64,000 nt of DNA from Chitinophagales bacterium (GTDB lineage Bacteria > Bacteroidota > Bacteroidia > Chitinophagales > Chitinophagaceae), in NCBI GenBank assembly GCA_015655015.1, contig JAATFV010000226.1, positions 1-64,000 of the forward strand, read 5' to 3'. Both the position numbers and the translations under genes were made by a program. Positions within the stretch are counted from its first letter, which is position 1; each line of letters starts with the position of its first letter. The notes under the pieces are model-generated. The model was given only the letters and a program-made list of their open reading frames with translations. It ran no database searches and was not told the DNA's origin. Positions 1-64,000 of this stretch are shown here, piece after piece.

Positions 1-1169
1 ACATCCGCATAGATTTGGGTCGTACTGATTTTTGTATGCCCGAGCATTATTTGAACCGTTTCTAAAGGAACACCATTTTTTAGCGCAACTGTTTTTGCGA
101 AAGTATGCCGCGCCAAATGGAAAGTCATGTTTAAAACAATGCCGAATATCTCCATCAAATTTTTAAGGCATCGGTTGACCTCCTGATTGGTCACAGACGG
201 AAAAATGGTTCCCCCGGAAAGGGCATTGCCGCTCTCCCAATACTTATCAATCATACTGGTTGCTGTCTTTAAAAAGGGAACGGCGCAGAATTCATCTGAT
301 TTTGTCCGATAAATTTTACACCAGAGGGTTCCATCATCCGCTCTTTCCAAGTCCGTTGCAGATAGGGCCATTACATCCGCGAAAGCAAGACCGGTATAAC
401 AGGAAAAAATAAAAAGGTCCCGTATATATCCCAGTTTCTCGTTAACAAAATAGTGCTGGTCAATAGTGATTACCTCTTCCAGGGTTAGCTTCTTTCGCTT
501 GGATTTTTTTACTCCGCAACTGTACTTTCCAAAAGGATGTATCTTAAGCCATTCGATTTCTACCGACCAATTGACCATGCGTTTGAAACGTTGAATATGC
601 TTTGCCAGTCCATTCCCTTTGCAGGGATCATGTTCTTTGATGGGATGGTTGCGGACATAATGTTCAAAATCGGTTGCCAATTGCATATTCAACTGAGATA
701 GGTAAATATCCCCTCCGGGATATTTAGTGGGGATAAACAGAGTCACATAGTCGATGGTGGTTAGATAGTTTTTGTAGGTTCCCCATTTGAGCTTCGGCTC
801 CCAGATCTCTTTATAATAGGTCATTAATTCCAGGAGGGTATGCCCCTTTTGTAAGGTATGTATGCCCAGGTAGGCCGCCTTGACGGATTCGGCCGTGATT
901 AAAGCCCCGCTGTCTTCCAGCATCCGGTACTTTTCTTTTATTTTAAAACGCACATCGTCAATATAATCATTGACGGCCTTTACCTCGATGGTTTTGCCCT
1001 TTACCGTTTCTTCTTTAGGGTTCCAGGCACCTGCATCAATCTGTTCCTTAATAGATATTTCTTTGCGCTCCCCATCGACCGAAATACGGGCATAGATCAG
1101 GGCTTTCTTGTTATTTTCCTTACACCGCCGGATAAGGAAATCAATACCGAATGAATGTGTTGATCTCAT
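1..1169 (-). CDS. Tyrosine recombinase (IntDOT-like integrase), C-terminus cut by window edge
   Basis: Site-specific integrase of the Bacteroidota tyrosine recombinase type, which cuts and rejoins DNA at att sites. Reading down from the ATG at 1169 gives 389 codons without a stop, so only the last few residues are outside the window. The N-terminal third is an Arm/SAM-like DNA-binding region. The catalytic part shows TGLAFADV (about residues 259-266), HLARHTF (His351, Arg354), GHTKIS (His378) and TTQIYAD with the nucleophile Tyr387. The box I Arg of classical recombinases is Ala here (TGLA), as in the IntDOT group where this Arg is also missing. The gene reads out of the window, so the mobile element probably lies to the left. 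A tRNA-end remnant follows at 1468-1488. Confidence 0.93.
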   Translation of the reverse strand, partial: MRSTHSFGIDFLIRRCKENNKKALIYARISVDGERKEISIKEQIDAGAWNPKEETVKGKTIEVKAVNDYIDDVRFKIKEKYRMLEDSGALITAESVKAAYLGIHTLQKGHTLLELMTYYKEIWEPKLKWGTYKNYLTTIDYVTLFIPTKYPGGDIYLSQLNMQLATDFEHYVRNHPIKEHDPCKGNGLAKHIQRFKRMVNWSVEIEWLKIHPFGKYSCGVKKSKRKKLTLEEVITIDQHYFVNEKLGYIRDLFIFSCYTGLAFADVMALSATDLERADDGTLWCKIYRTKSDEFCAVPFLKTATSMIDKYWESGNALSGGTIFPSVTNQEVNRCLKNLMEIFGIVLNMTFHLARHTFAKTVALKNGVPLETVQIMLGHTKISTTQIYAD

Positions 1170-1412
1170 ACAACATAATTTGATAGGTTTTGAAATGATT
1201 TGAATTCACTCTTCACTTTCTTTGTCAGGCCGCACGTTCGAATCCTTTTCGAATCCTATCAAAAAAGGTCAAATAAAATTAACCTAATGATATATGATCC
1301 AATGAATTACGAGCCATCCAGTGAGTTCAAAGGCTATGCCAGAAACAACTCACCGATTTGCTCACCGGAGTTTGGCTATTTTTTGATATAAAAGGGGAAG
1401 GCTATAACGAAA

Positions 1413-1445
1413 GAAGCCTATAAATAATCAATATTTATAGGCTTC
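1413..1445. terminator. Perfect 14-bp inverted repeat, terminator-like
   Basis: GAAGCCTATAAATA at 1413-1426 is perfectly complementary to 1432-1445, with a 5-nt loop. On the - strand it comes just after the tRNA 3' remnant, where a tRNA terminator would sit. The T-tract after it is weak, so termination is inferred. Confidence 0.5.
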
Positions 1446-1467
1446 GAATCAATTTGATGAACTTTTA

Positions 1468-1488
1468 GTCGGGAAGACAGGATTCGAA
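1468..1488 (-). repeat. tRNA 3'-end remnant, probable attachment site (att)
   Basis: On the - strand this reads as the 3' end of a tRNA: T-loop TTCGAAT, T-stem 3' side CCTGT, acceptor 3' side CTTCCCG, discriminator A. The 5' part of the tRNA is absent; the stop codon of the next gene follows within 10 bp. Tyrosine integrases commonly use tRNA 3' ends, and the duplicated end remains as a fragment. The acceptor resembles a tRNA-Pro of this phylum, but the isotype is a guess. Confidence 0.6.
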
Positions 1489-1494
1489 TTACTC

Positions 1495-2334
1495 TTAAAG
1501 CCGGGATCGAAGTTCCTGTAAATACGCGGGGGCATGGAGCAGGCGGCTGCCATACCAGCTGAAGATCTCTCCGTCTACCAGCCGGATCGTGGCATCGGTG
1601 AGGACTTCTCTAATTTCCGCGATATGCCGTTCCTTGAACGGGTAGGGTTCCGAGGAGAGGAGGACGAGCTCGCAGCCTGATTTTTTTAATTCCTCCAGTT
1701 CAATGGAGGGATAACGGGCCTGATCATGGAAGATGTTGGTAAAACCGGCTATTTGCAGCATCGTCTGGATGAAGGTGTCGCCTCCAGCGACCATCCAGGG
1801 GTTGCGCCAGATGAAATAGGCGGTGCGGGGGGATGCGGCGGGGCCTTGAGGTGATCCGGCAGAGGCTTCGGCAGGTGAGATACAGGCAGTTGGGATGCCC
1901 AATCTGAGGCCGGCAAACCGTCGATCGATCTCTTCAGCCAGTTTCAGGGCGGGCTGGATTTTGCCGGTGAGGTCACCTATGTTACGGATCATTTCGAGTG
2001 CATCGGGCACTGTTTGTACATCACTTACCCAGACCGGATAATGGCGCATCAATTCTTCGATCTGCTCCCGGTTATTTTCTTCTTTGTTGGCAATGATGAG
2101 GTCGGGTTGCAAGGCCCGGATGATTTCCTGGCGGATATCCTTTGTGCCGCCTATTCTTGTTTTGTACCGATACCAGGAGGGGGGATGGACACAAAATTTG
2201 GTAATGCCCGCTACTTCTTCTTCCAGTCCGAGCGTATAAAGCAATTCGGTCTGTGAAGGTACCAGGGAGATGATACGTTGGGGCGGATGATCGAGGGTGA
2301 TCGTTCGGCCTAGCTGGTCTGTAAAGAATGGCAT
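1495..2334 (-). CDS. Helical-backbone metal/corrinoid receptor (BtuF/TroA-like), no signal peptide
   Basis: Family of ABC-transporter substrate-binding proteins for cobalamin or iron-siderophores (Peripla_BP_2 fold). Near the N-terminus RIISLVPSQTELLYTLGL is the typical first lobe, followed by GGTKD and QPDLIIANKEEN. The C-terminal lobe has FIWRNPWMVAGGDTFIQ. The frame is open back to 2469, but the upstream residues look noncoding and MPFFTDQLGRTI matches the family start, so the ATG at 2334 is preferred (about 280 residues). There is no signal peptide or lipobox and no permease or ATPase gene nearby. It may act in the cytoplasm or not be a transport receptor at all. Confidence 0.82.
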   Translation of the reverse strand: MPFFTDQLGRTITLDHPPQRIISLVPSQTELLYTLGLEEEVAGITKFCVHPPSWYRYKTRIGGTKDIRQEIIRALQPDLIIANKEENNREQIEELMRHYPVWVSDVQTVPDALEMIRNIGDLTGKIQPALKLAEEIDRRFAGLRLGIPTACISPAEASAGSPQGPAASPRTAYFIWRNPWMVAGGDTFIQTMLQIAGFTNIFHDQARYPSIELEELKKSGCELVLLSSEPYPFKERHIAEIREVLTDATIRLVDGEIFSWYGSRLLHAPAYLQELRSRL

Positions 2335-3269
2335 GTCAAAAAAATATGACTGCAATATATAGAGAAAGAGGCGGTCCGGGGGAAGGTCCCGCTGGAGATG
2401 TGGCATGCCCGTGGGCATTGGAAAGAAATGTAGTGTCTTCCCTGAAGGCCTCCTGCTAAATTCACGCACTAATCAGAGTCTAGCAGGAGGGTACTGGAGT
2501 TAAAGCAGATTGGTTTGGTTCACTTCGGATTGGATGCTGCTTCCTGGTTTTTCTTTTGGACGTTGGATCTTGGATAGTCTTTGTTAGGTTTTTGGATGTT
2601 TCAGGTTTTTCAAGGATAATTTCGATTTTTTTCAGGAACAGGGTTTGGGTTCTTCTTTTGGATTTTTGGACTTTAGATCTTGGTTTTTCGGTTTTTCAAT
2701 GGTCCTGGATCTTTAACGGGTTTGTTGGTTTTTCTTTCGGACTTTGGATCTTTAACGGGTTTGCTGGATCAGCGCCTACAGTTCAGGGCCTTTTTCGGAA
2801 GCATGTATCGTTAGCGTTTCAACAGAAATTGGATTAGAAGGATAAAGTAGAAGTTGACTGATACTGGATTTTATCACCTTGGAAATTTCTTAGGTATTGG
2901 GTTTTGGTTTTGTTGGATGTTGGATTTGTTTTGGTTTTTTTAGGATATCGGGTGATTGATATTTATCAATCAACTTCTATATCAAAAATAATTTGTTAAA
3001 GTTGGAAAGACAATAGAGTTTTTGCTCGATTTTTTTACAGCAGGATTTACTAAGATGTTCGTAATTACTGCGTTAGATAATAGTAGGATTTCGATGATAC
3101 TTTATAGGGATTATACGATACGTGGGGCGAAGTGGCTGGAAATTAAGAAGTTGTGGGGGGAGGTGACGCCTTCGGCGTCGGGGGAGCGGGAGCTGTACAG
3201 ATGAAAACTTCGGCAAAGCGTCGTTCCTCGCTTTACCTCGTTCGTACCCTTCGCTTGGCTCGGGTAGGG
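2335..3269. other. Long noncoding stretch with T/G-rich repeats and GC-rich hairpins
   Basis: I see no gene. From about 2519 to 2940 the + strand is T/G-rich and built of degenerate units around TTTTTGGA and GGATCTT, including an exact 19-bp direct repeat. An inverted repeat (TGATTGAT, loop ATTT, ATCAATCA) lies at 2953-2972. At 3165-3179 there is a GACGCC-TTC-GGCGTC hairpin and at 3271-3289 a perfect 8-bp hairpin (loop TAC) overlapping the stop codon of the next gene, possibly ending its transcript. Reading frames here are side effects of the low complexity. Confidence 0.6.
2706..2763. repeat. 19-bp direct repeat, 39-bp period
   Basis: TGGATCTTTAACGGGTTTG occurs exactly at 2706-2724 and 2745-2763 inside the T/G-rich intergenic block. 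Related degenerate units (GGACGTTGGATCTTGG, GGACTTTAGATCTTGG) lie upstream. Confidence 0.8.
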
Positions 3270-4631
3270 CTAAGCGCCTACGGCGCTTATGATGTCATAC
3301 TTCGTAACAATGTGATAGTTGTTGCTATCATCTTTCCCCAGCACAGCTCCATTTTCCCGGGTGATGAGGCTGCTCAGCCTTTCCACGGGGGTGTCAAAGG
3401 AGACTACGGGGTAAGATTTTTCCAGGATCTCTCCGATCTTTTTGGTTTTGATGTCCATCCCGTTATTCATAATGCGGGCAAATAGTCCGCTCTCGCTGAT
3501 TGCGCCGATCAGTTCGCCTTTCAGGAGTACGGGGATATTCTCCACATTGTATTTCTGCATGAGCTCGACCGCTTCCGCTACGGTCTGTTCCGGGGTAGCT
3601 GTGATCAGGCGTTTGGCTCCCCGGCCTGAGATGATGTCTTTAAAGGTTTTGACAGCCATGAAACCTCTCTCCATCATCCATTGGTCATTGTATATTTTCC
3701 CCACATAGCGGCTTCCGTGGTCGTGGAAGATCACTACCACCAGGTCGTCTTTTTTCAGCAGGTCTTTTAGCTGGAGCATGCCTTGCAGGGCCGTTCCTGC
3801 GCTATATCCGCAGAATAATCCTTCTTCTTTGGCAATACGGCGGGCCATGATGGCGGCATCTTTATCCGTCACCTGTTCAAAAACATCCACATATTTCATA
3901 TCGTAATTCTGCGGTACGAAGTCTTCCCCGATGCCTTCGCTGATATAGGGATGTACCTCATTCATATCGATCTCTCCCGTGCGGAAGTATTTGGTAAGCA
4001 GGGAGCCGAAGGGGTCCATGGCCCAGACCTGTATGGCGGGATTCTTTTCTTTCAGGAACATGGCTGTGCCGGTCACTGTTCCTCCGGTGCCGGTAGCTAC
4101 GACCAGGTGGGTGACTTTTCCATCGGTCTGTTCCCAGATCTCCGGTCCGGTCGTTTCGTAATGGGCCAGCCTGTTAGCCAGGTTGTCGTATTGATTGGAG
4201 TGGAAGGAATTGGGGATCTCTTTGGCCAGGCGGCGGGCGATGGAGTAATAGGAGCGGGGATCTTCCGGTTCCACATTGGTGGGACAGACGATCACTTCGG
4301 CGCCCAGCGCTTTCAGGATATCGATCTTTTCTTTGGATTGTTTGTCCGTGGTGGTAAAAATACACTTATATCCTCTTACGACAGCAGCCAGGGCGAGGCC
4401 CATCCCGGTATTGCCGGAGGTGCATTCAATGATCGTTCCGCCGGGCAGTAATTTTCCTTCCTGCTCTGCGACTTCCACCATTTTCAGCGCCATACGGTCT
4501 TTAATGGAGTTGCCGGGATTAAAATACTCCACTTTGGCCAGTACGGTGCAGGGCAGATCCCTGGTTAATTTGTTAAGGCGGATGAGCGGTGTATGCCCGA
4601 TCGTCTCCAGAATATTGTTTTTGATATCCAT
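3270..4631 (-). CDS. Cystathionine beta-synthase (PLP enzyme with C-terminal CBS domain pair)
   Basis: Condenses serine or O-acetylserine with homocysteine or sulfide, giving cystathionine or cysteine, in the cytosol. The PLP fold-type II core has Lys44 in FNPGNSIKDRMA, the substrate loop ECTSGNTGMGLA and the phosphate-binding loop GTGGTVTGTA. EGLFCGYSAGTA closes the active site. Two CBS motifs follow from about residue 335 to the end (453 residues). The frame extends to 4676, but MDIKNNILETIGHTPL at 4631 matches the family start. A CBS pair rather than the short CysK form favours cystathionine beta-synthase; O-acetylserine sulfhydrylase activity cannot be excluded. Confidence 0.9.
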   Translation of the reverse strand: MDIKNNILETIGHTPLIRLNKLTRDLPCTVLAKVEYFNPGNSIKDRMALKMVEVAEQEGKLLPGGTIIECTSGNTGMGLALAAVVRGYKCIFTTTDKQSKEKIDILKALGAEVIVCPTNVEPEDPRSYYSIARRLAKEIPNSFHSNQYDNLANRLAHYETTGPEIWEQTDGKVTHLVVATGTGGTVTGTAMFLKEKNPAIQVWAMDPFGSLLTKYFRTGEIDMNEVHPYISEGIGEDFVPQNYDMKYVDVFEQVTDKDAAIMARRIAKEEGLFCGYSAGTALQGMLQLKDLLKKDDLVVVIFHDHGSRYVGKIYNDQWMMERGFMAVKTFKDIISGRGAKRLITATPEQTVAEAVELMQKYNVENIPVLLKGELIGAISESGLFARIMNNGMDIKTKKIGEILEKSYPVVSFDTPVERLSSLITRENGAVLGKDDSNNYHIVTKYDIISAVGA

Positions 4632-4743
4632 ATTGCTGTTTGTTCGTGGTAAAGGTATGATTTTGGCCCCGTTCACCGGCCGGGATTTTAGGGTTCCTGA
4701 TCCCGGATGTTCAGAATGGAACCTTGTTGATAAATCAAAATTT

Positions 4744-4770
4744 TTTGTTTCAATTCATCCTTTACATTTG
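4744..4770 (+). promoter_or_regulatory. Bacteroidota-type promoter for tex
   Basis: TTTG at 4744-4747 and TACATTTG at 4763-4770 match the -33 (TTTG) and -7 (TAnnTTTG) boxes; the 15-bp gap is a little short. The roughly 110-nt leader to tex contains C/G-rich partly complementary stretches (4788-4800 with 4822-4833) that may fold. Confidence 0.5.
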
Positions 4771-4884
4771 CTCCCCGTTACAGGACATTTCCCCCGGGAG
4801 GAACCCCTGATAAAAGGTGATCTTTCCCGGGAAAACCAACAATAATAATGAACTTCGGCCTACCTCAAAAATAGAAATTATACT

Positions 4885-7200
4885 ATGGAACCTACCTATA
4901 TACAGAAGATCGCTGAGAAGACAAATCTGCGGTTAAACCAGATCAACAACGTATTTGAACTGCATAGCGGAGGGGCTACGATCCCCTTTATGGCCCGTTA
5001 CCGTAAAGAGGCTACGGGCAATATGGACGAAGTGCAGATCAATGATGTGGTCGAGCAGATCAAATATTTTACGGAGCTGGACAAGCGTAAAGAGACTGTC
5101 CTAAAGACCATCGAGGGGCTGGGCAAGCTGACGCCTGAATTGAAACAACGTATCGAAAATTGTTACGACGCTACGATATTGGAAGACATCTATCTTCCCT
5201 ATAAGCCCAAACGTAAAACAAGGGCGACTACGGCTATCGAGAAAGGGCTGGAGCCGCTGGCAAAATTCATTTTTGAGCAGGAAGGCAGCGATCCTGCTGA
5301 AGAGGCTGCAAAATTTGTGAACGAGCAGGTGAAGGATACCAAAGAGGCCCTGCAGGGCGCCCGGGATATCATTGCAGAATGGATCGCGGAAAATGAGCAG
5401 GCCCGTAATAAAGTAAGGCAGCTGTTCACAGAAGGAGCCGCACTCAGCTCGAAAGTGCTGGCGAGTAAAAAGGACGAAGAGGAAGCGCAGAAATACCGGG
5501 ATTATTTTGAGTTCAGCGAACCGCTGGCTGATTGTCCTTCTCACCGTATCCTGGCGATCCGCCGCGGAGAGAAAGAAGGCTGCCTGATCATGGATCTGAA
5601 TATCGACAAACAGGCGGCTACGGATGGACTGGAGAGGATATTTATAAAGAACGCTTCCCCCACGGCGGCAGAAGTAAAAAAAGCGATCGAAGACAGTTTT
5701 GACCGTCTCCTGAAGTCTTCCATTGAGAATGAATTCCGGCTGCTCAGCAAGAATAAGGCCGATGAGGAAGCGATCCGGGTGTTTGCAGAAAACCTCCGCC
5801 AGCTGTTACTCGCCTCCCCGCTGGGATCGAAGAGGATACTGGCGCTGGATCCCGGGTTCCGTACCGGTTGTAAAGTTGTGTGCCTGGATGCGCAGGGGAA
5901 TTTCCTGCATAACAGCACCATCTATCCGCATCCGCCGCAGAATGACTGGCAGGAAAGTGTAGCGGAGCTCAAACATTTAGTCCAGCGGTATGATATCGAG
6001 GCGATCGGCGTAGGCAATGGAACGGCCGGAAGAGAGACCGAGCAATTGGTGCGGAGCATCGATTTTGGGAAAAAGGTGAGCGTCTTCATGGTGAATGAGA
6101 GCGGCGCCTCCATCTATTCTGCTTCCGAAGTGGCCAGGGAAGAATTTCCTGACCAGGATATTACGGTGCGGGGAGCGGTGAGCATCGGCCGCCGGCTGCT
6201 GGACCCGCTGAGCGAATTGGTAAAGATCGATGCGAAGTCCATCGGGGTGGGGCAATACCAGCATGATGTGAACCAGAACAAGCTGAAAGATGAGCTGGAC
6301 CGTATCGTGGAGAGCTGCGTGAACCACGTAGGGGTGGACCTGAATACAGCCAGCAAACACCTGCTGACCTACGTCTCGGGACTAAGCGCCACGCTGGCTA
6401 AGAATATTGTGGAGTACCGGGCTAAGAACGGGGCTTTTACCACCCGGGATGAATTGAAGAAAGTGAGCCTGATGGGGCCGAAGAGCTTTGAGCAGTGTGC
6501 GGGGTTCTTACGGATCCGGGAGGCTGTCAACCCCCTCGATAACAGCGCCGTACATCCGGAGACCTACTATGTAGTGGAATCCATGGCGAAGGACCTGAAC
6601 TGTTCTGTCCTGGACCTTATCAGCAAAGGGGAATTACGCAAGCAGATCACTAAGAAAAAATATGTTTCCGAGACGGTGGGTGAGTTTACCATCGATGATA
6701 TCCTGAAAGAATTGGAAAAGCCCGGCAGGGATCCCCGCAGTACGATCGAGGAATTCCGGTTTGAAGAGACGATCAAGACCGTGGAAGATCTTAAACAGGG
6801 GATGACGGTGCCGGGCATCGTCACCAATATCACGAATTTCGGGGTGTTTGTCGACATCGGCGTCAAGCAGGACGGGCTGGTGCATATTTCACAGCTGAGC
6901 AATACGTATGTGTCGGATCCGAATGAAGTGGTGAAGCTGCAGCAGAAGGTGATGGTAACGGTGATGGAAGTGGATGTGGCCCGTAAACGGATCTCTCTGT
7001 CGATGAAGGGGCAGGGTGCCGCTGCCGGCAGTAAGCCGCAGGCTTCAGGACAGAAGGCGCCGGGAGGCGGCGGGGGAAATCGGCCGGGTGCTGGCGGCGG
7101 GACCGGGAAAGCGGGTGCTGGTGCGGGTGTTAAGAAGGACGCGCCGATGGATCCTTTCCAGGCGAAGCTGATGGAGCTAAAGAAGAAGTTCAAGGAATAA
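4885..7200 (+). CDS. tex: Tex family S1 RNA-binding transcription accessory protein
   Basis: Nucleic-acid-binding protein of the Tex/YhgF family. The order of parts is typical: helical N-terminal region, YqgF/RNase H-like domain (LALDPGFRTGCKVV, about residues 320-445), helix-hairpin-helix segment (LNTASKHLLTYVSGLS onward, about 490-560) and an S1 domain (GMTVPGIVTNITNFGVFVDI onward, about 637-708). The 771 residues are near family length, with an added low-complexity Gly/Ala/Lys tail of about 60 residues. It stands alone with its own promoter; the next gene is convergent. Confidence 0.95.
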   Translation: MEPTYIQKIAEKTNLRLNQINNVFELHSGGATIPFMARYRKEATGNMDEVQINDVVEQIKYFTELDKRKETVLKTIEGLGKLTPELKQRIENCYDATILEDIYLPYKPKRKTRATTAIEKGLEPLAKFIFEQEGSDPAEEAAKFVNEQVKDTKEALQGARDIIAEWIAENEQARNKVRQLFTEGAALSSKVLASKKDEEEAQKYRDYFEFSEPLADCPSHRILAIRRGEKEGCLIMDLNIDKQAATDGLERIFIKNASPTAAEVKKAIEDSFDRLLKSSIENEFRLLSKNKADEEAIRVFAENLRQLLLASPLGSKRILALDPGFRTGCKVVCLDAQGNFLHNSTIYPHPPQNDWQESVAELKHLVQRYDIEAIGVGNGTAGRETEQLVRSIDFGKKVSVFMVNESGASIYSASEVAREEFPDQDITVRGAVSIGRRLLDPLSELVKIDAKSIGVGQYQHDVNQNKLKDELDRIVESCVNHVGVDLNTASKHLLTYVSGLSATLAKNIVEYRAKNGAFTTRDELKKVSLMGPKSFEQCAGFLRIREAVNPLDNSAVHPETYYVVESMAKDLNCSVLDLISKGELRKQITKKKYVSETVGEFTIDDILKELEKPGRDPRSTIEEFRFEETIKTVEDLKQGMTVPGIVTNITNFGVFVDIGVKQDGLVHISQLSNTYVSDPNEVVKLQQKVMVTVMEVDVARKRISLSMKGQGAAAGSKPQASGQKAPGGGGGNRPGAGGGTGKAGAGAGVKKDAPMDPFQAKLMELKKKFKE

Positions 7201-7226
7201 AAAACCTCCCCGAAATTCGGAGAGGT
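7199..7226 (-). terminator. Rho-independent terminator of the sigma/anti-sigma operon
   Basis: On the - strand ACCTCTCCGAA pairs with TTCGGGGAGGT (one G-U pair), followed by a run of six T. The T-run and the wobble pair favour this strand, so it ends transcripts coming from 8412-7253. A second perfect 7-bp hairpin (7238-7254) overlaps the anti-sigma stop codon. Confidence 0.7.
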
Positions 7227-7252
7227 CTACCGGACTCAATGATCAGGGATCA

Positions 7253-7786
7253 TTAAGCTGCTTTGCGGGATGCAATAGCTTGCTGCTTTTTCCGCTGCAG
7301 ATACATATCCAGCAGCATCAGCCCCAGGACTACAGTGACCAGGACGAAGACATTGGCATAGGCGCTGTTCAGCACTTTTCCCAGGTTGAGCTTGTCCACG
7401 TCGATATTATATTGCGGCACCAGGGTGGAGGAACTATGTCCCGACCATTTGAACTGCCCCAGGCAGTAGACCAGGAAGCCTGTGATCATGGTGAGAAAGA
7501 AAATTCCAATGCTTCGTATGATGTTCTTATTAATATAGGTTTTAGTGGCCGGAGCCACCTGGAGCCGGGAGATCTCTTCCATGACATTGAGGGTAAACCG
7601 CATGGAAGGGGCGTCCAGCTCAGCGCTGCCCATTAACTGATGGACGTTCAGCAGCTCTTTATATTTCCGCTGCCATTCCAGATTCGCTGATATCAGTGCG
7701 GAGACGGCCAGCTTTTCGTCAGGGCTGCTGAGCCCGTCAATGAAATCCCACAAACGCTCTTCCATGTTCTCCTGCTGCGTGTTCAT
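7253..7786 (-). CDS. Membrane protein, probable anti-sigma factor
   Basis: The 177-residue protein has a short acidic N-terminal region (EERLWDFIDGLSSPDEKLAV) of the kind seen in Bacteroidota anti-sigma factors. Two membrane segments follow at about residues 82-105 and 135-158, with a basic tail. The start at 7786 is fixed by a strong Shine-Dalgarno (AAAGGAGG, 4 nt before ATG), which is unusual in this phylum; an ATG at 7804 lies before it. It begins 36 bp after the ECF sigma gene, so the pair is probably translated together and the protein probably holds that sigma factor at the membrane. The partner assignment rests on position only. Confidence 0.75.
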   Translation of the reverse strand: MNTQQENMEERLWDFIDGLSSPDEKLAVSALISANLEWQRKYKELLNVHQLMGSAELDAPSMRFTLNVMEEISRLQVAPATKTYINKNIIRSIGIFFLTMITGFLVYCLGQFKWSGHSSSTLVPQYNIDVDKLNLGKVLNSAYANVFVLVTVVLGLMLLDMYLQRKKQQAIASRKAA

Positions 7787-7821
7787 AAAACCTCCTTTTA
7801 TCAATTTTTTACTCGTTTAAT

Positions 7822-8412
7822 TCAATCTCCCTGCAACTCGCTCACCTCCTGGCTGAAGTATTTCTCCATTTTGTCCTTCAGGCGATGCCGGGCTCGGTGG
7901 AGCTTTACTTTTACGGTATTAGGGTCCAGCTTCATCACCTTACCTATCTCTTCCAGGGATTGCTCCCCCTGGTAGAACAGGGTAATGAGCTGGGCATCAT
8001 CGGGGCTGAGCATCCGGATCGCCTGGTTTACCATAACATGCCTGGATTTTTGTTCTATGGTATTGGCTTTAAAAGCTGATTCCCGGTTTTCCAATTGCAA
8101 AGAAGTCCTTTCATTGTCGATAGAGGTCGTGTCCAGCTTCTTCTTTCGTAAGAAAGTAATGCAGCTGGTGCGCACCACCGTGTAAAGCCAGGTGCTGAAT
8201 TTGGATTCCCCCCGGAAGTCAGCCAAAGAACGATAGGATTTAACAAAAACATCCTGAGAGATCTCTTCTGCATCTTCGCGGCTATCGGTAAAACGCAATA
8301 CCAGGGTGAATACGTAATTCTGGTAACGTTCGACCAATAACGCAAAAAGAGTCGATTCTCCTTGCAGAATTCTGCTAATTATCTCTTTATCAGTGAGTCC
8401 GGGATGCATCAC
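7822..8412 (-). CDS. ECF-type RNA polymerase sigma factor
   Basis: Sigma-70 family member of 196 residues. Region 2 spans about residues 20-90 (FALLVERYQNYVFTLVLRF, REDAEEISQDVFVKSYRSL, FSTWLYTVVRT). Region 4 spans about 125-180 (LSPDDAQLITLFYQGEQSLE, then EIGKVMKLDPNTVKVKLHRA). Two adjacent ATGs (8412, 8409) are possible. It leads the two-gene operon with the membrane anti-sigma and is divergent from the DUF6249-like gene, a plausible target. Confidence 0.92.
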   Translation of the reverse strand: MMHPGLTDKEIISRILQGESTLFALLVERYQNYVFTLVLRFTDSREDAEEISQDVFVKSYRSLADFRGESKFSTWLYTVVRTSCITFLRKKKLDTTSIDNERTSLQLENRESAFKANTIEQKSRHVMVNQAIRMLSPDDAQLITLFYQGEQSLEEIGKVMKLDPNTVKVKLHRARHRLKDKMEKYFSQEVSELQGD

Positions 8413-8731
8413 GGTTATAAGACCCCTGTTGGTGCTCTTAGGTTACAAGAAAGTTACATTTTTATAAGACAGCGGAATAATATTAAAAGACCGGGGCACA
8501 TATTGCGAGATCGGGAGAAGACATTGAGAGGCCCGGGGACATCTGAGGGCGCCTGCCGACGTTGCGGGACCGGGGCTGTAACCTGAAAGAACGGATGGTA
8601 GTCTGAGGTATTGCAAACAGGCAACAGGCTCTTAAAAAGAATTTACAGAAAAACTGTAACATCGGGCGAGCTGCAGTAGTCCGATAGGGAGCAGGCCTAT
8701 AGAATTTATTAAAAGATAAAAACTTAATACA
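8413..8731. other. Divergent intergenic region with degenerate GC-rich repeats
   Basis: No gene. Between about 8490 and 8580 there are loose units of about 20-21 bp around GACCGGGG, GATCGGGA and GGCCCGGGGAC. No clear TAnnTTTG promoter was found for either flanking gene, which fits use of the ECF sigma factor, but that is only suggestive. Confidence 0.4.
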
Positions 8732-9139
8732 ATGGGACCCGATCAATTAGTGTTTTTATGGCTGATAATCAGTAGTATATCGATTTGCGCCCTGGTGTTC
8801 GGCATACGGTATATGCGCAATAAAGAGAACCTGGCCATGATAGAAAAAGATCTTAATCCGAAAATAAAGCTGCCCCGCCCCCGGCCTGTCCCTTTCATGA
8901 ATCTGAAATGGGGACTTTTATTGGTAGGCTCCGGGTTGGGGCTATTTATAGCCTACCTGCTTGATAATTTCGTACTTTATAGGGTAGGCCATCCTGGCAG
9001 TAATTTTGACAATGATGGCGCCAATGTCCCCATTTATTTTGCCCTTATAGCTATTGGGGGCGGACTGGGATTGATAGTTTCCTACCGTATTGAAAAGAAG
9101 GAATTGCTGGACAAGGAAGATAAGGAAGTTATGCAATAG
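8732..9139 (+). CDS. Small membrane protein, DUF6249-like
   Basis: The 135-residue protein has an N-terminal membrane helix (residues 5-25), then RYMRNKENLAMIEK, a cytoplasmic loop and two more membrane segments (about 60-82 and 100-122), ending in a charged tail. The layout matches the DUF6249 family, often found beside ECF sigma genes in this phylum. Function unknown; a membrane target or modulator of the neighbouring sigma operon is possible. Confidence 0.75.
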   Translation: MGPDQLVFLWLIISSISICALVFGIRYMRNKENLAMIEKDLNPKIKLPRPRPVPFMNLKWGLLLVGSGLGLFIAYLLDNFVLYRVGHPGSNFDNDGANVPIYFALIAIGGGLGLIVSYRIEKKELLDKEDKEVMQ

Positions 9140-9190
9140 CGCAGAGCCCTGAAAGGCGACAGAGCTGAATTCAAACAGCGTTAGAACTGA

Positions 9191-9219
9191 AAAGCCCCGG
9201 TGTTAATATCCGGGGCTTT
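9191..9219. terminator. Bidirectional rho-independent terminator
   Basis: AAAGCCCCGG (9191-9200) pairs perfectly with CCGGGGCTTT (9210-9219), with a 9-nt loop and T-rich flanks on both strands. It separates the convergent gene at 8732 and the protease gene at 9270. Confidence 0.9.
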
Positions 9220-9269
9220 ATTATTTGCCAGGGCGTGTTTATGGCTCATTGGCCAGTCAGCCCGGTCAG

Positions 9270-10856
9270 CTATTTTATCACCTCCAACGCCTTATTTACT
9301 GCCGGATCATAGGCATTGCTGACTTCATAATACCCTTGTGTGCGCCAGATCTGCCTGGCCAGCAGGGCCTTGAGGCGATGCCGGAGAATCACTTTGTCCC
9401 TTTCCGGAATTACACGGATATCGATCGTATCGTGTGCCGCATAGGTCGCCAGGCTATTCCAGAGCTGGTCATCATCATGAAAGCCGGTCACGAAATCGGA
9501 CGGGTCTTTAAAAGATTGAAAGGTCGGTATGTGCTGGGTATAATAAGTATAAATGAAGCGGCTTAGCGTTCCGTCCACATAAAGTGCCGTGATATTTTTC
9601 GCCAGGGTGCTGGTGTCGAACCCGACGAAGATATCCGGGGTAATGCCCCCCCCTCCAAATACGGTCCGTTTCTGCGGACCCAGGGTCTTATAGGCAGGAC
9701 CCTGGTGTTGGGAAGAGGTATCTCCGTGCAGCACTTCCCCGTCATGAAAGCGGTTGAACACCTCCTCATTATAATCGTCGTGCCCTTTGTTGTAAGGCTT
9801 TTGAATGCTGCGTCCGGTGGGGGTATAATAGCGCGCAACGGTCAGGCGGAGGGCGGATCCGTCGCTGAGCTGGTATTGCTCCTGCACGAGGCCTTTCCCG
9901 AAGGTCCTTCTGCCGATGATCGTGGCCCTGTCCCAGTCCTGGAGAGCCCCGGCCAGCACTTCGCTGGCGGAAGCGGTGCCTTCATCCGTAAGGAGAGCTA
10001 ATTTTCCTTTTTCGAACAGGCCGTCCCGCCGGCAGCGGTACTCCACTTTGGGTGATTTGGCGCCTACGGTATATACGATGAGCTTGTCACCGTCGAGGAA
10101 GTCGTCAGCCATTTCAATGGATTCCTGTAAAATGCCGCCGCCATTTCCACGCAGATCCAGGATGAGCTTCTGAAGGCCTTTCTCCTGTAATTTCATCAGG
10201 GCCTGGGCGAATTCGGCATGGGTGGTCTCGGAAAATTTATTGATCCGTATATAACCTGTTTCCTTATTGATCATATAGGCGACATCTACTGCGGGCAGGG
10301 GGATCATGCCCCGGACGATGATGACGTCCTTTCGCTGACCGGCGCGTAAGAGGGTGATGGCGACTTTACTGGATCCGGGTCCTCTCAAGAGTTTGCGGAT
10401 CCTTTCTGAGGTAATGGCATTGCCTGCGACGGCAGAGTCTCCTACTTTCAGTATTTTATCTCCCACCTGGAGCCCGCTTTTATCGCTGGGGCCTCCTGCC
10501 AGGACGTTCATGACATTCACGGTATCGTCGAAAATCTGGAATTCGATGCCGATGCCCTCGAAATTCCCCTGCAGGTCCTCGTTCACTTCGGACAGGTCAA
10601 CAGCAGGAATAAAGACCGAATGGGGGTCCAGGTGCGCCAGCATGCCCTGTACGGCATCGTCGCTCAGTGAATCCATGGACACTTTGTCTACATATTTTCT
10701 GTTGACCAGGTCTATGACTTCCTGCACCGGTGTCTGTTTGCGGGTGTTAAAAAAGCCGCTGTTACTAATATTGCCACGCAGCCGGAAACCGATAAGCATA
10801 CCAAGGATCATTACTAACGCAAAGAGAAGGGGTAGCCAGACCTGTAGTTTTTTCAT
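9270..10856 (-). CDS. C-terminal processing peptidase, S41 family
   Basis: Tail-specific protease acting at the envelope. An N-terminal membrane anchor or signal (residues 5-25) precedes a PDZ domain (GIGIEFQIFDDTVNVMNVLA onward, about 95-180). The S41 domain carries LILDLRGNGGGILQ and the Ser/Lys dyad region: GTASASE near residue 290 and FGKGLVQ near 318. At 528 residues it is of normal length. It is alone, with a convergent neighbour downstream. Confidence 0.93.
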   Translation of the reverse strand: MKKLQVWLPLLFALVMILGMLIGFRLRGNISNSGFFNTRKQTPVQEVIDLVNRKYVDKVSMDSLSDDAVQGMLAHLDPHSVFIPAVDLSEVNEDLQGNFEGIGIEFQIFDDTVNVMNVLAGGPSDKSGLQVGDKILKVGDSAVAGNAITSERIRKLLRGPGSSKVAITLLRAGQRKDVIIVRGMIPLPAVDVAYMINKETGYIRINKFSETTHAEFAQALMKLQEKGLQKLILDLRGNGGGILQESIEMADDFLDGDKLIVYTVGAKSPKVEYRCRRDGLFEKGKLALLTDEGTASASEVLAGALQDWDRATIIGRRTFGKGLVQEQYQLSDGSALRLTVARYYTPTGRSIQKPYNKGHDDYNEEVFNRFHDGEVLHGDTSSQHQGPAYKTLGPQKRTVFGGGGITPDIFVGFDTSTLAKNITALYVDGTLSRFIYTYYTQHIPTFQSFKDPSDFVTGFHDDDQLWNSLATYAAHDTIDIRVIPERDKVILRHRLKALLARQIWRTQGYYEVSNAYDPAVNKALEVIK

Positions 10857-10930
10857 TCAAATGAACATTTTTATCATGGACAAAACCAGGCGGGGCCCGG
10901 TAACGATTCTGAAGGGTGCAAATTAAGCAA

Positions 10931-11022
10931 TTAGCCCCAAGCTTCAAGCCGCAAGCCGGACTTAGCTAAATTCTTCCGGAGTTTTAATATTTCGCCTGAA
11001 GCTTGTAGCTTGCAGCCTGAAG
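10931..11022. repeat. Interspersed GCTTGCAGC/CAAGCTTCAAGC repeat block
   Basis: CAAGCTTCAAGCCGCAAGCC (about 10937-10956) and GAAGCTTGTAGCTTGCAGCC (about 10999-11018) are partly inverted relatives. A third relative is at 28034-28069 between other genes, so this seems a dispersed intergenic repeat able to form hairpins. Confidence 0.5.
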
Positions 11023-11095
11023 CTAAAAAGGCGCCATAAAGGTGGAAAATGCAGCCTGAAAGGGAAAATAAGGTAGAAAGATCAAACGAACTAAC

Positions 11096-11932
11096 ATGAA
11101 TATATTGATTGCGGATAGCGGCTCTACGAAATGTGAATGGTGTTTGCTGCATGGCGGCAGGAAAAAAAAGGTGGAGACTCAGGGAATCAGTCCTTATTTC
11201 CTGGATGCCGGCGGGATCGAAACCGTGATCAGCCGGGAATTATTGCCTGCCCTGAAAAATCGGACCGTAGATGTCATTTATTATTATGGTACGGGCTGTG
11301 CCAACCCGGATAACCGGAAGATCGTACAGAAGGCTCTCCGGCATTCTTTTCCGGATGCCTCCGTACATGTAACGCATGACCTGATGGGGGCGGCCCTGGC
11401 TTTGTCGGGAAAATCAAAAGGGATCGCCTGCATTTTGGGCACGGGTAGTAATTCCTGTTATTTCGATGGGAGAAAAATAGCCCGGAACAGTCCCGGACTG
11501 GGGTATGTTCTGGGGGACGAAGGCAGCGGCGCTTATCTGGGAAAAAAGGTAATACAATATTATCTGTATAATACTTTCGACGAGGAGCTGCGATATAAAT
11601 TTGATGCGAAATATACTACCACGAGCGCGGAGATCCTGGAAAACGTTTATAAGCATCCCCTGCCCAACCGGTACCTGGCTTCTTTTACCTTATTCCTGGT
11701 GGAGAACAGGGGGCATTATATGGTTGAGAACATTATAGAGGACGGGCTAAATGATTTTTTCTTTCAGCATTTGTGTAAGTACCGGGAAAGCTGGAAATTG
11801 CCCATTCATTTTGTCGGGGGGGTAGCTTTTGGTTTCAGGGATGTCATAAAGGAGCTTTGCGGAACCTATGAGTTTGAGCTGGGAAAGATCCTGCAAAAAC
11901 CGATGGACGGGCTGATTAAGTATCATAGTTGA
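11096..11932 (+). CDS. BadF/BcrA-type sugar kinase, probable GlcNAc/MurNAc kinase
   Basis: ASKHA-fold kinase of 278 residues, the usual size for this family. The phosphate 1 motif is LIADSGSTKCEW (residues 4-15), the phosphate 2 motif ACILGTGSNSCYF (about 110-122), and YVLGDEGSGAYLGKK follows. It lies 50 bp upstream of murQ on the same strand, which points to peptidoglycan recycling: phosphorylating MurNAc (and/or GlcNAc) so that MurQ can open the lactyl ether. The substrate is inferred from this neighbour. Confidence 0.87.
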   Translation: MNILIADSGSTKCEWCLLHGGRKKKVETQGISPYFLDAGGIETVISRELLPALKNRTVDVIYYYGTGCANPDNRKIVQKALRHSFPDASVHVTHDLMGAALALSGKSKGIACILGTGSNSCYFDGRKIARNSPGLGYVLGDEGSGAYLGKKVIQYYLYNTFDEELRYKFDAKYTTTSAEILENVYKHPLPNRYLASFTLFLVENRGHYMVENIIEDGLNDFFFQHLCKYRESWKLPIHFVGGVAFGFRDVIKELCGTYEFELGKILQKPMDGLIKYHS

Positions 11933-11982
11933 GCCGGTGAGCTGCACTTTGGGGATGATTTTTTAAATAATTCGTATAACGT

Positions 11983-12819
11983 ATGGCATTTGAGAAGGTG
12001 ACTGAAGAGCCAGGGCGGTATCATGATCTGGAGAAGATGAGCATTCAGGAGATCCTGACGGGAATCAACCGGGAGGATAAGGGAGTGCCGGATGCGGTTG
12101 AAAAGGCCATTCCTCAGATCGGGCGGCTCGCGGCGGCGATCACGGACAAGATGCTGGCAGGAGGCCGGCTGTTCTACATAGGCGCGGGGACGAGCGGCAG
12201 GCTGGGAGTATTGGATGCCAGCGAGATCCCTCCGACTTATGGTATGCCATTTGATCTGATCATCGGGGTGATCGCGGGAGGGGAGAACGCTATCCGGAAG
12301 CCGATCGAGAATGCGGAAGATGATCAGGAGCAGGGATGGGCGGACCTGCTGCAATATGGAGTCAATGATAAGGATGTGGTGGTCGGGATTGCCGCGAGCG
12401 GCACGACGCCGTATGTGATAGGCGCTATGGAGGAGAGCAGGCAGCGGGGAATAACGACCGGATGTATTGTCTGTAACCCTGATTCGCCGGTAGCAGCCCA
12501 TGCAGACTTTCCCATCGAAGTGGTGGTAGGGCCGGAGTTTGTGACGGGCAGCACCCGGATGAAGAGCGGGACGGCCCAGAAGCTGGTGCTCAACATGCTC
12601 TCTACTACGGTGATGATCCAGATCGGCCGGGTGGAAGATAACAGGATGGTGAATATGCAGCTTACGAACAGTAAGCTGGTAGACCGCGGCACTAAAATGG
12701 TGATGGATGGTACGGGGCTGAAGGATTATGAGCAGGCGAAGGCGTTGTTGTTGAGATCGGGGAGCGTAAAAAAAGCGATAGATTCCGTTGCAGGCGGAGC
12801 CAGGAATACATTAAACTAG
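11983..12819 (+). CDS. murQ: N-acetylmuramic acid 6-phosphate etherase
   Basis: Cleaves the lactyl ether of MurNAc-6-phosphate to GlcNAc-6-phosphate and D-lactate in cytosolic peptidoglycan recycling. The SIS domain carries LFYIGAGTSGRLGVLDASEI (about residues 62-81) and VGIAASGTTPYVIGA; the signature GPEFVTGSTRMKSGTAQK is intact. Length 278, slightly short of the roughly 300 typical of E. coli MurQ but normal for this phylum. Cotranscribed with the kinase before it and probably with the gene 13 bp after it. Confidence 0.95.
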   Translation: MAFEKVTEEPGRYHDLEKMSIQEILTGINREDKGVPDAVEKAIPQIGRLAAAITDKMLAGGRLFYIGAGTSGRLGVLDASEIPPTYGMPFDLIIGVIAGGENAIRKPIENAEDDQEQGWADLLQYGVNDKDVVVGIAASGTTPYVIGAMEESRQRGITTGCIVCNPDSPVAAHADFPIEVVVGPEFVTGSTRMKSGTAQKLVLNMLSTTVMIQIGRVEDNRMVNMQLTNSKLVDRGTKMVMDGTGLKDYEQAKALLLRSGSVKKAIDSVAGGARNTLN

Positions 12820-12832
12820 TTAATCAGCACAT

Positions 12833-13396
12833 ATGCATGAAATAGAACCTTTTTATAACTGGCGCCACATCTATGTGAGTGAGGAGGACGAGCGATCGCC
12901 TTTCTACGGAAGGGTCTATTCGGAGTTTGAATTTTCCCAGACGATCTATAACTATTATATACATCCGCAATGGGATGATTTCGGTTCCAGGACCCTGTAC
13001 ATGAAAGTGCTGCTGGCCGATTACGAAGAGCACTATGTCATCATGGAGCTCTTCGGGGAATGGAATGATGCGATCGAGAATGATATCATGAACCTGAAAC
13101 GAGAAGTGGTGGACAAGTTCAATGATTTCGGCATTACCAAATACATCCTTATTGCAGAAAATGTGCTCAATTTTCATAGCGGGGACAAGGACTATTATGA
13201 GGAATGGTTTGAAGAAGTGACGGACGCGGACGGCTGGATCGCCATCCTCAATATGCCGGAACAAACGCAGCATGATTTCCGGAAAGCCAAGCTCAATCGC
13301 TTTATTGAACTGGTCGAACTGGCGAACTGGCGAACTTATAAGCCTTTTCACCTGTTCAAATTGATCGACGAGCAAATACTTCGGCGGCTGGATTAG
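12833..13396 (+). CDS. Conserved-looking hypothetical protein, 187 residues
   Basis: Not recognised. Soluble, acidic and rich in aromatic residues (YNYYIHPQWDDFGS, DGWIAILNMP), with no signal peptide or membrane segment. It follows murQ by 13 bp on the same strand, so it is probably in the recycling operon. Codon use matches its neighbours, which supports a real gene. Confidence 0.7.
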   Translation: MHEIEPFYNWRHIYVSEEDERSPFYGRVYSEFEFSQTIYNYYIHPQWDDFGSRTLYMKVLLADYEEHYVIMELFGEWNDAIENDIMNLKREVVDKFNDFGITKYILIAENVLNFHSGDKDYYEEWFEEVTDADGWIAILNMPEQTQHDFRKAKLNRFIELVELANWRTYKPFHLFKLIDEQILRRLD

Positions 13397-13455
13397 CTAT
13401 TTTCTAAAGTTTTGCGATTTGTCTAAAATAAATTTTATTTTTCCGGATAAGTCTT

Positions 13456-13463
13456 TACTTTTG
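13456..13463 (+). promoter_or_regulatory. -7 box before the aromatic leader peptide
   Basis: TACTTTTG matches TAnnTTTG and lies 8 bp before the leader ATG, predicting a very short 5' end. No good -33 TTTG was seen at the right distance. Confidence 0.45.
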
Positions 13464-13471
13464 ATATAACA

Positions 13472-13561
13472 ATGAACACAACAAAGGCATACAACTATTT
13501 TTATTTTAGCTTTTTTTTCTACTTTATCGGTAGACCGGGAATGCTTTTGTTAAAAAAATAG
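13472..13561 (+). CDS. Phe/Tyr-rich leader peptide of the aromatic operon
   Basis: A 29-codon frame (ATG 13472, TAG 13559-13561). Residues 7-18 read YNYFYFSFFFYF: six Phe and four Tyr among twelve codons. It lies 187 bp upstream of pheA, with aminotransferase and tyrA after it, and is followed by overlapping antiterminator and terminator segments. This is the classical design of a pheL-type attenuator peptide, whose translation senses charged tRNA-Phe and tRNA-Tyr. There is no obvious Shine-Dalgarno, which is normal here. Confidence 0.85.
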   Translation: MNTTKAYNYFYFSFFFYFIGRPGMLLLKK

Positions 13562-13616
13562 AAAACAAAAAATTAACATAAGAAGTCCCGGTCAAAAGCC
13601 GGGACTTTTCTTTTTT
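13533..13616 (+). promoter_or_regulatory. Transcription attenuator (antiterminator and terminator) for pheA-tyrA genes
   Basis: Terminator: AAGTCCCGG (13583-13591) pairs perfectly with CCGGGACTT (13599-13607), followed by a T-rich tract to 13616. Antiterminator: GACCGGGA (13533-13540), inside the leader codons just after the aromatic run, is exactly complementary to TCCCGGTC (13586-13593), the 5' arm of the terminator. A ribosome stalled at Phe/Tyr codons leaves 13533-13540 free to pair and blocks the terminator. A ribosome reaching the stop codon covers it and the terminator forms. The pairings are seen; the mechanism is inferred. Confidence 0.85.
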
Positions 13617-13658
13617 ACACACCCCCCGACCCCTAAAGGGGGAGTAAGAACAAAGACC

Positions 13659-14504
13659 ATGGAACAGGCAAAAAATGTAAAGGTTTCGATACAGGGCTAC
13701 GAAGGCAGCTTTCACCAGGTAGCGGCGCAGCAATTCTTCGGAAAGGACGTAGAAGTGGTTCCCTGTGCTACTTTCAAGGAAATGATCCGGGTCGCGGCCA
13801 GTAAAAAAGAGAGCGATGGGGGAGTGATGGCCATCGAAAATTCCATCGCCGGCAGCATTCTTCCGAATTACAATTTACTGCAGAAGAGCAATCTGCGGAT
13901 CGTAGGGGAGATCTATCTGCAGATCGGGCAGAACCTGCTGGTGAATCCCGGAGTAAAGCTGGAGGATATCCGCGAAGTGCATTCTCATTATATGGCTTTA
14001 TTGCAGTGTGTCGATTACCTGGAGAAACACCCGGGCTGGAAATTAGTGGAGACGGAGGATACGGCCCTGAGCGCCAGACACCTTCAGCAGCATCGCAGTA
14101 AACACACGGCGGCTATCGCCAGCACACTGGCGGCTGAACTGTTCGGACTTAGTGTCCTGGCTCCCAATATTCAGACGATGAAGAATAATTATACCCGGTT
14201 TCTCATCCTTCAACGCGAAGACCAGGCAGAGAAAGTGGAACATTCAGATAAAGCATCCGTAAATTTTCATACGGATCACTCCCGGGGAAGCCTGGCGCGG
14301 GTGCTGACAAAGATCGCAGACGGAGGGATCAACCTGAGCAAGCTGCAATCCTTCCCTATCCCGGGCAGTGACTGGGAATATTCCTTTCATGCCGACATGG
14401 AGTTCGATACGCTGGAGCAATTCGACAGGGTGATAGATTCTATACGGCCGATCACCGCTGAGCTGAAAGTGTATGGGATTTATAAAAAGGGGAAAACGGT
14501 ATAA
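13659..14504 (+). CDS. pheA: Prephenate dehydratase (PheA, dehydratase plus ACT domain)
   Basis: Converts prephenate to phenylpyruvate for Phe synthesis. The N-terminal part has QGYEGSFHQVAAQQFF, the core GGVMAIENSIAGSILPNY, and the catalytic NNYTRFLIL at about residues 173-181. A C-terminal ACT domain (about 195-275) should bind Phe, but the usual ESRP segment reads QSFP here. At 281 residues it is a monofunctional enzyme; chorismate mutase is on the DAHP synthase gene instead. First gene after the attenuator. Similar C-rich/G-rich stretches precede it (13621-13647) and follow it (14505-14532). Confidence 0.94.
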   Translation: MEQAKNVKVSIQGYEGSFHQVAAQQFFGKDVEVVPCATFKEMIRVAASKKESDGGVMAIENSIAGSILPNYNLLQKSNLRIVGEIYLQIGQNLLVNPGVKLEDIREVHSHYMALLQCVDYLEKHPGWKLVETEDTALSARHLQQHRSKHTAAIASTLAAELFGLSVLAPNIQTMKNNYTRFLILQREDQAEKVEHSDKASVNFHTDHSRGSLARVLTKIADGGINLSKLQSFPIPGSDWEYSFHADMEFDTLEQFDRVIDSIRPITAELKVYGIYKKGKTV

Positions 14505-14597
14505 CCCCCAGCCTCCGAAGGGAGAGTAAGATACGGGTGAAGATTTTTGAAAAAGACCGGATAATGATTTTTTGACATCGAATAAAAAGAATTGGAT

Positions 14598-15830
14598 ATG
14601 AAGACGGCAAAAAGACTGGATGGCATCGGAGAATATTATTTTTCCCAGAAGTTACGGGAGATCGAGGGACTGAACCGACAAGGGAAAAATATAATCAACC
14701 TGGGGATCGGGAGTCCGGACCTTCCCCCGCATCCGGATGTTATCCGCGTATTGCAGGAGGAAAGCGCCAAGCCTAATGTACACGCTTACCAATCCTACAA
14801 GGGCTCCCCGGTTCTCCGCAATGCGATTGCCGCCTGGTATCAGCAATGGTATGGGGTGGAGCTGAACCCGGAGTCCGAGATCCTTCCGCTGATCGGTTCC
14901 AAGGAAGGGATTATGCACATCTGCATGACATACCTGGATGAGGGGGATATCGCATTGGTCCCTAATCCCGGCTATCCTACCTACCGGAGCGCGGTGAAGC
15001 TGGCGGGTGGCGCCTGCGTGGAATATGAGCTGAAAAAGGAGAATAGCTGGTATCCTGATTTTGAGGAATTGGAGAAGGTGGTGGCTGCCGCGAATGGTCA
15101 GCAGGCTGGTAGCCAGGGATCGGGCCGCGGCACTGTCAAGCTGATGTGGGTGAACTATCCGCATATGCCGACCGGGCAATTACCTGACCGGGCGCTATTC
15201 GAAAAGTTAGTAGCCTTTGGGAACAAGCACCAGGTCCTGATCTGTCATGATAACCCTTATAGCTTTATCCTCAATGAGAGGCCGATGAGCCTGTTAAGCA
15301 TACCGGGGGCCAGGGATACGGTGATCGAGCTGAATTCCCTCAGTAAATCGCAGAATATGGCCGGCTGGCGGGTAGGGACTTTATCAGGAGCGAAGGACCG
15401 GATCGATGAAGTGCTGCGGTTTAAGAGCAATATGGACAGCGGTATGTTCCTGCCGGTGCAGCTGGCGGCTGCCAAAGCGCTGTCCCTGGGCAAGGACTGG
15501 TATGACAGTGTGAATGACGTATACCGGGAAAGGAGGATCAAGGTCTTTGAGCTGCTGGAATTGCTGGGGGGGGATTTTGACAAGGCCCAGGTGGGGATGT
15601 TTGTCTGGGCGGGGATCCCGGCGAAGTACAAAGATGGTTTTGACCTGAGCGACCAGGTGCTTTACGGGGCCGGTGTATTTATCACGCCCGGGGGCATTTT
15701 CGGTAAGGCCGGGGAAGGGTATATCCGGGTAAGCCTGTGCAGCAGCGGCGAGAAGCTGCAGGAGAGCATAGATCGCGTGAAGGCATTGCTCAGGGGAGCA
15801 AAATCAACGGAATCGGTGATTAATAATTAA
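14598..15830 (+). CDS. PLP-dependent aminotransferase, class I/II, probably aromatic
   Basis: Fold-type I aminotransferase of 410 residues. Recognisable parts are NLGIGSPDLPPHPDV, the cofactor region LIGSKEGIMHICMTYLD, CHDNPYSFIL, and the Schiff-base lysine in ELNSLSKSQNMAGWRVG. The frame also allows TTG at 14592, but ATG at 14598 is a better start. Between pheA and tyrA, it most likely transaminates phenylpyruvate and 4-hydroxyphenylpyruvate in the last step of Phe and Tyr synthesis. The fold is also used by aspartate and diaminopimelate aminotransferases, so specificity rests on context. Confidence 0.88.
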   Translation: MKTAKRLDGIGEYYFSQKLREIEGLNRQGKNIINLGIGSPDLPPHPDVIRVLQEESAKPNVHAYQSYKGSPVLRNAIAAWYQQWYGVELNPESEILPLIGSKEGIMHICMTYLDEGDIALVPNPGYPTYRSAVKLAGGACVEYELKKENSWYPDFEELEKVVAAANGQQAGSQGSGRGTVKLMWVNYPHMPTGQLPDRALFEKLVAFGNKHQVLICHDNPYSFILNERPMSLLSIPGARDTVIELNSLSKSQNMAGWRVGTLSGAKDRIDEVLRFKSNMDSGMFLPVQLAAAKALSLGKDWYDSVNDVYRERRIKVFELLELLGGDFDKAQVGMFVWAGIPAKYKDGFDLSDQVLYGAGVFITPGGIFGKAGEGYIRVSLCSSGEKLQESIDRVKALLRGAKSTESVINN

Positions 15831-15868
15831 ACCCTATAATAACTAAACCTTAAAATCAATACCAGGTA

Positions 15869-16717
15869 ATGTTTGATTCAGTTACTATTGTCGGAGTAGG
15901 ATTGATCGGTGGTAGCTTTAGTCTCTCCCTGAAGGAGAGAGGACTTGTCAAAAATGTGATCGGGGTAGGCAATACGGCTTCGGGTATCAATAAGGCGCTG
16001 GAGCTGGGCCTGATCGACGAGACCCTGCCTTTGGAAGAGGCGGTAAAAAAGAGCGATCTCATTTACGTCGCTATTCCGGTGGATGTTACGGTACCGGTAA
16101 TGCGCCAGATCATGGATTGTATGACGGAAAAGCAGATCGTGGCAGATGCGGGCTCTACGAAACAGGCCCTGTGCGAGAGCCTTGCCGATCACCCGTTACG
16201 CCGGAGATTTGTGGCCAGCCACCCTATGTGGGGGACGGAATACAGCGGGCCGGAAGCTGCTGTCAGGGGGGCATTCGGGGGGCGAGCCTGTGTGATCTGC
16301 GAAAAGGAAAAGACGGATCCCGATGCGGTGGAGACCATGGAAAATATCTATAAGAGCCTGGGTATGCACATGGTCTATATGGATGCAGACAGCCATGACA
16401 TGCATGCGGCTTATATCAGCCATATCTCGCATATCACCTCCTTTGCCCTGGCGAATACGGTCCTGGAGAAGGAAAAAGAGGACAGCGCGATCTTCGAGCT
16501 GGCGGGCGGCGGTTTTGAAAGTACGGTGCGGCTGGCCAAGAGCAATCCGGCCATGTGGGGGCCTATTTTCAAGCAGAACCGGGAGCATGTGCTGGACGTT
16601 CTGAATGAGCATATCGCCCAGCTGAGAAAGTTCAAAAGCTGCCTGGAAAAAGAGAATTACGCCTACCTGCAGGAATTGATGGAAAATGCGAATAAGATCA
16701 GGAGGATCCTGAAATAG
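15869..16717 (+). CDS. tyrA: Prephenate dehydrogenase
   Basis: Oxidatively decarboxylates prephenate to 4-hydroxyphenylpyruvate for Tyr synthesis. The Rossmann motif VGVGLIGGSF is at residues 8-17; DAGSTKQAL and ASHPMWGTEYSGPEAA give the conserved catalytic His region. The C-terminal helical domain is complete at 282 residues. No ACT domain follows, so Tyr feedback through such a domain is not expected. It lies 38 bp after the aminotransferase and completes the attenuator-led segment. Confidence 0.94.
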   Translation: MFDSVTIVGVGLIGGSFSLSLKERGLVKNVIGVGNTASGINKALELGLIDETLPLEEAVKKSDLIYVAIPVDVTVPVMRQIMDCMTEKQIVADAGSTKQALCESLADHPLRRRFVASHPMWGTEYSGPEAAVRGAFGGRACVICEKEKTDPDAVETMENIYKSLGMHMVYMDADSHDMHAAYISHISHITSFALANTVLEKEKEDSAIFELAGGGFESTVRLAKSNPAMWGPIFKQNREHVLDVLNEHIAQLRKFKSCLEKENYAYLQELMENANKIRRILK

Positions 16718-16772
16718 GGGGTAACGGGATGAAAAGGGGCCGATGACCGAAGGTCAGATATTAATGGATTGA

Positions 16773-16804
16773 GCCTGAGGGGTAAATTTCCGGCCCCCTC
16801 AGGC
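16773..16804. terminator. Perfect 10-bp GC-rich inverted repeat between tyrA and the helicase gene
   Basis: GCCTGAGGGG (16773-16782) pairs with CCCCTCAGGC (16795-16804) around a 12-nt loop. No T-run follows, so it may be a weak terminator, an RNA-stability element or a protein-binding site just before the helicase promoter. Confidence 0.5.
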
Positions 16805-16814
16805 GCAAATTTCG

Positions 16815-16822
16815 TACCTTTG
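16815..16822 (+). promoter_or_regulatory. -7 box of the helicase gene promoter
   Basis: TACCTTTG matches TAnnTTTG and is followed by GC, as is common in this phylum. It lies 20 bp before the helicase ATG and breaks the aromatic gene string into two transcription segments. Confidence 0.6.
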
Positions 16823-16841
16823 CGGCAAATTTTTAAAGAAT

Positions 16842-18548
16842 ATGATGACATTTGAAGGGTTGGGTTTAGATGCCAGGCTGGTACAGGCTACCGACGCGCT
16901 GGGGTTTACAACACCGACACCCATTCAGGAGCAGGCAATTCCTGTTTTATTGAGCGGAACAAAGGATCTGGTAGGGTTGGCGCAGACAGGCACCGGAAAG
17001 ACGGCTGCTTTTGGCCTTCCGCTATTGCAGCTGGTGGACGAACACCAGAAACATCCACAGGCATTGGTGGTATGTCCGACCAGGGAATTATGCATGCAGA
17101 TCGTGACGGAAATAGAGCTTTTTAAGAAATTCATACCCGGGATCCATGTGATAGCGGTTTATGGAGGTACTTCCATAGGCCTGCAGATCAGGGACCTGAA
17201 ACGCGGAGTGCAGATCGTGGTGGCGACACCCGGTCGGTTGATCGACCTGATCGAGCGCAAGGCGATCAACCTGGAACAGATCCGGTATGTCGTGCTGGAC
17301 GAGGCGGATGAAATGCTGAATATGGGTTTCCAGGACGATATAGAGTTCATCTTGCAGAATACGCCCAAACGGGAAGCTACCTGGCTGTTCAGCGCCACGA
17401 TGCCTCCCGAGATCCGCCGGGTGAGCAAGAAGTACATGCAGACCCCTACGGAGATCACGGTAGGCAAGATGAATACGGCCAATAAGAACATCGATCACCA
17501 ATATTTTGTAGCGAATGCGCACCATCGCTATGAAACGCTGAAACGGATCATTGATTTTAATCCCGGTATTTACGGGATCATTTTCACCCGTACCAAGATC
17601 GATGCACAGAATATTGCAGAAAAGCTGACCCGCGAGGGATACGATATAGATGCGCTGCACGGGGATCTTACCCAGCAGCAGCGTGACAAGGTGATGGGGG
17701 AATTCCGGGAAAAGCAATTACAGCTGCTGATCGCCACCGATGTGGCAGCCAGGGGGATCGATGTGAAGGAGATCACGCATGTGATCAATTACGAATTGCC
17801 GGACGATATGGAAGTGTACACACACCGGACCGGTCGTACGGGAAGGGCCGGGCATACGGGGATCGCTTTATCCATCGTGCATAGCCGGGAAATAGGTAAG
17901 CTGAGGCAGATCGAACGGATCGTACAGTCGCCTTTCCACAAGATGGAAATACCGAGCGGAAAAGACGTATGCCGCAAGCAGTTCTTTCATTTTATGGAGA
18001 AGCTGCTGCAGACCGATATCAGCCATGGAGACTACGAAAGTTATGTCCCTATGCTGGCTGAGAAGTTTGCGGATGTCAGTAAAGAAGATGTATTGAAACG
18101 GGTGGCGGCTATGGAGTTCGACCGTTTCCTGAAATATTACGAAAATGCGGAAGACCTGAATGTCCGGGAAAGGACCCGGGAATATGGCACCAGGGAACGG
18201 GATCCGCGCGGACCCGGACCCGGCAGTGATCGCAGAGAGTATGGCCGCCGGGGAGACGCACCCGCAGGAAGGGAAAGAACGACCGCCAGGGATTATGCCA
18301 GCAATGGGGAATATGCCAGGCTGTTCGTCAACCTGGGAACGAAGGATGGGTTCTATAAGGCCAGTTTCCTGCAGTTCATCCTGGATATGAGCGACCTGAA
18401 GAAAGAAGTGCTGGGCCGGATCGACATGAAGGAAATGAACAGCTGGATCGAGGTGGATAAGAAGTCCGCGCCGCAGATGATCCGGGCTATTGACGGGAAG
18501 AACTATAAGGGCAGACGTATCCGGATGAACGATGCGAACAGCCGGTAG
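16842..18548 (+). CDS. DEAD-box RNA helicase with DbpA-like RNA-binding C-terminus
   Basis: ATP-dependent RNA helicase of 568 residues. The motifs are in order: FTTPTPIQEQAIP (Q motif), AQTGTGKTAAFGLP (I), VLDEADEMLNMGF (II), LFSATMP (III), IIFTRTK (IV) and HRTGRTGRAG (VI). A basic Arg/Gly-rich linker (about residues 440-490) leads to a DbpA-type RRM (LFVNLGTKDGFYKASFL onward), which suggests rRNA or structured RNA targets. Two ATGs (16842, 16845) are possible. It has no pathway link to the aro genes around it. Confidence 0.94.
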   Translation: MMTFEGLGLDARLVQATDALGFTTPTPIQEQAIPVLLSGTKDLVGLAQTGTGKTAAFGLPLLQLVDEHQKHPQALVVCPTRELCMQIVTEIELFKKFIPGIHVIAVYGGTSIGLQIRDLKRGVQIVVATPGRLIDLIERKAINLEQIRYVVLDEADEMLNMGFQDDIEFILQNTPKREATWLFSATMPPEIRRVSKKYMQTPTEITVGKMNTANKNIDHQYFVANAHHRYETLKRIIDFNPGIYGIIFTRTKIDAQNIAEKLTREGYDIDALHGDLTQQQRDKVMGEFREKQLQLLIATDVAARGIDVKEITHVINYELPDDMEVYTHRTGRTGRAGHTGIALSIVHSREIGKLRQIERIVQSPFHKMEIPSGKDVCRKQFFHFMEKLLQTDISHGDYESYVPMLAEKFADVSKEDVLKRVAAMEFDRFLKYYENAEDLNVRERTREYGTRERDPRGPGPGSDRREYGRRGDAPAGRERTTARDYASNGEYARLFVNLGTKDGFYKASFLQFILDMSDLKKEVLGRIDMKEMNSWIEVDKKSAPQMIRAIDGKNYKGRRIRMNDANSR

Positions 18549-18669
18549 AGGCGGAGATTCCGGGAGGAGGAGGATGGAAGAACGGGATCAGGGCCGGGCT
18601 GAAATCCCGATAGATGACTGGCGCGGGCTGAACAGGGAAGATTATTATAACTTGAAATATTGATTTGTT

Positions 18670-19761
18670 ATGGAAGCGACAGCAACTAAGAACGCGAAAG
18701 AGATCACACAGGCAGCCTGGAACAAACGCCCCCTGGTGATCTCTGGTCCCTGCAGTGCGGAGACCGAAGAGCAGGTAATGGAAACGGCTACCCGTCTGGC
18801 AGCTACCGGTAAAGTAGATATGCTGCGCGCCGGTATCTGGAAGCCCCGGACCCGTCCCGGCAGCTTTGAAGGGATTGGCACCAAAGGATTGCCCTGGTTG
18901 CAGCAGGCCCGGAAAAAGACCGGTCTGCCCGTTGCCATCGAAGTAGCTACCGGCAAGCAGGTGGAAGATGCGCTCCATTTCGATATCGATGTGTTATGGA
19001 TCGGCGCCCGCACTACGGTAAACCCGTTCAGTGTCCAGGAAGTGGCGGATGCCCTGCGCGGGGTCGATGTTCCTGTGCTGGTCAAGAACCCCATCAACCC
19101 TGACCTGGAACTGTGGACAGGCGCTGTGGAAAGGGTCGCTAAAGCAGGTATCAAACAGTTAGGGTTGATCCACCGGGGATTCAGCTCCTATGGCAATACA
19201 GAATACCGGAATGCTCCCATGTGGCATCTGGCTATCGAGATGAAGCGGCGCAATCCCGGGCTGATGATGATCAATGATCCTTCCCATATCAGCGGCCGCC
19301 GGGACATCCTGCTGGATGTAGCGCAGAAAGCGATCGACCTGGATTTCGACGGACTGATCATTGAGAGCCATATCGACCCGGATAAGGCATGGAGCGACGC
19401 CAAGCAGCAAATCACCCCGGAACGCCTCGCTGAATTGCTGGACAGCATCAAATGGCGCCATGAAACTACTACGGAAAAGGAATTTATCACTGCGCTGGAA
19501 AAACTCCGCGAACAGATCAACCATATTGACGATGAGCTGATGCAGCTGCTCGGCCAGCGTATGAAGATCGCCGATAAGATCGGGGAATACAAACGCGACA
19601 ACAATATCACCATCCTGCAGACCAATCGCTGGAACGCTATTCTGGAAAGGGCTTTCGTGAAGGGAGAGAAGCTGGGATTGGGCAAGGAGTTCATCACGAA
19701 GTATTATGATGCCGTGCATATGGAATCTATCGGCCATCAGAACAAGATCATGAATTCATAG
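18670..19761 (+). CDS. Bifunctional DAHP synthase / chorismate mutase (type II)
   Basis: First step of the shikimate pathway fused to chorismate mutase. Residues 1-260 are a type I-beta (KDO8P-like) DAHP synthase: LVISGPCSAETEEQV, MLRAGIWKPRTRPGSF, IGARTTVNPFSVQ, INDPSHISGRRD. Residues about 270-360 are an AroQ-type mutase (LREQINHIDDELMQLLGQRM onward). The fusion explains why pheA and tyrA lack mutase domains. It is followed after only 8 bp by the transposase-like gene and then aroB, so the string to aroC may be one transcript. Allosteric control of the synthase through the mutase domain is known in the family. Confidence 0.94.
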   Translation: MEATATKNAKEITQAAWNKRPLVISGPCSAETEEQVMETATRLAATGKVDMLRAGIWKPRTRPGSFEGIGTKGLPWLQQARKKTGLPVAIEVATGKQVEDALHFDIDVLWIGARTTVNPFSVQEVADALRGVDVPVLVKNPINPDLELWTGAVERVAKAGIKQLGLIHRGFSSYGNTEYRNAPMWHLAIEMKRRNPGLMMINDPSHISGRRDILLDVAQKAIDLDFDGLIIESHIDPDKAWSDAKQQITPERLAELLDSIKWRHETTTEKEFITALEKLREQINHIDDELMQLLGQRMKIADKIGEYKRDNNITILQTNRWNAILERAFVKGEKLGLGKEFITKYYDAVHMESIGHQNKIMNS

Positions 19762-19769
19762 TTCCTGCC

Positions 19770-20204
19770 ATGAGCGAGTTTCCCACCGTATATCTCTTTG
19801 TCCATGTTCTCTGGAGCGTATATCAGCGGGAGGCGCTGTTGAGCAAGCCGGTACGGAAAGTGCTGTTTGCGCATATGCAGAAAGACGGAGAGGAGCGGGG
19901 GCTGAAGATCGTGGCGGTGAATGGGGTGGAAGATCATATCCATTGCCTGATACAGCTGATGCCTTCGCAGAACCTCGTCCAGGTCGTAAAAAGCATTAAG
20001 AGCGGGTCGTCCCGCTGGCTGAATGAAAATAAGTTCCTGGTAACGGCCTTTGAATGGGAAGAAGGGTATGCCGCCTATTCCGTGAGCCCCAGCGGACTAA
20101 AACAAGTGATCGATTTTATTGGCAGGCAGGAAGAATATCATAAATCAAAAACACTGGAGAGCGAGCTGGAGGTGTTCAAGGCTCCATTGAACCTTCCTGT
20201 TTAA
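19770..20204 (+). CDS. IS200-like HUH (Y1) transposase homologue with Tyr-to-Phe change
   Basis: Family of single-strand transposases (IS200/IS605, RAYT-like). The 144-residue protein keeps the metal-binding HUH motif in GVEDHIHCLIQL (about residues 53-64) and the WEEGYAAYSVS segment. In the final helix the family YxxxQ nucleophile motif reads FIGRQ (codon TTT), so the catalytic Tyr is Phe, and the C-terminal tail is shorter than usual. No IS ends or stem-loops flank it; it begins 8 bp after the DAHP synthase stop and ends 37 bp before aroB. It is either an early decaying relic or a domesticated nucleic-acid-binding protein. Confidence 0.85.
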   Translation: MSEFPTVYLFVHVLWSVYQREALLSKPVRKVLFAHMQKDGEERGLKIVAVNGVEDHIHCLIQLMPSQNLVQVVKSIKSGSSRWLNENKFLVTAFEWEEGYAAYSVSPSGLKQVIDFIGRQEEYHKSKTLESELEVFKAPLNLPV

Positions 20205-20241
20205 CGCCGGCTGGACCCCTTCACGATTAATAATTTTTACC

Positions 20242-21273
20242 ATGAAAAAATTGCAATATCAATTTTCAGAAAAGGTGACTACGTATTATTTCGATGCGGA
20301 CTTTTCCCACCTGGAAAAACTCGTAGATAAAAAGCAGGCCGTGCTTATCACCGATGATAATATTTTCCAGTCCCATCAGAAAAAGTTTGGAGGCTGGAAT
20401 ACGATCGTCATCCAGGCAGGAGAAGCTTTTAAAGTACAGGAGACCATTGACTCCATCATTGAACAGCTCCTCGGTTTCGGAGCGGACAGAAAGACATTCC
20501 TGGTAGGGGTCGGAGGGGGCGTGGTAACGGATATCACCGGTTATGCCGCCGCTGTGTACATGCGGGGGCTTCCTTTCGGCTTTGTGCCTGCCTCCATACT
20601 GGCTATGGTAGATGCGTCGATCGGGGGTAAGAACGGGATCGATGTGGGACTTTATAAGAATCTGGTAGGCACGATCCGGCAACCGGATTTCCTGTTGTAT
20701 GATATGGCTTTGCTGAAATCCCTTCCGAAGGACGAGTGGATCAACGGGTTTGCGGAGATCATCAAACATGCTGTTATTAAAGATGCCGCCCTGTTCAGGG
20801 AGCTGGAGAAAAATAAACTGGGTTTTTATCAGAAAGATAAGACGGCCTTTTCTAAGCTTATCCGACGGAATGTGGTGATCAAATCTACGGTGGTACAGAA
20901 AGATGAGTTCGAGCAGGGCGACCGGCGTCTGCTGAATTTCGGCCATACACTGGGGCATGCCGTCGAAAACCTCTATGAACTGTCGCATGGGCGGGCTATT
21001 TCCATTGGAATGGTGGCTGCCTCCATGATTTCTGAAGAGCTGACGAATTTTAAAGATACGGACCGGCTGGTCACAGTGTTAAAGAAATACGGCCTGCCCA
21101 CCCAGGCTGAGTACGATGCAAAGGAAGTGTTGGATGTCCTGCGGATGGATAAGAAGAAAGAGAAGGATGCCATGAACTATGTGTTATTGAAGAAGATCGG
21201 GCAGGGAGTGGTGAAGTCGGTTCCCCTCGTACAATTGGAAAAACTGCTGCAGTCGATCATATCGGCGAGATGA
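20242..21273 (+). CDS. aroB: 3-dehydroquinate synthase
   Basis: Second step of the shikimate pathway: DAHP to 3-dehydroquinate, using NAD and a divalent metal. Seen are VGVGGGVVTDITGYAAAVYM (NAD-binding, about residues 88-107), SILAMVDASIGGKNGIDVG, the metal ligands in GFAEIIKHAVI, and NFGHTLGHAVE. Length 343 is normal. Part of the same-strand string with DAHP synthase, aroA and aroC. Confidence 0.95.
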   Translation: MKKLQYQFSEKVTTYYFDADFSHLEKLVDKKQAVLITDDNIFQSHQKKFGGWNTIVIQAGEAFKVQETIDSIIEQLLGFGADRKTFLVGVGGGVVTDITGYAAAVYMRGLPFGFVPASILAMVDASIGGKNGIDVGLYKNLVGTIRQPDFLLYDMALLKSLPKDEWINGFAEIIKHAVIKDAALFRELEKNKLGFYQKDKTAFSKLIRRNVVIKSTVVQKDEFEQGDRRLLNFGHTLGHAVENLYELSHGRAISIGMVAASMISEELTNFKDTDRLVTVLKKYGLPTQAEYDAKEVLDVLRMDKKKEKDAMNYVLLKKIGQGVVKSVPLVQLEKLLQSIISAR

Positions 21274-21300
21274 GATTTATTATTTCTAATAGAACGCAAG

Positions 21301-22596
21301 ATGCTAACGACTATCACACCATCTGTTATCAGTGGAACTTTACAGGCGCCTGCTTCCAAGAGTTCTATGCAAAGAGCTTGTGCGGCGGCCCTGATCAGCG
21401 AGGGAGAGACCGTTATTAAAAATCCCGGGTATTCGAATGATGACAAGGCGGCGCTGGAAGTGATCCGTGGATTAGGAGCGGAGATCGTTCGGCTGGAAGA
21501 TGGTTCCCTGAAAATAAACAGTAACGGAGTAAAGCCGGGCCGTGCGGAAGTAAATTGCGGAGAGAGCGGTCTGGGCCTCCGGATGTTTGCCCCGATCATC
21601 GCGCTGAGCGGGCAGACGATAACGGTTAACGGAGAGGGAAGCCTGTTAAGCCGGCCGATGGATTTTTTTGACGCCATCTTTCCGCAGCTGGGGATCCGGG
21701 TCATCTCGAATAAAGGGAAGCTGCCTTTGCAGATACAGGGACCTCTGCAGCCGCGCTCCCTTGAGATCGATGGGTCGCTCAGCTCTCAGTTCCTGACCGG
21801 TCTGTTGTTTTCTTTTGCCGCTGCCGGCGCTAAAGATGTTTCTATCCGGGTGAATAATCTTAAGAGCAAACCATATATCGATCTTACTTTACAGGTCATG
21901 GACCATTTTGGATGGAAGGTGGAGAACAGGAATTACGAGGAGTTCTATTTTCCAGGGGGCAATACCGGGCAATCTCTTACACGATATACCGTAGAAGGAG
22001 ATTGGAGCGGGGGAGCTTTCCTGCTGGTGGCGGGTGCTGTGGCAGGGAGAATAACCGTACGCGGCCTGGATATTCATTCTACACAGGCGGATAAAGCTAT
22101 TTTGCAAGCCTTGCGCGATTGTGGCGCTGATATGATTATAACTGATGAAGAGATCGAAATAGGACCGGGCGCCGGGGCTTTAAAAGCCTTTTCATTCGAT
22201 GCGACGGATTGTCCGGATCTTTTTCCTCCCCTGGTAGCGTTGGCGTCATTTTGTACCGGAACGACGGTGATCAGCGGGGTAGGCCGGCTGACCCATAAAG
22301 AGAGCAACCGGGCCCTGACCTTGCAGGAAGAGTTTGGCAAAATGGGGGTATCGATCGACTTGCAGGGAGACAGGATGCTGATAAAGGGAGGGGAGGGCGT
22401 TCGCGGCGCCACAGTGCATTCGCGGCATGACCATCGAATCGCCATGGCTTGTGCGGTGGCCGGCCTGCGGGCGGGTGGAGACGTCGTTATCGAAGAAGCG
22501 GAGGCGATCAATAAATCCTACCCGGATTTCTATGAGCATTTGCAAAAGCTGGGAGCAGCCGTGAGCTCCCGGGAAGTTATAGGAAATGTGCTGTAA
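21301..22596 (+). CDS. aroA: 5-enolpyruvylshikimate-3-phosphate synthase
   Basis: Joins shikimate-3-phosphate and PEP, the sixth step of the pathway. The N-terminal LQAPASKSSMQRACAAALIS carries the conserved Lys/Ser substrate site; NCGESGLGLRMFAPIIA matches the family NxGtsgtt..R region in a variant form. SLSSQFLTGLLFS, RLTHKESNRALTL and HDHRIAMACAVAGL are also present. Length 431. It begins 27 bp after aroB. aroD/aroQ, aroE and aroK are not in this window. Confidence 0.94.
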   Translation: MLTTITPSVISGTLQAPASKSSMQRACAAALISEGETVIKNPGYSNDDKAALEVIRGLGAEIVRLEDGSLKINSNGVKPGRAEVNCGESGLGLRMFAPIIALSGQTITVNGEGSLLSRPMDFFDAIFPQLGIRVISNKGKLPLQIQGPLQPRSLEIDGSLSSQFLTGLLFSFAAAGAKDVSIRVNNLKSKPYIDLTLQVMDHFGWKVENRNYEEFYFPGGNTGQSLTRYTVEGDWSGGAFLLVAGAVAGRITVRGLDIHSTQADKAILQALRDCGADMIITDEEIEIGPGAGALKAFSFDATDCPDLFPPLVALASFCTGTTVISGVGRLTHKESNRALTLQEEFGKMGVSIDLQGDRMLIKGGEGVRGATVHSRHDHRIAMACAVAGLRAGGDVVIEEAEAINKSYPDFYEHLQKLGAAVSSREVIGNVL

Positions 22597-22717
22597 GCGG
22601 AAACCTGCTGTAGGAGCAACAGGCGCGATCGGCAGTCGATGCGCAACAGACAGAACTGACGCAGCGAGTCAACTATTTATTAATGTTCTTAAATAAGCCC
22701 TTCAAGGGCGTCAGGGT

Positions 22718-23884
22718 ATGAATTCATTCGGTCGTTTATTCAGATTAACTATGTTCGGCGAATCCCATGGAGAAAGTGTGGGGGTGAATATTGACGGCTG
22801 CCCGGCGGGACTGCCCCTGAGACTGGAAGATTTTCTGCCGGACCTGGAAAGACGTAAAGGAGGGATCCGGAAAGGGACGACTCCCCGTAAGGAAGATGAT
22901 CTGCCTGTCTTTAAGAGCGGACTTCATAACGACCGGACTACCGGCGCTCCGTTGACCATTTTATTTGAAAATAAGAATACCCGTTCGGGGGATTATGAGA
23001 AGCAGCGGGATGTGCCCCGGCCGGGACATGCGGACTTTGTGGCCCATGAAAAATTCGGCGGTTTTGAGGACTTCCGGGGCGGCGGACATTTTTCGGCGCG
23101 TCTGACGGTGGCTCTTGTGGCTGCCGGGGTGATCGCTAAGAAATTGCTGGCGAGCGCAGGACAGATGCCGGAGATTGCCGCCAATGAATCCGGACTGAAA
23201 AAAAATGGACCGGTACTGGCAGGATCTGAAAAGGGATTGGAAGAACCGGCTGTTTCCGGCGAAATATTGGGTGAAGCCGAAGCTGCCGGAAAGTTTGATA
23301 TGCCGGATTGGGAAAAGAGAGCCGGTCTCCAGGTCAAAGCCACGATCCTGGAAATTGGCGGGGAGCAGGATCTTGAGGCAGGATTACAAAAGGCCATCGA
23401 TGCCAGGGATACGATCGGGGGGATCGTCGAGTGCCGGGTCAGCGGATTGCCCGTTGGACTGGGAGAGCCTTTTTTTGATTCTGCAGAATCCCTCTTGAGC
23501 CATGCCGTATTTGCTATTCCCGCGATACGGGGGATAGAGTTCGGCACTGGCTTTGCTGCAGCCAGGATGTTCGGCAGCCAGCATAATGATGCGATAGAGG
23601 ATCTTAACGGCAGGACAAGGACCAATCACGCTGGCGGCGTGGTGGGAGGGATCACGAATGGCAATGAGCTTGTGTTCCGCGTTGCTGTCAAGCCTACCTC
23701 TTCTACCCCCAAACAGCAACAGACCCTTAACTGGTCGACAGGAGCCGTGGAGGCTTTCTCCGTAAAAGGTCGTCATGATCTTTGTATAGCCCTGCGGGTG
23801 CCTGTGGTGCTGGAAGCTGTCACCGCCATTGTGCTCGCTGACCTTTTGTTGCTGGAACAGCATATAAAAAGAATTATCCCTTAA
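22718..23884 (+). CDS. aroC: Chorismate synthase
   Basis: Last common step, making chorismate from EPSP with reduced FMN. Typical segments are FGRLFRLTMFGESHGESVGV (residues 4-23), FRGGGHFSARLT, SQHNDAIEDLNGRTRTNHAGG and GRHDLCIALR. At 388 residues it is about 30 longer than most relatives; the extra part is around residues 148-200, rich in Gly, Glu and Ala. It ends the aromatic string and is followed by an inverted repeat. Confidence 0.95.
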   Translation: MNSFGRLFRLTMFGESHGESVGVNIDGCPAGLPLRLEDFLPDLERRKGGIRKGTTPRKEDDLPVFKSGLHNDRTTGAPLTILFENKNTRSGDYEKQRDVPRPGHADFVAHEKFGGFEDFRGGGHFSARLTVALVAAGVIAKKLLASAGQMPEIAANESGLKKNGPVLAGSEKGLEEPAVSGEILGEAEAAGKFDMPDWEKRAGLQVKATILEIGGEQDLEAGLQKAIDARDTIGGIVECRVSGLPVGLGEPFFDSAESLLSHAVFAIPAIRGIEFGTGFAAARMFGSQHNDAIEDLNGRTRTNHAGGVVGGITNGNELVFRVAVKPTSSTPKQQQTLNWSTGAVEAFSVKGRHDLCIALRVPVVLEAVTAIVLADLLLLEQHIKRIIP

Positions 23885-23902
23885 ATAAGAATCGTTCTTA
23901 TT
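23884..23902. terminator. Inverted repeat after aroC
   Basis: AATAAGAA (23884-23891), loop TCG, TTCTTATT (23895-23902), overlapping the aroC stop codon. A+T-rich, so only a weak terminator; an operator is the alternative. Confidence 0.4.
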
Positions 23903-23953
23903 AAAAGGCTTAGCTCCTTTTTTGAATGATCAATTCCCTTAATAACCTGTCTT

Positions 23954-24253
23954 ATGGCAATTATTTATCACCTGACAACCAAACCGGAATGGCTTGAAGC
24001 CCGATCCAGGGGCGAGTACGAGGCTCCTTCCCTTGCTGATGAAGGATTTATTCACTGCAGCGAGGAAAGACAATTATCCGGGGTGCTGGAGCGCTATTTC
24101 CGGGGACAGACCGGTCTTTTGAAACTGAGCATCGATACAGAACGACTGACAAGTCCCCTCTATTATGACTGGTCGCCTTCTTTGGAGGATACCTTCCCAC
24201 ATATTTATGGCCCCATCAACCTGGATGCGGTCGTTGCGGAAGTGGAAATATGA
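23954..24253 (+). CDS. DUF952 domain protein
   Basis: A small cytosolic protein of 99 residues. IYHLTTKPEWLEA, GFIHCSEERQL and a final FPHIYGPINLDAV match the DUF952 family, whose biochemical role is unknown. The fold resembles ADP-ribosyltransferase-like small domains in some predictions, but nothing here proves an activity. It lies 70 bp after aroC on the same strand. Confidence 0.87.
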   Translation: MAIIYHLTTKPEWLEARSRGEYEAPSLADEGFIHCSEERQLSGVLERYFRGQTGLLKLSIDTERLTSPLYYDWSPSLEDTFPHIYGPINLDAVVAEVEI

Positions 24254-24600
24254 TTATTGCAGGCGTTGTTTTACATGAGTTAGCACATCATTAAAATGGT
24301 CCAACGGTTGAAGCCAGGCAGGTAAATCCTTATTGATCCATTTCATCACCGTTACGATTTCATCATGTATCAATTGCAGCCGGGTAAAATTCCAGCAAAT
24401 GGGCTCATTGTGAAAAATGCGGTTACGGAGATTTCTAAAATTATTCAGGGGAGCAGAGACCTTATGCCTTTGCCTGTCAATTCCGCCACGATTTTGGAAG
24501 GAGTTACCAACTCATGTCTTCTGGTGATCTGATTTTGGGCAGTACTAATTTCTTTCACCAGTTTGTTCAGGCCCGGAGTTTTCGGGAAATGGTTATATTA
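24254..24600 (-). pseudogene. Abi-like HEPN protein, decayed fragment
   Basis: On the - strand two frames give pieces of one protein. One frame reads FPKTPGLNKLVKEI and RHELVTPSKIVAELT, the other LRNRIFHNEPICW and continues to a stop at 24256-24254. Both are typical of Abi-like HEPN proteins (abortive-infection type), including the RxxxxH ribonuclease motif (RNRIFH). The pieces are joined by a frameshift and an apparent internal deletion where a longer FGFW segment is expected, and a stop lies just upstream. The rest of the gap to 24907 is A+T-rich and holds nothing recognisable. Confidence 0.75.
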
Positions 24601-24907
24601 GAAATCGTTTCGTTTCTTTGTAAAAGCAGTCCCGGTACTTCCTCTCTCAGTTTTTAGATGCTGATGAAGAAGCCGGGTTCTTTATTTTATCTACTTGCAA
24701 ATATAATTTTATTTATCCCTGCGCTGAAAAATGTTCCCCATACTCAACATTCGTCGGGGTAATAGCCTCAATAATGCTTAAAAGAAGGGACTATATGTGT
24801 TTTATGCCCTCAAATAATAGAAAAATAGCTATTACAATAAAGAAATATTAGATCGTTGTATTATATTGCCCGAGCATATTGCGGCAAAATAAACTGATAC
24901 CGGTCAA

Positions 24908-26593
24908 ATGAATTATCGAAAGCGCTGTTTCCTGTTCCTTTCTCTTATTTTGTTGCATACCTTCCTTTTCTCCTGTCATCAGCAGCCCCGGCAGGAAGAA
25001 GATAACAAGGACACCGTGAAAACCCCGGCCCAGATGAGCGAGCAGGTGGGCGGAGGCCTGAAAAGAATGCTGAAATTCGCTACGGATAATGGGGACAAGC
25101 TGAATGATACTGTTTCTCTCCATTACACGAAATTGCTGGATAGCCTCTACGAGCAGAATAATTATACTCCCATCTGGAGCGATAAGGAGCAATGGCTGTC
25201 CCCGGCGGACTCCCTTTTCTCTTTTATTGAGAACGGAAAGGATTACGGCTTGTTCCCTTCCGATTATCATTACCCGTCTTTGTCCTTTATTCACCGGGTC
25301 CTGCTGGAAGATACCATCAGCCGGAAGAATGCTGCTGTCTGGGCAAGGGCCGATCTGCTGTTTACGGATGCCTTTTTTACCCTGGTAAAACACCTGAAGC
25401 AGGGGCGGCTGAAATATGACAGCGTTACCCTTCGGAAGGATACGGTATTGCCGGATGATCTTTATACCCGAACCCTGACCACGGCCCTGCAATCGCATAC
25501 GATCAGCGCTACCCTGCAGCCGCTGGAACCCAGGAACAGCCGGTATGATTCCCTGAAAGCATCTATTAAAGACTTTTTAACCGCGGCCCGTTTTCGCAAG
25601 CTCACCTGGCTGGAATATCCATTTAAGGATTCATCGGCGTTTTACCGGTCTCTTGGCCGGCGGCTCCAGGAATCCGGGTATATTGATTCTGCTGTGACCA
25701 ACCCGGACTCTTCCGTCCTTTTCAATGCGGTCAGAAACTACCAGCGTGCCAACGGCCTGAAGATAACCGGTAAAATATCCCAGGACCTGGTCAATAGGAT
25801 GGATAATTCGGACTGGGAAAAATTCAAGCGTATTGCCATCAATCTGGACAGGTATAAGCTCCTGCCGGATTCCTTACCGCCCACTTATGTCTGGGTCAAT
25901 CTCCCTTCCTTTACCTTACAGGTGATCAATGCAGACACGGTAGTGTTTGAGTCCAAAGTGATCGTCGGGGCTTCGAAGACCCGGACTCCCCTGCTGACCA
26001 GTGAAATATCAAATTTTGTCACTTATCCTCAATGGACCGTTCCCACTAGTATCATTTTTAAGGAAATGCTGCCCAGGATCAAGGAAAATGTGGATTATCT
26101 CCGGAAGGAGAACCTGATGGTGGTCGATGACAATGACAGTGTGCGCGACCCTTCAAAGATCAATTGGAAGCGGTTAAACAAAAATAACTTCCCGTACCAG
26201 ATCAAACAACGGCAGGGGGATGATAACTCGCTGGGAGTTATGAAGTTTAACTTTAGGAATAAATACGATGTGTATTTGCATGATACGAATGTCCGTTGGA
26301 TGTTCGGTAAATCCTTCCGGGCATTGAGCCATGGATGTGTGCGGGTAAAAGAATGGCAAAAAATGGCGGATTTTCTTATCCGCAATGACACTATCCGCTA
26401 TAAGCCCGATACGGTGCGGGCCTGGATCAAGCGGCAGGAGAAACACACGGTGTATGGTTTCAGCCGGGTGCCTATTTTTATCCGGTATGTCACCTGTGAG
26501 GGTAAAAAGGGTAAAATTGTCTTTCACGACGATATTTATGGGGAGGACAGGCAGCTTCGGGAGGCGTACTTTGCCGACAAGCCCATCTATTAA
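24908..26593 (+). CDS. L,D-transpeptidase (YkuD domain, YcbB-like), lipoprotein
   Basis: Makes 3-3 peptidoglycan cross-links or attaches proteins to the wall. A hydrophobic signal with the lipobox LFSC puts the lipidated Cys at about residue 23. A scaffold domain (about 90-220) and a peptidoglycan-binding segment (about 235-300) precede the YkuD domain (about 320-500) with catalytic Cys in RALSHGCVRVKEW near residue 477. The 561 residues fit the YcbB type. RlpA follows on the same strand. Confidence 0.92.
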   Translation: MNYRKRCFLFLSLILLHTFLFSCHQQPRQEEDNKDTVKTPAQMSEQVGGGLKRMLKFATDNGDKLNDTVSLHYTKLLDSLYEQNNYTPIWSDKEQWLSPADSLFSFIENGKDYGLFPSDYHYPSLSFIHRVLLEDTISRKNAAVWARADLLFTDAFFTLVKHLKQGRLKYDSVTLRKDTVLPDDLYTRTLTTALQSHTISATLQPLEPRNSRYDSLKASIKDFLTAARFRKLTWLEYPFKDSSAFYRSLGRRLQESGYIDSAVTNPDSSVLFNAVRNYQRANGLKITGKISQDLVNRMDNSDWEKFKRIAINLDRYKLLPDSLPPTYVWVNLPSFTLQVINADTVVFESKVIVGASKTRTPLLTSEISNFVTYPQWTVPTSIIFKEMLPRIKENVDYLRKENLMVVDDNDSVRDPSKINWKRLNKNNFPYQIKQRQGDDNSLGVMKFNFRNKYDVYLHDTNVRWMFGKSFRALSHGCVRVKEWQKMADFLIRNDTIRYKPDTVRAWIKRQEKHTVYGFSRVPIFIRYVTCEGKKGKIVFHDDIYGEDRQLREAYFADKPIY

Positions 26594-26715
26594 CAAGTCC
26601 ATCTATTAAAGAACAAGCATATATATTAGAGAATGAGGCTGAGGATTATGTTCCAGCTATGCATTAAAGTTTGATTATAATGGACCCCGCGGCTCCTTTG
26701 GGGGAAGAGCCAGGG

Positions 26716-26746
26716 TTGCATTTACAAGGCCGAAACGTTATATTTG
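26716..26746 (+). promoter_or_regulatory. Promoter for the RlpA-like gene
   Basis: TTG at 26716-26718 and TATATTTG at 26739-26746 with a 20-bp gap match the -33/-7 pattern. The predicted transcript starts near 26753, before the ATG at 26801. Confidence 0.55.
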
Positions 26747-26800
26747 CAGGGCACCCTGGACCCAATATTCCATAATCCCTTGAAAGCAAATAACGTCATC

Positions 26801-27268
26801 ATGTCAAAAAAGATCAAAACAGGTTTACTTGCCTATTTATTATTCCCGATAGCCGTCCTTGGCAGGGACGAGCGGCCTGTCCGGGATACCGTTCCGCGAG
26901 GCCATCACAAATCAGCTCCTAAATCCATTAAAGTTCAGTACGGCGTCGCCAGTTTTTATGCCAATAAATTCGAAGGACGCAAGACTTACACGGATGAGAT
27001 ATTCTCTCAAATGAAACTGACCGCGGCGAGCAATACGCTTCCCATGCATACCTGGATCCGTGTGACCAATCTGCGCAATCACCGGACGGTGGTGGTGAGG
27101 ATCAACGATAAGATGCATCCCCGTAACCCGCGCCTGATCGACATGAGCCATGCAGCTGCTGCCAGACTGGGCTATTGCGGCAGGGGATTGACCCATGTAC
27201 GTATAGATGTGTTAGGGAAGAAAAAACCTGCTGAAGCAGATGAAGAGATAACTGCGAAAAGCGAATAG
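26801..27268 (+). CDS. RlpA-like septal ring / lytic transglycosylase protein
   Basis: Double-psi beta-barrel protein acting on peptidoglycan. ATG at 26801 gives a basic start and a hydrophobic signal sequence; an upstream TTG in frame (26744) overlaps the promoter and is rejected. The barrel contains YGVASFYANKFEGRKTYTDE, LPMHTWIRVTNLRN and VRINDKMHPRNPRLIDMSHA, with the Asp of the RlpA site present. No SPOR domain follows; 155 residues. A strong terminator lies 15 bp after the stop. Confidence 0.9.
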   Translation: MSKKIKTGLLAYLLFPIAVLGRDERPVRDTVPRGHHKSAPKSIKVQYGVASFYANKFEGRKTYTDEIFSQMKLTAASNTLPMHTWIRVTNLRNHRTVVVRINDKMHPRNPRLIDMSHAAAARLGYCGRGLTHVRIDVLGKKKPAEADEEITAKSE

Positions 27269-27282
27269 ATTCAATTCGAAAT

Positions 27283-27310
27283 AAAAAAAGCCCCGCACGG
27301 GGCTTTTTTT
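27283..27310 (+). terminator. Rho-independent terminator after the RlpA-like gene
   Basis: AAAAAAAGCCCC (27283-27294) pairs with GGGGCTTTTTTT (27299-27310) around GCAC. A perfect 12-bp stem with T-runs on both strands. Confidence 0.93.
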
Positions 27311-27557
27311 ATTTCAGGCAGGATTAATACTTCATTTTTTTAAAACAGAGATGCGGCCGTCCCTGGTCTCTAACTGAGCGTCCCGTATTAGATTAGACCA
27401 ACGGAGTGCCAAAAAGGTTACCTTTGCTAACGGATTGATAGTTAAGACTATCATTGAAAGCGGAAATTGAGGGACTGTCCGATATCGGACGTTCAGTGGT
27501 TCATAACCGAACATCTTTTCAGAATCGTGCGTTTGTACACATCAAAATTATAAATCC

Positions 27558-28031
27558 ATGAACACAAACATTGGGATCACTCCAAAGAACCTTCAGGCAG
27601 TAGCAAATGAATTGACCAAATTATTAGCGGATGAATTCGTCCTGTACACCAAAACGCGGAATGCGCATTGGAATGTAGAAGGATCGGATTTTCATGCCAT
27701 GCACGTATTTTTCGAACAGCAGTACAATCAACTGGATGACTACATGGACAGCGTTGCTGAAAGGATCCGTCAGCTGGGACACTATGCACCTGCCACTTTA
27801 CAGAGCTTTCTCTCCCTTACACACCTGACGGAAAAGCTGGGTGAGAAGAACGATAGCCTTGGCTTTATAAAGGAATTGCTCATAGACCATGAGAACATTA
27901 TTATTTTCCTGCGGGAGAACATCAACCGTTTCGCCAATGATTACGGAGATGCAGGAACCAGTGATTTCATCACCGGCCTGATGGAGAAACATGAGGCTAC
28001 TGCCTGGATGCTGAGGGCGCATTTGAAATAA
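27558..28031 (+). CDS. dps: Dps-type DNA-protecting ferritin-like protein
   Basis: Dodecameric iron-storage protein that oxidises Fe(II) with peroxide and protects DNA. The ferroxidase motif is KTRNAHWNVEGSDFHAMHVF (residues 33-52), followed by QLDDYMDSVAERIRQLG supplying the Asp/Glu ligands of the neighbouring subunit. 157 residues, normal for Dps. The 247 bp upstream (27311-27557) hold no gene. No Fur- or OxyR-type site was recognised. Confidence 0.94.
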   Translation: MNTNIGITPKNLQAVANELTKLLADEFVLYTKTRNAHWNVEGSDFHAMHVFFEQQYNQLDDYMDSVAERIRQLGHYAPATLQSFLSLTHLTEKLGEKNDSLGFIKELLIDHENIIIFLRENINRFANDYGDAGTSDFITGLMEKHEATAWMLRAHLK

Positions 28032-28033
28032 CT

Positions 28034-28069
28034 TCGGGCTGCAAGCTGTTAGCCGCAAGCTTGCAGCTA
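28034..28069. repeat. Dispersed GCAAGCTTGCAGC repeat, third copy
   Basis: GGGCTGCAAGC followed by GCCGCAAGCTTGCAGC between the convergent dps and PBP genes. Related to the block at 10931-11022. It can fold as a hairpin (GCTGCAAGC with GCTTGCAGC). Confidence 0.5.
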
Positions 28070-30490
28070 CTCTTTCTTTCCCCCGAAGAGCCGTTTGAAA
28101 AAACCACCTTTTTTCTTAGGCTCTTCTTCTTTTTTGGTATCCGTCACCGTGATCTTGACGGATCCGGATTTGTCACTCTTCTGAATAGTGGCTTCCTTCA
28201 GGATCTTTTGTTCTTCAGGGGAGAGCTTGGAATCCAGTGGCACGGTAGGAGCGGTAGTATCCAGGTATTGGTTAGCTTTTCCGTTACCCTGGTCGGCTCC
28301 TTCGGCGCCGGGCGGCGCTGTCTTGATGATGTTCATATAGTCATACATCATTTCTTTACGCATATCTTCCGGCTGGACGAACCTGGCTTGTTTGTCAAGG
28401 CCGAGTGTTTTGTCGGCCAGTGTCTTGGCAAAGAAATATTCCCAGATAGGGCGGGCAGCCTGGGCTCCATATCCCAATCCGCTTTCCAGGTGGATGAAGC
28501 GGGCGTCACAACCGATCCATACACCTGCCAACAGCTGTGGGGTGTACCCCATGAACCAGGCATCGGAATTATCGTTGGTCGTGCCTGTCTTACCGCCCAT
28601 CTCTGCAACGCCCAGGCGATTGCGCAGACCGGCGGCGGTGCCGAAGTCCACTGGACCCTGCATCATGCGGGCCATGGTATAGGCGGTGGCCTGGCTGATG
28701 ACCTCTTTTCGCACGGGTTCCGTATCAAAGCGATCCAATACGTTACCGTTCTTATCTTCTATACGGGATATATAATAAGGTTTGGTGCTGAAGCCGCCGG
28801 AAGGGAACATGCTGTATCCCCATAACATTTCATAGAGGGACAGGTCGCAGGCTCCCAGGGCCATGGAAGGGTAGGGATCTATTTTCGTGGGAATGCCGAT
28901 CTGTTTGATATATTCGGCAAACCTTTTGGGGCCGACCTGTTTCATGATATAAGCTGCTACTCCGTTGATAGACCAGGCCAGACCGGTCGCCATGGTCATG
29001 GAACCCCCTTCATGTTTGTCGGGGCGGGCCGGCACGTAACCAAAACCGGGAAAGTATTGTTGTCCGGTCTCGCATTGTGTCTCGGGAGTAAAATTGAAGT
29101 CTTCGATGCCCAGGCTATACAGGAAGGGCTTGATGGAGCTGCCGACCTGGCGTTTGGTATTGATGTTGACGTGGTCGAACTTATAGGTCTTGAAGTCGAT
29201 GCCGCCGACCCATGCCTTGACGGCGCCTGTGACGGGGTCCATCACCATGAAGGCGGTCTGCAGCATCTGCTGGTGGTATTTGATGGAATCCAGGGGCGTC
29301 ATCACGGTATCTTTTTCGCGTTTGGTATTCCAGGCGAAGACCTTCATAGCAGTGGGTTGGGTGAAGGTCTTACGGATGTCGGCATCACTCAACCCTTCAT
29401 CTTTCAGGCTCTTCCACCGGTCGCTGTTGTGCATGGCTGCTTCCAGGATATTCTGGTGATCTTTCCAGATAAGTCCCTTGCGCAGGCTGGATTGGGCGCT
29501 GAGCGCTTTTTGCAGGATGGGCATTTGTTTGGCCACGGCCTCATCTGCATATAATTGCATCCGGGGATTGATCGTCGTATAGATCCTCAGGCCGTCCTCG
29601 TATAGATTATAAGGTTCTCCGGTAGAGGGATTTTTGTGCGCCTTGCACCATTTTCTCAGCTCGTCCCGGATGACATCCCGGAAATAAGGCGCCAGTCCGT
29701 TGTTCTCATCGACCTTCTTGTAATTGCTCATGTCGATGGGCATGGCTTTCAGCTTAGCTGCATCGGGAGCGGTGAGATAGTTATTCTTTACCATTTGGTT
29801 GATGACCGTATTACGCCTTTCAATGGCCATCTTGGGATTCTTCCGGGGATTGTATAAGGTATTGCCTTTCAGCATGCCGATCAATACGGCGGCTTCATCA
29901 ACATTCAGGCGATCGGGTTCTTTCTGGAAGAAGGTGCGGGAGGCATTGCGGATCCCATATACATTATCGCCAAAAGGGACTTCATTCAGGTAAAGGGCCA
30001 GTATTTCCTGCTTGGTGAAATTACGTTCCAGCTTAATGGCAATGATCCATTCTTTCAGCTTCTCTGTGAAACGGCGTATGAAATTTTTGGATCCCTGCTC
30101 CAGCAGGTTTTTGGCTAATTGCTGGGTGATCGTGCTGCCGCCTCCGTCCCTGCCCAGCTTGATCACAGCCCGCATTACGGAGAAGCCGTCTATGCCGGAA
30201 TGGTCGTAGAAGCGTTCGTCTTCAGTAGCTACCAGTGCATTGACCACATTGGGAGAGATATCTTTAAATTCTACGCTGCTGCGGTTGCCTTTATCCTTAT
30301 AGTATTTTCCCATGGGGGTGCCGTCTTCCGCAAAAACCTCGGTAGCCAGCGTGATGGTGGGATTCTCCAGTTCTTTTAAAGAAGGTAAAGAGCCAAAAAC
30401 GCCCAGGTTGATAAGGACTAAAAAGAGGACAAAAACGCCCAGCCCATAAAAAAAGACTCTCCAGAAAATGCGAACGAGTTTAGAAGACAT
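28067..30490 (-). CDS. Penicillin-binding protein 1A (class A PBP)
   Basis: Bifunctional peptidoglycan glycosyltransferase and transpeptidase at the inner membrane. N-terminal anchor at about residues 9-28. The GT51 domain has VATEDERFYDHSGID (Glu near 90) and GGSTITQQLAKNLL. The transpeptidase domain has the active Ser in GSSIKPFLY (about 450), WSINGVAA and GKTGTTND. The C-terminal tail is Lys/Glu-rich (KKGGFFKRLFGGKKE). 807 residues. It follows the SprE-like gene by 82 bp on the same strand. Confidence 0.95.
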   Translation of the reverse strand: MSSKLVRIFWRVFFYGLGVFVLFLVLINLGVFGSLPSLKELENPTITLATEVFAEDGTPMGKYYKDKGNRSSVEFKDISPNVVNALVATEDERFYDHSGIDGFSVMRAVIKLGRDGGGSTITQQLAKNLLEQGSKNFIRRFTEKLKEWIIAIKLERNFTKQEILALYLNEVPFGDNVYGIRNASRTFFQKEPDRLNVDEAAVLIGMLKGNTLYNPRKNPKMAIERRNTVINQMVKNNYLTAPDAAKLKAMPIDMSNYKKVDENNGLAPYFRDVIRDELRKWCKAHKNPSTGEPYNLYEDGLRIYTTINPRMQLYADEAVAKQMPILQKALSAQSSLRKGLIWKDHQNILEAAMHNSDRWKSLKDEGLSDADIRKTFTQPTAMKVFAWNTKREKDTVMTPLDSIKYHQQMLQTAFMVMDPVTGAVKAWVGGIDFKTYKFDHVNINTKRQVGSSIKPFLYSLGIEDFNFTPETQCETGQQYFPGFGYVPARPDKHEGGSMTMATGLAWSINGVAAYIMKQVGPKRFAEYIKQIGIPTKIDPYPSMALGACDLSLYEMLWGYSMFPSGGFSTKPYYISRIEDKNGNVLDRFDTEPVRKEVISQATAYTMARMMQGPVDFGTAAGLRNRLGVAEMGGKTGTTNDNSDAWFMGYTPQLLAGVWIGCDARFIHLESGLGYGAQAARPIWEYFFAKTLADKTLGLDKQARFVQPEDMRKEMMYDYMNIIKTAPPGAEGADQGNGKANQYLDTTAPTVPLDSKLSPEEQKILKEATIQKSDKSGSVKITVTDTKKEEEPKKKGGFFKRLFGGKKE

Positions 30491-30572
30491 ATAAAGGGCA
30501 AATTATAATTAGAATTGTAAAAATCAAGCACGATACCTGTTAAAAATTTCATGGGGCGTCCATGGGAAGCGG

Positions 30573-33500
30573 TCAGTGTTTTTCATTCGGATTGGTCAGG
30601 GCGTCAAATCGCCTGTATGCCGGCATATCCTTGTTATTCAATAAGAGATCAAGGTTCGTACCGGAAATGATCAGGAATGAATATTTGTTCACGGGCAGCC
30701 AGGGAACGATCTCTCTGGCTGCGGATGCCTGCGCCTTGTGCATATATTCCAGTGCGGCCCCTGCATTTTCAAAGGGGCCGATGACTACCAGCTTCAGGCT
30801 GTCGCTGACCGATGAATTGTCAATGGTGAGGGACTGGCCATAGAAATTCTCCTGGTTGTAACGGTTGAATGCAGTCCTGGCCTCAGTAACATAGACCGGA
30901 TCTACTTTGTCCATGACGATCATCACGGAATGAGGTTTGTCAGGCGTGTAGGCAAAGGGTGAATTTGACGTACGGATCCGGGCGGCCAGCTGTGCCGTAT
31001 CCGCCTGTAATTTTTTCATAGCGGCTTTGGCGGAATCAGCCTGCCGCTGCAGCCTGGCCATCTGCAGGGAGTCATCCATTGCCTTTTGCATGGCTGCCTG
31101 TAAGGAATCGACCGTTTTGCGCAGCTGGGCCAGCTGTCCTGCGTCCATGCTGATCTTGTTCATGCTGGCCATATCGACCTTCATCTTGTCTGCGCCGGAG
31201 AGGGCGGGGGAAGGTTTTTGACCCTGAATGCCCGGGGCGGCTGGAAGGTGGATCTTCGCTTTGGCCAGCTGGGAGGTATCTTCCTTTACCAGCATATTGG
31301 AGTCGTTGCGGATAAGTCTTGTGCCATGTTCGGCTGCTGTTTTCGCGGATGGGGCGGCGTCGATCACCACGGAGTCATCCGGCACCCTTGTTACCTGAAG
31401 ATTGGTGAGATATTCTTCTATTTGTTTGCGTCGTCGCAGCACATCGATCAGGGCGGTGGCTTTGGCGGCCATCGGTGTCTTGGGATATTTCAGCGGGATT
31501 GTGGTCAGGGTGGATATGGCCTGTTTGTCGTCCCTGTTGCGGATAAAATAAACGGATTCGATGTATAACAGCTGGGGCGTCCAGTATTTGTCACCATAGA
31601 GGCTGTCGGCCAGCTTTTTTTGCGACAGCGCTTCTTCGAACCTGCCTTCTATAAAGGAGGTGTAGATCTTTTCATATTGGTGGGTAGCGTTGATTTTAAG
31701 GCTATTGCCTGCTTCCGTGGCGCCATCGGGATTGACGGCCTTGGCAGTCTGTTTGCCCAGGGGGTATTTTTGTTTCATGAGCCCCAGGATCCTTTGGGCA
31801 TTCACTTCGTCGCCTATTTTCTTATAACAATAGTAGAGGTTGAAAAGGGTCTCTTCCTTTTGGGGAAAGTCCGCCGCCTTTTCCAGCAGGGCTTCATAAG
31901 TAGTGATAGCGGATTGATAATCAGCTATCCCTTCCTGGTAGGCTTTGCCGAGCGCGAACAGGGCATTTTGGACGGAATCATACAATTTCTTCATCTTCTC
32001 CGGAGTAAGGGGAAGATTGTCCATCAGGGATTTGAAATCTATCTTAGCGGGTCCGGCGAGGGCGGAGGTTTTGCCATTAGCATCGGGCGGGCCGTTTGGC
32101 GCTTTTTCTGCTGTCCTTACTCCCGGTTGGTTTTTGACGAGGGAGGCCAGTTGCCAGTTGTCGGCATTGGGCCGGTTGCCCCATTTGGTTTTGAAGTCGG
32201 AATAACCTTTTGCTTTCAGGGAGGGGTTATTAAAATACCACTCTGCATTGCCTGATCCGGTGTTAAAGAGATCGGGGGCTTTCTTGTTGGGGTTATTAAA
32301 GCTGCCTGTGTTGAAGGAAGAATCGGATTGATCATCCTCCCGAAGGCCCTGCTGTCTGCGCAGGTACCGCACCAGTTTTTTTATATAGGCGGTCCTTTGA
32401 TCGGGCGGAAGGGCAGCAATGCGTTGAAGGCTGTCCTGGCGCTCCAGGATCTGCAGCTCTGCGACGATCACAGAGAGAGCGGCCTTGCGATCGGGAAGCC
32501 AGCTTACATCGACGTTGGGCCCCAGCTGGCTGGTAACCAGGCTGTCGTAGTAATTTTTGGCGGCCTTGTATTTTTTTTCTTCGAAACAGAGATTGGCCAG
32601 CTGTAGAAAGGCCTTGTTCCGCTGACTATCAGGCCCTCCCTGGGAGGACGATTTGATACAAAGGAGGAGGAAAGCTTCCGCTCCCGGCCGGTTATTTCTT
32701 TCCAGCTCCATTTGTGCGGCCGTATAATAGATAATGTCGCGGTAGGGTTCATAGCGGTCTTTCCGGGCCATGCTGGCCAGCGCCGCGATATTCTTCTGAA
32801 TGAAATCGTCGCCGCCTTCCTTGTTCTGCCGGATGGAATTGAGGCGGGCATAGACTTCCAGGACGGGATTGTAGGTGTGGCGCACCGTTCTTTCATAAAA
32901 TGTCCTTGCTTCAAAAGAGCGCTCGGCCCTTTCATACAGCTGGGCGATCAGGTATTCCCAGCGGGCCTGTTCTTCCATATTCTCTGCTGCCGGCAGTGCC
33001 TTCTCCAGGTAAAAGGCGGCACTGTCATAGTTATTTTGTTTGTAGAACCACAGGGCCCTTACCTCTTGCAGGGAGGGGGCCAGACGGGCCGGGAACAGGG
33101 GATCGCCCCGGAGCACTTCAATAAGTCCGGCGGCTTCCGCGAATTGTTCTTTGGCGATATAGGTGCGGATCTTCCAGATCAGGGATTCATTACGGCTGGG
33201 GGCGGTGGCAAAGGCCTTGTGCAGGAGGTCCCTTTTTTCTTTGGTAGAGACGATATTGGCATTACCGCCTTCTTCCTCGTTGGCGTTGCTGCCGATGGGC
33301 TTATCGTAGCCGTCCTCTTCTTTGGGGGCAAAGGCGTAATTGATGAATTGGAAGGTGATATAGGCTGAATCGAAATCTTTTTTAAAGTAGTAGGTCTTTC
33401 CGATCAGCATGTAAAGGTTGTCGATCCAGTCATTCCGGGTGTCGTGGATCAGGATACCCATCGTACATTTGTAGATTACGGAATCGAGCTCTTTTTTCTG

Positions 33501-33818
33501 GGCGGCGGTAGCATCGAGGCTATAGTTATAGAAGGGGAGGAGGCGGGTATAGTCGTCCCTGTTCTGTGCTTTAGCCCGGGCGACGATCATGTTGACCTTT
33601 TCGTTCGCGTTGAAATAGAAATTATAGTGGGTAATGGTATTTTGTACGAAGCGGCGGGCTTTTTTGATCTTTTTCCCGGTATTTGATTTTTCTGAGGCCA
33701 GGATCCTGTTCTCGAATTTAGCAGGTTTTTTTAGGTCATAGGCAACGCCCATCTGCCCGAGAACACCCAGGGAGAGGAAGGTTAAGACAGTAAGTAGCCA
33801 AATTTTACGATGAGTCAC
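30573..33818 (-). CDS. SprE/PorW-like TPR protein (gliding / type IX secretion)
   Basis: Large TPR protein of 1081 residues with an N-terminal signal sequence. The segment KFENRILASEKSNTGKKIKK, then FNANEKVNMIVARAKAQNRD and LLPFYNYSLD, resembles SprE/PorW, needed for gliding and type IX secretion in this phylum. TPR-type helices fill residues 120-800; a coiled coil (about 885-955) precedes a C-terminal domain. Unlike PorW it has no lipobox Cys, so the localisation may differ. No other gliding genes are in the window. The family call is by memory of the pattern. Confidence 0.7.
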   Translation of the reverse strand: MTHRKIWLLTVLTFLSLGVLGQMGVAYDLKKPAKFENRILASEKSNTGKKIKKARRFVQNTITHYNFYFNANEKVNMIVARAKAQNRDDYTRLLPFYNYSLDATAAQKKELDSVIYKCTMGILIHDTRNDWIDNLYMLIGKTYYFKKDFDSAYITFQFINYAFAPKEEDGYDKPIGSNANEEEGGNANIVSTKEKRDLLHKAFATAPSRNESLIWKIRTYIAKEQFAEAAGLIEVLRGDPLFPARLAPSLQEVRALWFYKQNNYDSAAFYLEKALPAAENMEEQARWEYLIAQLYERAERSFEARTFYERTVRHTYNPVLEVYARLNSIRQNKEGGDDFIQKNIAALASMARKDRYEPYRDIIYYTAAQMELERNNRPGAEAFLLLCIKSSSQGGPDSQRNKAFLQLANLCFEEKKYKAAKNYYDSLVTSQLGPNVDVSWLPDRKAALSVIVAELQILERQDSLQRIAALPPDQRTAYIKKLVRYLRRQQGLREDDQSDSSFNTGSFNNPNKKAPDLFNTGSGNAEWYFNNPSLKAKGYSDFKTKWGNRPNADNWQLASLVKNQPGVRTAEKAPNGPPDANGKTSALAGPAKIDFKSLMDNLPLTPEKMKKLYDSVQNALFALGKAYQEGIADYQSAITTYEALLEKAADFPQKEETLFNLYYCYKKIGDEVNAQRILGLMKQKYPLGKQTAKAVNPDGATEAGNSLKINATHQYEKIYTSFIEGRFEEALSQKKLADSLYGDKYWTPQLLYIESVYFIRNRDDKQAISTLTTIPLKYPKTPMAAKATALIDVLRRRKQIEEYLTNLQVTRVPDDSVVIDAAPSAKTAAEHGTRLIRNDSNMLVKEDTSQLAKAKIHLPAAPGIQGQKPSPALSGADKMKVDMASMNKISMDAGQLAQLRKTVDSLQAAMQKAMDDSLQMARLQRQADSAKAAMKKLQADTAQLAARIRTSNSPFAYTPDKPHSVMIVMDKVDPVYVTEARTAFNRYNQENFYGQSLTIDNSSVSDSLKLVVIGPFENAGAALEYMHKAQASAAREIVPWLPVNKYSFLIISGTNLDLLLNNKDMPAYRRFDALTNPNEKH

Positions 33819-33975
33819 AATGTCCTTTAGGTTTGCCCCGCAAGCTAATTAAAAAACCGTGGAGAACGGTGTTCTCCCGACCGCAATCGGAATAACTGAT
33901 TTTCAGTTAATTTATTATGGAAAAAGGCTTTTTTTATGCTTGTGGAGTTTATTATCTTTATGGCAATCAGTCATT

Positions 33976-34371
33976 ATGGCCAAATTCGATGCCAATTCCA
34001 CCTTAAAGCGCCTCCAGAACCGTTATCGCCTTGTAGTGATGAACGATGATACCTATGAGGAGGTAGTTACCTTTAAATTATCCCGTCTGAGCGTCTATAT
34101 CGTTCTTTGCACGATTTTTGTATTGTTGACGGGGCTGACTGTCGCCCTGATCGTGTTTACGCCTTTGAAGTTATATATTCCCGGTTATGGTGATGTAAAT
34201 AATACCAAGGACTTGCGTGAACTAAAAATACGTACTGATTCGTTAGAGCAGGAGGTAAGGTATAAAGATCAATATTTGGAGAGCATCCGTAATGTACTGC
34301 AGGGAAATACGACGGTGAAGCTGGATACGACGACATTGGCGATACCCAAGCCTGAGAAGATCAATGATTAG
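33976..34371 (+). CDS. Single-pass membrane protein, bactofilin-associated
   Basis: Starts at ATG 33976 (MAKFDANSTLKRLQNRYRLV); upstream in-frame codons look noncoding. The 131-residue protein has a cytoplasmic head (VVMNDDTYEEVVTFKLSRLS), one membrane helix (about residues 37-60) and a coiled-coil tail (LRELKIRTDSLEQEVRYKDQ). The head and helix resemble the N-terminus of M23 peptidases that sit next to bactofilin genes, but no peptidase domain follows. It is 62 bp before the bactofilin gene and may anchor or guide it. Confidence 0.75.
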   Translation: MAKFDANSTLKRLQNRYRLVVMNDDTYEEVVTFKLSRLSVYIVLCTIFVLLTGLTVALIVFTPLKLYIPGYGDVNNTKDLRELKIRTDSLEQEVRYKDQYLESIRNVLQGNTTVKLDTTTLAIPKPEKIND

Positions 34372-34433
34372 AAGCTGATTCAATATAAGTTTTTGTTTAA
34401 AATCCAACTATTCACATTTAAAATCTGATTCTT

Positions 34434-34886
34434 ATGTTCAACGGAAAACCCAAATCCGATGGTCTTGGAGAAATGGCTTCCTCCGGCACCAGCACCAGCC
34501 TCATTGGGGCCGGCACTTCCATGAAAGGAGATATTACCAGCAATGGCGATCTGCGTATTGACGGTACTTTGGTGGGCAATATTCATTGTTCGGCAAAAGT
34601 AGTGATCGGCGCGAATGGCGTTGTCCAGGGAGATATCAATGGCCAGCAGGCTGATATCATGGGTAAGGTCAACGGTACGATCACCGTGAAGGACCTTTTA
34701 CAGTTAAAAGGCGGCAGTAACCTTAGCGGGAATATAAAAGCTGCCAAATTACAGATCGAACCTACCGCCAATTTTAATGGAGAATGCCATATGATCGGTG
34801 CGGCGGGCGCCAGTACTGCTGTTACCAGCAAGCCTTCCCAGGAAATAAAGAGGGAGATCAAACATGGTGAACCCGCTATGGGATAG
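34434..34886 (+). CDS. Bactofilin (polymer-forming cytoskeletal protein)
   Basis: Self-assembling right-handed beta-helix filament protein involved in shape and envelope organisation. About residues 22-120 form the DUF583 domain: SLIGAGTSMKGDITSNGDLR, IDGTLVGNIHCSAKVVIGAN and the repeating turns after it. The tail is short and charged. 150 residues, typical. It is flanked by the membrane protein before it and the AtpZ-like gene after it. Confidence 0.93.
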   Translation: MFNGKPKSDGLGEMASSGTSTSLIGAGTSMKGDITSNGDLRIDGTLVGNIHCSAKVVIGANGVVQGDINGQQADIMGKVNGTITVKDLLQLKGGSNLSGNIKAAKLQIEPTANFNGECHMIGAAGASTAVTSKPSQEIKREIKHGEPAMG

Positions 34887-34906
34887 CGGCTCTCCGGGGC
34901 CGATTA

Positions 34907-35233
34907 ATGGCGGATAACCCGTCATCGAGACCATTGAAAGACATTATGGCCCGAGATAAAAGCAGTATGACTCGCAGTAACCCGCCGCCGGATAGTTCAG
35001 AAGATCTGAAAGATCAACGGGCAGCCGACAATCGCCGGGAGCTATTCCGATATGCGGGTCTGTCTTCACAGGTCTGTGTTTCTGTGGGGCTTTCTATATT
35101 TATTGGTATAAAAGCCGATAAATGGGTAGCTCTTTCTTTTCCCATATTTTCCTGGGCCTTACCTTTGCTGGTAATTGTGGTCCTGATCGTAAAATTGGTA
35201 AAGGAAACTTCCCGAAAAAAAGATGGAAAATAA
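34907..35233 (+). CDS. AtpZ/AtpI-like F0F1 ATP synthase accessory protein
   Basis: Small membrane protein (108 residues from 34907, or 95 from ATG 34946) with a charged N-terminus and two membrane helices (about residues 50-70 and 80-98), including YAGLSSQVCVSVGLSIFIGI and the short DKW loop typical of AtpZ. AtpZ/AtpI proteins help c-ring assembly or Mg transport for the F0 sector. In many Bacteroidota such genes directly precede atpB, but no ATP synthase subunit follows here. Confidence 0.8.
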   Translation: MADNPSSRPLKDIMARDKSSMTRSNPPPDSSEDLKDQRAADNRRELFRYAGLSSQVCVSVGLSIFIGIKADKWVALSFPIFSWALPLLVIVVLIVKLVKETSRKKDGK

Positions 35234-35630
35234 AAGTTCCGGCAGGCCTTTTCTGCCTATTGTAATAATTTTTGTCCTGTCAAGTCTGTTCTTTTTGGTA
35301 ACCAGGCAACGGTTGGCCGGATGGAATATGGACTATGTCGTCCTGCTGTCAGGCAATGGGATCCTGTTCCTGGCGACGGGATTGTCTTTTTATTTGTACG
35401 CCAGGGCATTACGTAATCCGAATGTGCAGGTCTTCCTGCGGATGCTCTATACCAGCCTCCTTATAAAAATGGTATCCTGCCTGGCAGCTACTTTACTGTA
35501 CCTCTTTTTGGCAGGGGCTGCGGTGAGCAAATATGCTATTATCGGTTGTTTTTGCCTCTATCTCCTCTATACATACGTAGAGGTAAAAGTTTTAATGCGA
35601 CTGATCAAGAAGATCCCCAGGAATGCCTAA
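35223..35630 (+). CDS. Four-helix membrane protein, probable ATP-synthase associated
   Basis: The 135-residue protein has four hydrophobic segments (about residues 10-28, 38-60, 75-97, 103-122). It overlaps the AtpZ-like gene by 11 bp and the SprT gene by 8 bp, so translation of the three is probably coupled. Genes of this size and topology sit between atpZ and atpB in related genomes, which suggests an AtpI-like role; the sequence alone does not show a family. Confidence 0.75.
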   Translation: MENKSSGRPFLPIVIIFVLSSLFFLVTRQRLAGWNMDYVVLLSGNGILFLATGLSFYLYARALRNPNVQVFLRMLYTSLLIKMVSCLAATLLYLFLAGAAVSKYAIIGCFCLYLLYTYVEVKVLMRLIKKIPRNA

Positions 35631-36261
35631 GAAAGAAGCCCCGCTCGAATATCTCCGTCAATTTATACCGGATCAGGCAGCTCCCCTGGTACTGGATTAT
35701 CTCAATCATTACCAGGTGCACCTGACGATCACCCGGGAGAGGAAGAGCGTGTTGGGAGATTACCGGCATGCTACTCAGGCGCAGAATCACCGGATCAGCG
35801 TTAATGGCAACCTGAATAAATATTCCTTTTTGATCACCCTGATCCATGAGCTGGCCCATCTGGTCACTTTTATGGAGTTTGGTAACGGTGTCCAATCCCA
35901 TGGGAAGGAGTGGAAGAAGATCTACCGGAAGGAACTGGAGGATTTTATCCGGCTGGGGGTGTTCCCGGAAGATATCCTGGCCGCCCTGAAAAAGAACCTG
36001 CATGATCTGCCTGCGAGCAGTTGCGCCGATGAGGGGCTGATGCGTATCCTGAAACGATATGACCAAAATCCGGGTAACCTGTTGCTGGTTGAGCAGGTTG
36101 CGGAAGGCCAGCTTTTTAGTCTGGAGGATGGAAGGATATTCCGTAAAGGGAAGAAGCTGAGGAAAAGATTCCAGTGTACGGAAGTAGCTACGGGGAAATT
36201 GTACCTCTTCAGCCCCATTTATGAGGTGAAGGCTATGCCAGCGGATAAGAAGGCATCCTGA
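35623..36261 (+). CDS. SprT-like zinc metalloprotease domain protein
   Basis: SprT family, related to the protease domain of eukaryotic SPRTN, which degrades DNA-protein cross-links; the bacterial role is unclear. The zinc motif LIHELAHLVTF (HExxH, about residues 75-85) and a third ligand in QSHGKEWKKIYR are intact. The C-terminal part has a beta-rich segment (FSLEDGRIFRKGKKLRKRFQ) without the usual Cys4 zinc ribbon. 212 residues. It overlaps the previous gene by 8 bp. Confidence 0.88.
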   Translation: MPKKEAPLEYLRQFIPDQAAPLVLDYLNHYQVHLTITRERKSVLGDYRHATQAQNHRISVNGNLNKYSFLITLIHELAHLVTFMEFGNGVQSHGKEWKKIYRKELEDFIRLGVFPEDILAALKKNLHDLPASSCADEGLMRILKRYDQNPGNLLLVEQVAEGQLFSLEDGRIFRKGKKLRKRFQCTEVATGKLYLFSPIYEVKAMPADKKAS

Positions 36262-36395
36262 ATTGGTCGTCTTGATCTGGCTGTCTTGATCTGGCCGTCC
36301 TTACCTGGCTATCCTTACCTGACTATCCTTACCTGACTATCCTAATCTGATTACCTTGACCTGGCCATCCTGATCTGACCATCCTGACCTGGCTG
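36256..36395. repeat. Ten-copy 14-bp tandem repeat after the SprT gene
   Basis: Ten degenerate 14-bp units in register (consensus near TCCTGACCTGGCTA) run from inside the SprT stop codon to 36395; copies 5 and 6 (36312-36339) are identical. The period is not a multiple of three and lies between convergent genes. Confidence 0.9.
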
Positions 36396-36400
36396 CGGCT

Positions 36401-36883
36401 TTAAAGATCCTTCAGCATCCAGATGGGGCAGCCGAAATGACCGGTATAACCCATCGGGCCGTCCAGGTAGCGAAATCCAAATTTTTCATAGACGGGCATG
36501 GCCCTTTGCAGTTCCGGCATTGTTTCGAGATAGACGTGTCGGTATCCGGCTTCTTTGGCGAATTCAAGGTTTTTTTGGATCAATTCTTTTCCCAGGCCTT
36601 TTCCCCGGACCCGGGCGGCCAGGTACATTTTTACCAGTTCGCAGGTATCCTGCGGCAGGCCCGGCGTAGGGAAGATACCTCCTCCTCCCACCAGCTCCCC
36701 ATCTGCCAATGCGATATGATACCGGCTGGAAGGGACCTGAAAGGCTTCGTAGAGATGGTCGGTCGCTTCGTCGAAATAAACGGTGCCTGGCTTGTTGGCC
36801 CCGAATTCTGCGAGGGCGCTCCGTATGATGAGGGCTATTTCCTTATTATCGGCAGGCTGTATTGTCCTGATGAGGATGTCCAT
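36401..36883 (-). CDS. GNAT family N-acetyltransferase
   Basis: Acetyl-CoA-dependent transferase of 160 residues. The acetyl-CoA loop is RVRGKGLGKELIQKNLEFAK (about residues 91-110), preceded by CELVKMYLAA and followed by YLETMPELQRAMPVYEKFGF, the typical motif B. The substrate is unknown; the form is common in this phylum. Confidence 0.92.
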   Translation of the reverse strand: MDILIRTIQPADNKEIALIIRSALAEFGANKPGTVYFDEATDHLYEAFQVPSSRYHIALADGELVGGGGIFPTPGLPQDTCELVKMYLAARVRGKGLGKELIQKNLEFAKEAGYRHVYLETMPELQRAMPVYEKFGFRYLDGPMGYTGHFGCPIWMLKDL

Positions 36884-36970
36884 GCCGGTAAAGATACATA
36901 GCGGACGCCATTCCGATAATTCGGGAGACGATCCTTTGGGATCTGATCCGATGATTTATTGGGGATCCGA

Positions 36971-37054
36971 TCAGCTTAATAGGGCTATAACGCTGTAGAG
37001 AATGGCGATAGAGAGGAGGATGAGTCCGATGAATGGTTTGTCTGCATTTTTCAT
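36971..37054 (-). CDS. Small single-pass membrane peptide, 27 residues
   Basis: ATG at 37054, TGA at 36973-36971. It reads MKNADKPFIGLI followed by a hydrophobic helix ending in VIALLS. The clean charged-start/hydrophobic layout suggests a small membrane protein, but no homologue was recognised and chance cannot be excluded. The rest of the gap (36884-37165) holds nothing else seen. Confidence 0.4.
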   Translation of the reverse strand: MKNADKPFIGLILLSIAILYSVIALLS

Positions 37055-37165
37055 GTGCAATAATTATGAGGGTTACGATAGGATTATACCTGGGTTAACG
37101 ATAGGTGTAAGGCAAATAGTGTGCCCGGGCCGGGAGAAGTGGCATGAATATTTACGATGCTGGTT

Positions 37166-38206
37166 TTACGATGGGAAAGGCGCTGGCCAGGTATAATAGG
37201 GGGCGACGGCTTCTTCCAAAATATTGCGGTCGGTCTCTACCAATTCCTGCAATTCTTCTTCTGTGGGGAGATACAGCATGTATTTGGTGGCGAAGAGCTG
37301 CTTGTTTTCCTGTAGTACGGAGAATTTTGCCACGGCCTGGTCTTTTTCGCTGCATAGGATAATGCCGATGGTGGGATTATCGTCCGGAGCTCTTTTGAAG
37401 GTTTCGTACATGCGTACGTACATGTCCATCTGACCGATATCCTGATGGGTGAGAGCGCCCATTTTCATGTCTATCAGCACATAACATTTCAGCAGGATGT
37501 TATAAAAAACAAGATCGATAAAAAAGTCGGAGTTCTCCGTCCGGATATGCTGCTGACGGCCTACGAAAGCGAATCCTTTTCCCAGTTCCAGCATAAAATG
37601 CTGAATATGGCTGATGATGGCCTTTTCCAGGTCTTTTTCTTTATAACCAATACCGGAAGGAAGGCCCAGGAATTCCAGGACCATGGGATCTTTCAGAATA
37701 TCCCGCGGCTGAATGGGAGCAGCGATCGTCTCCTGAACGATGGGCTTTTTGTCCTGGGAGTTGAGCAGTCTTTCATAGTAAAAGGTATGAATATGTCTTT
37801 CCAGGGTGCGGACTTTCCATTGCTGGGCGGCGGCTTCCTGTAAATAATAATTACGTGCATCGGCATTGGATACCCGGATGAGGGCTCTGTAATGTGTCCA
37901 GGTCAATTCGCGCCTCACTGAGGCGCGAATTGGGAAAGTGAGAAAAAACTGGCGGTAGTTACGCAGAGCCTGTTCTCCGTAACCCGGACCAAAATCTCCG
38001 GTAAGCCTTGCGGATAACTCTTTTATGACGGCTTTGCCGTAGGCGGCTTTGCGTTTGCCGGCCTGTTCATGTTCTACAATGAGGCGACCTGTTTCCCAGT
38101 AGGCCAGTACCATGGAAGAATTGACGGTGTAATACACCTTATTGCGTGCCTGGTGCAGCACTTCTTTGATCGATTCATAGAGCGACAGATCCGCAATCTG
38201 TTTCAT
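37166..38206 (-). CDS. DUF1016 (YhcG-type) PDDEXK nuclease
   Basis: The N-terminal DUF1016 domain (residues 8-150; YWETGRLIVEHEQAGKRKAA, YGEQALRNYRQFFLTFP) is joined to a C-terminal PDDEXK nuclease domain (about 190-330) with ENSDFFIDLVFYN and the active-site DMK in VLIDMKMGAL, then DIGQMDMYVRMYE. The biochemical role is unknown; relatives are often in defence islands and near restriction systems. 346 residues, complete. A palindrome inside the gene encodes residues 92-101 (PIRASVRREL), and a second is 80 bp upstream. Confidence 0.9.
   Translation of the reverse strand: MKQIADLSLYESIKEVLHQARNKVYYTVNSSMVLAYWETGRLIVEHEQAGKRKAAYGKAVIKELSARLTGDFGPGYGEQALRNYRQFFLTFPIRASVRRELTWTHYRALIRVSNADARNYYLQEAAAQQWKVRTLERHIHTFYYERLLNSQDKKPIVQETIAAPIQPRDILKDPMVLEFLGLPSGIGYKEKDLEKAIISHIQHFMLELGKGFAFVGRQQHIRTENSDFFIDLVFYNILLKCYVLIDMKMGALTHQDIGQMDMYVRMYETFKRAPDDNPTIGIILCSEKDQAVAKFSVLQENKQLFATKYMLYLPTEEELQELVETDRNILEEAVAPYYTWPAPFPS
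37904..37932. repeat. Palindrome inside the DUF1016 gene
   Basis: CAATTCGCGCCTCA (37904-37917), one-base loop, TGAGGCGCGAATTG (37919-37932): a perfect 14-bp inverted repeat within the coding sequence. Outer arms AATTCG...CGAATT match the palindrome at 38286. Confidence 0.95.
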
Positions 38207-38285
38207 AGAGGATGGTTTTGGCGAGATATGGGTACAAAATTAGAAGATTGTCTGTATTTGGAGTAGGGAAGTTATACCCATTTTA

Positions 38286-38312
38286 AATTCGCTCCACACT
38301 GTGGAGCGAATT
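38286..38312. repeat. Palindrome upstream of the DUF1016 gene
   Basis: AATTCGCTCCACA (38286-38298), one-base loop, TGTGGAGCGAATT (38300-38312): a perfect 13-bp inverted repeat, 80 bp before the DUF1016 start. Same outer arms and loop as the intragenic copy but different inner arms. Confidence 0.95.
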
Positions 38313-38357
38313 GGGGAGGCAGGGCAACCGCCGAGGTAATTTAGTAGGATTTCCGGC

Positions 38358-39188
38358 CTAGAGATCAGAGTAATCTGCCGGGTGCAGAAAGACGATGTCT
38401 ACATGCGAGACGTTGTGCTGGTATTCGGGGGAGGCGACGAGCTGTTTCCAGAAAGGATCTGCTCCGAAATCTTTCCAATGCTGTTCGCGGGAGGCCATGT
38501 TTTCAAAGCTGGTCATGTACATAAGATTGGGCATATGTGCTCCTGACAGGACGGAGGCATAAAAGACAGCATTGAAATTCAGTCTTTTGAATAAGGGGAT
38601 TTCCCCACCCTGGTTGAACATCTGCACTTTATTGGCAAAATATTTTTCGGTAGGCCCTTCATAACTCCGTAGTTCATAAACTCTTTCTGAAGCGGGTGTC
38701 TTCAAAGCCGTTGGCGCTTCCAGTCGGGGCATATCGGGGAAGGCCTGTAAAAGGATCGATTCTATACGGGTATATGGAGGATTGTCGTAAACGGCATCCA
38801 GGTAATCTTTTCCATCGGACAGGTAGGATTGGTCTTTTTGCAGGGATGCTGTTAAGCCGAGAAATTGTTCCAGGGAATGGAAGGGGATCAGGACATAGAT
38901 CCGGCGGATAGCGGCGGTATCATTTCCTATGGGCTTGAATACGCCTGCCTTTTGGATTCCCATCCGGTGCAGGGCTGGTAAAAAAGCGCCCTGGAGATAT
39001 TTATCCACTCTTTCTTCCTGCTCTTTCGTTTTCAGCTGGTAGATCCGGATCGAATAAAATTCCTGTTTGGGGGCTGTAGCGTAGTTACAAATAGCTGCAG
39101 CATAGTTACTAGTATAAGTGTTGCTAAAGGAAGCAGGAGCGTTTAGCACAAATGCAAGGGCGAGCAGGGTAAGTATTCTTATGGTCAT
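38358..39188 (-). CDS. NIPSNAP family protein, secreted
   Basis: ATG 39188 gives a signal peptide (MTIRILTLLALAFVLNAPAS); the frame open to 39317 has no sensible start. Two NIPSNAP repeats follow: FYSIRIYQLKTKEQEERVDK onward and VYELRSYEGPTEKYFANKVQ onward, a ferredoxin-like dimeric fold. The role in bacteria is unknown; secreted copies are common in this phylum. 277 residues. Confidence 0.88.
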   Translation of the reverse strand: MTIRILTLLALAFVLNAPASFSNTYTSNYAAAICNYATAPKQEFYSIRIYQLKTKEQEERVDKYLQGAFLPALHRMGIQKAGVFKPIGNDTAAIRRIYVLIPFHSLEQFLGLTASLQKDQSYLSDGKDYLDAVYDNPPYTRIESILLQAFPDMPRLEAPTALKTPASERVYELRSYEGPTEKYFANKVQMFNQGGEIPLFKRLNFNAVFYASVLSGAHMPNLMYMTSFENMASREQHWKDFGADPFWKQLVASPEYQHNVSHVDIVFLHPADYSDL

Positions 39189-39383
39189 AAAATAGTATAT
39201 GTTAGACGGTGCAAGTATCTGCGTAAAATCTTCTGAAGGATTTCCCGCATTAAAAATTAAGCCGGACAGTAATGTCAAGCCGGGGATAAATGTAAAACAG
39301 TTGGGGTGTTTTAACAAAAGCTTTGATAATTCTTAGTGCGAATTCCGATCATTAGCCCTAATTTGCTCCCCTCCTGACAAACT

Positions 39384-40106
39384 ATGCGTATTACTATTTG
39401 TGCAATACTATTCCTGCTGTTATTCTCTTTTAGGGGGCAATCGCAGCAGTTCCTGACCGGAAAAGTATATAAAAAAGAGAGCACGGAAGCGCTCGTTTCC
39501 GTAAGCGTTTATAATATCAGCCGCCGGCTTCATGAATTATCCGAAGAGAGTGGCAGTTACCGTATCCAGGTGGCACCGGGGGAGAGGGTGATCTTTTCTT
39601 CAGTGGGATACCTGGCAGATACCCTTACGGTGACGGCCGATATGTTGTCGGGGGCGTATGAGGTATACCTGGAACCGAAAGTCCAGACCCTGCAGGCTGT
39701 AACCGTGGGGAGCCAGAGCAATTACCAGGTGGATTCCATAGCCCGGCGGAATGAATATAGCTGGGTCTATGATCATGGCAATGTCGCAAGGTTGGAGAAA
39801 GACCGGAAAGGTGGGGATGGAGTAGGGGCGAACATCGATCTGTTCAAGAAAGGCAGCTCCGCGGACCAACAACGCGAAAGGCTGAAGAAAAGGCTAATTA
39901 AAGAAGAGCAGGAATATTATATCGATTCCCGTTATAACAAGGAATATATTGCCCGGCTCACTCATCTTCAGGGGGATTCTTTGGTGAAATTCGTTGCGCA
40001 GTATCGGCCTACCTATGACTTTTGCAGGAAGGCGGCCCCAGTCGATATCCTCGTATTTATAAGCGACAATATTAAAAAATTCAGGAAAGGCGAACGACCT
40101 GATTAA
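39384..40106 (+). CDS. Secreted protein with carboxypeptidase-like regulatory domain
   Basis: Signal peptide at residues 1-20 (MRITICAILFLLLFSFRGQS). Residues about 23-95 form a CarboxypepD_reg-like beta-sandwich (LTGKVYKKESTEALVSVSVY, GERVIFSSVGYLADTL). The rest (about 110-240) is helical and charged, with no family recognised. Proteins of this type occur in the periplasm or outer membrane and resemble the N-terminal extension of SusC-like proteins. Function unknown. Confidence 0.78.
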   Translation: MRITICAILFLLLFSFRGQSQQFLTGKVYKKESTEALVSVSVYNISRRLHELSEESGSYRIQVAPGERVIFSSVGYLADTLTVTADMLSGAYEVYLEPKVQTLQAVTVGSQSNYQVDSIARRNEYSWVYDHGNVARLEKDRKGGDGVGANIDLFKKGSSADQQRERLKKRLIKEEQEYYIDSRYNKEYIARLTHLQGDSLVKFVAQYRPTYDFCRKAAPVDILVFISDNIKKFRKGERPD

Positions 40107-40200
40107 CCTTTGACGTAACTTCCCACTTAGACTCAAAGGGGACCTGCCAGCCATTGCCGGTTGGGCGACTTTATTATTAAAAAATACTAAAAGGTTAGGT

Positions 40201-41919
40201 ATGTCTGCACTCCGAAGCAGGGACTGGTTTGGTAAAACAGATAAGATGGGTTTTATCTACCGGAGCTGGATGAAGAACCAGGGATTTCCTGAAGATCTGT
40301 TCGATGGCCGGCCCGTCATCGGTATTTGTAATACCTGGTCTGAGTTAACGCCCTGTAATGCCCATTTGCGGGATATTGCGGAGGTGGTGAAACGGGGAGT
40401 ATATGAAGCGGGCGGATTTCCTGTTGAATTTCCTGTTATGTCATTGGGGGAGACCCTGCTCAAGCCTACTGCCATGCTGTTCAGGAACCTGGCCAGCATG
40501 GATGCGGAGGAGTCTATCCGGGGCAATCCGCTGGATGGGGTCGTTTTGCTGACAGGCTGTGATAAGACAACTCCTTCGACCCTCATGGGAGCTGCCAGCG
40601 TGGATCTGCCTACCATCGTAGTTCCCGGGGGACCGATGTTGAATGGAAAATTCCAGGGAAAGGATATCGGCAGCGGCACCCATGTATGGAAGTTTGCCGA
40701 TGACAGGAAGACGGGCAAGATGACCGACCTGGACTATATGATGGCGGAAAGCTGTATGTCCCGGAGTGCGGGGCATTGTATGACCATGGGAACGGCTTCG
40801 ACCATGGCCTGTATGGTGGAGTCCCTGGGACTCACGCTGCCCGGGGCGGCGGCGATACCGGCTGTAGATTCAAGAAAAAAAGTGCTGGCTCATTTGTCCG
40901 GCAGGAGGATCGTGGAAATGGTGAAGGAAGACCTTCGCTTATCGCATATCCTTACCCGGGAGGCTTTTGAGAACGCCATTAAAGTGAATGCCGCCGTGGG
41001 CGGCAGCACGAATTTTATTATACATCTCACTGCCATTGCCGGCAGGATCGGCGTACCGCTGGACCTGGAAGATTTCGATCGGCTGGGCAGCAGGATACCG
41101 CTCTTATTGAACCTGATGCCTTCCGGAAAATTCCTGATGGAAGATTTTTATTATGCGGGCGGCTTGCCGGTGATCCTGCAGGAGCTGAAGGAGCTGTTGC
41201 ACATGGATACGATCACGGTGACCGGGGCAGGCCACCGGAAAAATATAGAAAATATCAGTACCTGTTATAACAGGGAGGTCATAACAGCTTATGAAAGTCC
41301 GCTGATCCCGGAAGCGGGGATCGCGGTGCTGAAAGGCAATCTTTCCCGTAATGGGGCCGTCATCAAGCCTTCTGCTGCCAGCCCGGCCCTGATGCAGCAT
41401 CGGGGGCGGGCTGTCGTATTTGAAAATATAGAGGATTATCATGCGCGGGTGGATGACCCTGCCCTGGATATCGACGAGACTTGTATCATGGTCCTGAAAA
41501 ATGTCGGGCCGGTGGGTTATCCCGGCATGCCTGAGGTGGGGAATATGGCTTTACCTAAAAAATTGCTGGAAAAAGGGGTGACGGATATGGTGAGGATCTC
41601 GGATGGCAGGATGAGTGGTACTGCTTATGGGACGGTGGTGCTGCATGTCTCACCGGAAGCAGCGATCGGAGGTGGATTGGCCCTGGTGCAGAATGGGGAT
41701 TGGATCGAATTGGATGTCGCAGGGCGGCGGTTGCACCTGGACGTTCCTGCTGAAGAGCTGGAAAAAAGGAGCCGGCTGTGGATAAAGCCCGGGCTTCCTC
41801 TCACGGAGCGGGGATATGTCAATCTTTATATTCAGCATGTGCAGCAGGCTGATAAAGGGGCGGACCTGGATTTCCTGGTTGGCGGCTCCGGAGCGCAGGT
41901 GAGCAGGGATTCTCATTAA
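40201..41919 (+). CDS. IlvD/Edd family dehydratase, probable sugar-acid dehydratase
   Basis: Fe-S dehydratase of 572 residues. Cluster Cys are in CNTWSELTPCNAHL, LTGCDKTTPSTLMG (about residue 120) and RSAGHCMTMGTAS (about 192). VKNAAVGGSTN-like KVNAAVGGSTNFIIHL and SDGRMSGTAYGTVVLHVSPE are intact. The dimension and sequence fit the L-arabinonate/D-xylonate branch rather than branched-chain IlvD. The GntP permease 52 bp downstream supports uptake and dehydration of an aldonic acid to a 2-keto-3-deoxy acid. The exact substrate is not visible. Confidence 0.88.
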   Translation: MSALRSRDWFGKTDKMGFIYRSWMKNQGFPEDLFDGRPVIGICNTWSELTPCNAHLRDIAEVVKRGVYEAGGFPVEFPVMSLGETLLKPTAMLFRNLASMDAEESIRGNPLDGVVLLTGCDKTTPSTLMGAASVDLPTIVVPGGPMLNGKFQGKDIGSGTHVWKFADDRKTGKMTDLDYMMAESCMSRSAGHCMTMGTASTMACMVESLGLTLPGAAAIPAVDSRKKVLAHLSGRRIVEMVKEDLRLSHILTREAFENAIKVNAAVGGSTNFIIHLTAIAGRIGVPLDLEDFDRLGSRIPLLLNLMPSGKFLMEDFYYAGGLPVILQELKELLHMDTITVTGAGHRKNIENISTCYNREVITAYESPLIPEAGIAVLKGNLSRNGAVIKPSAASPALMQHRGRAVVFENIEDYHARVDDPALDIDETCIMVLKNVGPVGYPGMPEVGNMALPKKLLEKGVTDMVRISDGRMSGTAYGTVVLHVSPEAAIGGGLALVQNGDWIELDVAGRRLHLDVPAEELEKRSRLWIKPGLPLTERGYVNLYIQHVQQADKGADLDFLVGGSGAQVSRDSH

Positions 41920-41971
41920 GAGCCTGGGCGTGCGCATAGCTGCTAAATATTAACCAGACCTATTTCAGCTT

Positions 41972-43285
41972 ATGCATTTACTTATTGTTCTATTCGGCAT
42001 TTTGCTGCTGGTATTCCTGATCAGCTGGGGAAAGGTGAATGCCTTTCTCGCGTTCCTGGTAGTGTCCCTGGTTACCGGGCTGCTATTGGGAATTCCATTT
42101 TCAGCGATCACCCGCTGTGTCTACAAAGGCATCGGGGATACGTTGGGGCAGCTGGCCATTATCATCGTATTGGGCGCTATGCTGGGTAAGCTGGTGGCAG
42201 AGAGTGGCGCAGCTCAGCGGATTGCTACGGTAATGATGAATATTTTCGGGGAGAAATATATCCAGTGGGCCTTGATGGCTACCGGCTTTATTATAGGGAT
42301 CCCTCTCTTTTATAATGTGGGTTTTGTCCTGATGGTGCCGCTGATCTTTTCTGTTGTTTATAAGTATAAGTTACCGGCGGTGTATATCGGTCTGCCTATG
42401 CTGGCCTCTTTATCTGTGACCCATGGTTTTTTACCTCCGCATCCGGCGCCGGCTGCGCTGGTAGGGCAGTTTCATGCGAGCATGGGCAAGACCCTGCTGT
42501 ATGGGCTGGCGATCGCTATCCCTGCCGTTATTATTGCCGGGCCTTTGTATTCCCGGACCTTAAAGGGAATAAAGTCTGCACCCCTGGAAGGGCTGGTCGC
42601 TCCTAACCGACCTGAGGAGTTATTGCCGGGAGCTGCCAATAGCCTGCTTACTTCTTTGCTGCCTGTTATCCTGTTGATGTTAACGACGTTGTTGCCCCTG
42701 ATCCTGCCGGGGGAAGGAATTGGGAAGTCCATTCTGGAGTTCCTGGGAGATCCTTCTATCATTTTATTGCTGGCTATTGGAGTTGCTACGTATACCCTGG
42801 GGATCCGCACTGGCATGAATATAAAAAGGGTGATGCATATTTATGAAGATGCGGTAAAGGATATTGCTATGATCCTGCTGATTATCGGCGCTTCCGGAGC
42901 GCTGAAGGAAGTTTTTCTGGACAGTGGGGTCAGTAAGGAGATCGCCGTCGTGTTACAGCAATGGCCGGTTCATCCCCTGGTGCTGGGCTGGCTGATTGCG
43001 GCGATCATCCGGGTCTGCCTGGGGTCGGCAACGGTGGCGGGTCTGACGGCAGCGGGGATCATCCTGCCGCTCATGAAGAGCTCGCATGTAGACCCTAATC
43101 TCATGGTGCTGTCGGTAGGGGCGGGGAGCCTGATGTTCTCTCATGTGAATGACGGCGGATTCTGGCTGTTTAAAGAATATTTCAATCTGTCTATAAAAGA
43201 TACCTTACGATCCTGGTCGGTCATGGAGACTATTGTGGCGCTCGCCGGCCTTGGCGGGGTCCTGCTGTTAAATTTTTTTGTATAA
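41972..43285 (+). CDS. GntP family gluconate/sugar-acid:H+ symporter
   Basis: Inner-membrane transporter of 437 residues with about 12-14 hydrophobic helices. Family segments: GDTLGQLAIIIVLGAMLGKL, VTHGFLPPHPAPAAL and NDGGFWLFKEYFNLS near the C-terminus. It brings gluconate-like acids into the cell. Same strand as the dehydratase 52 bp upstream, so the pair forms a small uptake/catabolism operon. An aldolase or kinase is not nearby. Confidence 0.93.
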   Translation: MHLLIVLFGILLLVFLISWGKVNAFLAFLVVSLVTGLLLGIPFSAITRCVYKGIGDTLGQLAIIIVLGAMLGKLVAESGAAQRIATVMMNIFGEKYIQWALMATGFIIGIPLFYNVGFVLMVPLIFSVVYKYKLPAVYIGLPMLASLSVTHGFLPPHPAPAALVGQFHASMGKTLLYGLAIAIPAVIIAGPLYSRTLKGIKSAPLEGLVAPNRPEELLPGAANSLLTSLLPVILLMLTTLLPLILPGEGIGKSILEFLGDPSIILLLAIGVATYTLGIRTGMNIKRVMHIYEDAVKDIAMILLIIGASGALKEVFLDSGVSKEIAVVLQQWPVHPLVLGWLIAAIIRVCLGSATVAGLTAAGIILPLMKSSHVDPNLMVLSVGAGSLMFSHVNDGGFWLFKEYFNLSIKDTLRSWSVMETIVALAGLGGVLLLNFFV

Positions 43286-43441
43286 CTGCAGGTATTGCCC
43301 TTCCCCCTTTTCACCAGATGCTAATGGTATAATACTAGTTTTTATAAAAAAAGTTGCTGATTGAATGTGTGTTAAATAATATCAATTATTTTCATATCTG
43401 AATTGATCGGCCTTTAAAATATCAATTAGGAGAAAGTGATC

Positions 43442-43903
43442 ATGAAGGATACGTTGAGAAACCAATTATACTTCGGGGAACAGCCTGCTGTAGAGCTGTT
43501 ATATTCCAGCTATGGTGCTATGTTATTTAGTTATATATTACAATTCGTTCCTGGCCGGAGGGAAGGTGAGGAGCTGCTGGTGAAGATCTTTTCCAGGTTG
43601 GCCCCCCGGTTGCAGGAGGCCTGCGAAGCTGATCTGAGTATTTATTGCTGGCTGCAGGTCGAGGCAAGGAAGATCATTCTGGAGCATAGCGGTATGGAGA
43701 AAAATGTGGGTCAGCGCATGGATAAAACTTATTATTTTTCTTTGCTGGATGAGGTAAGCGCCGAGCATCAATGGGTATTCAGGGAATTATTCATCTATGG
43801 CAGACAAAAGGAGGAAGTGGCTGTACAGGCGGGTAAGGATCCGGTTTATATCGGGGGACTCCTGCGGGAATGTCTTCTTATCATCAGAAAAAAACTAGCG
43901 TGA
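43442..43903 (+). CDS. Divergent sigma-70 family (ECF-like) factor
   Basis: 153 residues from ATG 43442, which has an upstream AGGAG; a GTG at 43436 is also in frame. ELLYSSYGAMLFSYILQFVP and EELLVKIFSRLAP resemble ECF region 2, though the usual DVFVKIW is altered (VKIFSRL). The C-terminal part (FRELFIYGRQKEEVAVQAGK onward) resembles a degenerate region 4. The stop codon overlaps the next gene's GTG (GTGA), coupling it to a membrane anti-sigma candidate. Seems a weakly conserved ECF member. Confidence 0.75.
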   Translation: MKDTLRNQLYFGEQPAVELLYSSYGAMLFSYILQFVPGRREGEELLVKIFSRLAPRLQEACEADLSIYCWLQVEARKIILEHSGMEKNVGQRMDKTYYFSLLDEVSAEHQWVFRELFIYGRQKEEVAVQAGKDPVYIGGLLRECLLIIRKKLA

Positions 43904-44397
43904 GCATTGAAGCGTATTTAACGAGTGGGATTGTTGAAAGTTATGCCTTAGGGCTGGCTTCACCGGATGAGGCTGCTCAATTCGAACGGTTGTTGCTTTC
44001 CCATCTCGAATTACGCGAGGCTTTATCAGATTTTGAAGGCCGGCTCGAATTTTTCGCTTTTCAGCATGAGGTCCCTCCTCCGCCCGGCATAAGGGAGAAA
44101 ATTGAAGAACGCATCCGGGAATTGCCGGCTGTAAAACCAACGTACAAATGGAAAGGAGGGAGTGATGAAAAGCACAAAGACCCGGCATCCGAATATATTC
44201 CTATCCGGGATATTTCCCCGGATATACGGGTGCATAAACACTGGCGCCCGGCATTCATCGTCCTTTTTATTCTATCCAAGATCTTTCTGATACTCTTCCT
44301 TTATTATTATTTTCAAAACAGGTACGCTCAAAAAGAGATACTTCTATTGGAAAGGCAGATTAAGGTTGCCGGATCAACGGCGGAGCCTGCCAAGTAG
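43900..44397 (+). CDS. Probable anti-sigma factor, single-pass membrane protein
   Basis: Starting at the GTG overlapping the sigma stop (GTGA), the protein has 165 residues; an in-frame ATG at 43870 would give 175. YLTSGIVESYALGLASPDEA and AQFERLLLSHLELREALSDF are typical of the anti-sigma domain in this phylum. One membrane helix (about 118-138) leaves a periplasmic tail of about 27 residues. Its 3' end overlaps the convergent CHAT gene by 24 bp. Confidence 0.8.
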   Translation: MSIEAYLTSGIVESYALGLASPDEAAQFERLLLSHLELREALSDFEGRLEFFAFQHEVPPPPGIREKIEERIRELPAVKPTYKWKGGSDEKHKDPASEYIPIRDISPDIRVHKHWRPAFIVLFILSKIFLILFLYYYFQNRYAQKEILLLERQIKVAGSTAEPAK

Positions 44398-47300
44398 CCA
44401 TTTTACTATTAATGGTAACAGGAGCAGGACCGGCAGTATATACCACCAAATGGATATTTTCCGGTTGCTCATTCCTATCCGGCTATTGGATTCGAAGGGG
44501 AGCGGATTACCCTGGTAATTCAGGGCTGCCCAGTAATAAGGCAGTTTATGGACATAGGTTATTGCCGGGTCATTGAGCCAGTTCAGCTTGGATTGCCGGA
44601 GCGCCCATGCGGCATTCAAACGGGAGCGGTCGGGCTGTTGATGTGTGGATCCGGAGCTTTGCTGCCCGGGGCCATCGGTCTGTTGTTGTGGTCCATCGAT
44701 CTGCTGTCCGGATGCAAGGGCGGAATAAAATCCCTGCATCAGCTGTGCTGCCGCCTCATCATTCACGTTCCACCAGCCCGCTATCACACCGTTGGCGCCA
44801 CCCGCCGTGAATGCACGGGCCAGGCTTTGTATTCCTTCCCCTGTCACCATCCTTCCATCGCCTGTACGGCAGGCGCTCAATACTACCAGGGCCGGGTGAT
44901 GCTCCAGCCCTTTTAGCTCAAATAAATAAAAGGGTTCATCAAAGAGCTCGATGTGCGGGGCGTCAAAGCTGTCTTTTTTTGTAAAGGCATGGGAGCTGAT
45001 ATGTACGAGGGCCGAGCCTTGCAGGGCTTTGCGAAAGGCAGTGGTAGTGGCTTCTTCATTGGTATACCAGTTTCCTTTTTTTATTATCTCCGCCATTCCT
45101 TCTTTTTCGCGGGCTACGGTCTTCAGCAGGGGGGATCTCCCACTGTCCTGGTTGCCGGAAAGGAAAAAGCCTGAAACGCCGTGGCTGTTGCCCGGCGCAA
45201 GGACCTGTTCCTGTAAGGTTCGCAGGGACCATGCATAAGAGAGCAGGGACTGCCGGACCGCGAAGGGCCATTTTTCGGGGGAAAGGGGAGTGGACGGATT
45301 GGTCACCAATGCCTCGACGGGTAAGCTGTTTAGCGGGCCGTCGGGTAATAAAATATATTCTTTTCCCGGCAGCAGGGGATGGCGCCCGAACAATGACCGG
45401 TAGATCGCATAGGCCTGGCTGTAATAGTCTCCGGGCCGGTTGATCATTGGGTTAGCGCCTTCTTCAAAATATGTATGCGTAAATGTCCGGACACTGTCTT
45501 CCCATTGTTGTCCCAGGGGTAATTTCTCTGTGAAGCGGATCCCGGACCGGTCGCATTCCACGATATATAAAGCGGATGTTCCTGCGAAAAATGACCGGGC
45601 GAACTGTCCGTCCTGCAGGATCCCTGGCAGAGAATCCGGCGAAAAGGCGGTGGCGGCGGAGACTGTCGTTATGGATAGGCCGGTGTCAGTGTTGGTGCCG
45701 GTCAGCGGGCCAGCCTTCCCTCCGGAGGGATTTTGCAATGTTGCTGCCTTTTTACGCAATTCGGCCAGGTCCCAGACAGTTTGTTTTTCCTGCGCTGCCT
45801 TGAAGCTGGCCAGGCTGTCGTTCCCGTTCCCGGCTTGTAAGGCTTCTTTGCGGTAATAGATCAGCGCCCTTTCCAGCAGCCGGATCCTGTTTTGCAGACT
45901 GTCGTTTTCGCCGGGCCGGTTGACATCACCTGACCGGTCGCCGGTTCCTGCCGTCAGATGGTACTGCTGCTGTTGGAGGACTTCTTCCAGCAGCAGCTGG
46001 GATTTACTGCTTTCCATGAACTCCAGGATGACCTGCTGATATTTTTTTTGCCCTGATGTTTCCCAGGCATCCCAGGCGGCGCGGATGGCTGTTTCATATC
46101 GTAGCCGGATATCCGAAACGGATCTCTCCTTAGAAGATCCTGTGATCAGCTCGTAGCGCATTTTCTTTTCTGTAAGAAAACAGAGCGTGTATAAATGCAG
46201 GGCTTCGTCGGTATGATGCTGTTCCTGGTATAACCCGGCCAGTGTGAAGAGTGCGTCGAGCAGGGTGTTCTCGGCATAGAGGTCGGCTTCCTGCAGGGAC
46301 GCTGGTTTTTTCCCGGGTATCAACAGGGACAGGCACTGATCCAGCCAGTACTCTGCCAGGGCAGGCTGGTTCGACCGGAAATAGAGAGCGCCCAAACGCT
46401 GGAAGAGCTTGGCCCTTTCTCTTTTGCGGATAGCTCCATACTGTTGCCATAACCTGTTCTGCAGGGTAAGCGCCTTTTTATAAAACCGAAGGGCAAGCCC
46501 TGGCTGTTCCGAGTAGATATCCCCTGCCTGCTGATAGGCCATCAGGAGCCAGTAACCGGTTTCGGAGGGGGCGCTCCTGCCGGCGGGCAGCTGCTCCAGA
46601 ACGGCGATGCTGTTCCGGATACTTTCCCGGGCGGACTTGTTCTGCTGCAATTGTTGAAAGGCGTCAGCCTGTTCGGATAATAAGAGGCCGCAAAGAGCCG
46701 AATGGCTGTTCACTACGGCTATTCCCTGCCGGCAATACTCCAGGGAACTGTACGGAAGCCCCCTATTGCTGGAGGCATTGGCCAGGTTGCTATAGGTGCC
46801 GGCGAGGGCATCTTTATCCCCCAGTGAAGAGGCGATGGCCAGGGCCTTCCGGTGAATGAACAGGGCTTGTTCATAGTCACCAAGGCGTGTATAGTTATTG
46901 CCGAGGGGCTTTAAAATATTCTCCAGCACCAGGTTGTCATCCGACAGCTCTTTATGTGACCGGGCCCATTGAAAGGCCAGCGTATAGGCATCAGTGGAGT
47001 GAACGATGTCGCCGCTCATCAGCAACGCATACCCTTCGTTGCTCAGCAGATCCTGCCAGGCCTGTATTTCTTCATTGCTGCGGGGGGAACGCCAGGCTGA
47101 TCCTGTTGCCCGGGTGAGCAGGTCTGCCCTGGCGGCAGGGGATTTAGCCACCCATTGGAGCAGGGCATAGATCCAGCCGGAAAGATTGTCTTTCGCCTGG
47201 TATTGCTGTAACTGTGCCTGTATGTCGGCGGGCAGTGATGGAGATGGGCCCCGGGATAAGGCCGGATACTGGGATGGGGCCGGATCTCCTGATCGGGCTG

Positions 47301-47463
47301 GATCTTGAGATGAAGCTGGATAGAAGGATGAATCCGGATACTTTGATGGGGCCGTATCCTGCGGCAGACGGTGAATTTTGGGCGATTGATAGGAAAAGAA
47401 TAACAGGCAGCCGATCCCTATTGCCGCCAGTGATCTCGTCGTCTTATGGTCTTTCCTTTGCAT
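44374..47463 (-). CDS. TPR-CHAT protease, periplasmic and membrane-anchored
   Basis: Caspase-like CHAT protein of 1029 residues. Order: signal or anchor (11-25), Ser/Pro hexapeptide repeats (42-77), TPR-rich helical region (about 100-500), linker, CHAT domain (about 660-960) and a C-terminal membrane helix (about 1003-1022). The catalytic pair is present: His in ALVHISSHAFTKKD (about 824) and Cys in VVLSACRTGDG (about 864). The CHAT domain is probably on the outer face of the inner membrane. It heads toward two sigma/anti-sigma pairs and shares a strand with the PKD protein 24 bp upstream. Cleaving anti-sigma factors is an attractive but unproved role. Confidence 0.9.
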   Translation of the reverse strand: MQRKDHKTTRSLAAIGIGCLLFFSYQSPKIHRLPQDTAPSKYPDSSFYPASSQDPARSGDPAPSQYPALSRGPSPSLPADIQAQLQQYQAKDNLSGWIYALLQWVAKSPAARADLLTRATGSAWRSPRSNEEIQAWQDLLSNEGYALLMSGDIVHSTDAYTLAFQWARSHKELSDDNLVLENILKPLGNNYTRLGDYEQALFIHRKALAIASSLGDKDALAGTYSNLANASSNRGLPYSSLEYCRQGIAVVNSHSALCGLLLSEQADAFQQLQQNKSARESIRNSIAVLEQLPAGRSAPSETGYWLLMAYQQAGDIYSEQPGLALRFYKKALTLQNRLWQQYGAIRKRERAKLFQRLGALYFRSNQPALAEYWLDQCLSLLIPGKKPASLQEADLYAENTLLDALFTLAGLYQEQHHTDEALHLYTLCFLTEKKMRYELITGSSKERSVSDIRLRYETAIRAAWDAWETSGQKKYQQVILEFMESSKSQLLLEEVLQQQQYHLTAGTGDRSGDVNRPGENDSLQNRIRLLERALIYYRKEALQAGNGNDSLASFKAAQEKQTVWDLAELRKKAATLQNPSGGKAGPLTGTNTDTGLSITTVSAATAFSPDSLPGILQDGQFARSFFAGTSALYIVECDRSGIRFTEKLPLGQQWEDSVRTFTHTYFEEGANPMINRPGDYYSQAYAIYRSLFGRHPLLPGKEYILLPDGPLNSLPVEALVTNPSTPLSPEKWPFAVRQSLLSYAWSLRTLQEQVLAPGNSHGVSGFFLSGNQDSGRSPLLKTVAREKEGMAEIIKKGNWYTNEEATTTAFRKALQGSALVHISSHAFTKKDSFDAPHIELFDEPFYLFELKGLEHHPALVVLSACRTGDGRMVTGEGIQSLARAFTAGGANGVIAGWWNVNDEAAAQLMQGFYSALASGQQIDGPQQQTDGPGQQSSGSTHQQPDRSRLNAAWALRQSKLNWLNDPAITYVHKLPYYWAALNYQGNPLPFESNSRIGMSNRKISIWWYILPVLLLLPLIVKWLLGRLRR
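47233..47340 (-). repeat. Six 18-bp repeats coding for YPxxSx hexapeptides
   Basis: Residues 42-77 of the CHAT protein are six hexapeptides: YPDSSF, YPASSQ, DPARSG, DPAPSQ, YPALSR, GPSPSL. The DNA repeats in register, so copy number may vary. It separates the signal from the TPR region. Confidence 0.85.
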
Positions 47464-47487
47464 CCGGTAGCTGAAGATAACAAACCC

Positions 47488-49515
47488 TTACAACTTGAAG
47501 CCGGCATACAGGAAAAAACGGTTGGTAATATCCCCTTTCAGCAGGCGAAGGTAGCGTAATCCCAATACCGGCCCCGTCTTTACCCTGCCGACCTGGAGGT
47601 CTGCGAAAGGTGCGGCGTTCCAGCTCCCCAGCCAGCGGGTGCCCGTTTTTGTCGTGCTGACGGAGGTCATGACGTCCAGGGGTAATTGCTGGGCGATGAA
47701 ATAAGCCTTGTTCTCTGTCGTAGTCTTTTCGGAGATATTTACCTGTACCATGGCTCCCAATCCTACGCCGATCCAGTTGCCGATATTGTAGCGGTAATGC
47801 AGCGGTGTTATTTCAAAGCTGTTGCGTTGTGTGGTCGTTTTGGAAGATCTTCCGGTGATCAGGTATTTCAGGTTGCCGATGACGGTGTCCCGCTGGTCTT
47901 TTATCACTGCGCTGGTGAATTCGTCCTGTTGCAGGAGCCCTACAAAAATTTCGGCCTGAAAATAAGGCCTTGAAGGAGCATAGGGCGCCAGCACGTACCC
48001 GAACTGCAAAGGCCCTTTAGCGGAGTAACCTCCTTTGGAAGGGAGGGCGCTGTATCCTACCATGATCCCCGGGGAGATCCCTTTGATGAATTTTGCGGTA
48101 GCTTTATTGGTGAACACCGGTTCATTTTTGTCGAAGATGATGGCGGCGCGGGTGCTGAAGGGTATTTTTTTAGGTTTCTTTTTAAAACGGATCGAGTACT
48201 CTACAAATCCCTGTGTGGAATCCTTGTTGGTGACCCCTTCCTGCTGCAAGCCGGGCAGGTAAATATTATTAAACACAAAATAGACACTGTCGTCGGTACG
48301 GACCGTGTCGATACAGCTTTGCCGGTTATAGGCTGAATCGCACCAGCGGCATACGGGGCTCATGCTTTTCAGTTCCACGCTTCGGGTATTGAGTTGCCGG
48401 GGAATGGCGATGCCGATGGATATTTTTTTAGCAGGCCCCTTCCCGGTATTCTGGAACTGGACTTTATAGGTCAGCTCCTTTGTTTTTTTCATGAAGCGGT
48501 AGTTGATGCGCCTTGACTTCAGCTGCAGGCGGTTGGGGTCGTGGGAGGCAACGACCTGCATATCCAGCTGGTAGACTTCCGGGGACAGGGCCGGATCATC
48601 GGGCACCAGCATAGCGGTGAGGCCTACCATGGCGTTGGTATCCTGTATCATTCCGGGCAGGGTATTCATGTCCAGGAAGACAAATTTTTCTTCTCCGGCA
48701 GGTATGGCGGGGAAATGAAGGACGGTATGTTGCTTGTAGGTGGTTTGTAAAACATGCAGCATGGAACGTGCTTCGCTGTTGAAGTCGGGCATCCAGCCGG
48801 CTTTTTCTTCGCGTGTGGCCGAGGCTTGCCGGGTAAGACTTTCGGTGTGGTCGCTTTCTGCCGGATCATCGGCCAGGGATTCGCGGCTTTCTCTTTGTGG
48901 CGAGCATTTCATCGGGGAGAGGGTAGCCATCAGGGTGCTGAGGGAGGAGCTGTCTTCTCCGTTGTAGTATCTTTTTTCCGCCAGGGTGAACCCATCCTGT
49001 CCGAATTGACGTTCGTTGAAAAACAGGACAATGGAGCCTTTCAGGCTATCTGCCGACTGGTTGCGATAGCCGATCAGGGTGACAAAATCTTCTCCGGGTC
49101 TGGGATTGCGATTGACCTTCATTTCGATATTCCCGTTGCCATGGAAGAAATGGGAGGCCCAGGTATTCGTTCCCGTTGGTTTCTTCCGGATCTTCACGGG
49201 CCTCGGCCTGGTGGGAGGGGCTTTGCCGTCATCATAATTATTGGTGGCGTACAGGCGTACCTGGTACAGGCCCGTATCCCGGTAACTGTAGAGCGGTTCT
49301 TTTTCGAAGCTGAATCGTCCGTCTCCCAATTCCCAGAAATAGGTATAGAAAGAGGAAGGCGCTCCGGCGACCTGTCTTAAAGGACGAAGGGATGCCGAAA
49401 AATGGATACTATCGCCTTTTTCTTCCACCCGGATTTCCGGGGGTATGGAATCCTGTGCTTTACAGAAACCTCCTATCGCAACTGCCAGTAATACGGTGAG
49501 TCCTGTTTTTCGCAT
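47488..49515 (-). CDS. PKD-domain secreted/outer-membrane-associated protein
   Basis: The 675-residue protein has a signal peptide (MRKTGLTVLLAVAIGGFCKA). A PKD domain follows at about residues 30-108 (YTYFWELGDGRFSFEKEPLY, SYRDTGLYQVRLYA). The middle contains DUF11-like beta segments (KVQFQNTGKGPAKKISIGIA), and the last 170 residues have beta-barrel-like alternation ending in aromatic FFLYAGFKL. It lies 24 bp upstream of the CHAT gene on the same strand, so it probably works with it, perhaps as a surface partner. Function unknown. Confidence 0.8.
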   Translation of the reverse strand: MRKTGLTVLLAVAIGGFCKAQDSIPPEIRVEEKGDSIHFSASLRPLRQVAGAPSSFYTYFWELGDGRFSFEKEPLYSYRDTGLYQVRLYATNNYDDGKAPPTRPRPVKIRKKPTGTNTWASHFFHGNGNIEMKVNRNPRPGEDFVTLIGYRNQSADSLKGSIVLFFNERQFGQDGFTLAEKRYYNGEDSSSLSTLMATLSPMKCSPQRESRESLADDPAESDHTESLTRQASATREEKAGWMPDFNSEARSMLHVLQTTYKQHTVLHFPAIPAGEEKFVFLDMNTLPGMIQDTNAMVGLTAMLVPDDPALSPEVYQLDMQVVASHDPNRLQLKSRRINYRFMKKTKELTYKVQFQNTGKGPAKKISIGIAIPRQLNTRSVELKSMSPVCRWCDSAYNRQSCIDTVRTDDSVYFVFNNIYLPGLQQEGVTNKDSTQGFVEYSIRFKKKPKKIPFSTRAAIIFDKNEPVFTNKATAKFIKGISPGIMVGYSALPSKGGYSAKGPLQFGYVLAPYAPSRPYFQAEIFVGLLQQDEFTSAVIKDQRDTVIGNLKYLITGRSSKTTTQRNSFEITPLHYRYNIGNWIGVGLGAMVQVNISEKTTTENKAYFIAQQLPLDVMTSVSTTKTGTRWLGSWNAAPFADLQVGRVKTGPVLGLRYLRLLKGDITNRFFLYAGFKL

Positions 49516-49572
49516 AATAATTTTAAGTTATTTGATTAACGCAGAATAAGCCGGCACATTGTGCCCGACTTA

Positions 49573-49667
49573 TTTCTGCCTGAACCCGCCTGTTTCTGCC
49601 TGAACCTGTCTGTTTCGTTTCTGCCTGAGCCTGTCTTTTTCGTTTCTGCCTGAGCGTGTCTGTTCAG
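49573..49667. repeat. Four-copy 20-25-bp tandem repeat
   Basis: Units starting TTTCTGCCTGA at 49573 (20 bp), 49593, 49618 and 49643 (25 bp each) lie between the lipoprotein gene and the PKD gene of the CHAT locus. Confidence 0.85.
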
Positions 49668-49691
49668 CGTTTAGGTAGTCCTCAAGGGTGA

Positions 49692-50768
49692 TTATTTTGA
49701 GTTCATGGAAAGGATCAGGTTGACCATAGCGGTCTCTGAAACTTCCTGGGGATCAAAGGTGAGGGTCGTATAGTTATTGAGTCCGGTGGGAGCAGCGATG
49801 GTTGCGTCCTGCATATCCGCATAGAACTTCCCGTTTTCCGTGCTGATGGCCAGGAAGGTGCCCTGCATACCGATGGGCATGGAGGATTCGTAGCTGATAA
49901 ATCCCTGGTGGGCGCCTGTTGCATTGAGGATGATATCATAGACCTTGATCAGGGTATTCTGATTGTGCGGTTTGAAGTACAGGGCAGTAGGCTGGTCTCC
50001 GCTGTAATCGGTCACCGTCAGGCTGTTGTAATGGCTGTTGAAATAACCCAGGAAGGTGGTTTTGGGATCCGAATTATTACTCAGGATGGCGTCACAATTC
50101 CTCCATTTGACCAAGCTATCCAGCTTGAAGTCAAGGGTGCCGTTGCTGCTGTTGAAGAAGGCATAACTGGTATTGATCTGATTCCATGCGATGCCCCTGC
50201 GTACCGGCGCCTGGATGGAGAGGGTAACGGCCGTATTCAGGTAATCATAACCGCTCAACGTGAAGACAGCAGAAGAGTCTCCGCCCCACATGGGGATTTC
50301 CTGTCCATTCGGCTTGGCCGGCACCTGGACTTTTACGCTGCTGTCTCTTTTCAGCAGAAGGTCCTGGTTGTTCTGGGAGGCTTTTACAAAGAACTCTCCA
50401 TACGATGTGAGCATACGTCCATCGCTGGTAAGGGTAGGCTTATCACCCAGGATCATGTCGCTGGGAGTATTGATCTCCTTGACGGCAACGGTGACGGACC
50501 CGGTGACGGCAGCTCCGCCGGATGTTACGAAGGCTCCGGCCGGAATGGTATATTTAATGCCTTTGGAGGACGTAAAAGAGGCTCCGACGGTGGCGTCTAC
50601 GGTGAAGCTTTCGAATTTAGGGCCGTGCGCTTCCATGAAGGCGGTCATAGTTTGTCCGTCCTGGTTAGTGCCGGTAGGGGTGGATGCACTATTGTTCTTT
50701 TTACAGGACATGAGACTGATCGCTGTTGCTGCGATGATGGCAAGGGCTGGTAAAGAAGACTTTTTCAT
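49692..50768 (-). CDS. Lipoprotein with ZU5-like beta domain
   Basis: Lipobox LMSC places the lipidated Cys at about residue 22 (MKKSSLPALAIIAATAISLM before it). The first domain (about 50-150) reads SSKGIKYTIPAGAFVTSGGA and VTVAVKEINTPSDMIL, the pattern of ZU5-like or carboxypeptidase-regulatory domains. The rest is beta-rich with no family recognised. 358 residues. It is upstream of the PKD and CHAT genes on the same strand, and divergent from the sigma gene at 50925. Confidence 0.78.
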   Translation of the reverse strand: MKKSSLPALAIIAATAISLMSCKKNNSASTPTGTNQDGQTMTAFMEAHGPKFESFTVDATVGASFTSSKGIKYTIPAGAFVTSGGAAVTGSVTVAVKEINTPSDMILGDKPTLTSDGRMLTSYGEFFVKASQNNQDLLLKRDSSVKVQVPAKPNGQEIPMWGGDSSAVFTLSGYDYLNTAVTLSIQAPVRRGIAWNQINTSYAFFNSSNGTLDFKLDSLVKWRNCDAILSNNSDPKTTFLGYFNSHYNSLTVTDYSGDQPTALYFKPHNQNTLIKVYDIILNATGAHQGFISYESSMPIGMQGTFLAISTENGKFYADMQDATIAAPTGLNNYTTLTFDPQEVSETAMVNLILSMNSK

Positions 50769-50924
50769 ACTCGGTGTTTTTGTGATTTAGTATTTGTTTT
50801 CCTTTGTAACCGGGGAATTCTGTTGGTACGAATGGCCCGTTTGGAAGTATATCAGCGGGATCTGGCTTTTGTTACCCCCCTTTTCCGGGTTTTTTCGGGA
50901 TATTCGCCAAAAAACCTCTTCGGA

Positions 50925-51482
50925 ATGGTGATTCACCCTGACCAGCGATACCTTATCGGATTATTACAGAATGATACTCAGCTAGTTGAGGAGATCTACC
51001 GAAGGTTTGCCCCTTCGATCAAATACCATATTCAGCAGAACCAGGGGTCGGAAGCGGATGCTGCCGATATTTTCCAGGAGTCCCTGATCGACATCTATAA
51101 CCAGGCAAAACACAAGGGGCTGCAGCTTACCTGTCCCTTTGAGCCCTTCTTATTATTAGTATGTAAAAGAAAATGGCTGAATGAAATAAAGAAAAGGGGG
51201 CATCGCCCGGTAACAAAATCAATGGATGATGTATCTGATTGGGGAGAGGATGTATTTGCCGCTGCCGAGCAGGCGGTAAGGGAGGAAGATAAGGCCCGTG
51301 TCTTTTTACAGGAGTTTGAGCGATTGGGGGAAAAGTGCAGGGAGATATTGCGATTGAGCCTGACCGGGGACCGGCAGGAGAAGATTGCGGAGGCGCTGGG
51401 GGTGACGTATGGTTACCTGCGTAAGAAGAAATCGGAATGTATGGCTACTTTATTATCCTATATACAAGCACAGAAAATCTAA
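50925..51482 (+). CDS. Sigma-70 family (ECF) factor
   Basis: Starting at ATG 50925 (MVIHPDQRYLIGLLQNDTQL) it has 185 residues; an upstream start at 50823 would add residues that do not look like the family. LVEEIYRRFAPSIKYHIQQN and DAADIFQESLIDIYNQA are region 2; LGEKCREILRLSLTGDRQEK and IAEALGVTYGYLRKKKSECM are region 4. It precedes a TPR/anti-sigma gene by 3 bp and starts the right side of the CHAT locus. Confidence 0.85.
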   Translation: MVIHPDQRYLIGLLQNDTQLVEEIYRRFAPSIKYHIQQNQGSEADAADIFQESLIDIYNQAKHKGLQLTCPFEPFLLLVCKRKWLNEIKKRGHRPVTKSMDDVSDWGEDVFAAAEQAVREEDKARVFLQEFERLGEKCREILRLSLTGDRQEKIAEALGVTYGYLRKKKSECMATLLSYIQAQKI

Positions 51483-51485
51483 GTT

Positions 51486-52343
51486 ATGGCAACCTACGAT
51501 AAAGAGATGGTCATTCGATATGTGGAGGAGGATCTGTCGCCCGCCGAAAGGCGGCAATTTGAGGAAGCTCTTTTTAATGACGCTTCGCTGGCTGCTGAGG
51601 TAGCTCTTTATAAAGAGCTGAAGGGGGTATTGCAACAGCGGTTGCGGGGCGATGCGGGAGTGGAAGCCTTGCGCGGGACCCTGGCGGGTATGAATGACCG
51701 GTATTTCGGAGACAGCTCAGCTGCTGTCGGGACGCCTGCTGTTGGAGTTCCTTCCTCCGGGACGAATTCCGCTGTTGGTGCTCCTTCCTCTGCCGGGACT
51801 TTTTCTTCCGGGACTTCTGCCGTCGTAAGGGATCTTCCCCGTACCGGGGCAAAACGCATTTCCATGACCCGGTGGGTAGGTGGCATGGCGGCAGCTGCCT
51901 CGGTGATCCTTGCCGTAGTGTTATTATGGCCTTCCCGGGACTACCTGGAGCGATTGGGACGTACGGAGATGATCAGTACGACGGAGAGAGGGGGAAATGC
52001 GGATTCTTTGTTGCAGCAGGCTGCTGTTTATTTCAATCAGCAGCAATTTGATAAGGCCCTGCCGCTACTCGATAGGGCTGTCAAGGAAGACAGCAGCAGT
52101 CAGCTGGCTTTGTTTTATCGGGGCGTGGCTAAGTGGCATATCGGGGCTGTGGAGAATTCCCGGAGAGACCTGGAAAGAGTTTATGGGGGAGGATCATTGT
52201 TGCAGTATGAGGCTGCTTTTTATATTGCGTTGGGTTATGCAGGGGAGAAGAATACGGCAGCTGCGAAGGAATGGCTGGGTAAGATACCGGTTGGGACGGC
52301 TGTTTCGGAGAGGGCGAAGGAGTTGGGGAAGAAGTTGCAGTAG
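51486..52343 (+). CDS. Anti-sigma-like membrane protein with periplasmic TPR
   Basis: The 285-residue protein has an N-terminal region (YVEEDLSPAERRQFEEALFN, DASLAAEVALYKELKGVLQQ) that resembles anti-sigma N-termini. A low-complexity Ser/Gly/Ala/Val linker (about 78-115) leads to one membrane helix (about 130-150) and a C-terminal TPR region (about 175-270; LLQQAAVYFNQQQFDKALPL). The likely topology is a cytoplasmic sigma-binding head and a periplasmic TPR sensor. It follows the sigma gene by 3 bp, so it is probably its regulator. Confidence 0.82.
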   Translation: MATYDKEMVIRYVEEDLSPAERRQFEEALFNDASLAAEVALYKELKGVLQQRLRGDAGVEALRGTLAGMNDRYFGDSSAAVGTPAVGVPSSGTNSAVGAPSSAGTFSSGTSAVVRDLPRTGAKRISMTRWVGGMAAAASVILAVVLLWPSRDYLERLGRTEMISTTERGGNADSLLQQAAVYFNQQQFDKALPLLDRAVKEDSSSQLALFYRGVAKWHIGAVENSRRDLERVYGGGSLLQYEAAFYIALGYAGEKNTAAAKEWLGKIPVGTAVSERAKELGKKLQ

Positions 52344-52375
52344 GATGGAAAGCTGGGTATGTGCCAACTTTTTCA

Positions 52376-53509
52376 CTATTTTCCCTCCCACTCTCTTTTC
52401 ATTTGCTGTGCTTCTTCAGAATGTATAGACTCTTCCGCTATTTGGGTTTGTTCTTGTGCCTCACCTGCATAGGCAAACATTTTTTGTTCGTAATCTTTAA
52501 TAGCTGAAAGTGTATCAGGAAAGTCACCTTCGGTAAGATTCGCAGCCAAATGTAAGGCATCTAACAAACCAATATTTACGCCAATACCTGCAAATGGCGG
52601 CATTACGTGGGCAGCATCGCCTACCAAAGTAATATCACTTTTGCTTTCCCAAGGTTTAGTCACAAACATTCTTCGCATTGGTAAACCGGAAAAATTATCT
52701 GTAGCCTGAAATAATTCTTTAAAAGTACGATGCCAATTCACAAACAATTTATCCAGGTAGTCAAGTACTTTCTGTTTGTCTGAAAAATCAATATTTTCTT
52801 TCTCCATCCAACTTTCATCAGCTTGAAAAGATAAATAATAATTCAATGCACCTTTTGATTTTACCTGGCAAAAAAGCAATTTTCTTTCTGCCAGAACAAT
52901 AGTGTTTTCTTCACCGCATAGCTTTTTAAAAGAAGGGCAATTTATTTCTGGTTCAAATACTTCGCCTTGAATAACGAAGGTGCCTGTATATTGAGGAACT
53001 ATGTCGGTAACATATTTTCTCGCATTACTTTTTCCCCCGTTGGCAATAATCACTAAGTCTGCCAAAGCCGTCTTGCCGTTTGCAAATCGTAAATGGTATT
53101 GATTGTTTTTCTTTTCAAGGGAAATTAATTGGCTATTCCACACGACCGTATTTTCATTGAGATTTTTCAACAGCATTTTTCTCAAATCGTTTCGGTCAAT
53201 TTCAGGTCTGTCGTATTTGGTTTCTTCTTCAACTGTTTTTTCTTCTAAAATATTTGTTTGGATGTCAACACTGCGTTCGCCTGTCGGTCTTGCATATTGA
53301 TAGAATGTTTCCAGCAAACCCGCTTTTTTCAGCGCCAGTTGTCCTATGTTATTGTGAATGTCAAGTGTACCACCTGAAATTCTTGCCTGTGCATTTTCGT
53401 CCCATTCGTAAACGGTTACCTCTACGCCTTTTTGCTGCAAAAGTATTGCAGTTGTTAAACCTACAGGACCGCCGCCTATGATACCTACTTTTTTATTTTT
53501 TAATAACAT
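52376..53509 (-). CDS. FAD-dependent monooxygenase, Tet(X)-like
   Basis: Class A flavin monooxygenase of 377 residues. The FAD motif VGIIGGGPVGLTTAILLQQK is at residues 8-27; RISGGTLDIHNNIGQLALKK, PEIDRNDLRKMLL and the second FAD motif LVGDAAHVMPPFAGIGVN (about 292-309) follow. The resemblance to Tet(X) tetracycline-inactivating enzymes runs along the whole length, but in PPFAGIGVN the usual Gln of PFAGQGVN is Ile, and whether it acts on tetracycline is unknown. A+T-rich compared with the flanking genes. It follows the AraC gene by 31 bp on the same strand. A -7-like TAATTTTG (53536-53543, - strand) lies just upstream. Confidence 0.87.
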   Translation of the reverse strand: MLLKNKKVGIIGGGPVGLTTAILLQQKGVEVTVYEWDENAQARISGGTLDIHNNIGQLALKKAGLLETFYQYARPTGERSVDIQTNILEEKTVEEETKYDRPEIDRNDLRKMLLKNLNENTVVWNSQLISLEKKNNQYHLRFANGKTALADLVIIANGGKSNARKYVTDIVPQYTGTFVIQGEVFEPEINCPSFKKLCGEENTIVLAERKLLFCQVKSKGALNYYLSFQADESWMEKENIDFSDKQKVLDYLDKLFVNWHRTFKELFQATDNFSGLPMRRMFVTKPWESKSDITLVGDAAHVMPPFAGIGVNIGLLDALHLAANLTEGDFPDTLSAIKDYEQKMFAYAGEAQEQTQIAEESIHSEEAQQMKREWEGK

Positions 53510-53540
53510 AATGCCGTATTTTAATCTTTACAGCACAAAA

Positions 53541-54305
53541 TTACTTTTCGCTTATTGCTGAAACTTGAATAAATCGGTCATTTTCATTTCTATATAGTTC
53601 TCTGGGATTTACACCTGATAATTTTTTTACCTCTCTGCTGAAATGGGCTTGATCGGAAAAGTTGAGCTGGGGAAAGAGTTGCCCGTTTTTGATATGTCCG
53701 ATCGATACCCTAAATCGTAGAATACTGCAATATGCTTTCAATGATATGCCAAAATACCGGTTAAAGTACCGATTTATCTGGCGGCTGGTCCAAAATGATT
53801 TTTCAGACAATTCTTTAATGGTCATTTCCCCATTTGATGCATAAATCAATTCAAAGAGTTTCTGTTTTCTACTGTCTATGCCGGCGGGTATTAACTGTTT
53901 GATTGTATCAGTAGCTTTAATGGAAAAGATTTCAAAATCATTTAAGTCGGATTCTTTGAAATCCCAAAAATTGTCTGGCAATTGCAGTACCTCGTTCAGA
54001 ATATTTGATATAGGATTATGAAATAAATATTCGACAGCCAAAAGTTTGAAGCTAATGAAAAACATTTTGGCATTGACCTCGATTTTTCTTTTATCATAGA
54101 AAGTACTAAGTCCGAGTAAAAAAATCCGAAAAGGTTCTCCTTCGTCAATTGATATTACCAAGTCAAAATTTGCATCGGGCAAAACAACGACATCTTTCTC
54201 AATACCAGTCGTGTTATCTACCAGCCAGAAACATTCAACAAAGTCTGCAATTGATTTGTCAGGAAGTATTTTTTTGTATTGAATTTTGTGGTTTGTCATT
54301 TGCAC
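53541..54305 (-). CDS. AraC family transcriptional regulator
   Basis: DNA-binding regulator of 254 residues (an ATG at 54299 would give 252). The N-terminal sensor starts YKKILPDKSIADFVECFWLV, of the DUF6597 type. The C-terminal AraC HTH (about 155-240) includes MTIKELSEKSFWTSRQINRY and FSDQAHFSREVKKLSGVNPR. It precedes the Tet(X)-like gene on the same strand, so it probably controls it. A+T-rich like its neighbour. Confidence 0.92.
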   Translation of the reverse strand: MQMTNHKIQYKKILPDKSIADFVECFWLVDNTTGIEKDVVVLPDANFDLVISIDEGEPFRIFLLGLSTFYDKRKIEVNAKMFFISFKLLAVEYLFHNPISNILNEVLQLPDNFWDFKESDLNDFEIFSIKATDTIKQLIPAGIDSRKQKLFELIYASNGEMTIKELSEKSFWTSRQINRYFNRYFGISLKAYCSILRFRVSIGHIKNGQLFPQLNFSDQAHFSREVKKLSGVNPRELYRNENDRFIQVSAISEK

Positions 54306-54320
54306 TGTCTGCCTGTTTGG

Positions 54321-54416
54321 TTAGTTGGCGGAATGTTTTAACTCTAATGGAGTAACATTGGTTTTTCCTTTGAATAGTTTGCTGAAAGATGGCGAATGTA
54401 CAAAGCCCAATTCGGA
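54321..54416 (-). pseudogene. C-terminal fragment of a second AraC-type regulator
   Basis: The - strand reads SELGFVHSPSFSKLF, then KGKTNVTPLELKHSAN and a stop. This is the second HTH helix of AraC proteins (LGF...SFSKLFK...TNVTPLE), but a stop immediately precedes the fragment and no N-terminal part exists. It is a remnant of a different AraC gene from the one at 53541. The following 120 bp to 54539 hold nothing recognised. Confidence 0.7.
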
Positions 54417-54539
54417 TTAATTACCGGTTGCTGTAAAAAAATAGGTAACTGTAGACGCTTTAATTCCGATTAATAAGGTCGTTTTTTTCATAAAAAAATG
54501 ATTGATTTAGGTTATAAAGGTGTAATGGATCTACTATAG

Positions 54540-55352
54540 TTAGTGTACCTCTTGCCTGCGGATATTTTCTTTTGAAAGATTAGGGATCTGAAATAGGTTG
54601 TCAGGGAGGTGTGTTTCTTTTATTTCAAGGATTTGAAAAATTATATCGCCCTTGGCGCCCTTTCCATTATTAGTCGACCAGGTTACTTTAGTGTCGATCC
54701 TAAATACTTCATATGGAAAATTAGCGGGTAAAAATTTATTAAGAGGAGAGTGGACTTTTGCCGGAGAGGCAGAATAATAAAAAATAAAATCATCGCCATT
54801 AGCTACAGTGGCATTACCCTTAAAACACTCCCGGTTAGCAATCATAACAGGATCTTTTCCATCTGGGAAAGTGACCGAGGCTTTCAAACTATCTGTTAGC
54901 CTATAGAATATTTCAGAAGAGTCGTTTTTCAAAGTCTTTTCGATTACCTGGATGGCGCCTTGCTTTTTAAAAAAGTTGTATGTTCGTTGTGTTGTCCAGT
55001 CAATTAGATAAACAGGATGCACCGGTGTTACTGTAATGTTAACTGTCCCGTTTTGAGTACTGTCGTGAATCGTGCTTGTAACAGATTCATTTCTGACTAA
55101 ACTGCTATCGTCATTTCTTAGGATCTTAGTGCCTTTTATGAAATAGGTGAAACTATAATAATTTTGATTCTGCAAGATAGAGACAGGGTCCTTGGATGTT
55201 GTATCATTCGGAGAGAAGGTGTATCCACCGATAGTTACAATTCCTTCTCCGAAACTGGAGTCCGCTGTAAGAACCTGAGCCTGATCTTCTGAAAAAGAGA
55301 ATAAAATTAGAAAAAGCTGGATGAGACAGTTTTTTGAGAGTTGTGCAAGCAT
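54540..55352 (-). CDS. Secreted protein of unknown function, A+T-rich
   Basis: Signal peptide (MLAQLSKNCLIQLFLILFSF) then a 240-residue beta-rich mature part with Asn, Thr and Ser (TVNITVTPVHPVYLIDWTTQ). No family recognised. Its base composition matches the Tet(X)/AraC segment, not the flanking genes. A good promoter lies upstream (55423-55453). Confidence 0.7.
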   Translation of the reverse strand: MLAQLSKNCLIQLFLILFSFSEDQAQVLTADSSFGEGIVTIGGYTFSPNDTTSKDPVSILQNQNYYSFTYFIKGTKILRNDDSSLVRNESVTSTIHDSTQNGTVNITVTPVHPVYLIDWTTQRTYNFFKKQGAIQVIEKTLKNDSSEIFYRLTDSLKASVTFPDGKDPVMIANRECFKGNATVANGDDFIFYYSASPAKVHSPLNKFLPANFPYEVFRIDTKVTWSTNNGKGAKGDIIFQILEIKETHLPDNLFQIPNLSKENIRRQEVH

Positions 55353-55719
55353 TTTCTTTTGTGGATATAGGTTTATTTATTGTTATTGTATTATAATTAA
55401 CTATAGTACTATTCCTGTATTTCAAAGATAGAAGCATGAAGAATATGAACAAAACTTATTAATAATTACCTGGCTGTTTATTTGAGTTTTTGAAAAGAAA
55501 CCAGGTCTCTTTTTTCTTCGAGGCAGATTTTCGAGGTAGATATCCGGGAGGTCACTATATTCTTAACCGCTACTGTATAAGGGGAGCTTTCAGGCTCATT
55601 TACTTTTGGGACGTCCTCTTGTTTTTTCCGCTATGTCCTGATGATGAGAAATCAACGCAATCGTTTGCACAGCCAACCTACTATCCGGGCAGTAAAAAAT
55701 CCTGTATATTAGTCAAGTT
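55353..55719. other. Divergent intergenic region before the Sus-like locus
   Basis: Holds the promoter of the secreted-protein gene on the - strand. On the + strand TACTTTTG at 55601-55608 is a -7 candidate for the sigma gene at 55720. A 96-codon frame here (55490-55780) has no recognisable protein features and is rejected. Confidence 0.5.
55423..55453 (-). promoter_or_regulatory. Promoter of the secreted-protein gene
   Basis: On the - strand TTTG (55453-55450), 19 bp, then TATCTTTG (55430-55423), matching both boxes and the spacing. Predicted start near 55416, 64 nt before the ATG. Confidence 0.6.
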
Positions 55720-56280
55720 ATGCAGAGAGGTCTGGTCCATATGCTTTTTGAACGTCTGTCTTTGTCGGACGATGAATTAGCGTTGTCCGAACTGCATGAC
55801 CTGTACTTCTACCGCCTGTACAAGCTTTGTTATTCTTTTGTAGCCAATAAAGAGACGGCAGAGGAGATCACCAATGATGTCTTTATTAAAATCTGGCAGA
55901 AGAAATATCTTCTCAAAAAAGTCGACAACCCCGAGTACTATCTCCTGAAATGCGCCCGGAACAGGGCGCTTGAATTCCTGCGGTCCCAAAGACCGGCTTT
56001 TGAGCTGCTGGAAGACGATCTGCAGGATTTTTCGATAGCGTGGGAGACCAGCCCGGAACAGATCCTTATCTCTTCTGAAATGGTCCGCCATATTAATAAG
56101 TCCATTGAAGGACTGGCCCCTAAATGCAAACTCATCTTTTTGCTGGTAAAAGAGAGTAATCTCAAATACCGTGAAGTAGCGGAACTCCTGAATCTCTCCG
56201 TAAAGACCGTCGAAGCCCAGATGAGCATCGCTCTCAAAAAGATCAGTCTTTCGGTCCCGTTCTCCCTGACCCATCCTTAA
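55720..56280 (+). CDS. ECF sigma factor of the FecI/Sus type
   Basis: Sigma-70 family member of 186 residues. Region 2: LYFYRLYKLCYSFVANKETA, EEITNDVFIKIWQKKYLL, YYLLKCARNRALEFL. Region 4: GLAPKCKLIFLLVKESNLKY, REVAELLNLSVKTVEAQMSI. A Met at 55741 (residue 8) is an alternative start. It precedes the FecR gene and the SusC/SusD genes, the usual anti-sigma-controlled layout for polysaccharide loci in this phylum. Confidence 0.93.
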   Translation: MQRGLVHMLFERLSLSDDELALSELHDLYFYRLYKLCYSFVANKETAEEITNDVFIKIWQKKYLLKKVDNPEYYLLKCARNRALEFLRSQRPAFELLEDDLQDFSIAWETSPEQILISSEMVRHINKSIEGLAPKCKLIFLLVKESNLKYREVAELLNLSVKTVEAQMSIALKKISLSVPFSLTHP

Positions 56281-56376
56281 TTACGGGCAACCAATACCCC
56301 CTCCATTAATTATTTATTATTTCTTTAGGGGTAAACGATCATTCCTGCATCAGCCTTTATAAGGAATATAAAAATA

Positions 56377-57525
56377 ATGTTTGAAAAACGAATCTGGGAG
56401 CTGCTGGTAAGGCAGTTTAATAAGGAAATCTCGGAGGAAGAGCTTAACGAGCTTCGGCTGCTGTTGCGGGAGCAACAGGCGACCGGACCGAATGCGGATC
56501 TGCTGGCGGAGATGCAGGACCTGATCTTCAAGCCTTCTGCTGTAGATAAATCCAGGAAGAAGAACAGCCTGTCAGCGATCCAAAAAGCTGTACGTCAGCA
56601 AAATATACGTCAGCAAAATGAGCCGGAGGACATGGATATACCCGCTGTCGATGAAGTTCCCGGGACGGATGCAGGGGCAGGGCAAAAAACGGATGCGGGG
56701 CAAAGGAGCGGGAAAAGAAGACGATGGTCTATTCCGGCAGTATGCGCGATCGTGCTGATCGCCGGATATTTTTTGCTCCGGCAAAATAAACGATCTGCTG
56801 AAGAAACCGGGCAGTTTGAAACCATTGTTACCCGGGCGGGTTCCAAAACGCTGATCAACCTGCCGGATAGCTCTACGGTAGTGCTGAACAGCGCCTGCCA
56901 GTTCGGATACAATAAGGGATTTGGCGCCGGAAGGCGTGAAATGCAGCTCTCCGGTGAGGCCTATTTCGATATACACAAAAGTCCGGAGGCGCCGCTGGTC
57001 ATCCATGCGGGAAACGTCATTATCAGGGTATTGGGGACTACTTTCAATGTGAGGGCTAATCCTGAAGATTCTTTTGTAGAGGCCACCCTCCTGAAGGGCA
57101 TTATTGAGGTTAGTCTTCGTTCGGACCCCGAGCGGAAGATATTGCTGCGGCCCAATGAAAAAATAGTGATCCGCCGCAGTGAAGGGCTGCCTGCTGACAA
57201 ACCTGTAAATGCCGTTTACAAAAATAAGGACGAGGTAATCGCTGTAACAAAGGTGGAGCCTGATCCTATCGACAACTCCTATATTGAAACAGTCTGGATC
57301 AAAGACAAAATGCTCTTTCATAAAGAGACGTTTGCCTCTCTTGCCCGGAAGATGGAACGATGGTATAATGTAAAGATAACGTTGACAGACTCCTCGCTGA
57401 ATGAACTGGTATTTACCGGCTCGCTGGAAAAGGAGACGCTGCAGGAGGCATTCGGTGCGCTGCAGCATTCGGCACGGTTCAATTATAAAATAGATGGACA
57501 GGCAGTCACCGTAACGAAGAAATAA
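56377..57525 (+). CDS. FecR family anti-sigma / sensor protein
   Basis: 382 residues: an N-terminal cytoplasmic part (FEKRIWELLVRQFNKEISEE) and a basic stretch before one membrane helix (about 118-135). The FecR domain follows in the periplasm (FETIVTRAGSKTLINLPDSS, LNSACQFGYNKGFG, LSGEAYFDIHKSPEAPLVIH). The C-terminal DUF4974-like part (VKITLTDSSLNELVFTGSLE) resembles an STN fold and should touch the SusC-like plug. It transmits substrate signals to the sigma factor 97 bp upstream. Confidence 0.93.
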   Translation: MFEKRIWELLVRQFNKEISEEELNELRLLLREQQATGPNADLLAEMQDLIFKPSAVDKSRKKNSLSAIQKAVRQQNIRQQNEPEDMDIPAVDEVPGTDAGAGQKTDAGQRSGKRRRWSIPAVCAIVLIAGYFLLRQNKRSAEETGQFETIVTRAGSKTLINLPDSSTVVLNSACQFGYNKGFGAGRREMQLSGEAYFDIHKSPEAPLVIHAGNVIIRVLGTTFNVRANPEDSFVEATLLKGIIEVSLRSDPERKILLRPNEKIVIRRSEGLPADKPVNAVYKNKDEVIAVTKVEPDPIDNSYIETVWIKDKMLFHKETFASLARKMERWYNVKITLTDSSLNELVFTGSLEKETLQEAFGALQHSARFNYKIDGQAVTVTKK

Positions 57526-57591
57526 TTAAACCCAATTAATAATATGCAGCAATAAGATCACAGAAATATCAATACCATCAGGATTGCCTAA

Positions 57592-57664
57592 TAAAAAAAG
57601 AGAGGTGATTGCGCCACCTCTCTGCAATTTGAACAGGCAATGGATTCGCCTATTACTAACTAAA
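57592..57664 (-). ncRNA. Predicted antisense sRNA in the FecR-susC intergenic region
   Basis: On the - strand TACCTTTG (57678-57671) matches TAnnTTTG and overlaps the susC ATG. Transcription would start near 57664 and run toward FecR. It passes a 6-bp hairpin (AGGCGA/TTGCCT) and ends at a perfect 9-bp stem AGAGAGGTG/CACCTCTCT (57623-57599) followed by seven T. That makes about 73 nt, antisense to the susC leader. The layout and size match the DonS-type PUL antisense RNAs known in Bacteroides. No good -33 box was found. Confidence 0.6.
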
Positions 57665-57677
57665 TCAAATCAAAGGT

Positions 57678-60600
57678 ATGAAATTTACCAAAACAACTGC
57701 TTTTCGCGGGGTGAGGACCCCCCCGCATAAACTACTGTTTGTTATGAGAATAACTGCACTTTCCTTTCTGTTTGTAGGCCTCCATATATCCCTGTGGGCC
57801 TTTTCACAAACAAGCATCAGCCTTTCTGTAAAGAAACAGCCGCTTTCAGCCGTGCTGGCCCTGATCGAGGAGAAGTCCGACTACCGGTTCCTATACCAGG
57901 AGTCCACTGTCTTTTCCAGGAAGGAAATAAGCCTGAAGGTGCAGAATGCCACCGTGGATCATGTACTTTCCCTGATCCTGGAAGGCACGGGGCTCGGCTA
58001 CACTATCAATGATAATCACCTGGTTGTGATCGGGGAAAAAGAGGCCGCTGCCATTTCCGAACCGCCTCCCAACCTGGTGACAGGGACGGTAAAGAATGAG
58101 CGGGGGGATCCGCTTTCCAACGTGTCGGTATTGATAAAAGGCACTACCCGCGGGACGCAGACGGATGAAAGAGGCCGCTTCAGCATACAGGCTGCGGAAA
58201 GTGACAGCCTGCAGTTCTCTTATATTGGCTTTGAAACACGGGTAGTGAAAGCTGGTCGCGGGGCCAACCTCGATATTGTACTCATATCCGCCAGCCAGCA
58301 GATAAACGATGTGGTGGTGGTAGGATACAGTGATAAAAAGAAAAGCGAGTTGACCAGCGCCGTCACCGTCGTGACAGCAGATAAACTAAAGGATGTCACC
58401 ACCAATGACATCGGATCGATGCTGCAGGGCAAGGTGGCGGGCCTGCAGGTGGTCAACAGCTCCGGCGCTCCCGGCGCGGCTGCGGAAATACGGCTGAGAG
58501 GTATTTCTTCCGTGAATGCCTCTCAAAGTCCCCTCGTAGTGGTAGACGGGATCATCGGCGGGAACTATGATCCTAACGACGTAGAGACGATCACCGTATT
58601 GAAAGATGCAGGGGCAACCGCTATGTATGGATCCCAGGCGAATGCGGGAGTGATCATCGTAACGACGAAAAAAGCAGCTGCCGGCAAGACCCGGTTTGAA
58701 GCAAAACTTACCAGCGGTTTCCGGACGCCCGATTTCGGGAAAATGAAGATGATGACGGGCTCTCAATTGTATGAGCAGCAGAAACAGTATTACCGGGATT
58801 ATATCCCCGGGGATACGGGCAATTCTTATAAGGTCGATCTGCTGGAATTCATTAACGAACGCCCCCGCAGCTTGCGGACCCAGAATTATAACTGGCTCAC
58901 GGATATGTTCAAGAGGGCGCCGATGAACAATTTTTATTTTTCCGCCAGCGGCAAGACGGAAAAGAGCGATTATTACCTCGGACTGACCTATTACGACGAA
59001 AAAGGCTCTTTCTTAAATACGGATTACCAGCGGATCAATCTGCGGGCTAATTCCACGCATCACTTCAGCCCGACGATCAGCCTTACCAATAATTTGAATA
59101 TGAGCGGCACCACCGGGAAAAGCTATGATTATAATGACGTTTATTATGCTTACCTGAACATGCCCTGGGACAATCCCTATGACAGCGCGGGCAAGCCGTT
59201 GTACGTAGACGGTAATTCCACGTTCAAATGGTGGTCAAGGGATAAGATCAATCCGATCCATACCGTTGCCAATTCCAATCATCCCTACAAGAATTTCGAT
59301 GCGAATTATGATATGGACCTCAATGCCGGCATCACCAGCTGGCTCTCCTTCAGCAGCACGAACAGGCTATCCGCCGCTTACTTCAAAAGCTCGACCTATT
59401 ATTCTCCGCTCGCCGCCGGGCAGTATAACGGGACGGGCTACCTGGATGAACAGAGTACACTCAACTACGGCTATATTTCCAATGACCTGCTGAAATTCAA
59501 CTTTCAAATGGGCGAACATCGCATCAGCGGTCTGGCCGGCGTAGCTTTTGAAGGCAGCCATACGGAGCTGTCGGAGGCTTCGGGCAAAGGATTGCCTATC
59601 GGGCTGCAGGTGCTGAGCGTGGTGTCTAACAGCCAGCTGGTCAAGGGCAGCAATGATGCCTCTATTATGCAATCCTATATTTCACAGGTGAACTATAGCT
59701 TCCGCGATAAATATTTTCTCACGGGTTCCTACCGGAGAGACGGCTCCTCTGCCTTCCCATCGGCAAACCGGTATGCTTCCTTCCCTTCCGTATCTGCGGC
59801 CTGGCTGGTCAGCAGGGAATCTTTCCTGGCTGCCGCCCGTTTCATCAACAACCTGAAGCTGAGACTTAGTTATGGTGTTACAGGATCACAGGATATCGGG
59901 TCTTCCCGTTATCTGGGCCTTTATTCCTTGTCCAGCCAATACAATAACCTCGTGGCGGCCGAGCCTTCTCAGCTGGCAAGCCCTAATCTTACCTGGGAAA
60001 GCAAATACCAGTGGAATGCGGGCATCGATATCGGGTTGTTCCGACGGATCGACCTGACGGTGGATGTCTATAACAATGTCACGAAGAACCTGCTGCTCCA
60101 GGTATCACAACCGCTATCAGTAGGGTTCGAGCAAAGGTGGGAGAATACGGGGCAGATCGTCAATAATGGCATAGAGATCGGGTTGAGCACCGCCAATATC
60201 GTTTCCCGCGACTTCAGCTGGAAAACGGATTTTAATATCAATTTCAACACCAATAAGCTCAGGCAATTTCCCGCTACCAATATCAGTACCCAATCTACCT
60301 GGAGCATTTCGCAGATCTACCGGGAGAAGGGCAACCTTTATGAATTCTATATGCCTAAATGGCTGGGAGTCGACCGGCAAACGGGAGCGCCCCTCTGGGA
60401 AGAGGTCACCAAAGACGCCCAGGGCGGCATAGTGAGCCGTCAGGCCACTTCCAATTATGACAGCGCCACGTACCAGGAAGTAGGGTCGCCGCTTCCTAAA
60501 TTCCAGGGGGGCATCACCAATAGCTTCCGGTACAAGCGGGTCACGCTTAGCTTTAACGCCTATTTCCTTTCCGGCAACAAGGTGTTCAGCAATAGTCTGC

Positions 60601-61001
60601 GTTTCGTAGAGAACGATGGCAGCGAGCCTTATTATAACCAGGCCGTCCTCCCTAAGGGATACAGCATCTGGACAAAACCGGGAGATATCGCCACGGACCC
60701 GAGCCCGCAGAATGCCATGAATTCCACACAGACCTCCACCCGGTATTTAAAGGACGGCAGCTTCCTCTCTATCCGTAATATTTCGCTGGTCTATGAGCTG
60801 CCTCCGGTCTTCCTTAAAAGGCTGGGCGTAGACGGTGTGACGGTCGGTGTCTCCGCGGACAATGTGTATACGTTCACGAAATTCTTCGGCCAGGACCAGC
60901 AGGTCACCATCACCCCCGGAGTATATGTCATGCCCGGCGTTTCGGACTTTAAATATCCGAACAACCGGCAGTATTTATTCAACATCGATTTCAGATTTTA
61001 A
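57678..61001 (+). CDS. susC: SusC/RagA TonB-linked outer membrane protein with STN domain
   Basis: TonB-dependent transporter of 1107 residues. Signal-like hydrophobic stretch (about residues 24-43), an STN domain (about 45-105; VKKQPLSAVLALIEEKSDYR), a CarboxypepD_reg domain (about 131-205) and a plug (about 215-335; DVVVVGYSDKKKSELTSAVT, LRGISSVNASQSPLVVVDGI). The beta barrel ends in NIDFRF, with terminal Phe. The STN domain implies signalling through the FecR protein upstream. The antisense sRNA candidate overlaps its start. Confidence 0.95.
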   Translation: MKFTKTTAFRGVRTPPHKLLFVMRITALSFLFVGLHISLWAFSQTSISLSVKKQPLSAVLALIEEKSDYRFLYQESTVFSRKEISLKVQNATVDHVLSLILEGTGLGYTINDNHLVVIGEKEAAAISEPPPNLVTGTVKNERGDPLSNVSVLIKGTTRGTQTDERGRFSIQAAESDSLQFSYIGFETRVVKAGRGANLDIVLISASQQINDVVVVGYSDKKKSELTSAVTVVTADKLKDVTTNDIGSMLQGKVAGLQVVNSSGAPGAAAEIRLRGISSVNASQSPLVVVDGIIGGNYDPNDVETITVLKDAGATAMYGSQANAGVIIVTTKKAAAGKTRFEAKLTSGFRTPDFGKMKMMTGSQLYEQQKQYYRDYIPGDTGNSYKVDLLEFINERPRSLRTQNYNWLTDMFKRAPMNNFYFSASGKTEKSDYYLGLTYYDEKGSFLNTDYQRINLRANSTHHFSPTISLTNNLNMSGTTGKSYDYNDVYYAYLNMPWDNPYDSAGKPLYVDGNSTFKWWSRDKINPIHTVANSNHPYKNFDANYDMDLNAGITSWLSFSSTNRLSAAYFKSSTYYSPLAAGQYNGTGYLDEQSTLNYGYISNDLLKFNFQMGEHRISGLAGVAFEGSHTELSEASGKGLPIGLQVLSVVSNSQLVKGSNDASIMQSYISQVNYSFRDKYFLTGSYRRDGSSAFPSANRYASFPSVSAAWLVSRESFLAAARFINNLKLRLSYGVTGSQDIGSSRYLGLYSLSSQYNNLVAAEPSQLASPNLTWESKYQWNAGIDIGLFRRIDLTVDVYNNVTKNLLLQVSQPLSVGFEQRWENTGQIVNNGIEIGLSTANIVSRDFSWKTDFNINFNTNKLRQFPATNISTQSTWSISQIYREKGNLYEFYMPKWLGVDRQTGAPLWEEVTKDAQGGIVSRQATSNYDSATYQEVGSPLPKFQGGITNSFRYKRVTLSFNAYFLSGNKVFSNSLRFVENDGSEPYYNQAVLPKGYSIWTKPGDIATDPSPQNAMNSTQTSTRYLKDGSFLSIRNISLVYELPPVFLKRLGVDGVTVGVSADNVYTFTKFFGQDQQVTITPGVYVMPGVSDFKYPNNRQYLFNIDFRF

Positions 61002-61029
61002 TATGCCTACTGCACTAAAATATTATAGT

Positions 61030-62643
61030 ATGAACCGACTATTTAAAGATCAGGCTCCTGCCACGCGGATATTGAACCGTTGTCTGCGGGGAATTTTTCC
61101 GGCTCATGGAAAAGTGGCTCATAGAAAAGTAAAGGGAGGAATATTCTTTTGCATAGTGATGCCTGTTCTCTTCAGTCTGACAGGCTGCGTAAAGGACGTT
61201 AACCCCAGCGACTCCATTACTACAGTCAGCATCACTACTACCAACGATGGCCTTGTCAATGCCGTCAACGGGGCGTATGCCTTATTGAAAGACCATGTGG
61301 AATTCGCCGGGAATACCGATGACAATAATATGTACCTGCGCCAGTATTTTCAATGTTCGGATTTTGCCAGCGATGATATCGTCTGCGGGCAGACGACCAC
61401 GGACCCGCTCTTCTATAGTTTTTCCCTCGGGCATACACCCACCCAGACCAATATGCGCTATTTCTGGTATATTTCCTATAAGATCATCAATGACGTGAAT
61501 ACGGTCATCGAGGCGGCGGAAAAGATAGCCAACCCTCCTGCGGCGACCAGCCAGCTGCTGGGAGAATGTTATTTTTTACGGGCTTTCGCAAATTTCAACC
61601 TGGTGAAGTTCTATGCGATGCCGTATACGGAAGCCGCTGCCGGGCCCGGGATCATTTTACGTACTTCCAGCGCCGACCCGGCTTTGAAAGCCCGGTCCAC
61701 CGTGCAGGAAGTCTATCAGGCGATTATCGGGGACGCTGCAAAAGGGGCTGCCCTGATGAATACGTCGAGGGGAGCTATGTATGCCTCCAAAGAAGCGGCC
61801 TGGGCGCTCCTGTCAAGGGCCTATCTCTATGAAGACAATAAGGACAGCACGATATATTATTCCAGCCAGGTGATCAATTCCGGAAAATTCAGCCTGTGTA
61901 CGGCCGCTACGTATCCATCTCTTTTCGCCAATGCCGCTACTACCCCGGAGACCATCTTTTGTGTGGCCTTCACCACCGCGGAAGATTATGGGAAGTTCGG
62001 ATCGATTGCCTCGATGATCTATTCCAATGGTAATTCCGGGTGGGGGGAGGAATATGCCTCCCAGTCGCTGCGGGATACCATGTCCGCGCATCCGGAAGAT
62101 GTCCGATGGTCCTATATCACACCCAATACGGTAGGTGGCGTCGTTCAAAAGAAGAACGGCATCGAGATGTATTATATCTCCAAATTTTCCGGCCAGGGAG
62201 GAAGCCCGACCAATAGCTCGCCCATTATGTTCCGGCTGGCTGAAATGTACCTGAACAGGGCTGAAGCGGAAGCCAAGGCCGGCCAGACGGCCGATGCGCT
62301 CAATGATGTGGATATGATCCGGACGAACAGGGGGCTGCAGGGCAGCCTGTATAACGGACAGGTCCCTGCCGGCCAGTCCGCCCTCGACGTCGTGCTGAAG
62401 GAAAGACGCATCGAGCTGGCCTTCGAAGGGCATCGCAGCTTCGATGTATACCGGAATAAGCTGAGCCTGAACCGTACCTATTGGGGGTATCATCTTGCGA
62501 ATCTCAAGGAATCGGATATTGACCTTTCGGTGTTGCCTTCCGGGTATCCTAACATGATCATTACGCCTGATAATCCTAAGATCATCTATTACATCCCGAT
62601 CGACGAGATCGAGACCAACCCCTTATGTACACAAAACAATTGA
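61030..62643 (+). CDS. susD: SusD/RagB outer-membrane binding lipoprotein
   Basis: Surface glycan-binding partner of SusC. The frame is open upstream of the susC stop, so the start is taken at ATG 61030; ATG 61003 is the alternative. An unusually long basic leader precedes the hydrophobic segment and lipobox SLTGC (Cys about residue 57). ECYFLRAFANFNLVKFYAMP is the SusD-like TPR core; NRAEAEAKAGQTADALNDVD and LKERRIELAFEGHRSFDVYR complete it. 538 residues. 41 bp before the PKD lipoprotein. Confidence 0.93.
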   Translation: MNRLFKDQAPATRILNRCLRGIFPAHGKVAHRKVKGGIFFCIVMPVLFSLTGCVKDVNPSDSITTVSITTTNDGLVNAVNGAYALLKDHVEFAGNTDDNNMYLRQYFQCSDFASDDIVCGQTTTDPLFYSFSLGHTPTQTNMRYFWYISYKIINDVNTVIEAAEKIANPPAATSQLLGECYFLRAFANFNLVKFYAMPYTEAAAGPGIILRTSSADPALKARSTVQEVYQAIIGDAAKGAALMNTSRGAMYASKEAAWALLSRAYLYEDNKDSTIYYSSQVINSGKFSLCTAATYPSLFANAATTPETIFCVAFTTAEDYGKFGSIASMIYSNGNSGWGEEYASQSLRDTMSAHPEDVRWSYITPNTVGGVVQKKNGIEMYYISKFSGQGGSPTNSSPIMFRLAEMYLNRAEAEAKAGQTADALNDVDMIRTNRGLQGSLYNGQVPAGQSALDVVLKERRIELAFEGHRSFDVYRNKLSLNRTYWGYHLANLKESDIDLSVLPSGYPNMIITPDNPKIIYYIPIDEIETNPLCTQNN

Positions 62644-62683
62644 GGAGACTGCCGACTTTATTTTCAATGAAAAAATTAAAACT

Positions 62684-63550
62684 ATGCGTCTTACAAGAAT
62701 TATAAAGTTTACCCTGCCGGTCCTTTTCCTGACCTGGTGCAGCGGCTGTAAAAAAGACGGGGCCAAGCCGCAGGCCGATATCTTTTATACGATCAGTCTC
62801 GATGGCTATACCGTGACTTTTACGAATCAAACCACCGGCGCCGCTACCTATAAATGGGATTTCGGAGACGGCGCCACTTCTACGGACGAAAGCCCGACCC
62901 ATACGTATCCCGGCAAAGGGAAATATGTTCCTACCCTGTATGCCACCACGGCTTCGGGCGTTACCGACGAAGGCTCTACCGTGATCCATATATCCAAGTC
63001 ATCGGCGGTGAAGCTGGACGACAATACGTTGTCGGACTGGGATACGGTGACGCATAACGTGGTGTTGGCGACAGGCCCCGACGGCGGCAATTTTATCAAG
63101 GCCAAGTTCGACTATAACAGTACGAATGTGTTCTTTTATTTCGAAATGAACAGTACGGTAGCGAATGGCGACATTTTCGATTGGTACCTCGATACGGATA
63201 ACAATCCTGCCACGGGATTTCTCAATTCGTCATTCGCCGGGGGCGGTTACGATATACTGCTGGAAGGGGCCATGCTGCAGGACTGGCTCGATCCGTTCTT
63301 TTTCAGCGGGGCCGATCAGAACAGCTTTTCCTGGAGTCAGCAGACCATTTCCGAATTTTACCAGATCGGTACGGTGGTACAGGATGGCGGTGTTCTCAAA
63401 TTCGAAGGCTCCTTCAAACGGTCGAAGCTGAAAGGGCTCACGGGTACGGGCCTTCGGTTGGGCGTTACGGCCACCAAGAGCGACTGGAGCGTCACACTGG
63501 GGACATTCCCTGATCAGGGCACGGCCTTTTATCTTGACATGACAGATTAA
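62684..63550 (+). CDS. PKD-domain surface lipoprotein (SusE/F position)
   Basis: Lipobox CSGC in the signal (Cys about residue 22, before KKDGAKPQAD). A PKD domain spans about residues 30-105 (YKWDFGDGATSTDESPTHTY). The C-terminal domain (about 112-288) is beta-rich with a WYLDTDNNPATGF turn, seen in carbohydrate-binding or calcium-binding modules. Its place after SusD suggests a surface glycan-binding protein. 288 residues. Confidence 0.85.
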   Translation: MRLTRIIKFTLPVLFLTWCSGCKKDGAKPQADIFYTISLDGYTVTFTNQTTGAATYKWDFGDGATSTDESPTHTYPGKGKYVPTLYATTASGVTDEGSTVIHISKSSAVKLDDNTLSDWDTVTHNVVLATGPDGGNFIKAKFDYNSTNVFFYFEMNSTVANGDIFDWYLDTDNNPATGFLNSSFAGGGYDILLEGAMLQDWLDPFFFSGADQNSFSWSQQTISEFYQIGTVVQDGGVLKFEGSFKRSKLKGLTGTGLRLGVTATKSDWSVTLGTFPDQGTAFYLDMTD

Positions 63551-63560
63551 TAAAATTATT

Positions 63561-64000
63561 ATGAGCTATCTCTTTCATAATTCTCCCCTGAAAAGGGGCC
63601 TGCCGGTCTTTGCGTTATTGGTCTGCCTGGTCCCGCTGATGCAATGCGGGAAGATCGATGCTGCTATCTATACTCCTCCGCCAACGGATACGGTGGCTTA
63701 TACGAAAAGCGACAGCGATTTTGCGAATCCGGAGCGGGGTTTTTACCGCTACTCGGAAACGGATGCCGGCAGCTATACGCCGCTGGACAGCAACCAGCTC
63801 AAGTCCTGGCGTACCTTGCAGCAGGCGGACGGGGGCGGTACTTACAAGATCTACAGCACCCTGGTATTCCGGTATTTTATCCTGACCGGCTTCACCCATA
63901 CCCCGCTGCCGGCCAATCTGCTGGACAAGATAAAAGCGGATTTTGTTGTCGCGAGGCGGGCCGGCGTTAAGCTGATCCCGAGATTTGCGTATACACAAAC
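63561..64000 (+). CDS. DUF4874/DUF4832-like secreted protein, 5' part only
   Basis: ATG at 63561; the frame stays open to the window end (146 codons and two bases). A signal with lipobox-like LMQC (Cys about residue 30) leads to DFANPERGFYRYSETDAGSY and LKSWRTLQQA, the start pattern of DUF4874, normally followed by DUF4832, a glycoside hydrolase-like module. At the end of this Sus-like locus it is probably a carbohydrate-active protein. The catalytic part is outside the window. Confidence 0.8.
   Translation, partial: MSYLFHNSPLKRGLPVFALLVCLVPLMQCGKIDAAIYTPPPTDTVAYTKSDSDFANPERGFYRYSETDAGSYTPLDSNQLKSWRTLQQADGGGTYKIYSTLVFRYFILTGFTHTPLPANLLDKIKADFVVARRAGVKLIPRFAYTQ

Follow-up and report, generated by a model that had tools for sequence, protein, structure and literature searches.

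The window, as we call the whole 64,000-nucleotide stretch of DNA analysed here, lies on contig C151 of an 8.1-Mb genome. The nearest organism-named relatives of its PheA include those of Flavitalea sp. BT771 (87%) and Puia dinghuensis (84%), followed by Niastella, Flavihumibacter and others. Puia belongs to the Chitinophagaceae, whose class we take to be Bacteroidia in GTDB; family and class are used here as GTDB ranks relative to the window. The genes from pheA onward are arranged as follows.

13659-14504, plus strand: pheA, prephenate dehydratase (PF00800)
14592-15830, plus strand: class I/II aminotransferase, presumed second gene of the operon (PF00155)
15869-16717, plus strand: tyrA, prephenate dehydrogenase (NF006307, above its cut-off)
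16842-18548, plus strand: DEAD-box RNA helicase with a DbpA RNA-binding domain, between tyrA and aroF-CM (domain matches)
18670-19761, plus strand: DAHP synthase-chorismate mutase fusion, aroF-CM (PF00793 and PF01817)

Upstream of pheA the following elements were recognized.

13456-13463, plus strand: -7 promoter box TACTTTTG of the Bacteroidota type TAnnTTTG (box conservation), with a predicted transcription start site at 13468
13472-13561, plus strand: leader peptide ORF of 29 codons and a TAG stop, MNTTKAYNYFYFSFFFYFIGRPGMLLLKK, without a Shine-Dalgarno (SD) sequence (sequence re-read, ORF list, conserved in relatives)
13480-13490, plus strand: region 1 (AACAAAGGCAT), which pairs with 13541-13551 to give the protecting stem 1:2 (folding)
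13490-13525, plus strand: sensing run, residues 7-18 of the leader, with six Phe and four Tyr codons
13533-13553, plus strand: region 2, the 5' half of the antiterminator, GACCGGGA plus a distal arm (folding, covariation, shuffle tests)
13573-13593, plus strand: region 3, the 3' half of the antiterminator, which shares bases with the terminator's 5' arm (folding, alignment)
13581-13609, plus strand: intrinsic terminator hairpin 3:4 of 12 pairs with the loop CAAAA (folding, terminator scan, alignment)
13606-13616, plus strand: T-rich terminator tail, which shares bases with the end of the hairpin's 3' arm (sequence, terminator scan)

The original prediction for this DNA described an attenuator with a 29-codon leader peptide and ten aromatic codons in residues 7-18, and re-reading of the sequence confirmed it. 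Phe occupies residues 10, 12, 14, 15, 16 and 18 and Tyr residues 7, 9, 11 and 17, the two being interleaved within the run. Thus a short ORF with a run of end-product codons lies near the 5' end, and its translation is predicted. The pairing proposed for the RNA was also correct. GACCGGGA at 13533-13540 is exactly complementary to TCCCGGTC at 13586-13593, and these eight pairs are the first of 17 in the antiterminator (13533-13593). The terminator, first placed at 13583-13607, is borne out between the leader ORF and the first structural gene, and can be extended to the 12 pairs and T-rich tail given above. Stem 1:2 is an addition to the elements first proposed, and with it the folded window holds a complete set of stems 1:2, 2:3 and 3:4. 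The antiterminator (-20.2 kcal/mol, z -6.1) and the terminator (-16.5 kcal/mol, z -5.9) were each matched by 0/200 shuffles, in stretches that had been picked for their pairing. Between 12800 and 20300 there are 12 terminator-like sites, where shuffles expect 7.6, and the one in the pheA leader has the most pairs. A palindrome, CCCCTAAAGGGG, at 13630-13641 is present in a single copy in the window, a frequency expected by chance.

PheA was searched in four overlapping samples: 58 near-relative genomes (40 matches), 147 family genomes (107 matches), 296 class genomes (90 matches) and 296 phylum genomes (258 matches). The nearest set was made from the best 30 of the 40 matches listed, namely the window itself, 28 loci of the same genus and one of the same family; L025, at a contig end with no upstream sequence, was dropped, leaving 29 loci. 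The family set comprised upstream DNA at 60 of the 103 other family genomes with a PheA match. The class/order set (n=60) combined 57 of the 84 class matches outside the family, the most distant omitted, with three order matches. An outside-class set of 20 was chosen among the matches listed, restricted to PheA of normal length with fused proteins omitted. A leader ORF was scored when it had at least five, or at the stricter threshold at least six, Phe or Tyr in 12 residues.

The peptide, whose loss in relatives would speak against an attenuator, is kept by them. At the threshold of five, a leader ORF was found in 29/29 nearest loci (window included), 58/60 family loci and 47/60 class/order loci; at six the counts were 29/29, 58/60 and 44/60. 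At six, 130 of the 131 leaders contain at least two Phe and at least two Tyr, with means of 5.6 Phe and 3.9 Tyr, and all 80 loci of an organism-named set, partly repeats of the same species, pass the same threshold. A leader ORF (at least five) was present in 105/120 further loci compared with 10-18/120 in 20 mononucleotide shuffles, and an F/Y-rich ORF turned up in 37/120 reverse-complement controls. Given these control frequencies, an ORF by itself is a weak indication, and more weight falls on the tests of pairing.

Thirteen of the 60 class/order loci lack a leader ORF at the threshold of five, and in two of these a minimal YFWFY leader was visible by eye. In L105 and L107, from one family, the leader is reduced to MKLTQTYFWFYP..., with five aromatic codons, Trp among them, and a terminator-like hairpin comes after it. 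All six loci from one family, f32 (L104, L108, L116, L120, L122 and L137), have PheA and no leader at threshold. Outside the class a leader (at least five) was found in only three of the 20 loci chosen among the matches listed (L238, L239 and L240), which may reflect either horizontal transfer of the unit or mis-binned contigs. PheA of these three loci is the closest to that of the window among the 20 (63, 51 and 44% identity).

Pairing was tested by comparing the antiterminator and stem 1:2 duplexes of each locus with 60 dinucleotide shuffles. The antiterminator test covered 125 of 149 loci. Fifteen were left out for want of a leader ORF at the threshold of five, and nine (L002, L003, L037, L045, L048, L049, L053, L057 and L142) because they gave no usable hairpin pick: either the T run was missing or the hairpin stood within 12 nt of the aromatic run. 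In L002, L003, L037 and L048 a leader and hairpin are present by eye despite the failed automatic pick. The antiterminator beat its shuffles (p<=0.05) in 114/125 testable loci: 26/27 nearest, 51/52 family and 37/46 class/order. In the overlapping organism-named set it did so in 63/66. Relatives therefore keep the antiterminator pairing as well as the peptide. Stem 1:2 beat its shuffles in 22/27 nearest, 23/52 family and 9/46 class/order loci.

Covarying stems, the proposed sign of a conserved structure, were found for two of the three stems. Among 29 aligned leaders, the terminator is paired in 96.2% of cells and four of its pairs change on both sides. The antiterminator is paired in 89.0% of cells of the same alignment. 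At one of its pairs, 17 of 27 sequences have A-U and 8 have G-C, while in 2 the pair is broken. The 3' base of this covarying pair also belongs to the terminator, where it mostly stands opposite G. As U and C can each pair with G, only the antiterminator accounts for the change on the 5' side. Stem 1:2, paired in 87.4% of cells at 29 aligned loci, shows no compensatory change, and it pairs no better than column shuffles, 72/500 of which scored as high. Covariation therefore does not prove stem 1:2. We conclude from these comparisons that stems 2:3 and 3:4 are general and stem 1:2 probably a local feature. The joint retention of leader ORF, antiterminator and terminator across relatives gives good support to the pheL/trpL-type design that was originally proposed. 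In L002, L003, L004, L037 and L048 the terminator hairpin has a poor T run and lies almost against the start codon of pheA; this hairpin might block translation as well as transcription.

The nearest loci share a strongly conserved peptide (KAYRYFYF...RPGMLLL), as would be expected if the nascent FY-rich chain itself stalled the ribosome, in the manner of TnaC or SecM, or if a functional small protein acted in trans. The tail of the peptide does not fit this reading. The motif CCGGG of region 2, between the run and the terminator, lies inside the ORF in 27/28 nearest, 38/58 family and 12/44 class/order leaders, and is read in frames 0/1/2 in 25/1/1, 24/4/10 and 2/0/10 of them, respectively. 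The resulting tails include RPGMLLL, RAGNALL, SRESFC and RVVFAKA. Because CCGGG is read in all three frames among relatives, it is the RNA and not the peptide that is constrained at region 2. Tails are read in three frames or shortened while the RNA motif stays, Phe and Tyr swap at the same codon positions within the run, and the length of the run varies. Peptide-specific arrest or a small-protein function is therefore very unlikely as the explanation of the element. An additional role of the leader peptide in trans may exist by analogy with peTrpL of Sinorhizobium meliloti, for which excerpts of PMC7298713 provide a precedent.

A promoter in front of the leader ORF is predicted from the -7 box. 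According to the text available from PMC9723704, the TAnnTTTG box of F. psychrophilum lies at -12 to -5 from the transcription start. With the window's box at 13456-13463 placed in the same way, transcription is predicted to start at 13468 with a 5' UTR of 4 nt, and the short, SD-less 5' end of the original prediction holds as a prediction. In 67/87 loci of the nearest and family sets the end of a strict TAnnTTTG lies 3-12 nt upstream of the leader ATG, compared with 3, 1, 0, 0 and 0 in upstream-shifted control windows. For the class/order set this distance is 13-35 nt in 21/44 (controls 4, 2, 1 and 0) and 3-12 nt in two. A looser form of the motif was found in 29/29, 48/58 and 28/44 loci of the three sets, with median gaps that predict 5' UTRs of about 5, 3 and 15 nt. 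Among 30 larger window ORFs that have 60 nt or more of free upstream sequence, seven have any TAnnTTTG within 160 nt and none has one within 12 nt. SD-like motifs in the 20 nt 5' of the leader ATG occur in 2/87 nearest and family loci and in 1/44 class/order loci. Excerpts of the same paper state that Flavobacteria start translation without SD sequences and that leaderless mRNAs make up 5.5% of 890 mRNAs in F. psychrophilum (PMC9723704), and 5' UTRs below 10 nt are given as about 3.7% in B. thetaiotaomicron in part of PMC7366714.

The position of this box bears on a second alternative, in which the terminator serves the upstream gene (12833-13396), pheA has its own promoter after the terminator and the peptide-like ORF is accidental. 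Intergenic terminators are common, and the 37/120 reverse-complement controls show that F/Y-rich ORFs arise in AT-rich DNA. Against this, the box precedes the ORF in the 67/87 loci, and the ORF, its F/Y content and the antiterminator are conserved together. A pheA promoter 3' of the terminator was looked for as well. No strict TAnnTTTG lies there in the window or, from the hairpin to the first PheA-matching base, in any of 130 loci, although promoters of other types are possible. This space is shorter than 35 nt in 64/130 loci, and in L002, L003, L037 and L048 no more than about 15 nt separate the hairpin from the ATG of pheA. The alternative is extremely improbable. Two side observations concern the promoter regions. 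A motif ATAAGTC/GAGAAGTC, at about 13447-13453 just 5' of the -7 box, recurs by eye in many near relatives and could be part of the promoter or an operator. The DEAD-box helicase gene at 16842-18548 has a TAnnTTTG box 19 nt 5' of its ATG; an RNA helicase is also an odd member of an attenuated operon.

The effect of ribosome position was modelled by folding cut transcripts, which end just after region 3, with the RNA behind the ribosome ignored. In the window the probability of the antiterminator is 0.72-0.73 with the A-site up to residue 17 and 0.55 at residue 18, the last Phe. Past residue 18 it falls to 0.27, 0.21 and 0.01, and then to 0 at the stop codon. Thus the permissive stretch and the aromatic run end at the same place in the window. 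In 111/130 leaders (26/28 nearest, 50/58 family and 35/44 class/order) the mean probability exceeds 0.5 on aromatic codons and is below 0.2 at the stop; the low scorers L003, L037, L045, L048, L049, L053 and L057 were kept as failures. With a ribosome leading edge of 10, 13 and 16 nt, respectively, a stall at either the first Phe or the first Tyr is permissive by itself in 127, 127 and 123 of 130 leaders, and the leader is in addition closed at the stop in 111, 116 and 116. The aromatic run lies one ribosome footprint 5' of region 2, the median distance from the last aromatic codon to the antiterminator being 9, 10 and 12 nt in the nearest, family and class/order sets.

The antiterminator and terminator exclude each other, and the switch from an open state on the run to a blocked state at the stop was seen on the cut transcript but not at full-length equilibrium. 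When the full leader was folded to equilibrium, the terminator won at every ribosome position in the window (probability 0.85-0.98), and a switch was seen in only 7/28 nearest and 5/58 family leaders of the two sets so folded. The switch would therefore depend on the antiterminator forming before region 4 is made. Without a ribosome the cut transcript also favours the antiterminator, with a probability of 0.72 in the window and values below 0.5 in only 1/28, 5/58 and 10/44 leaders, so that termination without translation would rely on stem 1:2 forming first. According to these folding models the device would have to work by order of events, as classic attenuators do. Alternative stems before an amino-acid operon might also belong to a T-box or another translation-independent riboswitch for uncharged tRNA or free amino acid, but with no Rfam family at its gathering score in the window, no T-box among 16 matches at E<=1 and an aromatic run one footprint before region 2, the likelihood of such an element is negligible. 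T-box identity was rejected, as no covariance model for it matched in the window.

These results make it highly likely that the element is a ribosome-mediated transcription attenuator with joint sensing of charged tRNA-Phe and tRNA-Tyr. For the start site, the stalling, the termination and the coupling we infer the following course. RNA polymerase would start about 4 nt 5' of the leader AUG, and a ribosome would load without an SD sequence. When either tRNA is scarce, the ribosome would stall on one of the interleaved Phe/Tyr codons and leave region 2 free. Region 2 would then pair with region 3 as soon as this is made, the terminator would be blocked, and pheA, the aminotransferase, tyrA and probably further genes would be transcribed. 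When both tRNAs are plentiful, the ribosome would reach the stop codon and cover region 2, stem 3:4 would form and transcription would end near 13616. With Phe and Tyr codons alternating within the permissive stretch, and a stall at either the first Phe or the first Tyr being permissive on its own, the leader is read as an OR gate in which shortage of either amino acid suffices. Gene order suggests that attenuator control may extend over the whole operon.

More tentatively, and with rather less than even confidence, we suggest a common history for these leaders. One ancestral Phe/Tyr OR-gate attenuator may have been carried with pheA through much of the class. In the Chitinophagaceae the promoter may have come to lie so near that ribosomes can bind the almost leaderless RNA immediately, through selection on how soon they arrive in bacteria that initiate without SD sequences. 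If this is true, the leaders would be comparative evidence for tight transcription-translation coupling in Bacteroidota.

Attenuation of this kind has well-known counterparts. The enterobacterial pheA gene is preceded by a Phe-rich leader peptide and an antiterminator that competes with a terminator. The leader peptides of E. coli thrABC (Thr/Ile) and ilvGMEDA (Ile/Val/Leu) are multivalent, and there, too, a single run covers several amino acids from a branched pathway, these being Phe and Tyr in the window. The window shares its general layout with the enterobacterial attenuator (pheL; Rfam RF01859, Phe_leader), but has nearly as many Tyr as Phe codons, tyrA in the same gene row, no SD sequence and a predicted 5' UTR of 4 nt. 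By the Rfam standard it is not a member of RF01859, scoring 34.5 bits at 13483-13614, below the gathering score of 55, and among 20 relatives four matched at E<=0.1 with a best score of 36.0 bits. According to excerpts of PMC7298713, the S. meliloti trpL attenuator has its leader ORF right at the RNA's 5' end. That leader is for Trp, alphaproteobacterial and exactly leaderless, whereas about 3-5 nt are predicted in the window's family.

Within the phylum, the closest report is that on F. psychrophilum (PMC9723704, 2021), which in its available text speaks of "strong clues" for leader-peptide attenuation before amino-acid operons and of 5' elements upstream of pheA and hisG, the pheA element being conserved in Flavobacteriaceae. 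This is the same gene with a structured 5' region in the same phylum as the window. The passages on the pheA element mention neither a peptide nor Phe/Tyr sensing, and give its distribution within Flavobacteriaceae only. Leader-peptide-like sORFs in long 5' UTRs are mentioned in part of PMC7366714, and the excerpts of PMC4833913, PMC1262725 and PMC8305728 describe no such leader. In the literature found, chiefly the partial texts of PMC9723704 and PMC7366714, attenuation in Bacteroidota is mentioned only in passing. The novelty for Bacteroidota thus stands in part. No paper on a dual Phe/Tyr leader or its distribution was found in the literature searched, although an earlier prediction in the survey of Lopatovskaya et al. 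2010 is possible, but the available Flavobacterium text already hints at leaders and at a pheA element. The mechanism class is old, and from its sequence features this is very probably a real and working attenuator. As far as seen, three things are new: a leader run for both Phe and Tyr, its nearly leaderless start in one family and its distribution through the class.

For leader-peptide attenuation to work, a ribosome has to keep close behind the polymerase from the first codons. A widespread conserved attenuator therefore makes coupling in the phylum directly testable, the ratio of short terminated RNA to pheA mRNA being an in-built reporter. The predicted 5' UTRs of about 3-5 nt in one family and about 15 nt elsewhere form a natural series for the timing of ribosome recruitment on leaderless and short-UTR mRNAs. 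In practical terms, the analysis supplies many genomes with both a small gene and a regulator of pheA.

Other amino-acid operons of the same genome were inspected. The ilvD-family loci L234 and L235 have no leader by eye, and a search for the LeuA-dimer family found no gene. Two further leaders were recognized.

L231:1195-1315: His leader MKISRHHHHHYFFLPEG, upstream of hisG at C151:78623, with a terminator and alternative stems
L232:1246-1360: Trp leader MNKQSINQQWWWHTNSERGK, upstream of trpE at C151:91952, with the terminator GGCCCCGATAATTCGGGGCC, a T run and a competing stem

A box, TATTTTTG, lies 10 nt before the ATG of the His leader, and an imperfect one, CATATTTG, 7 nt before that of the Trp leader. 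Judged by these sequences, the genome appears to use the leader-attenuator design at least three times, for Phe/Tyr, His and Trp.
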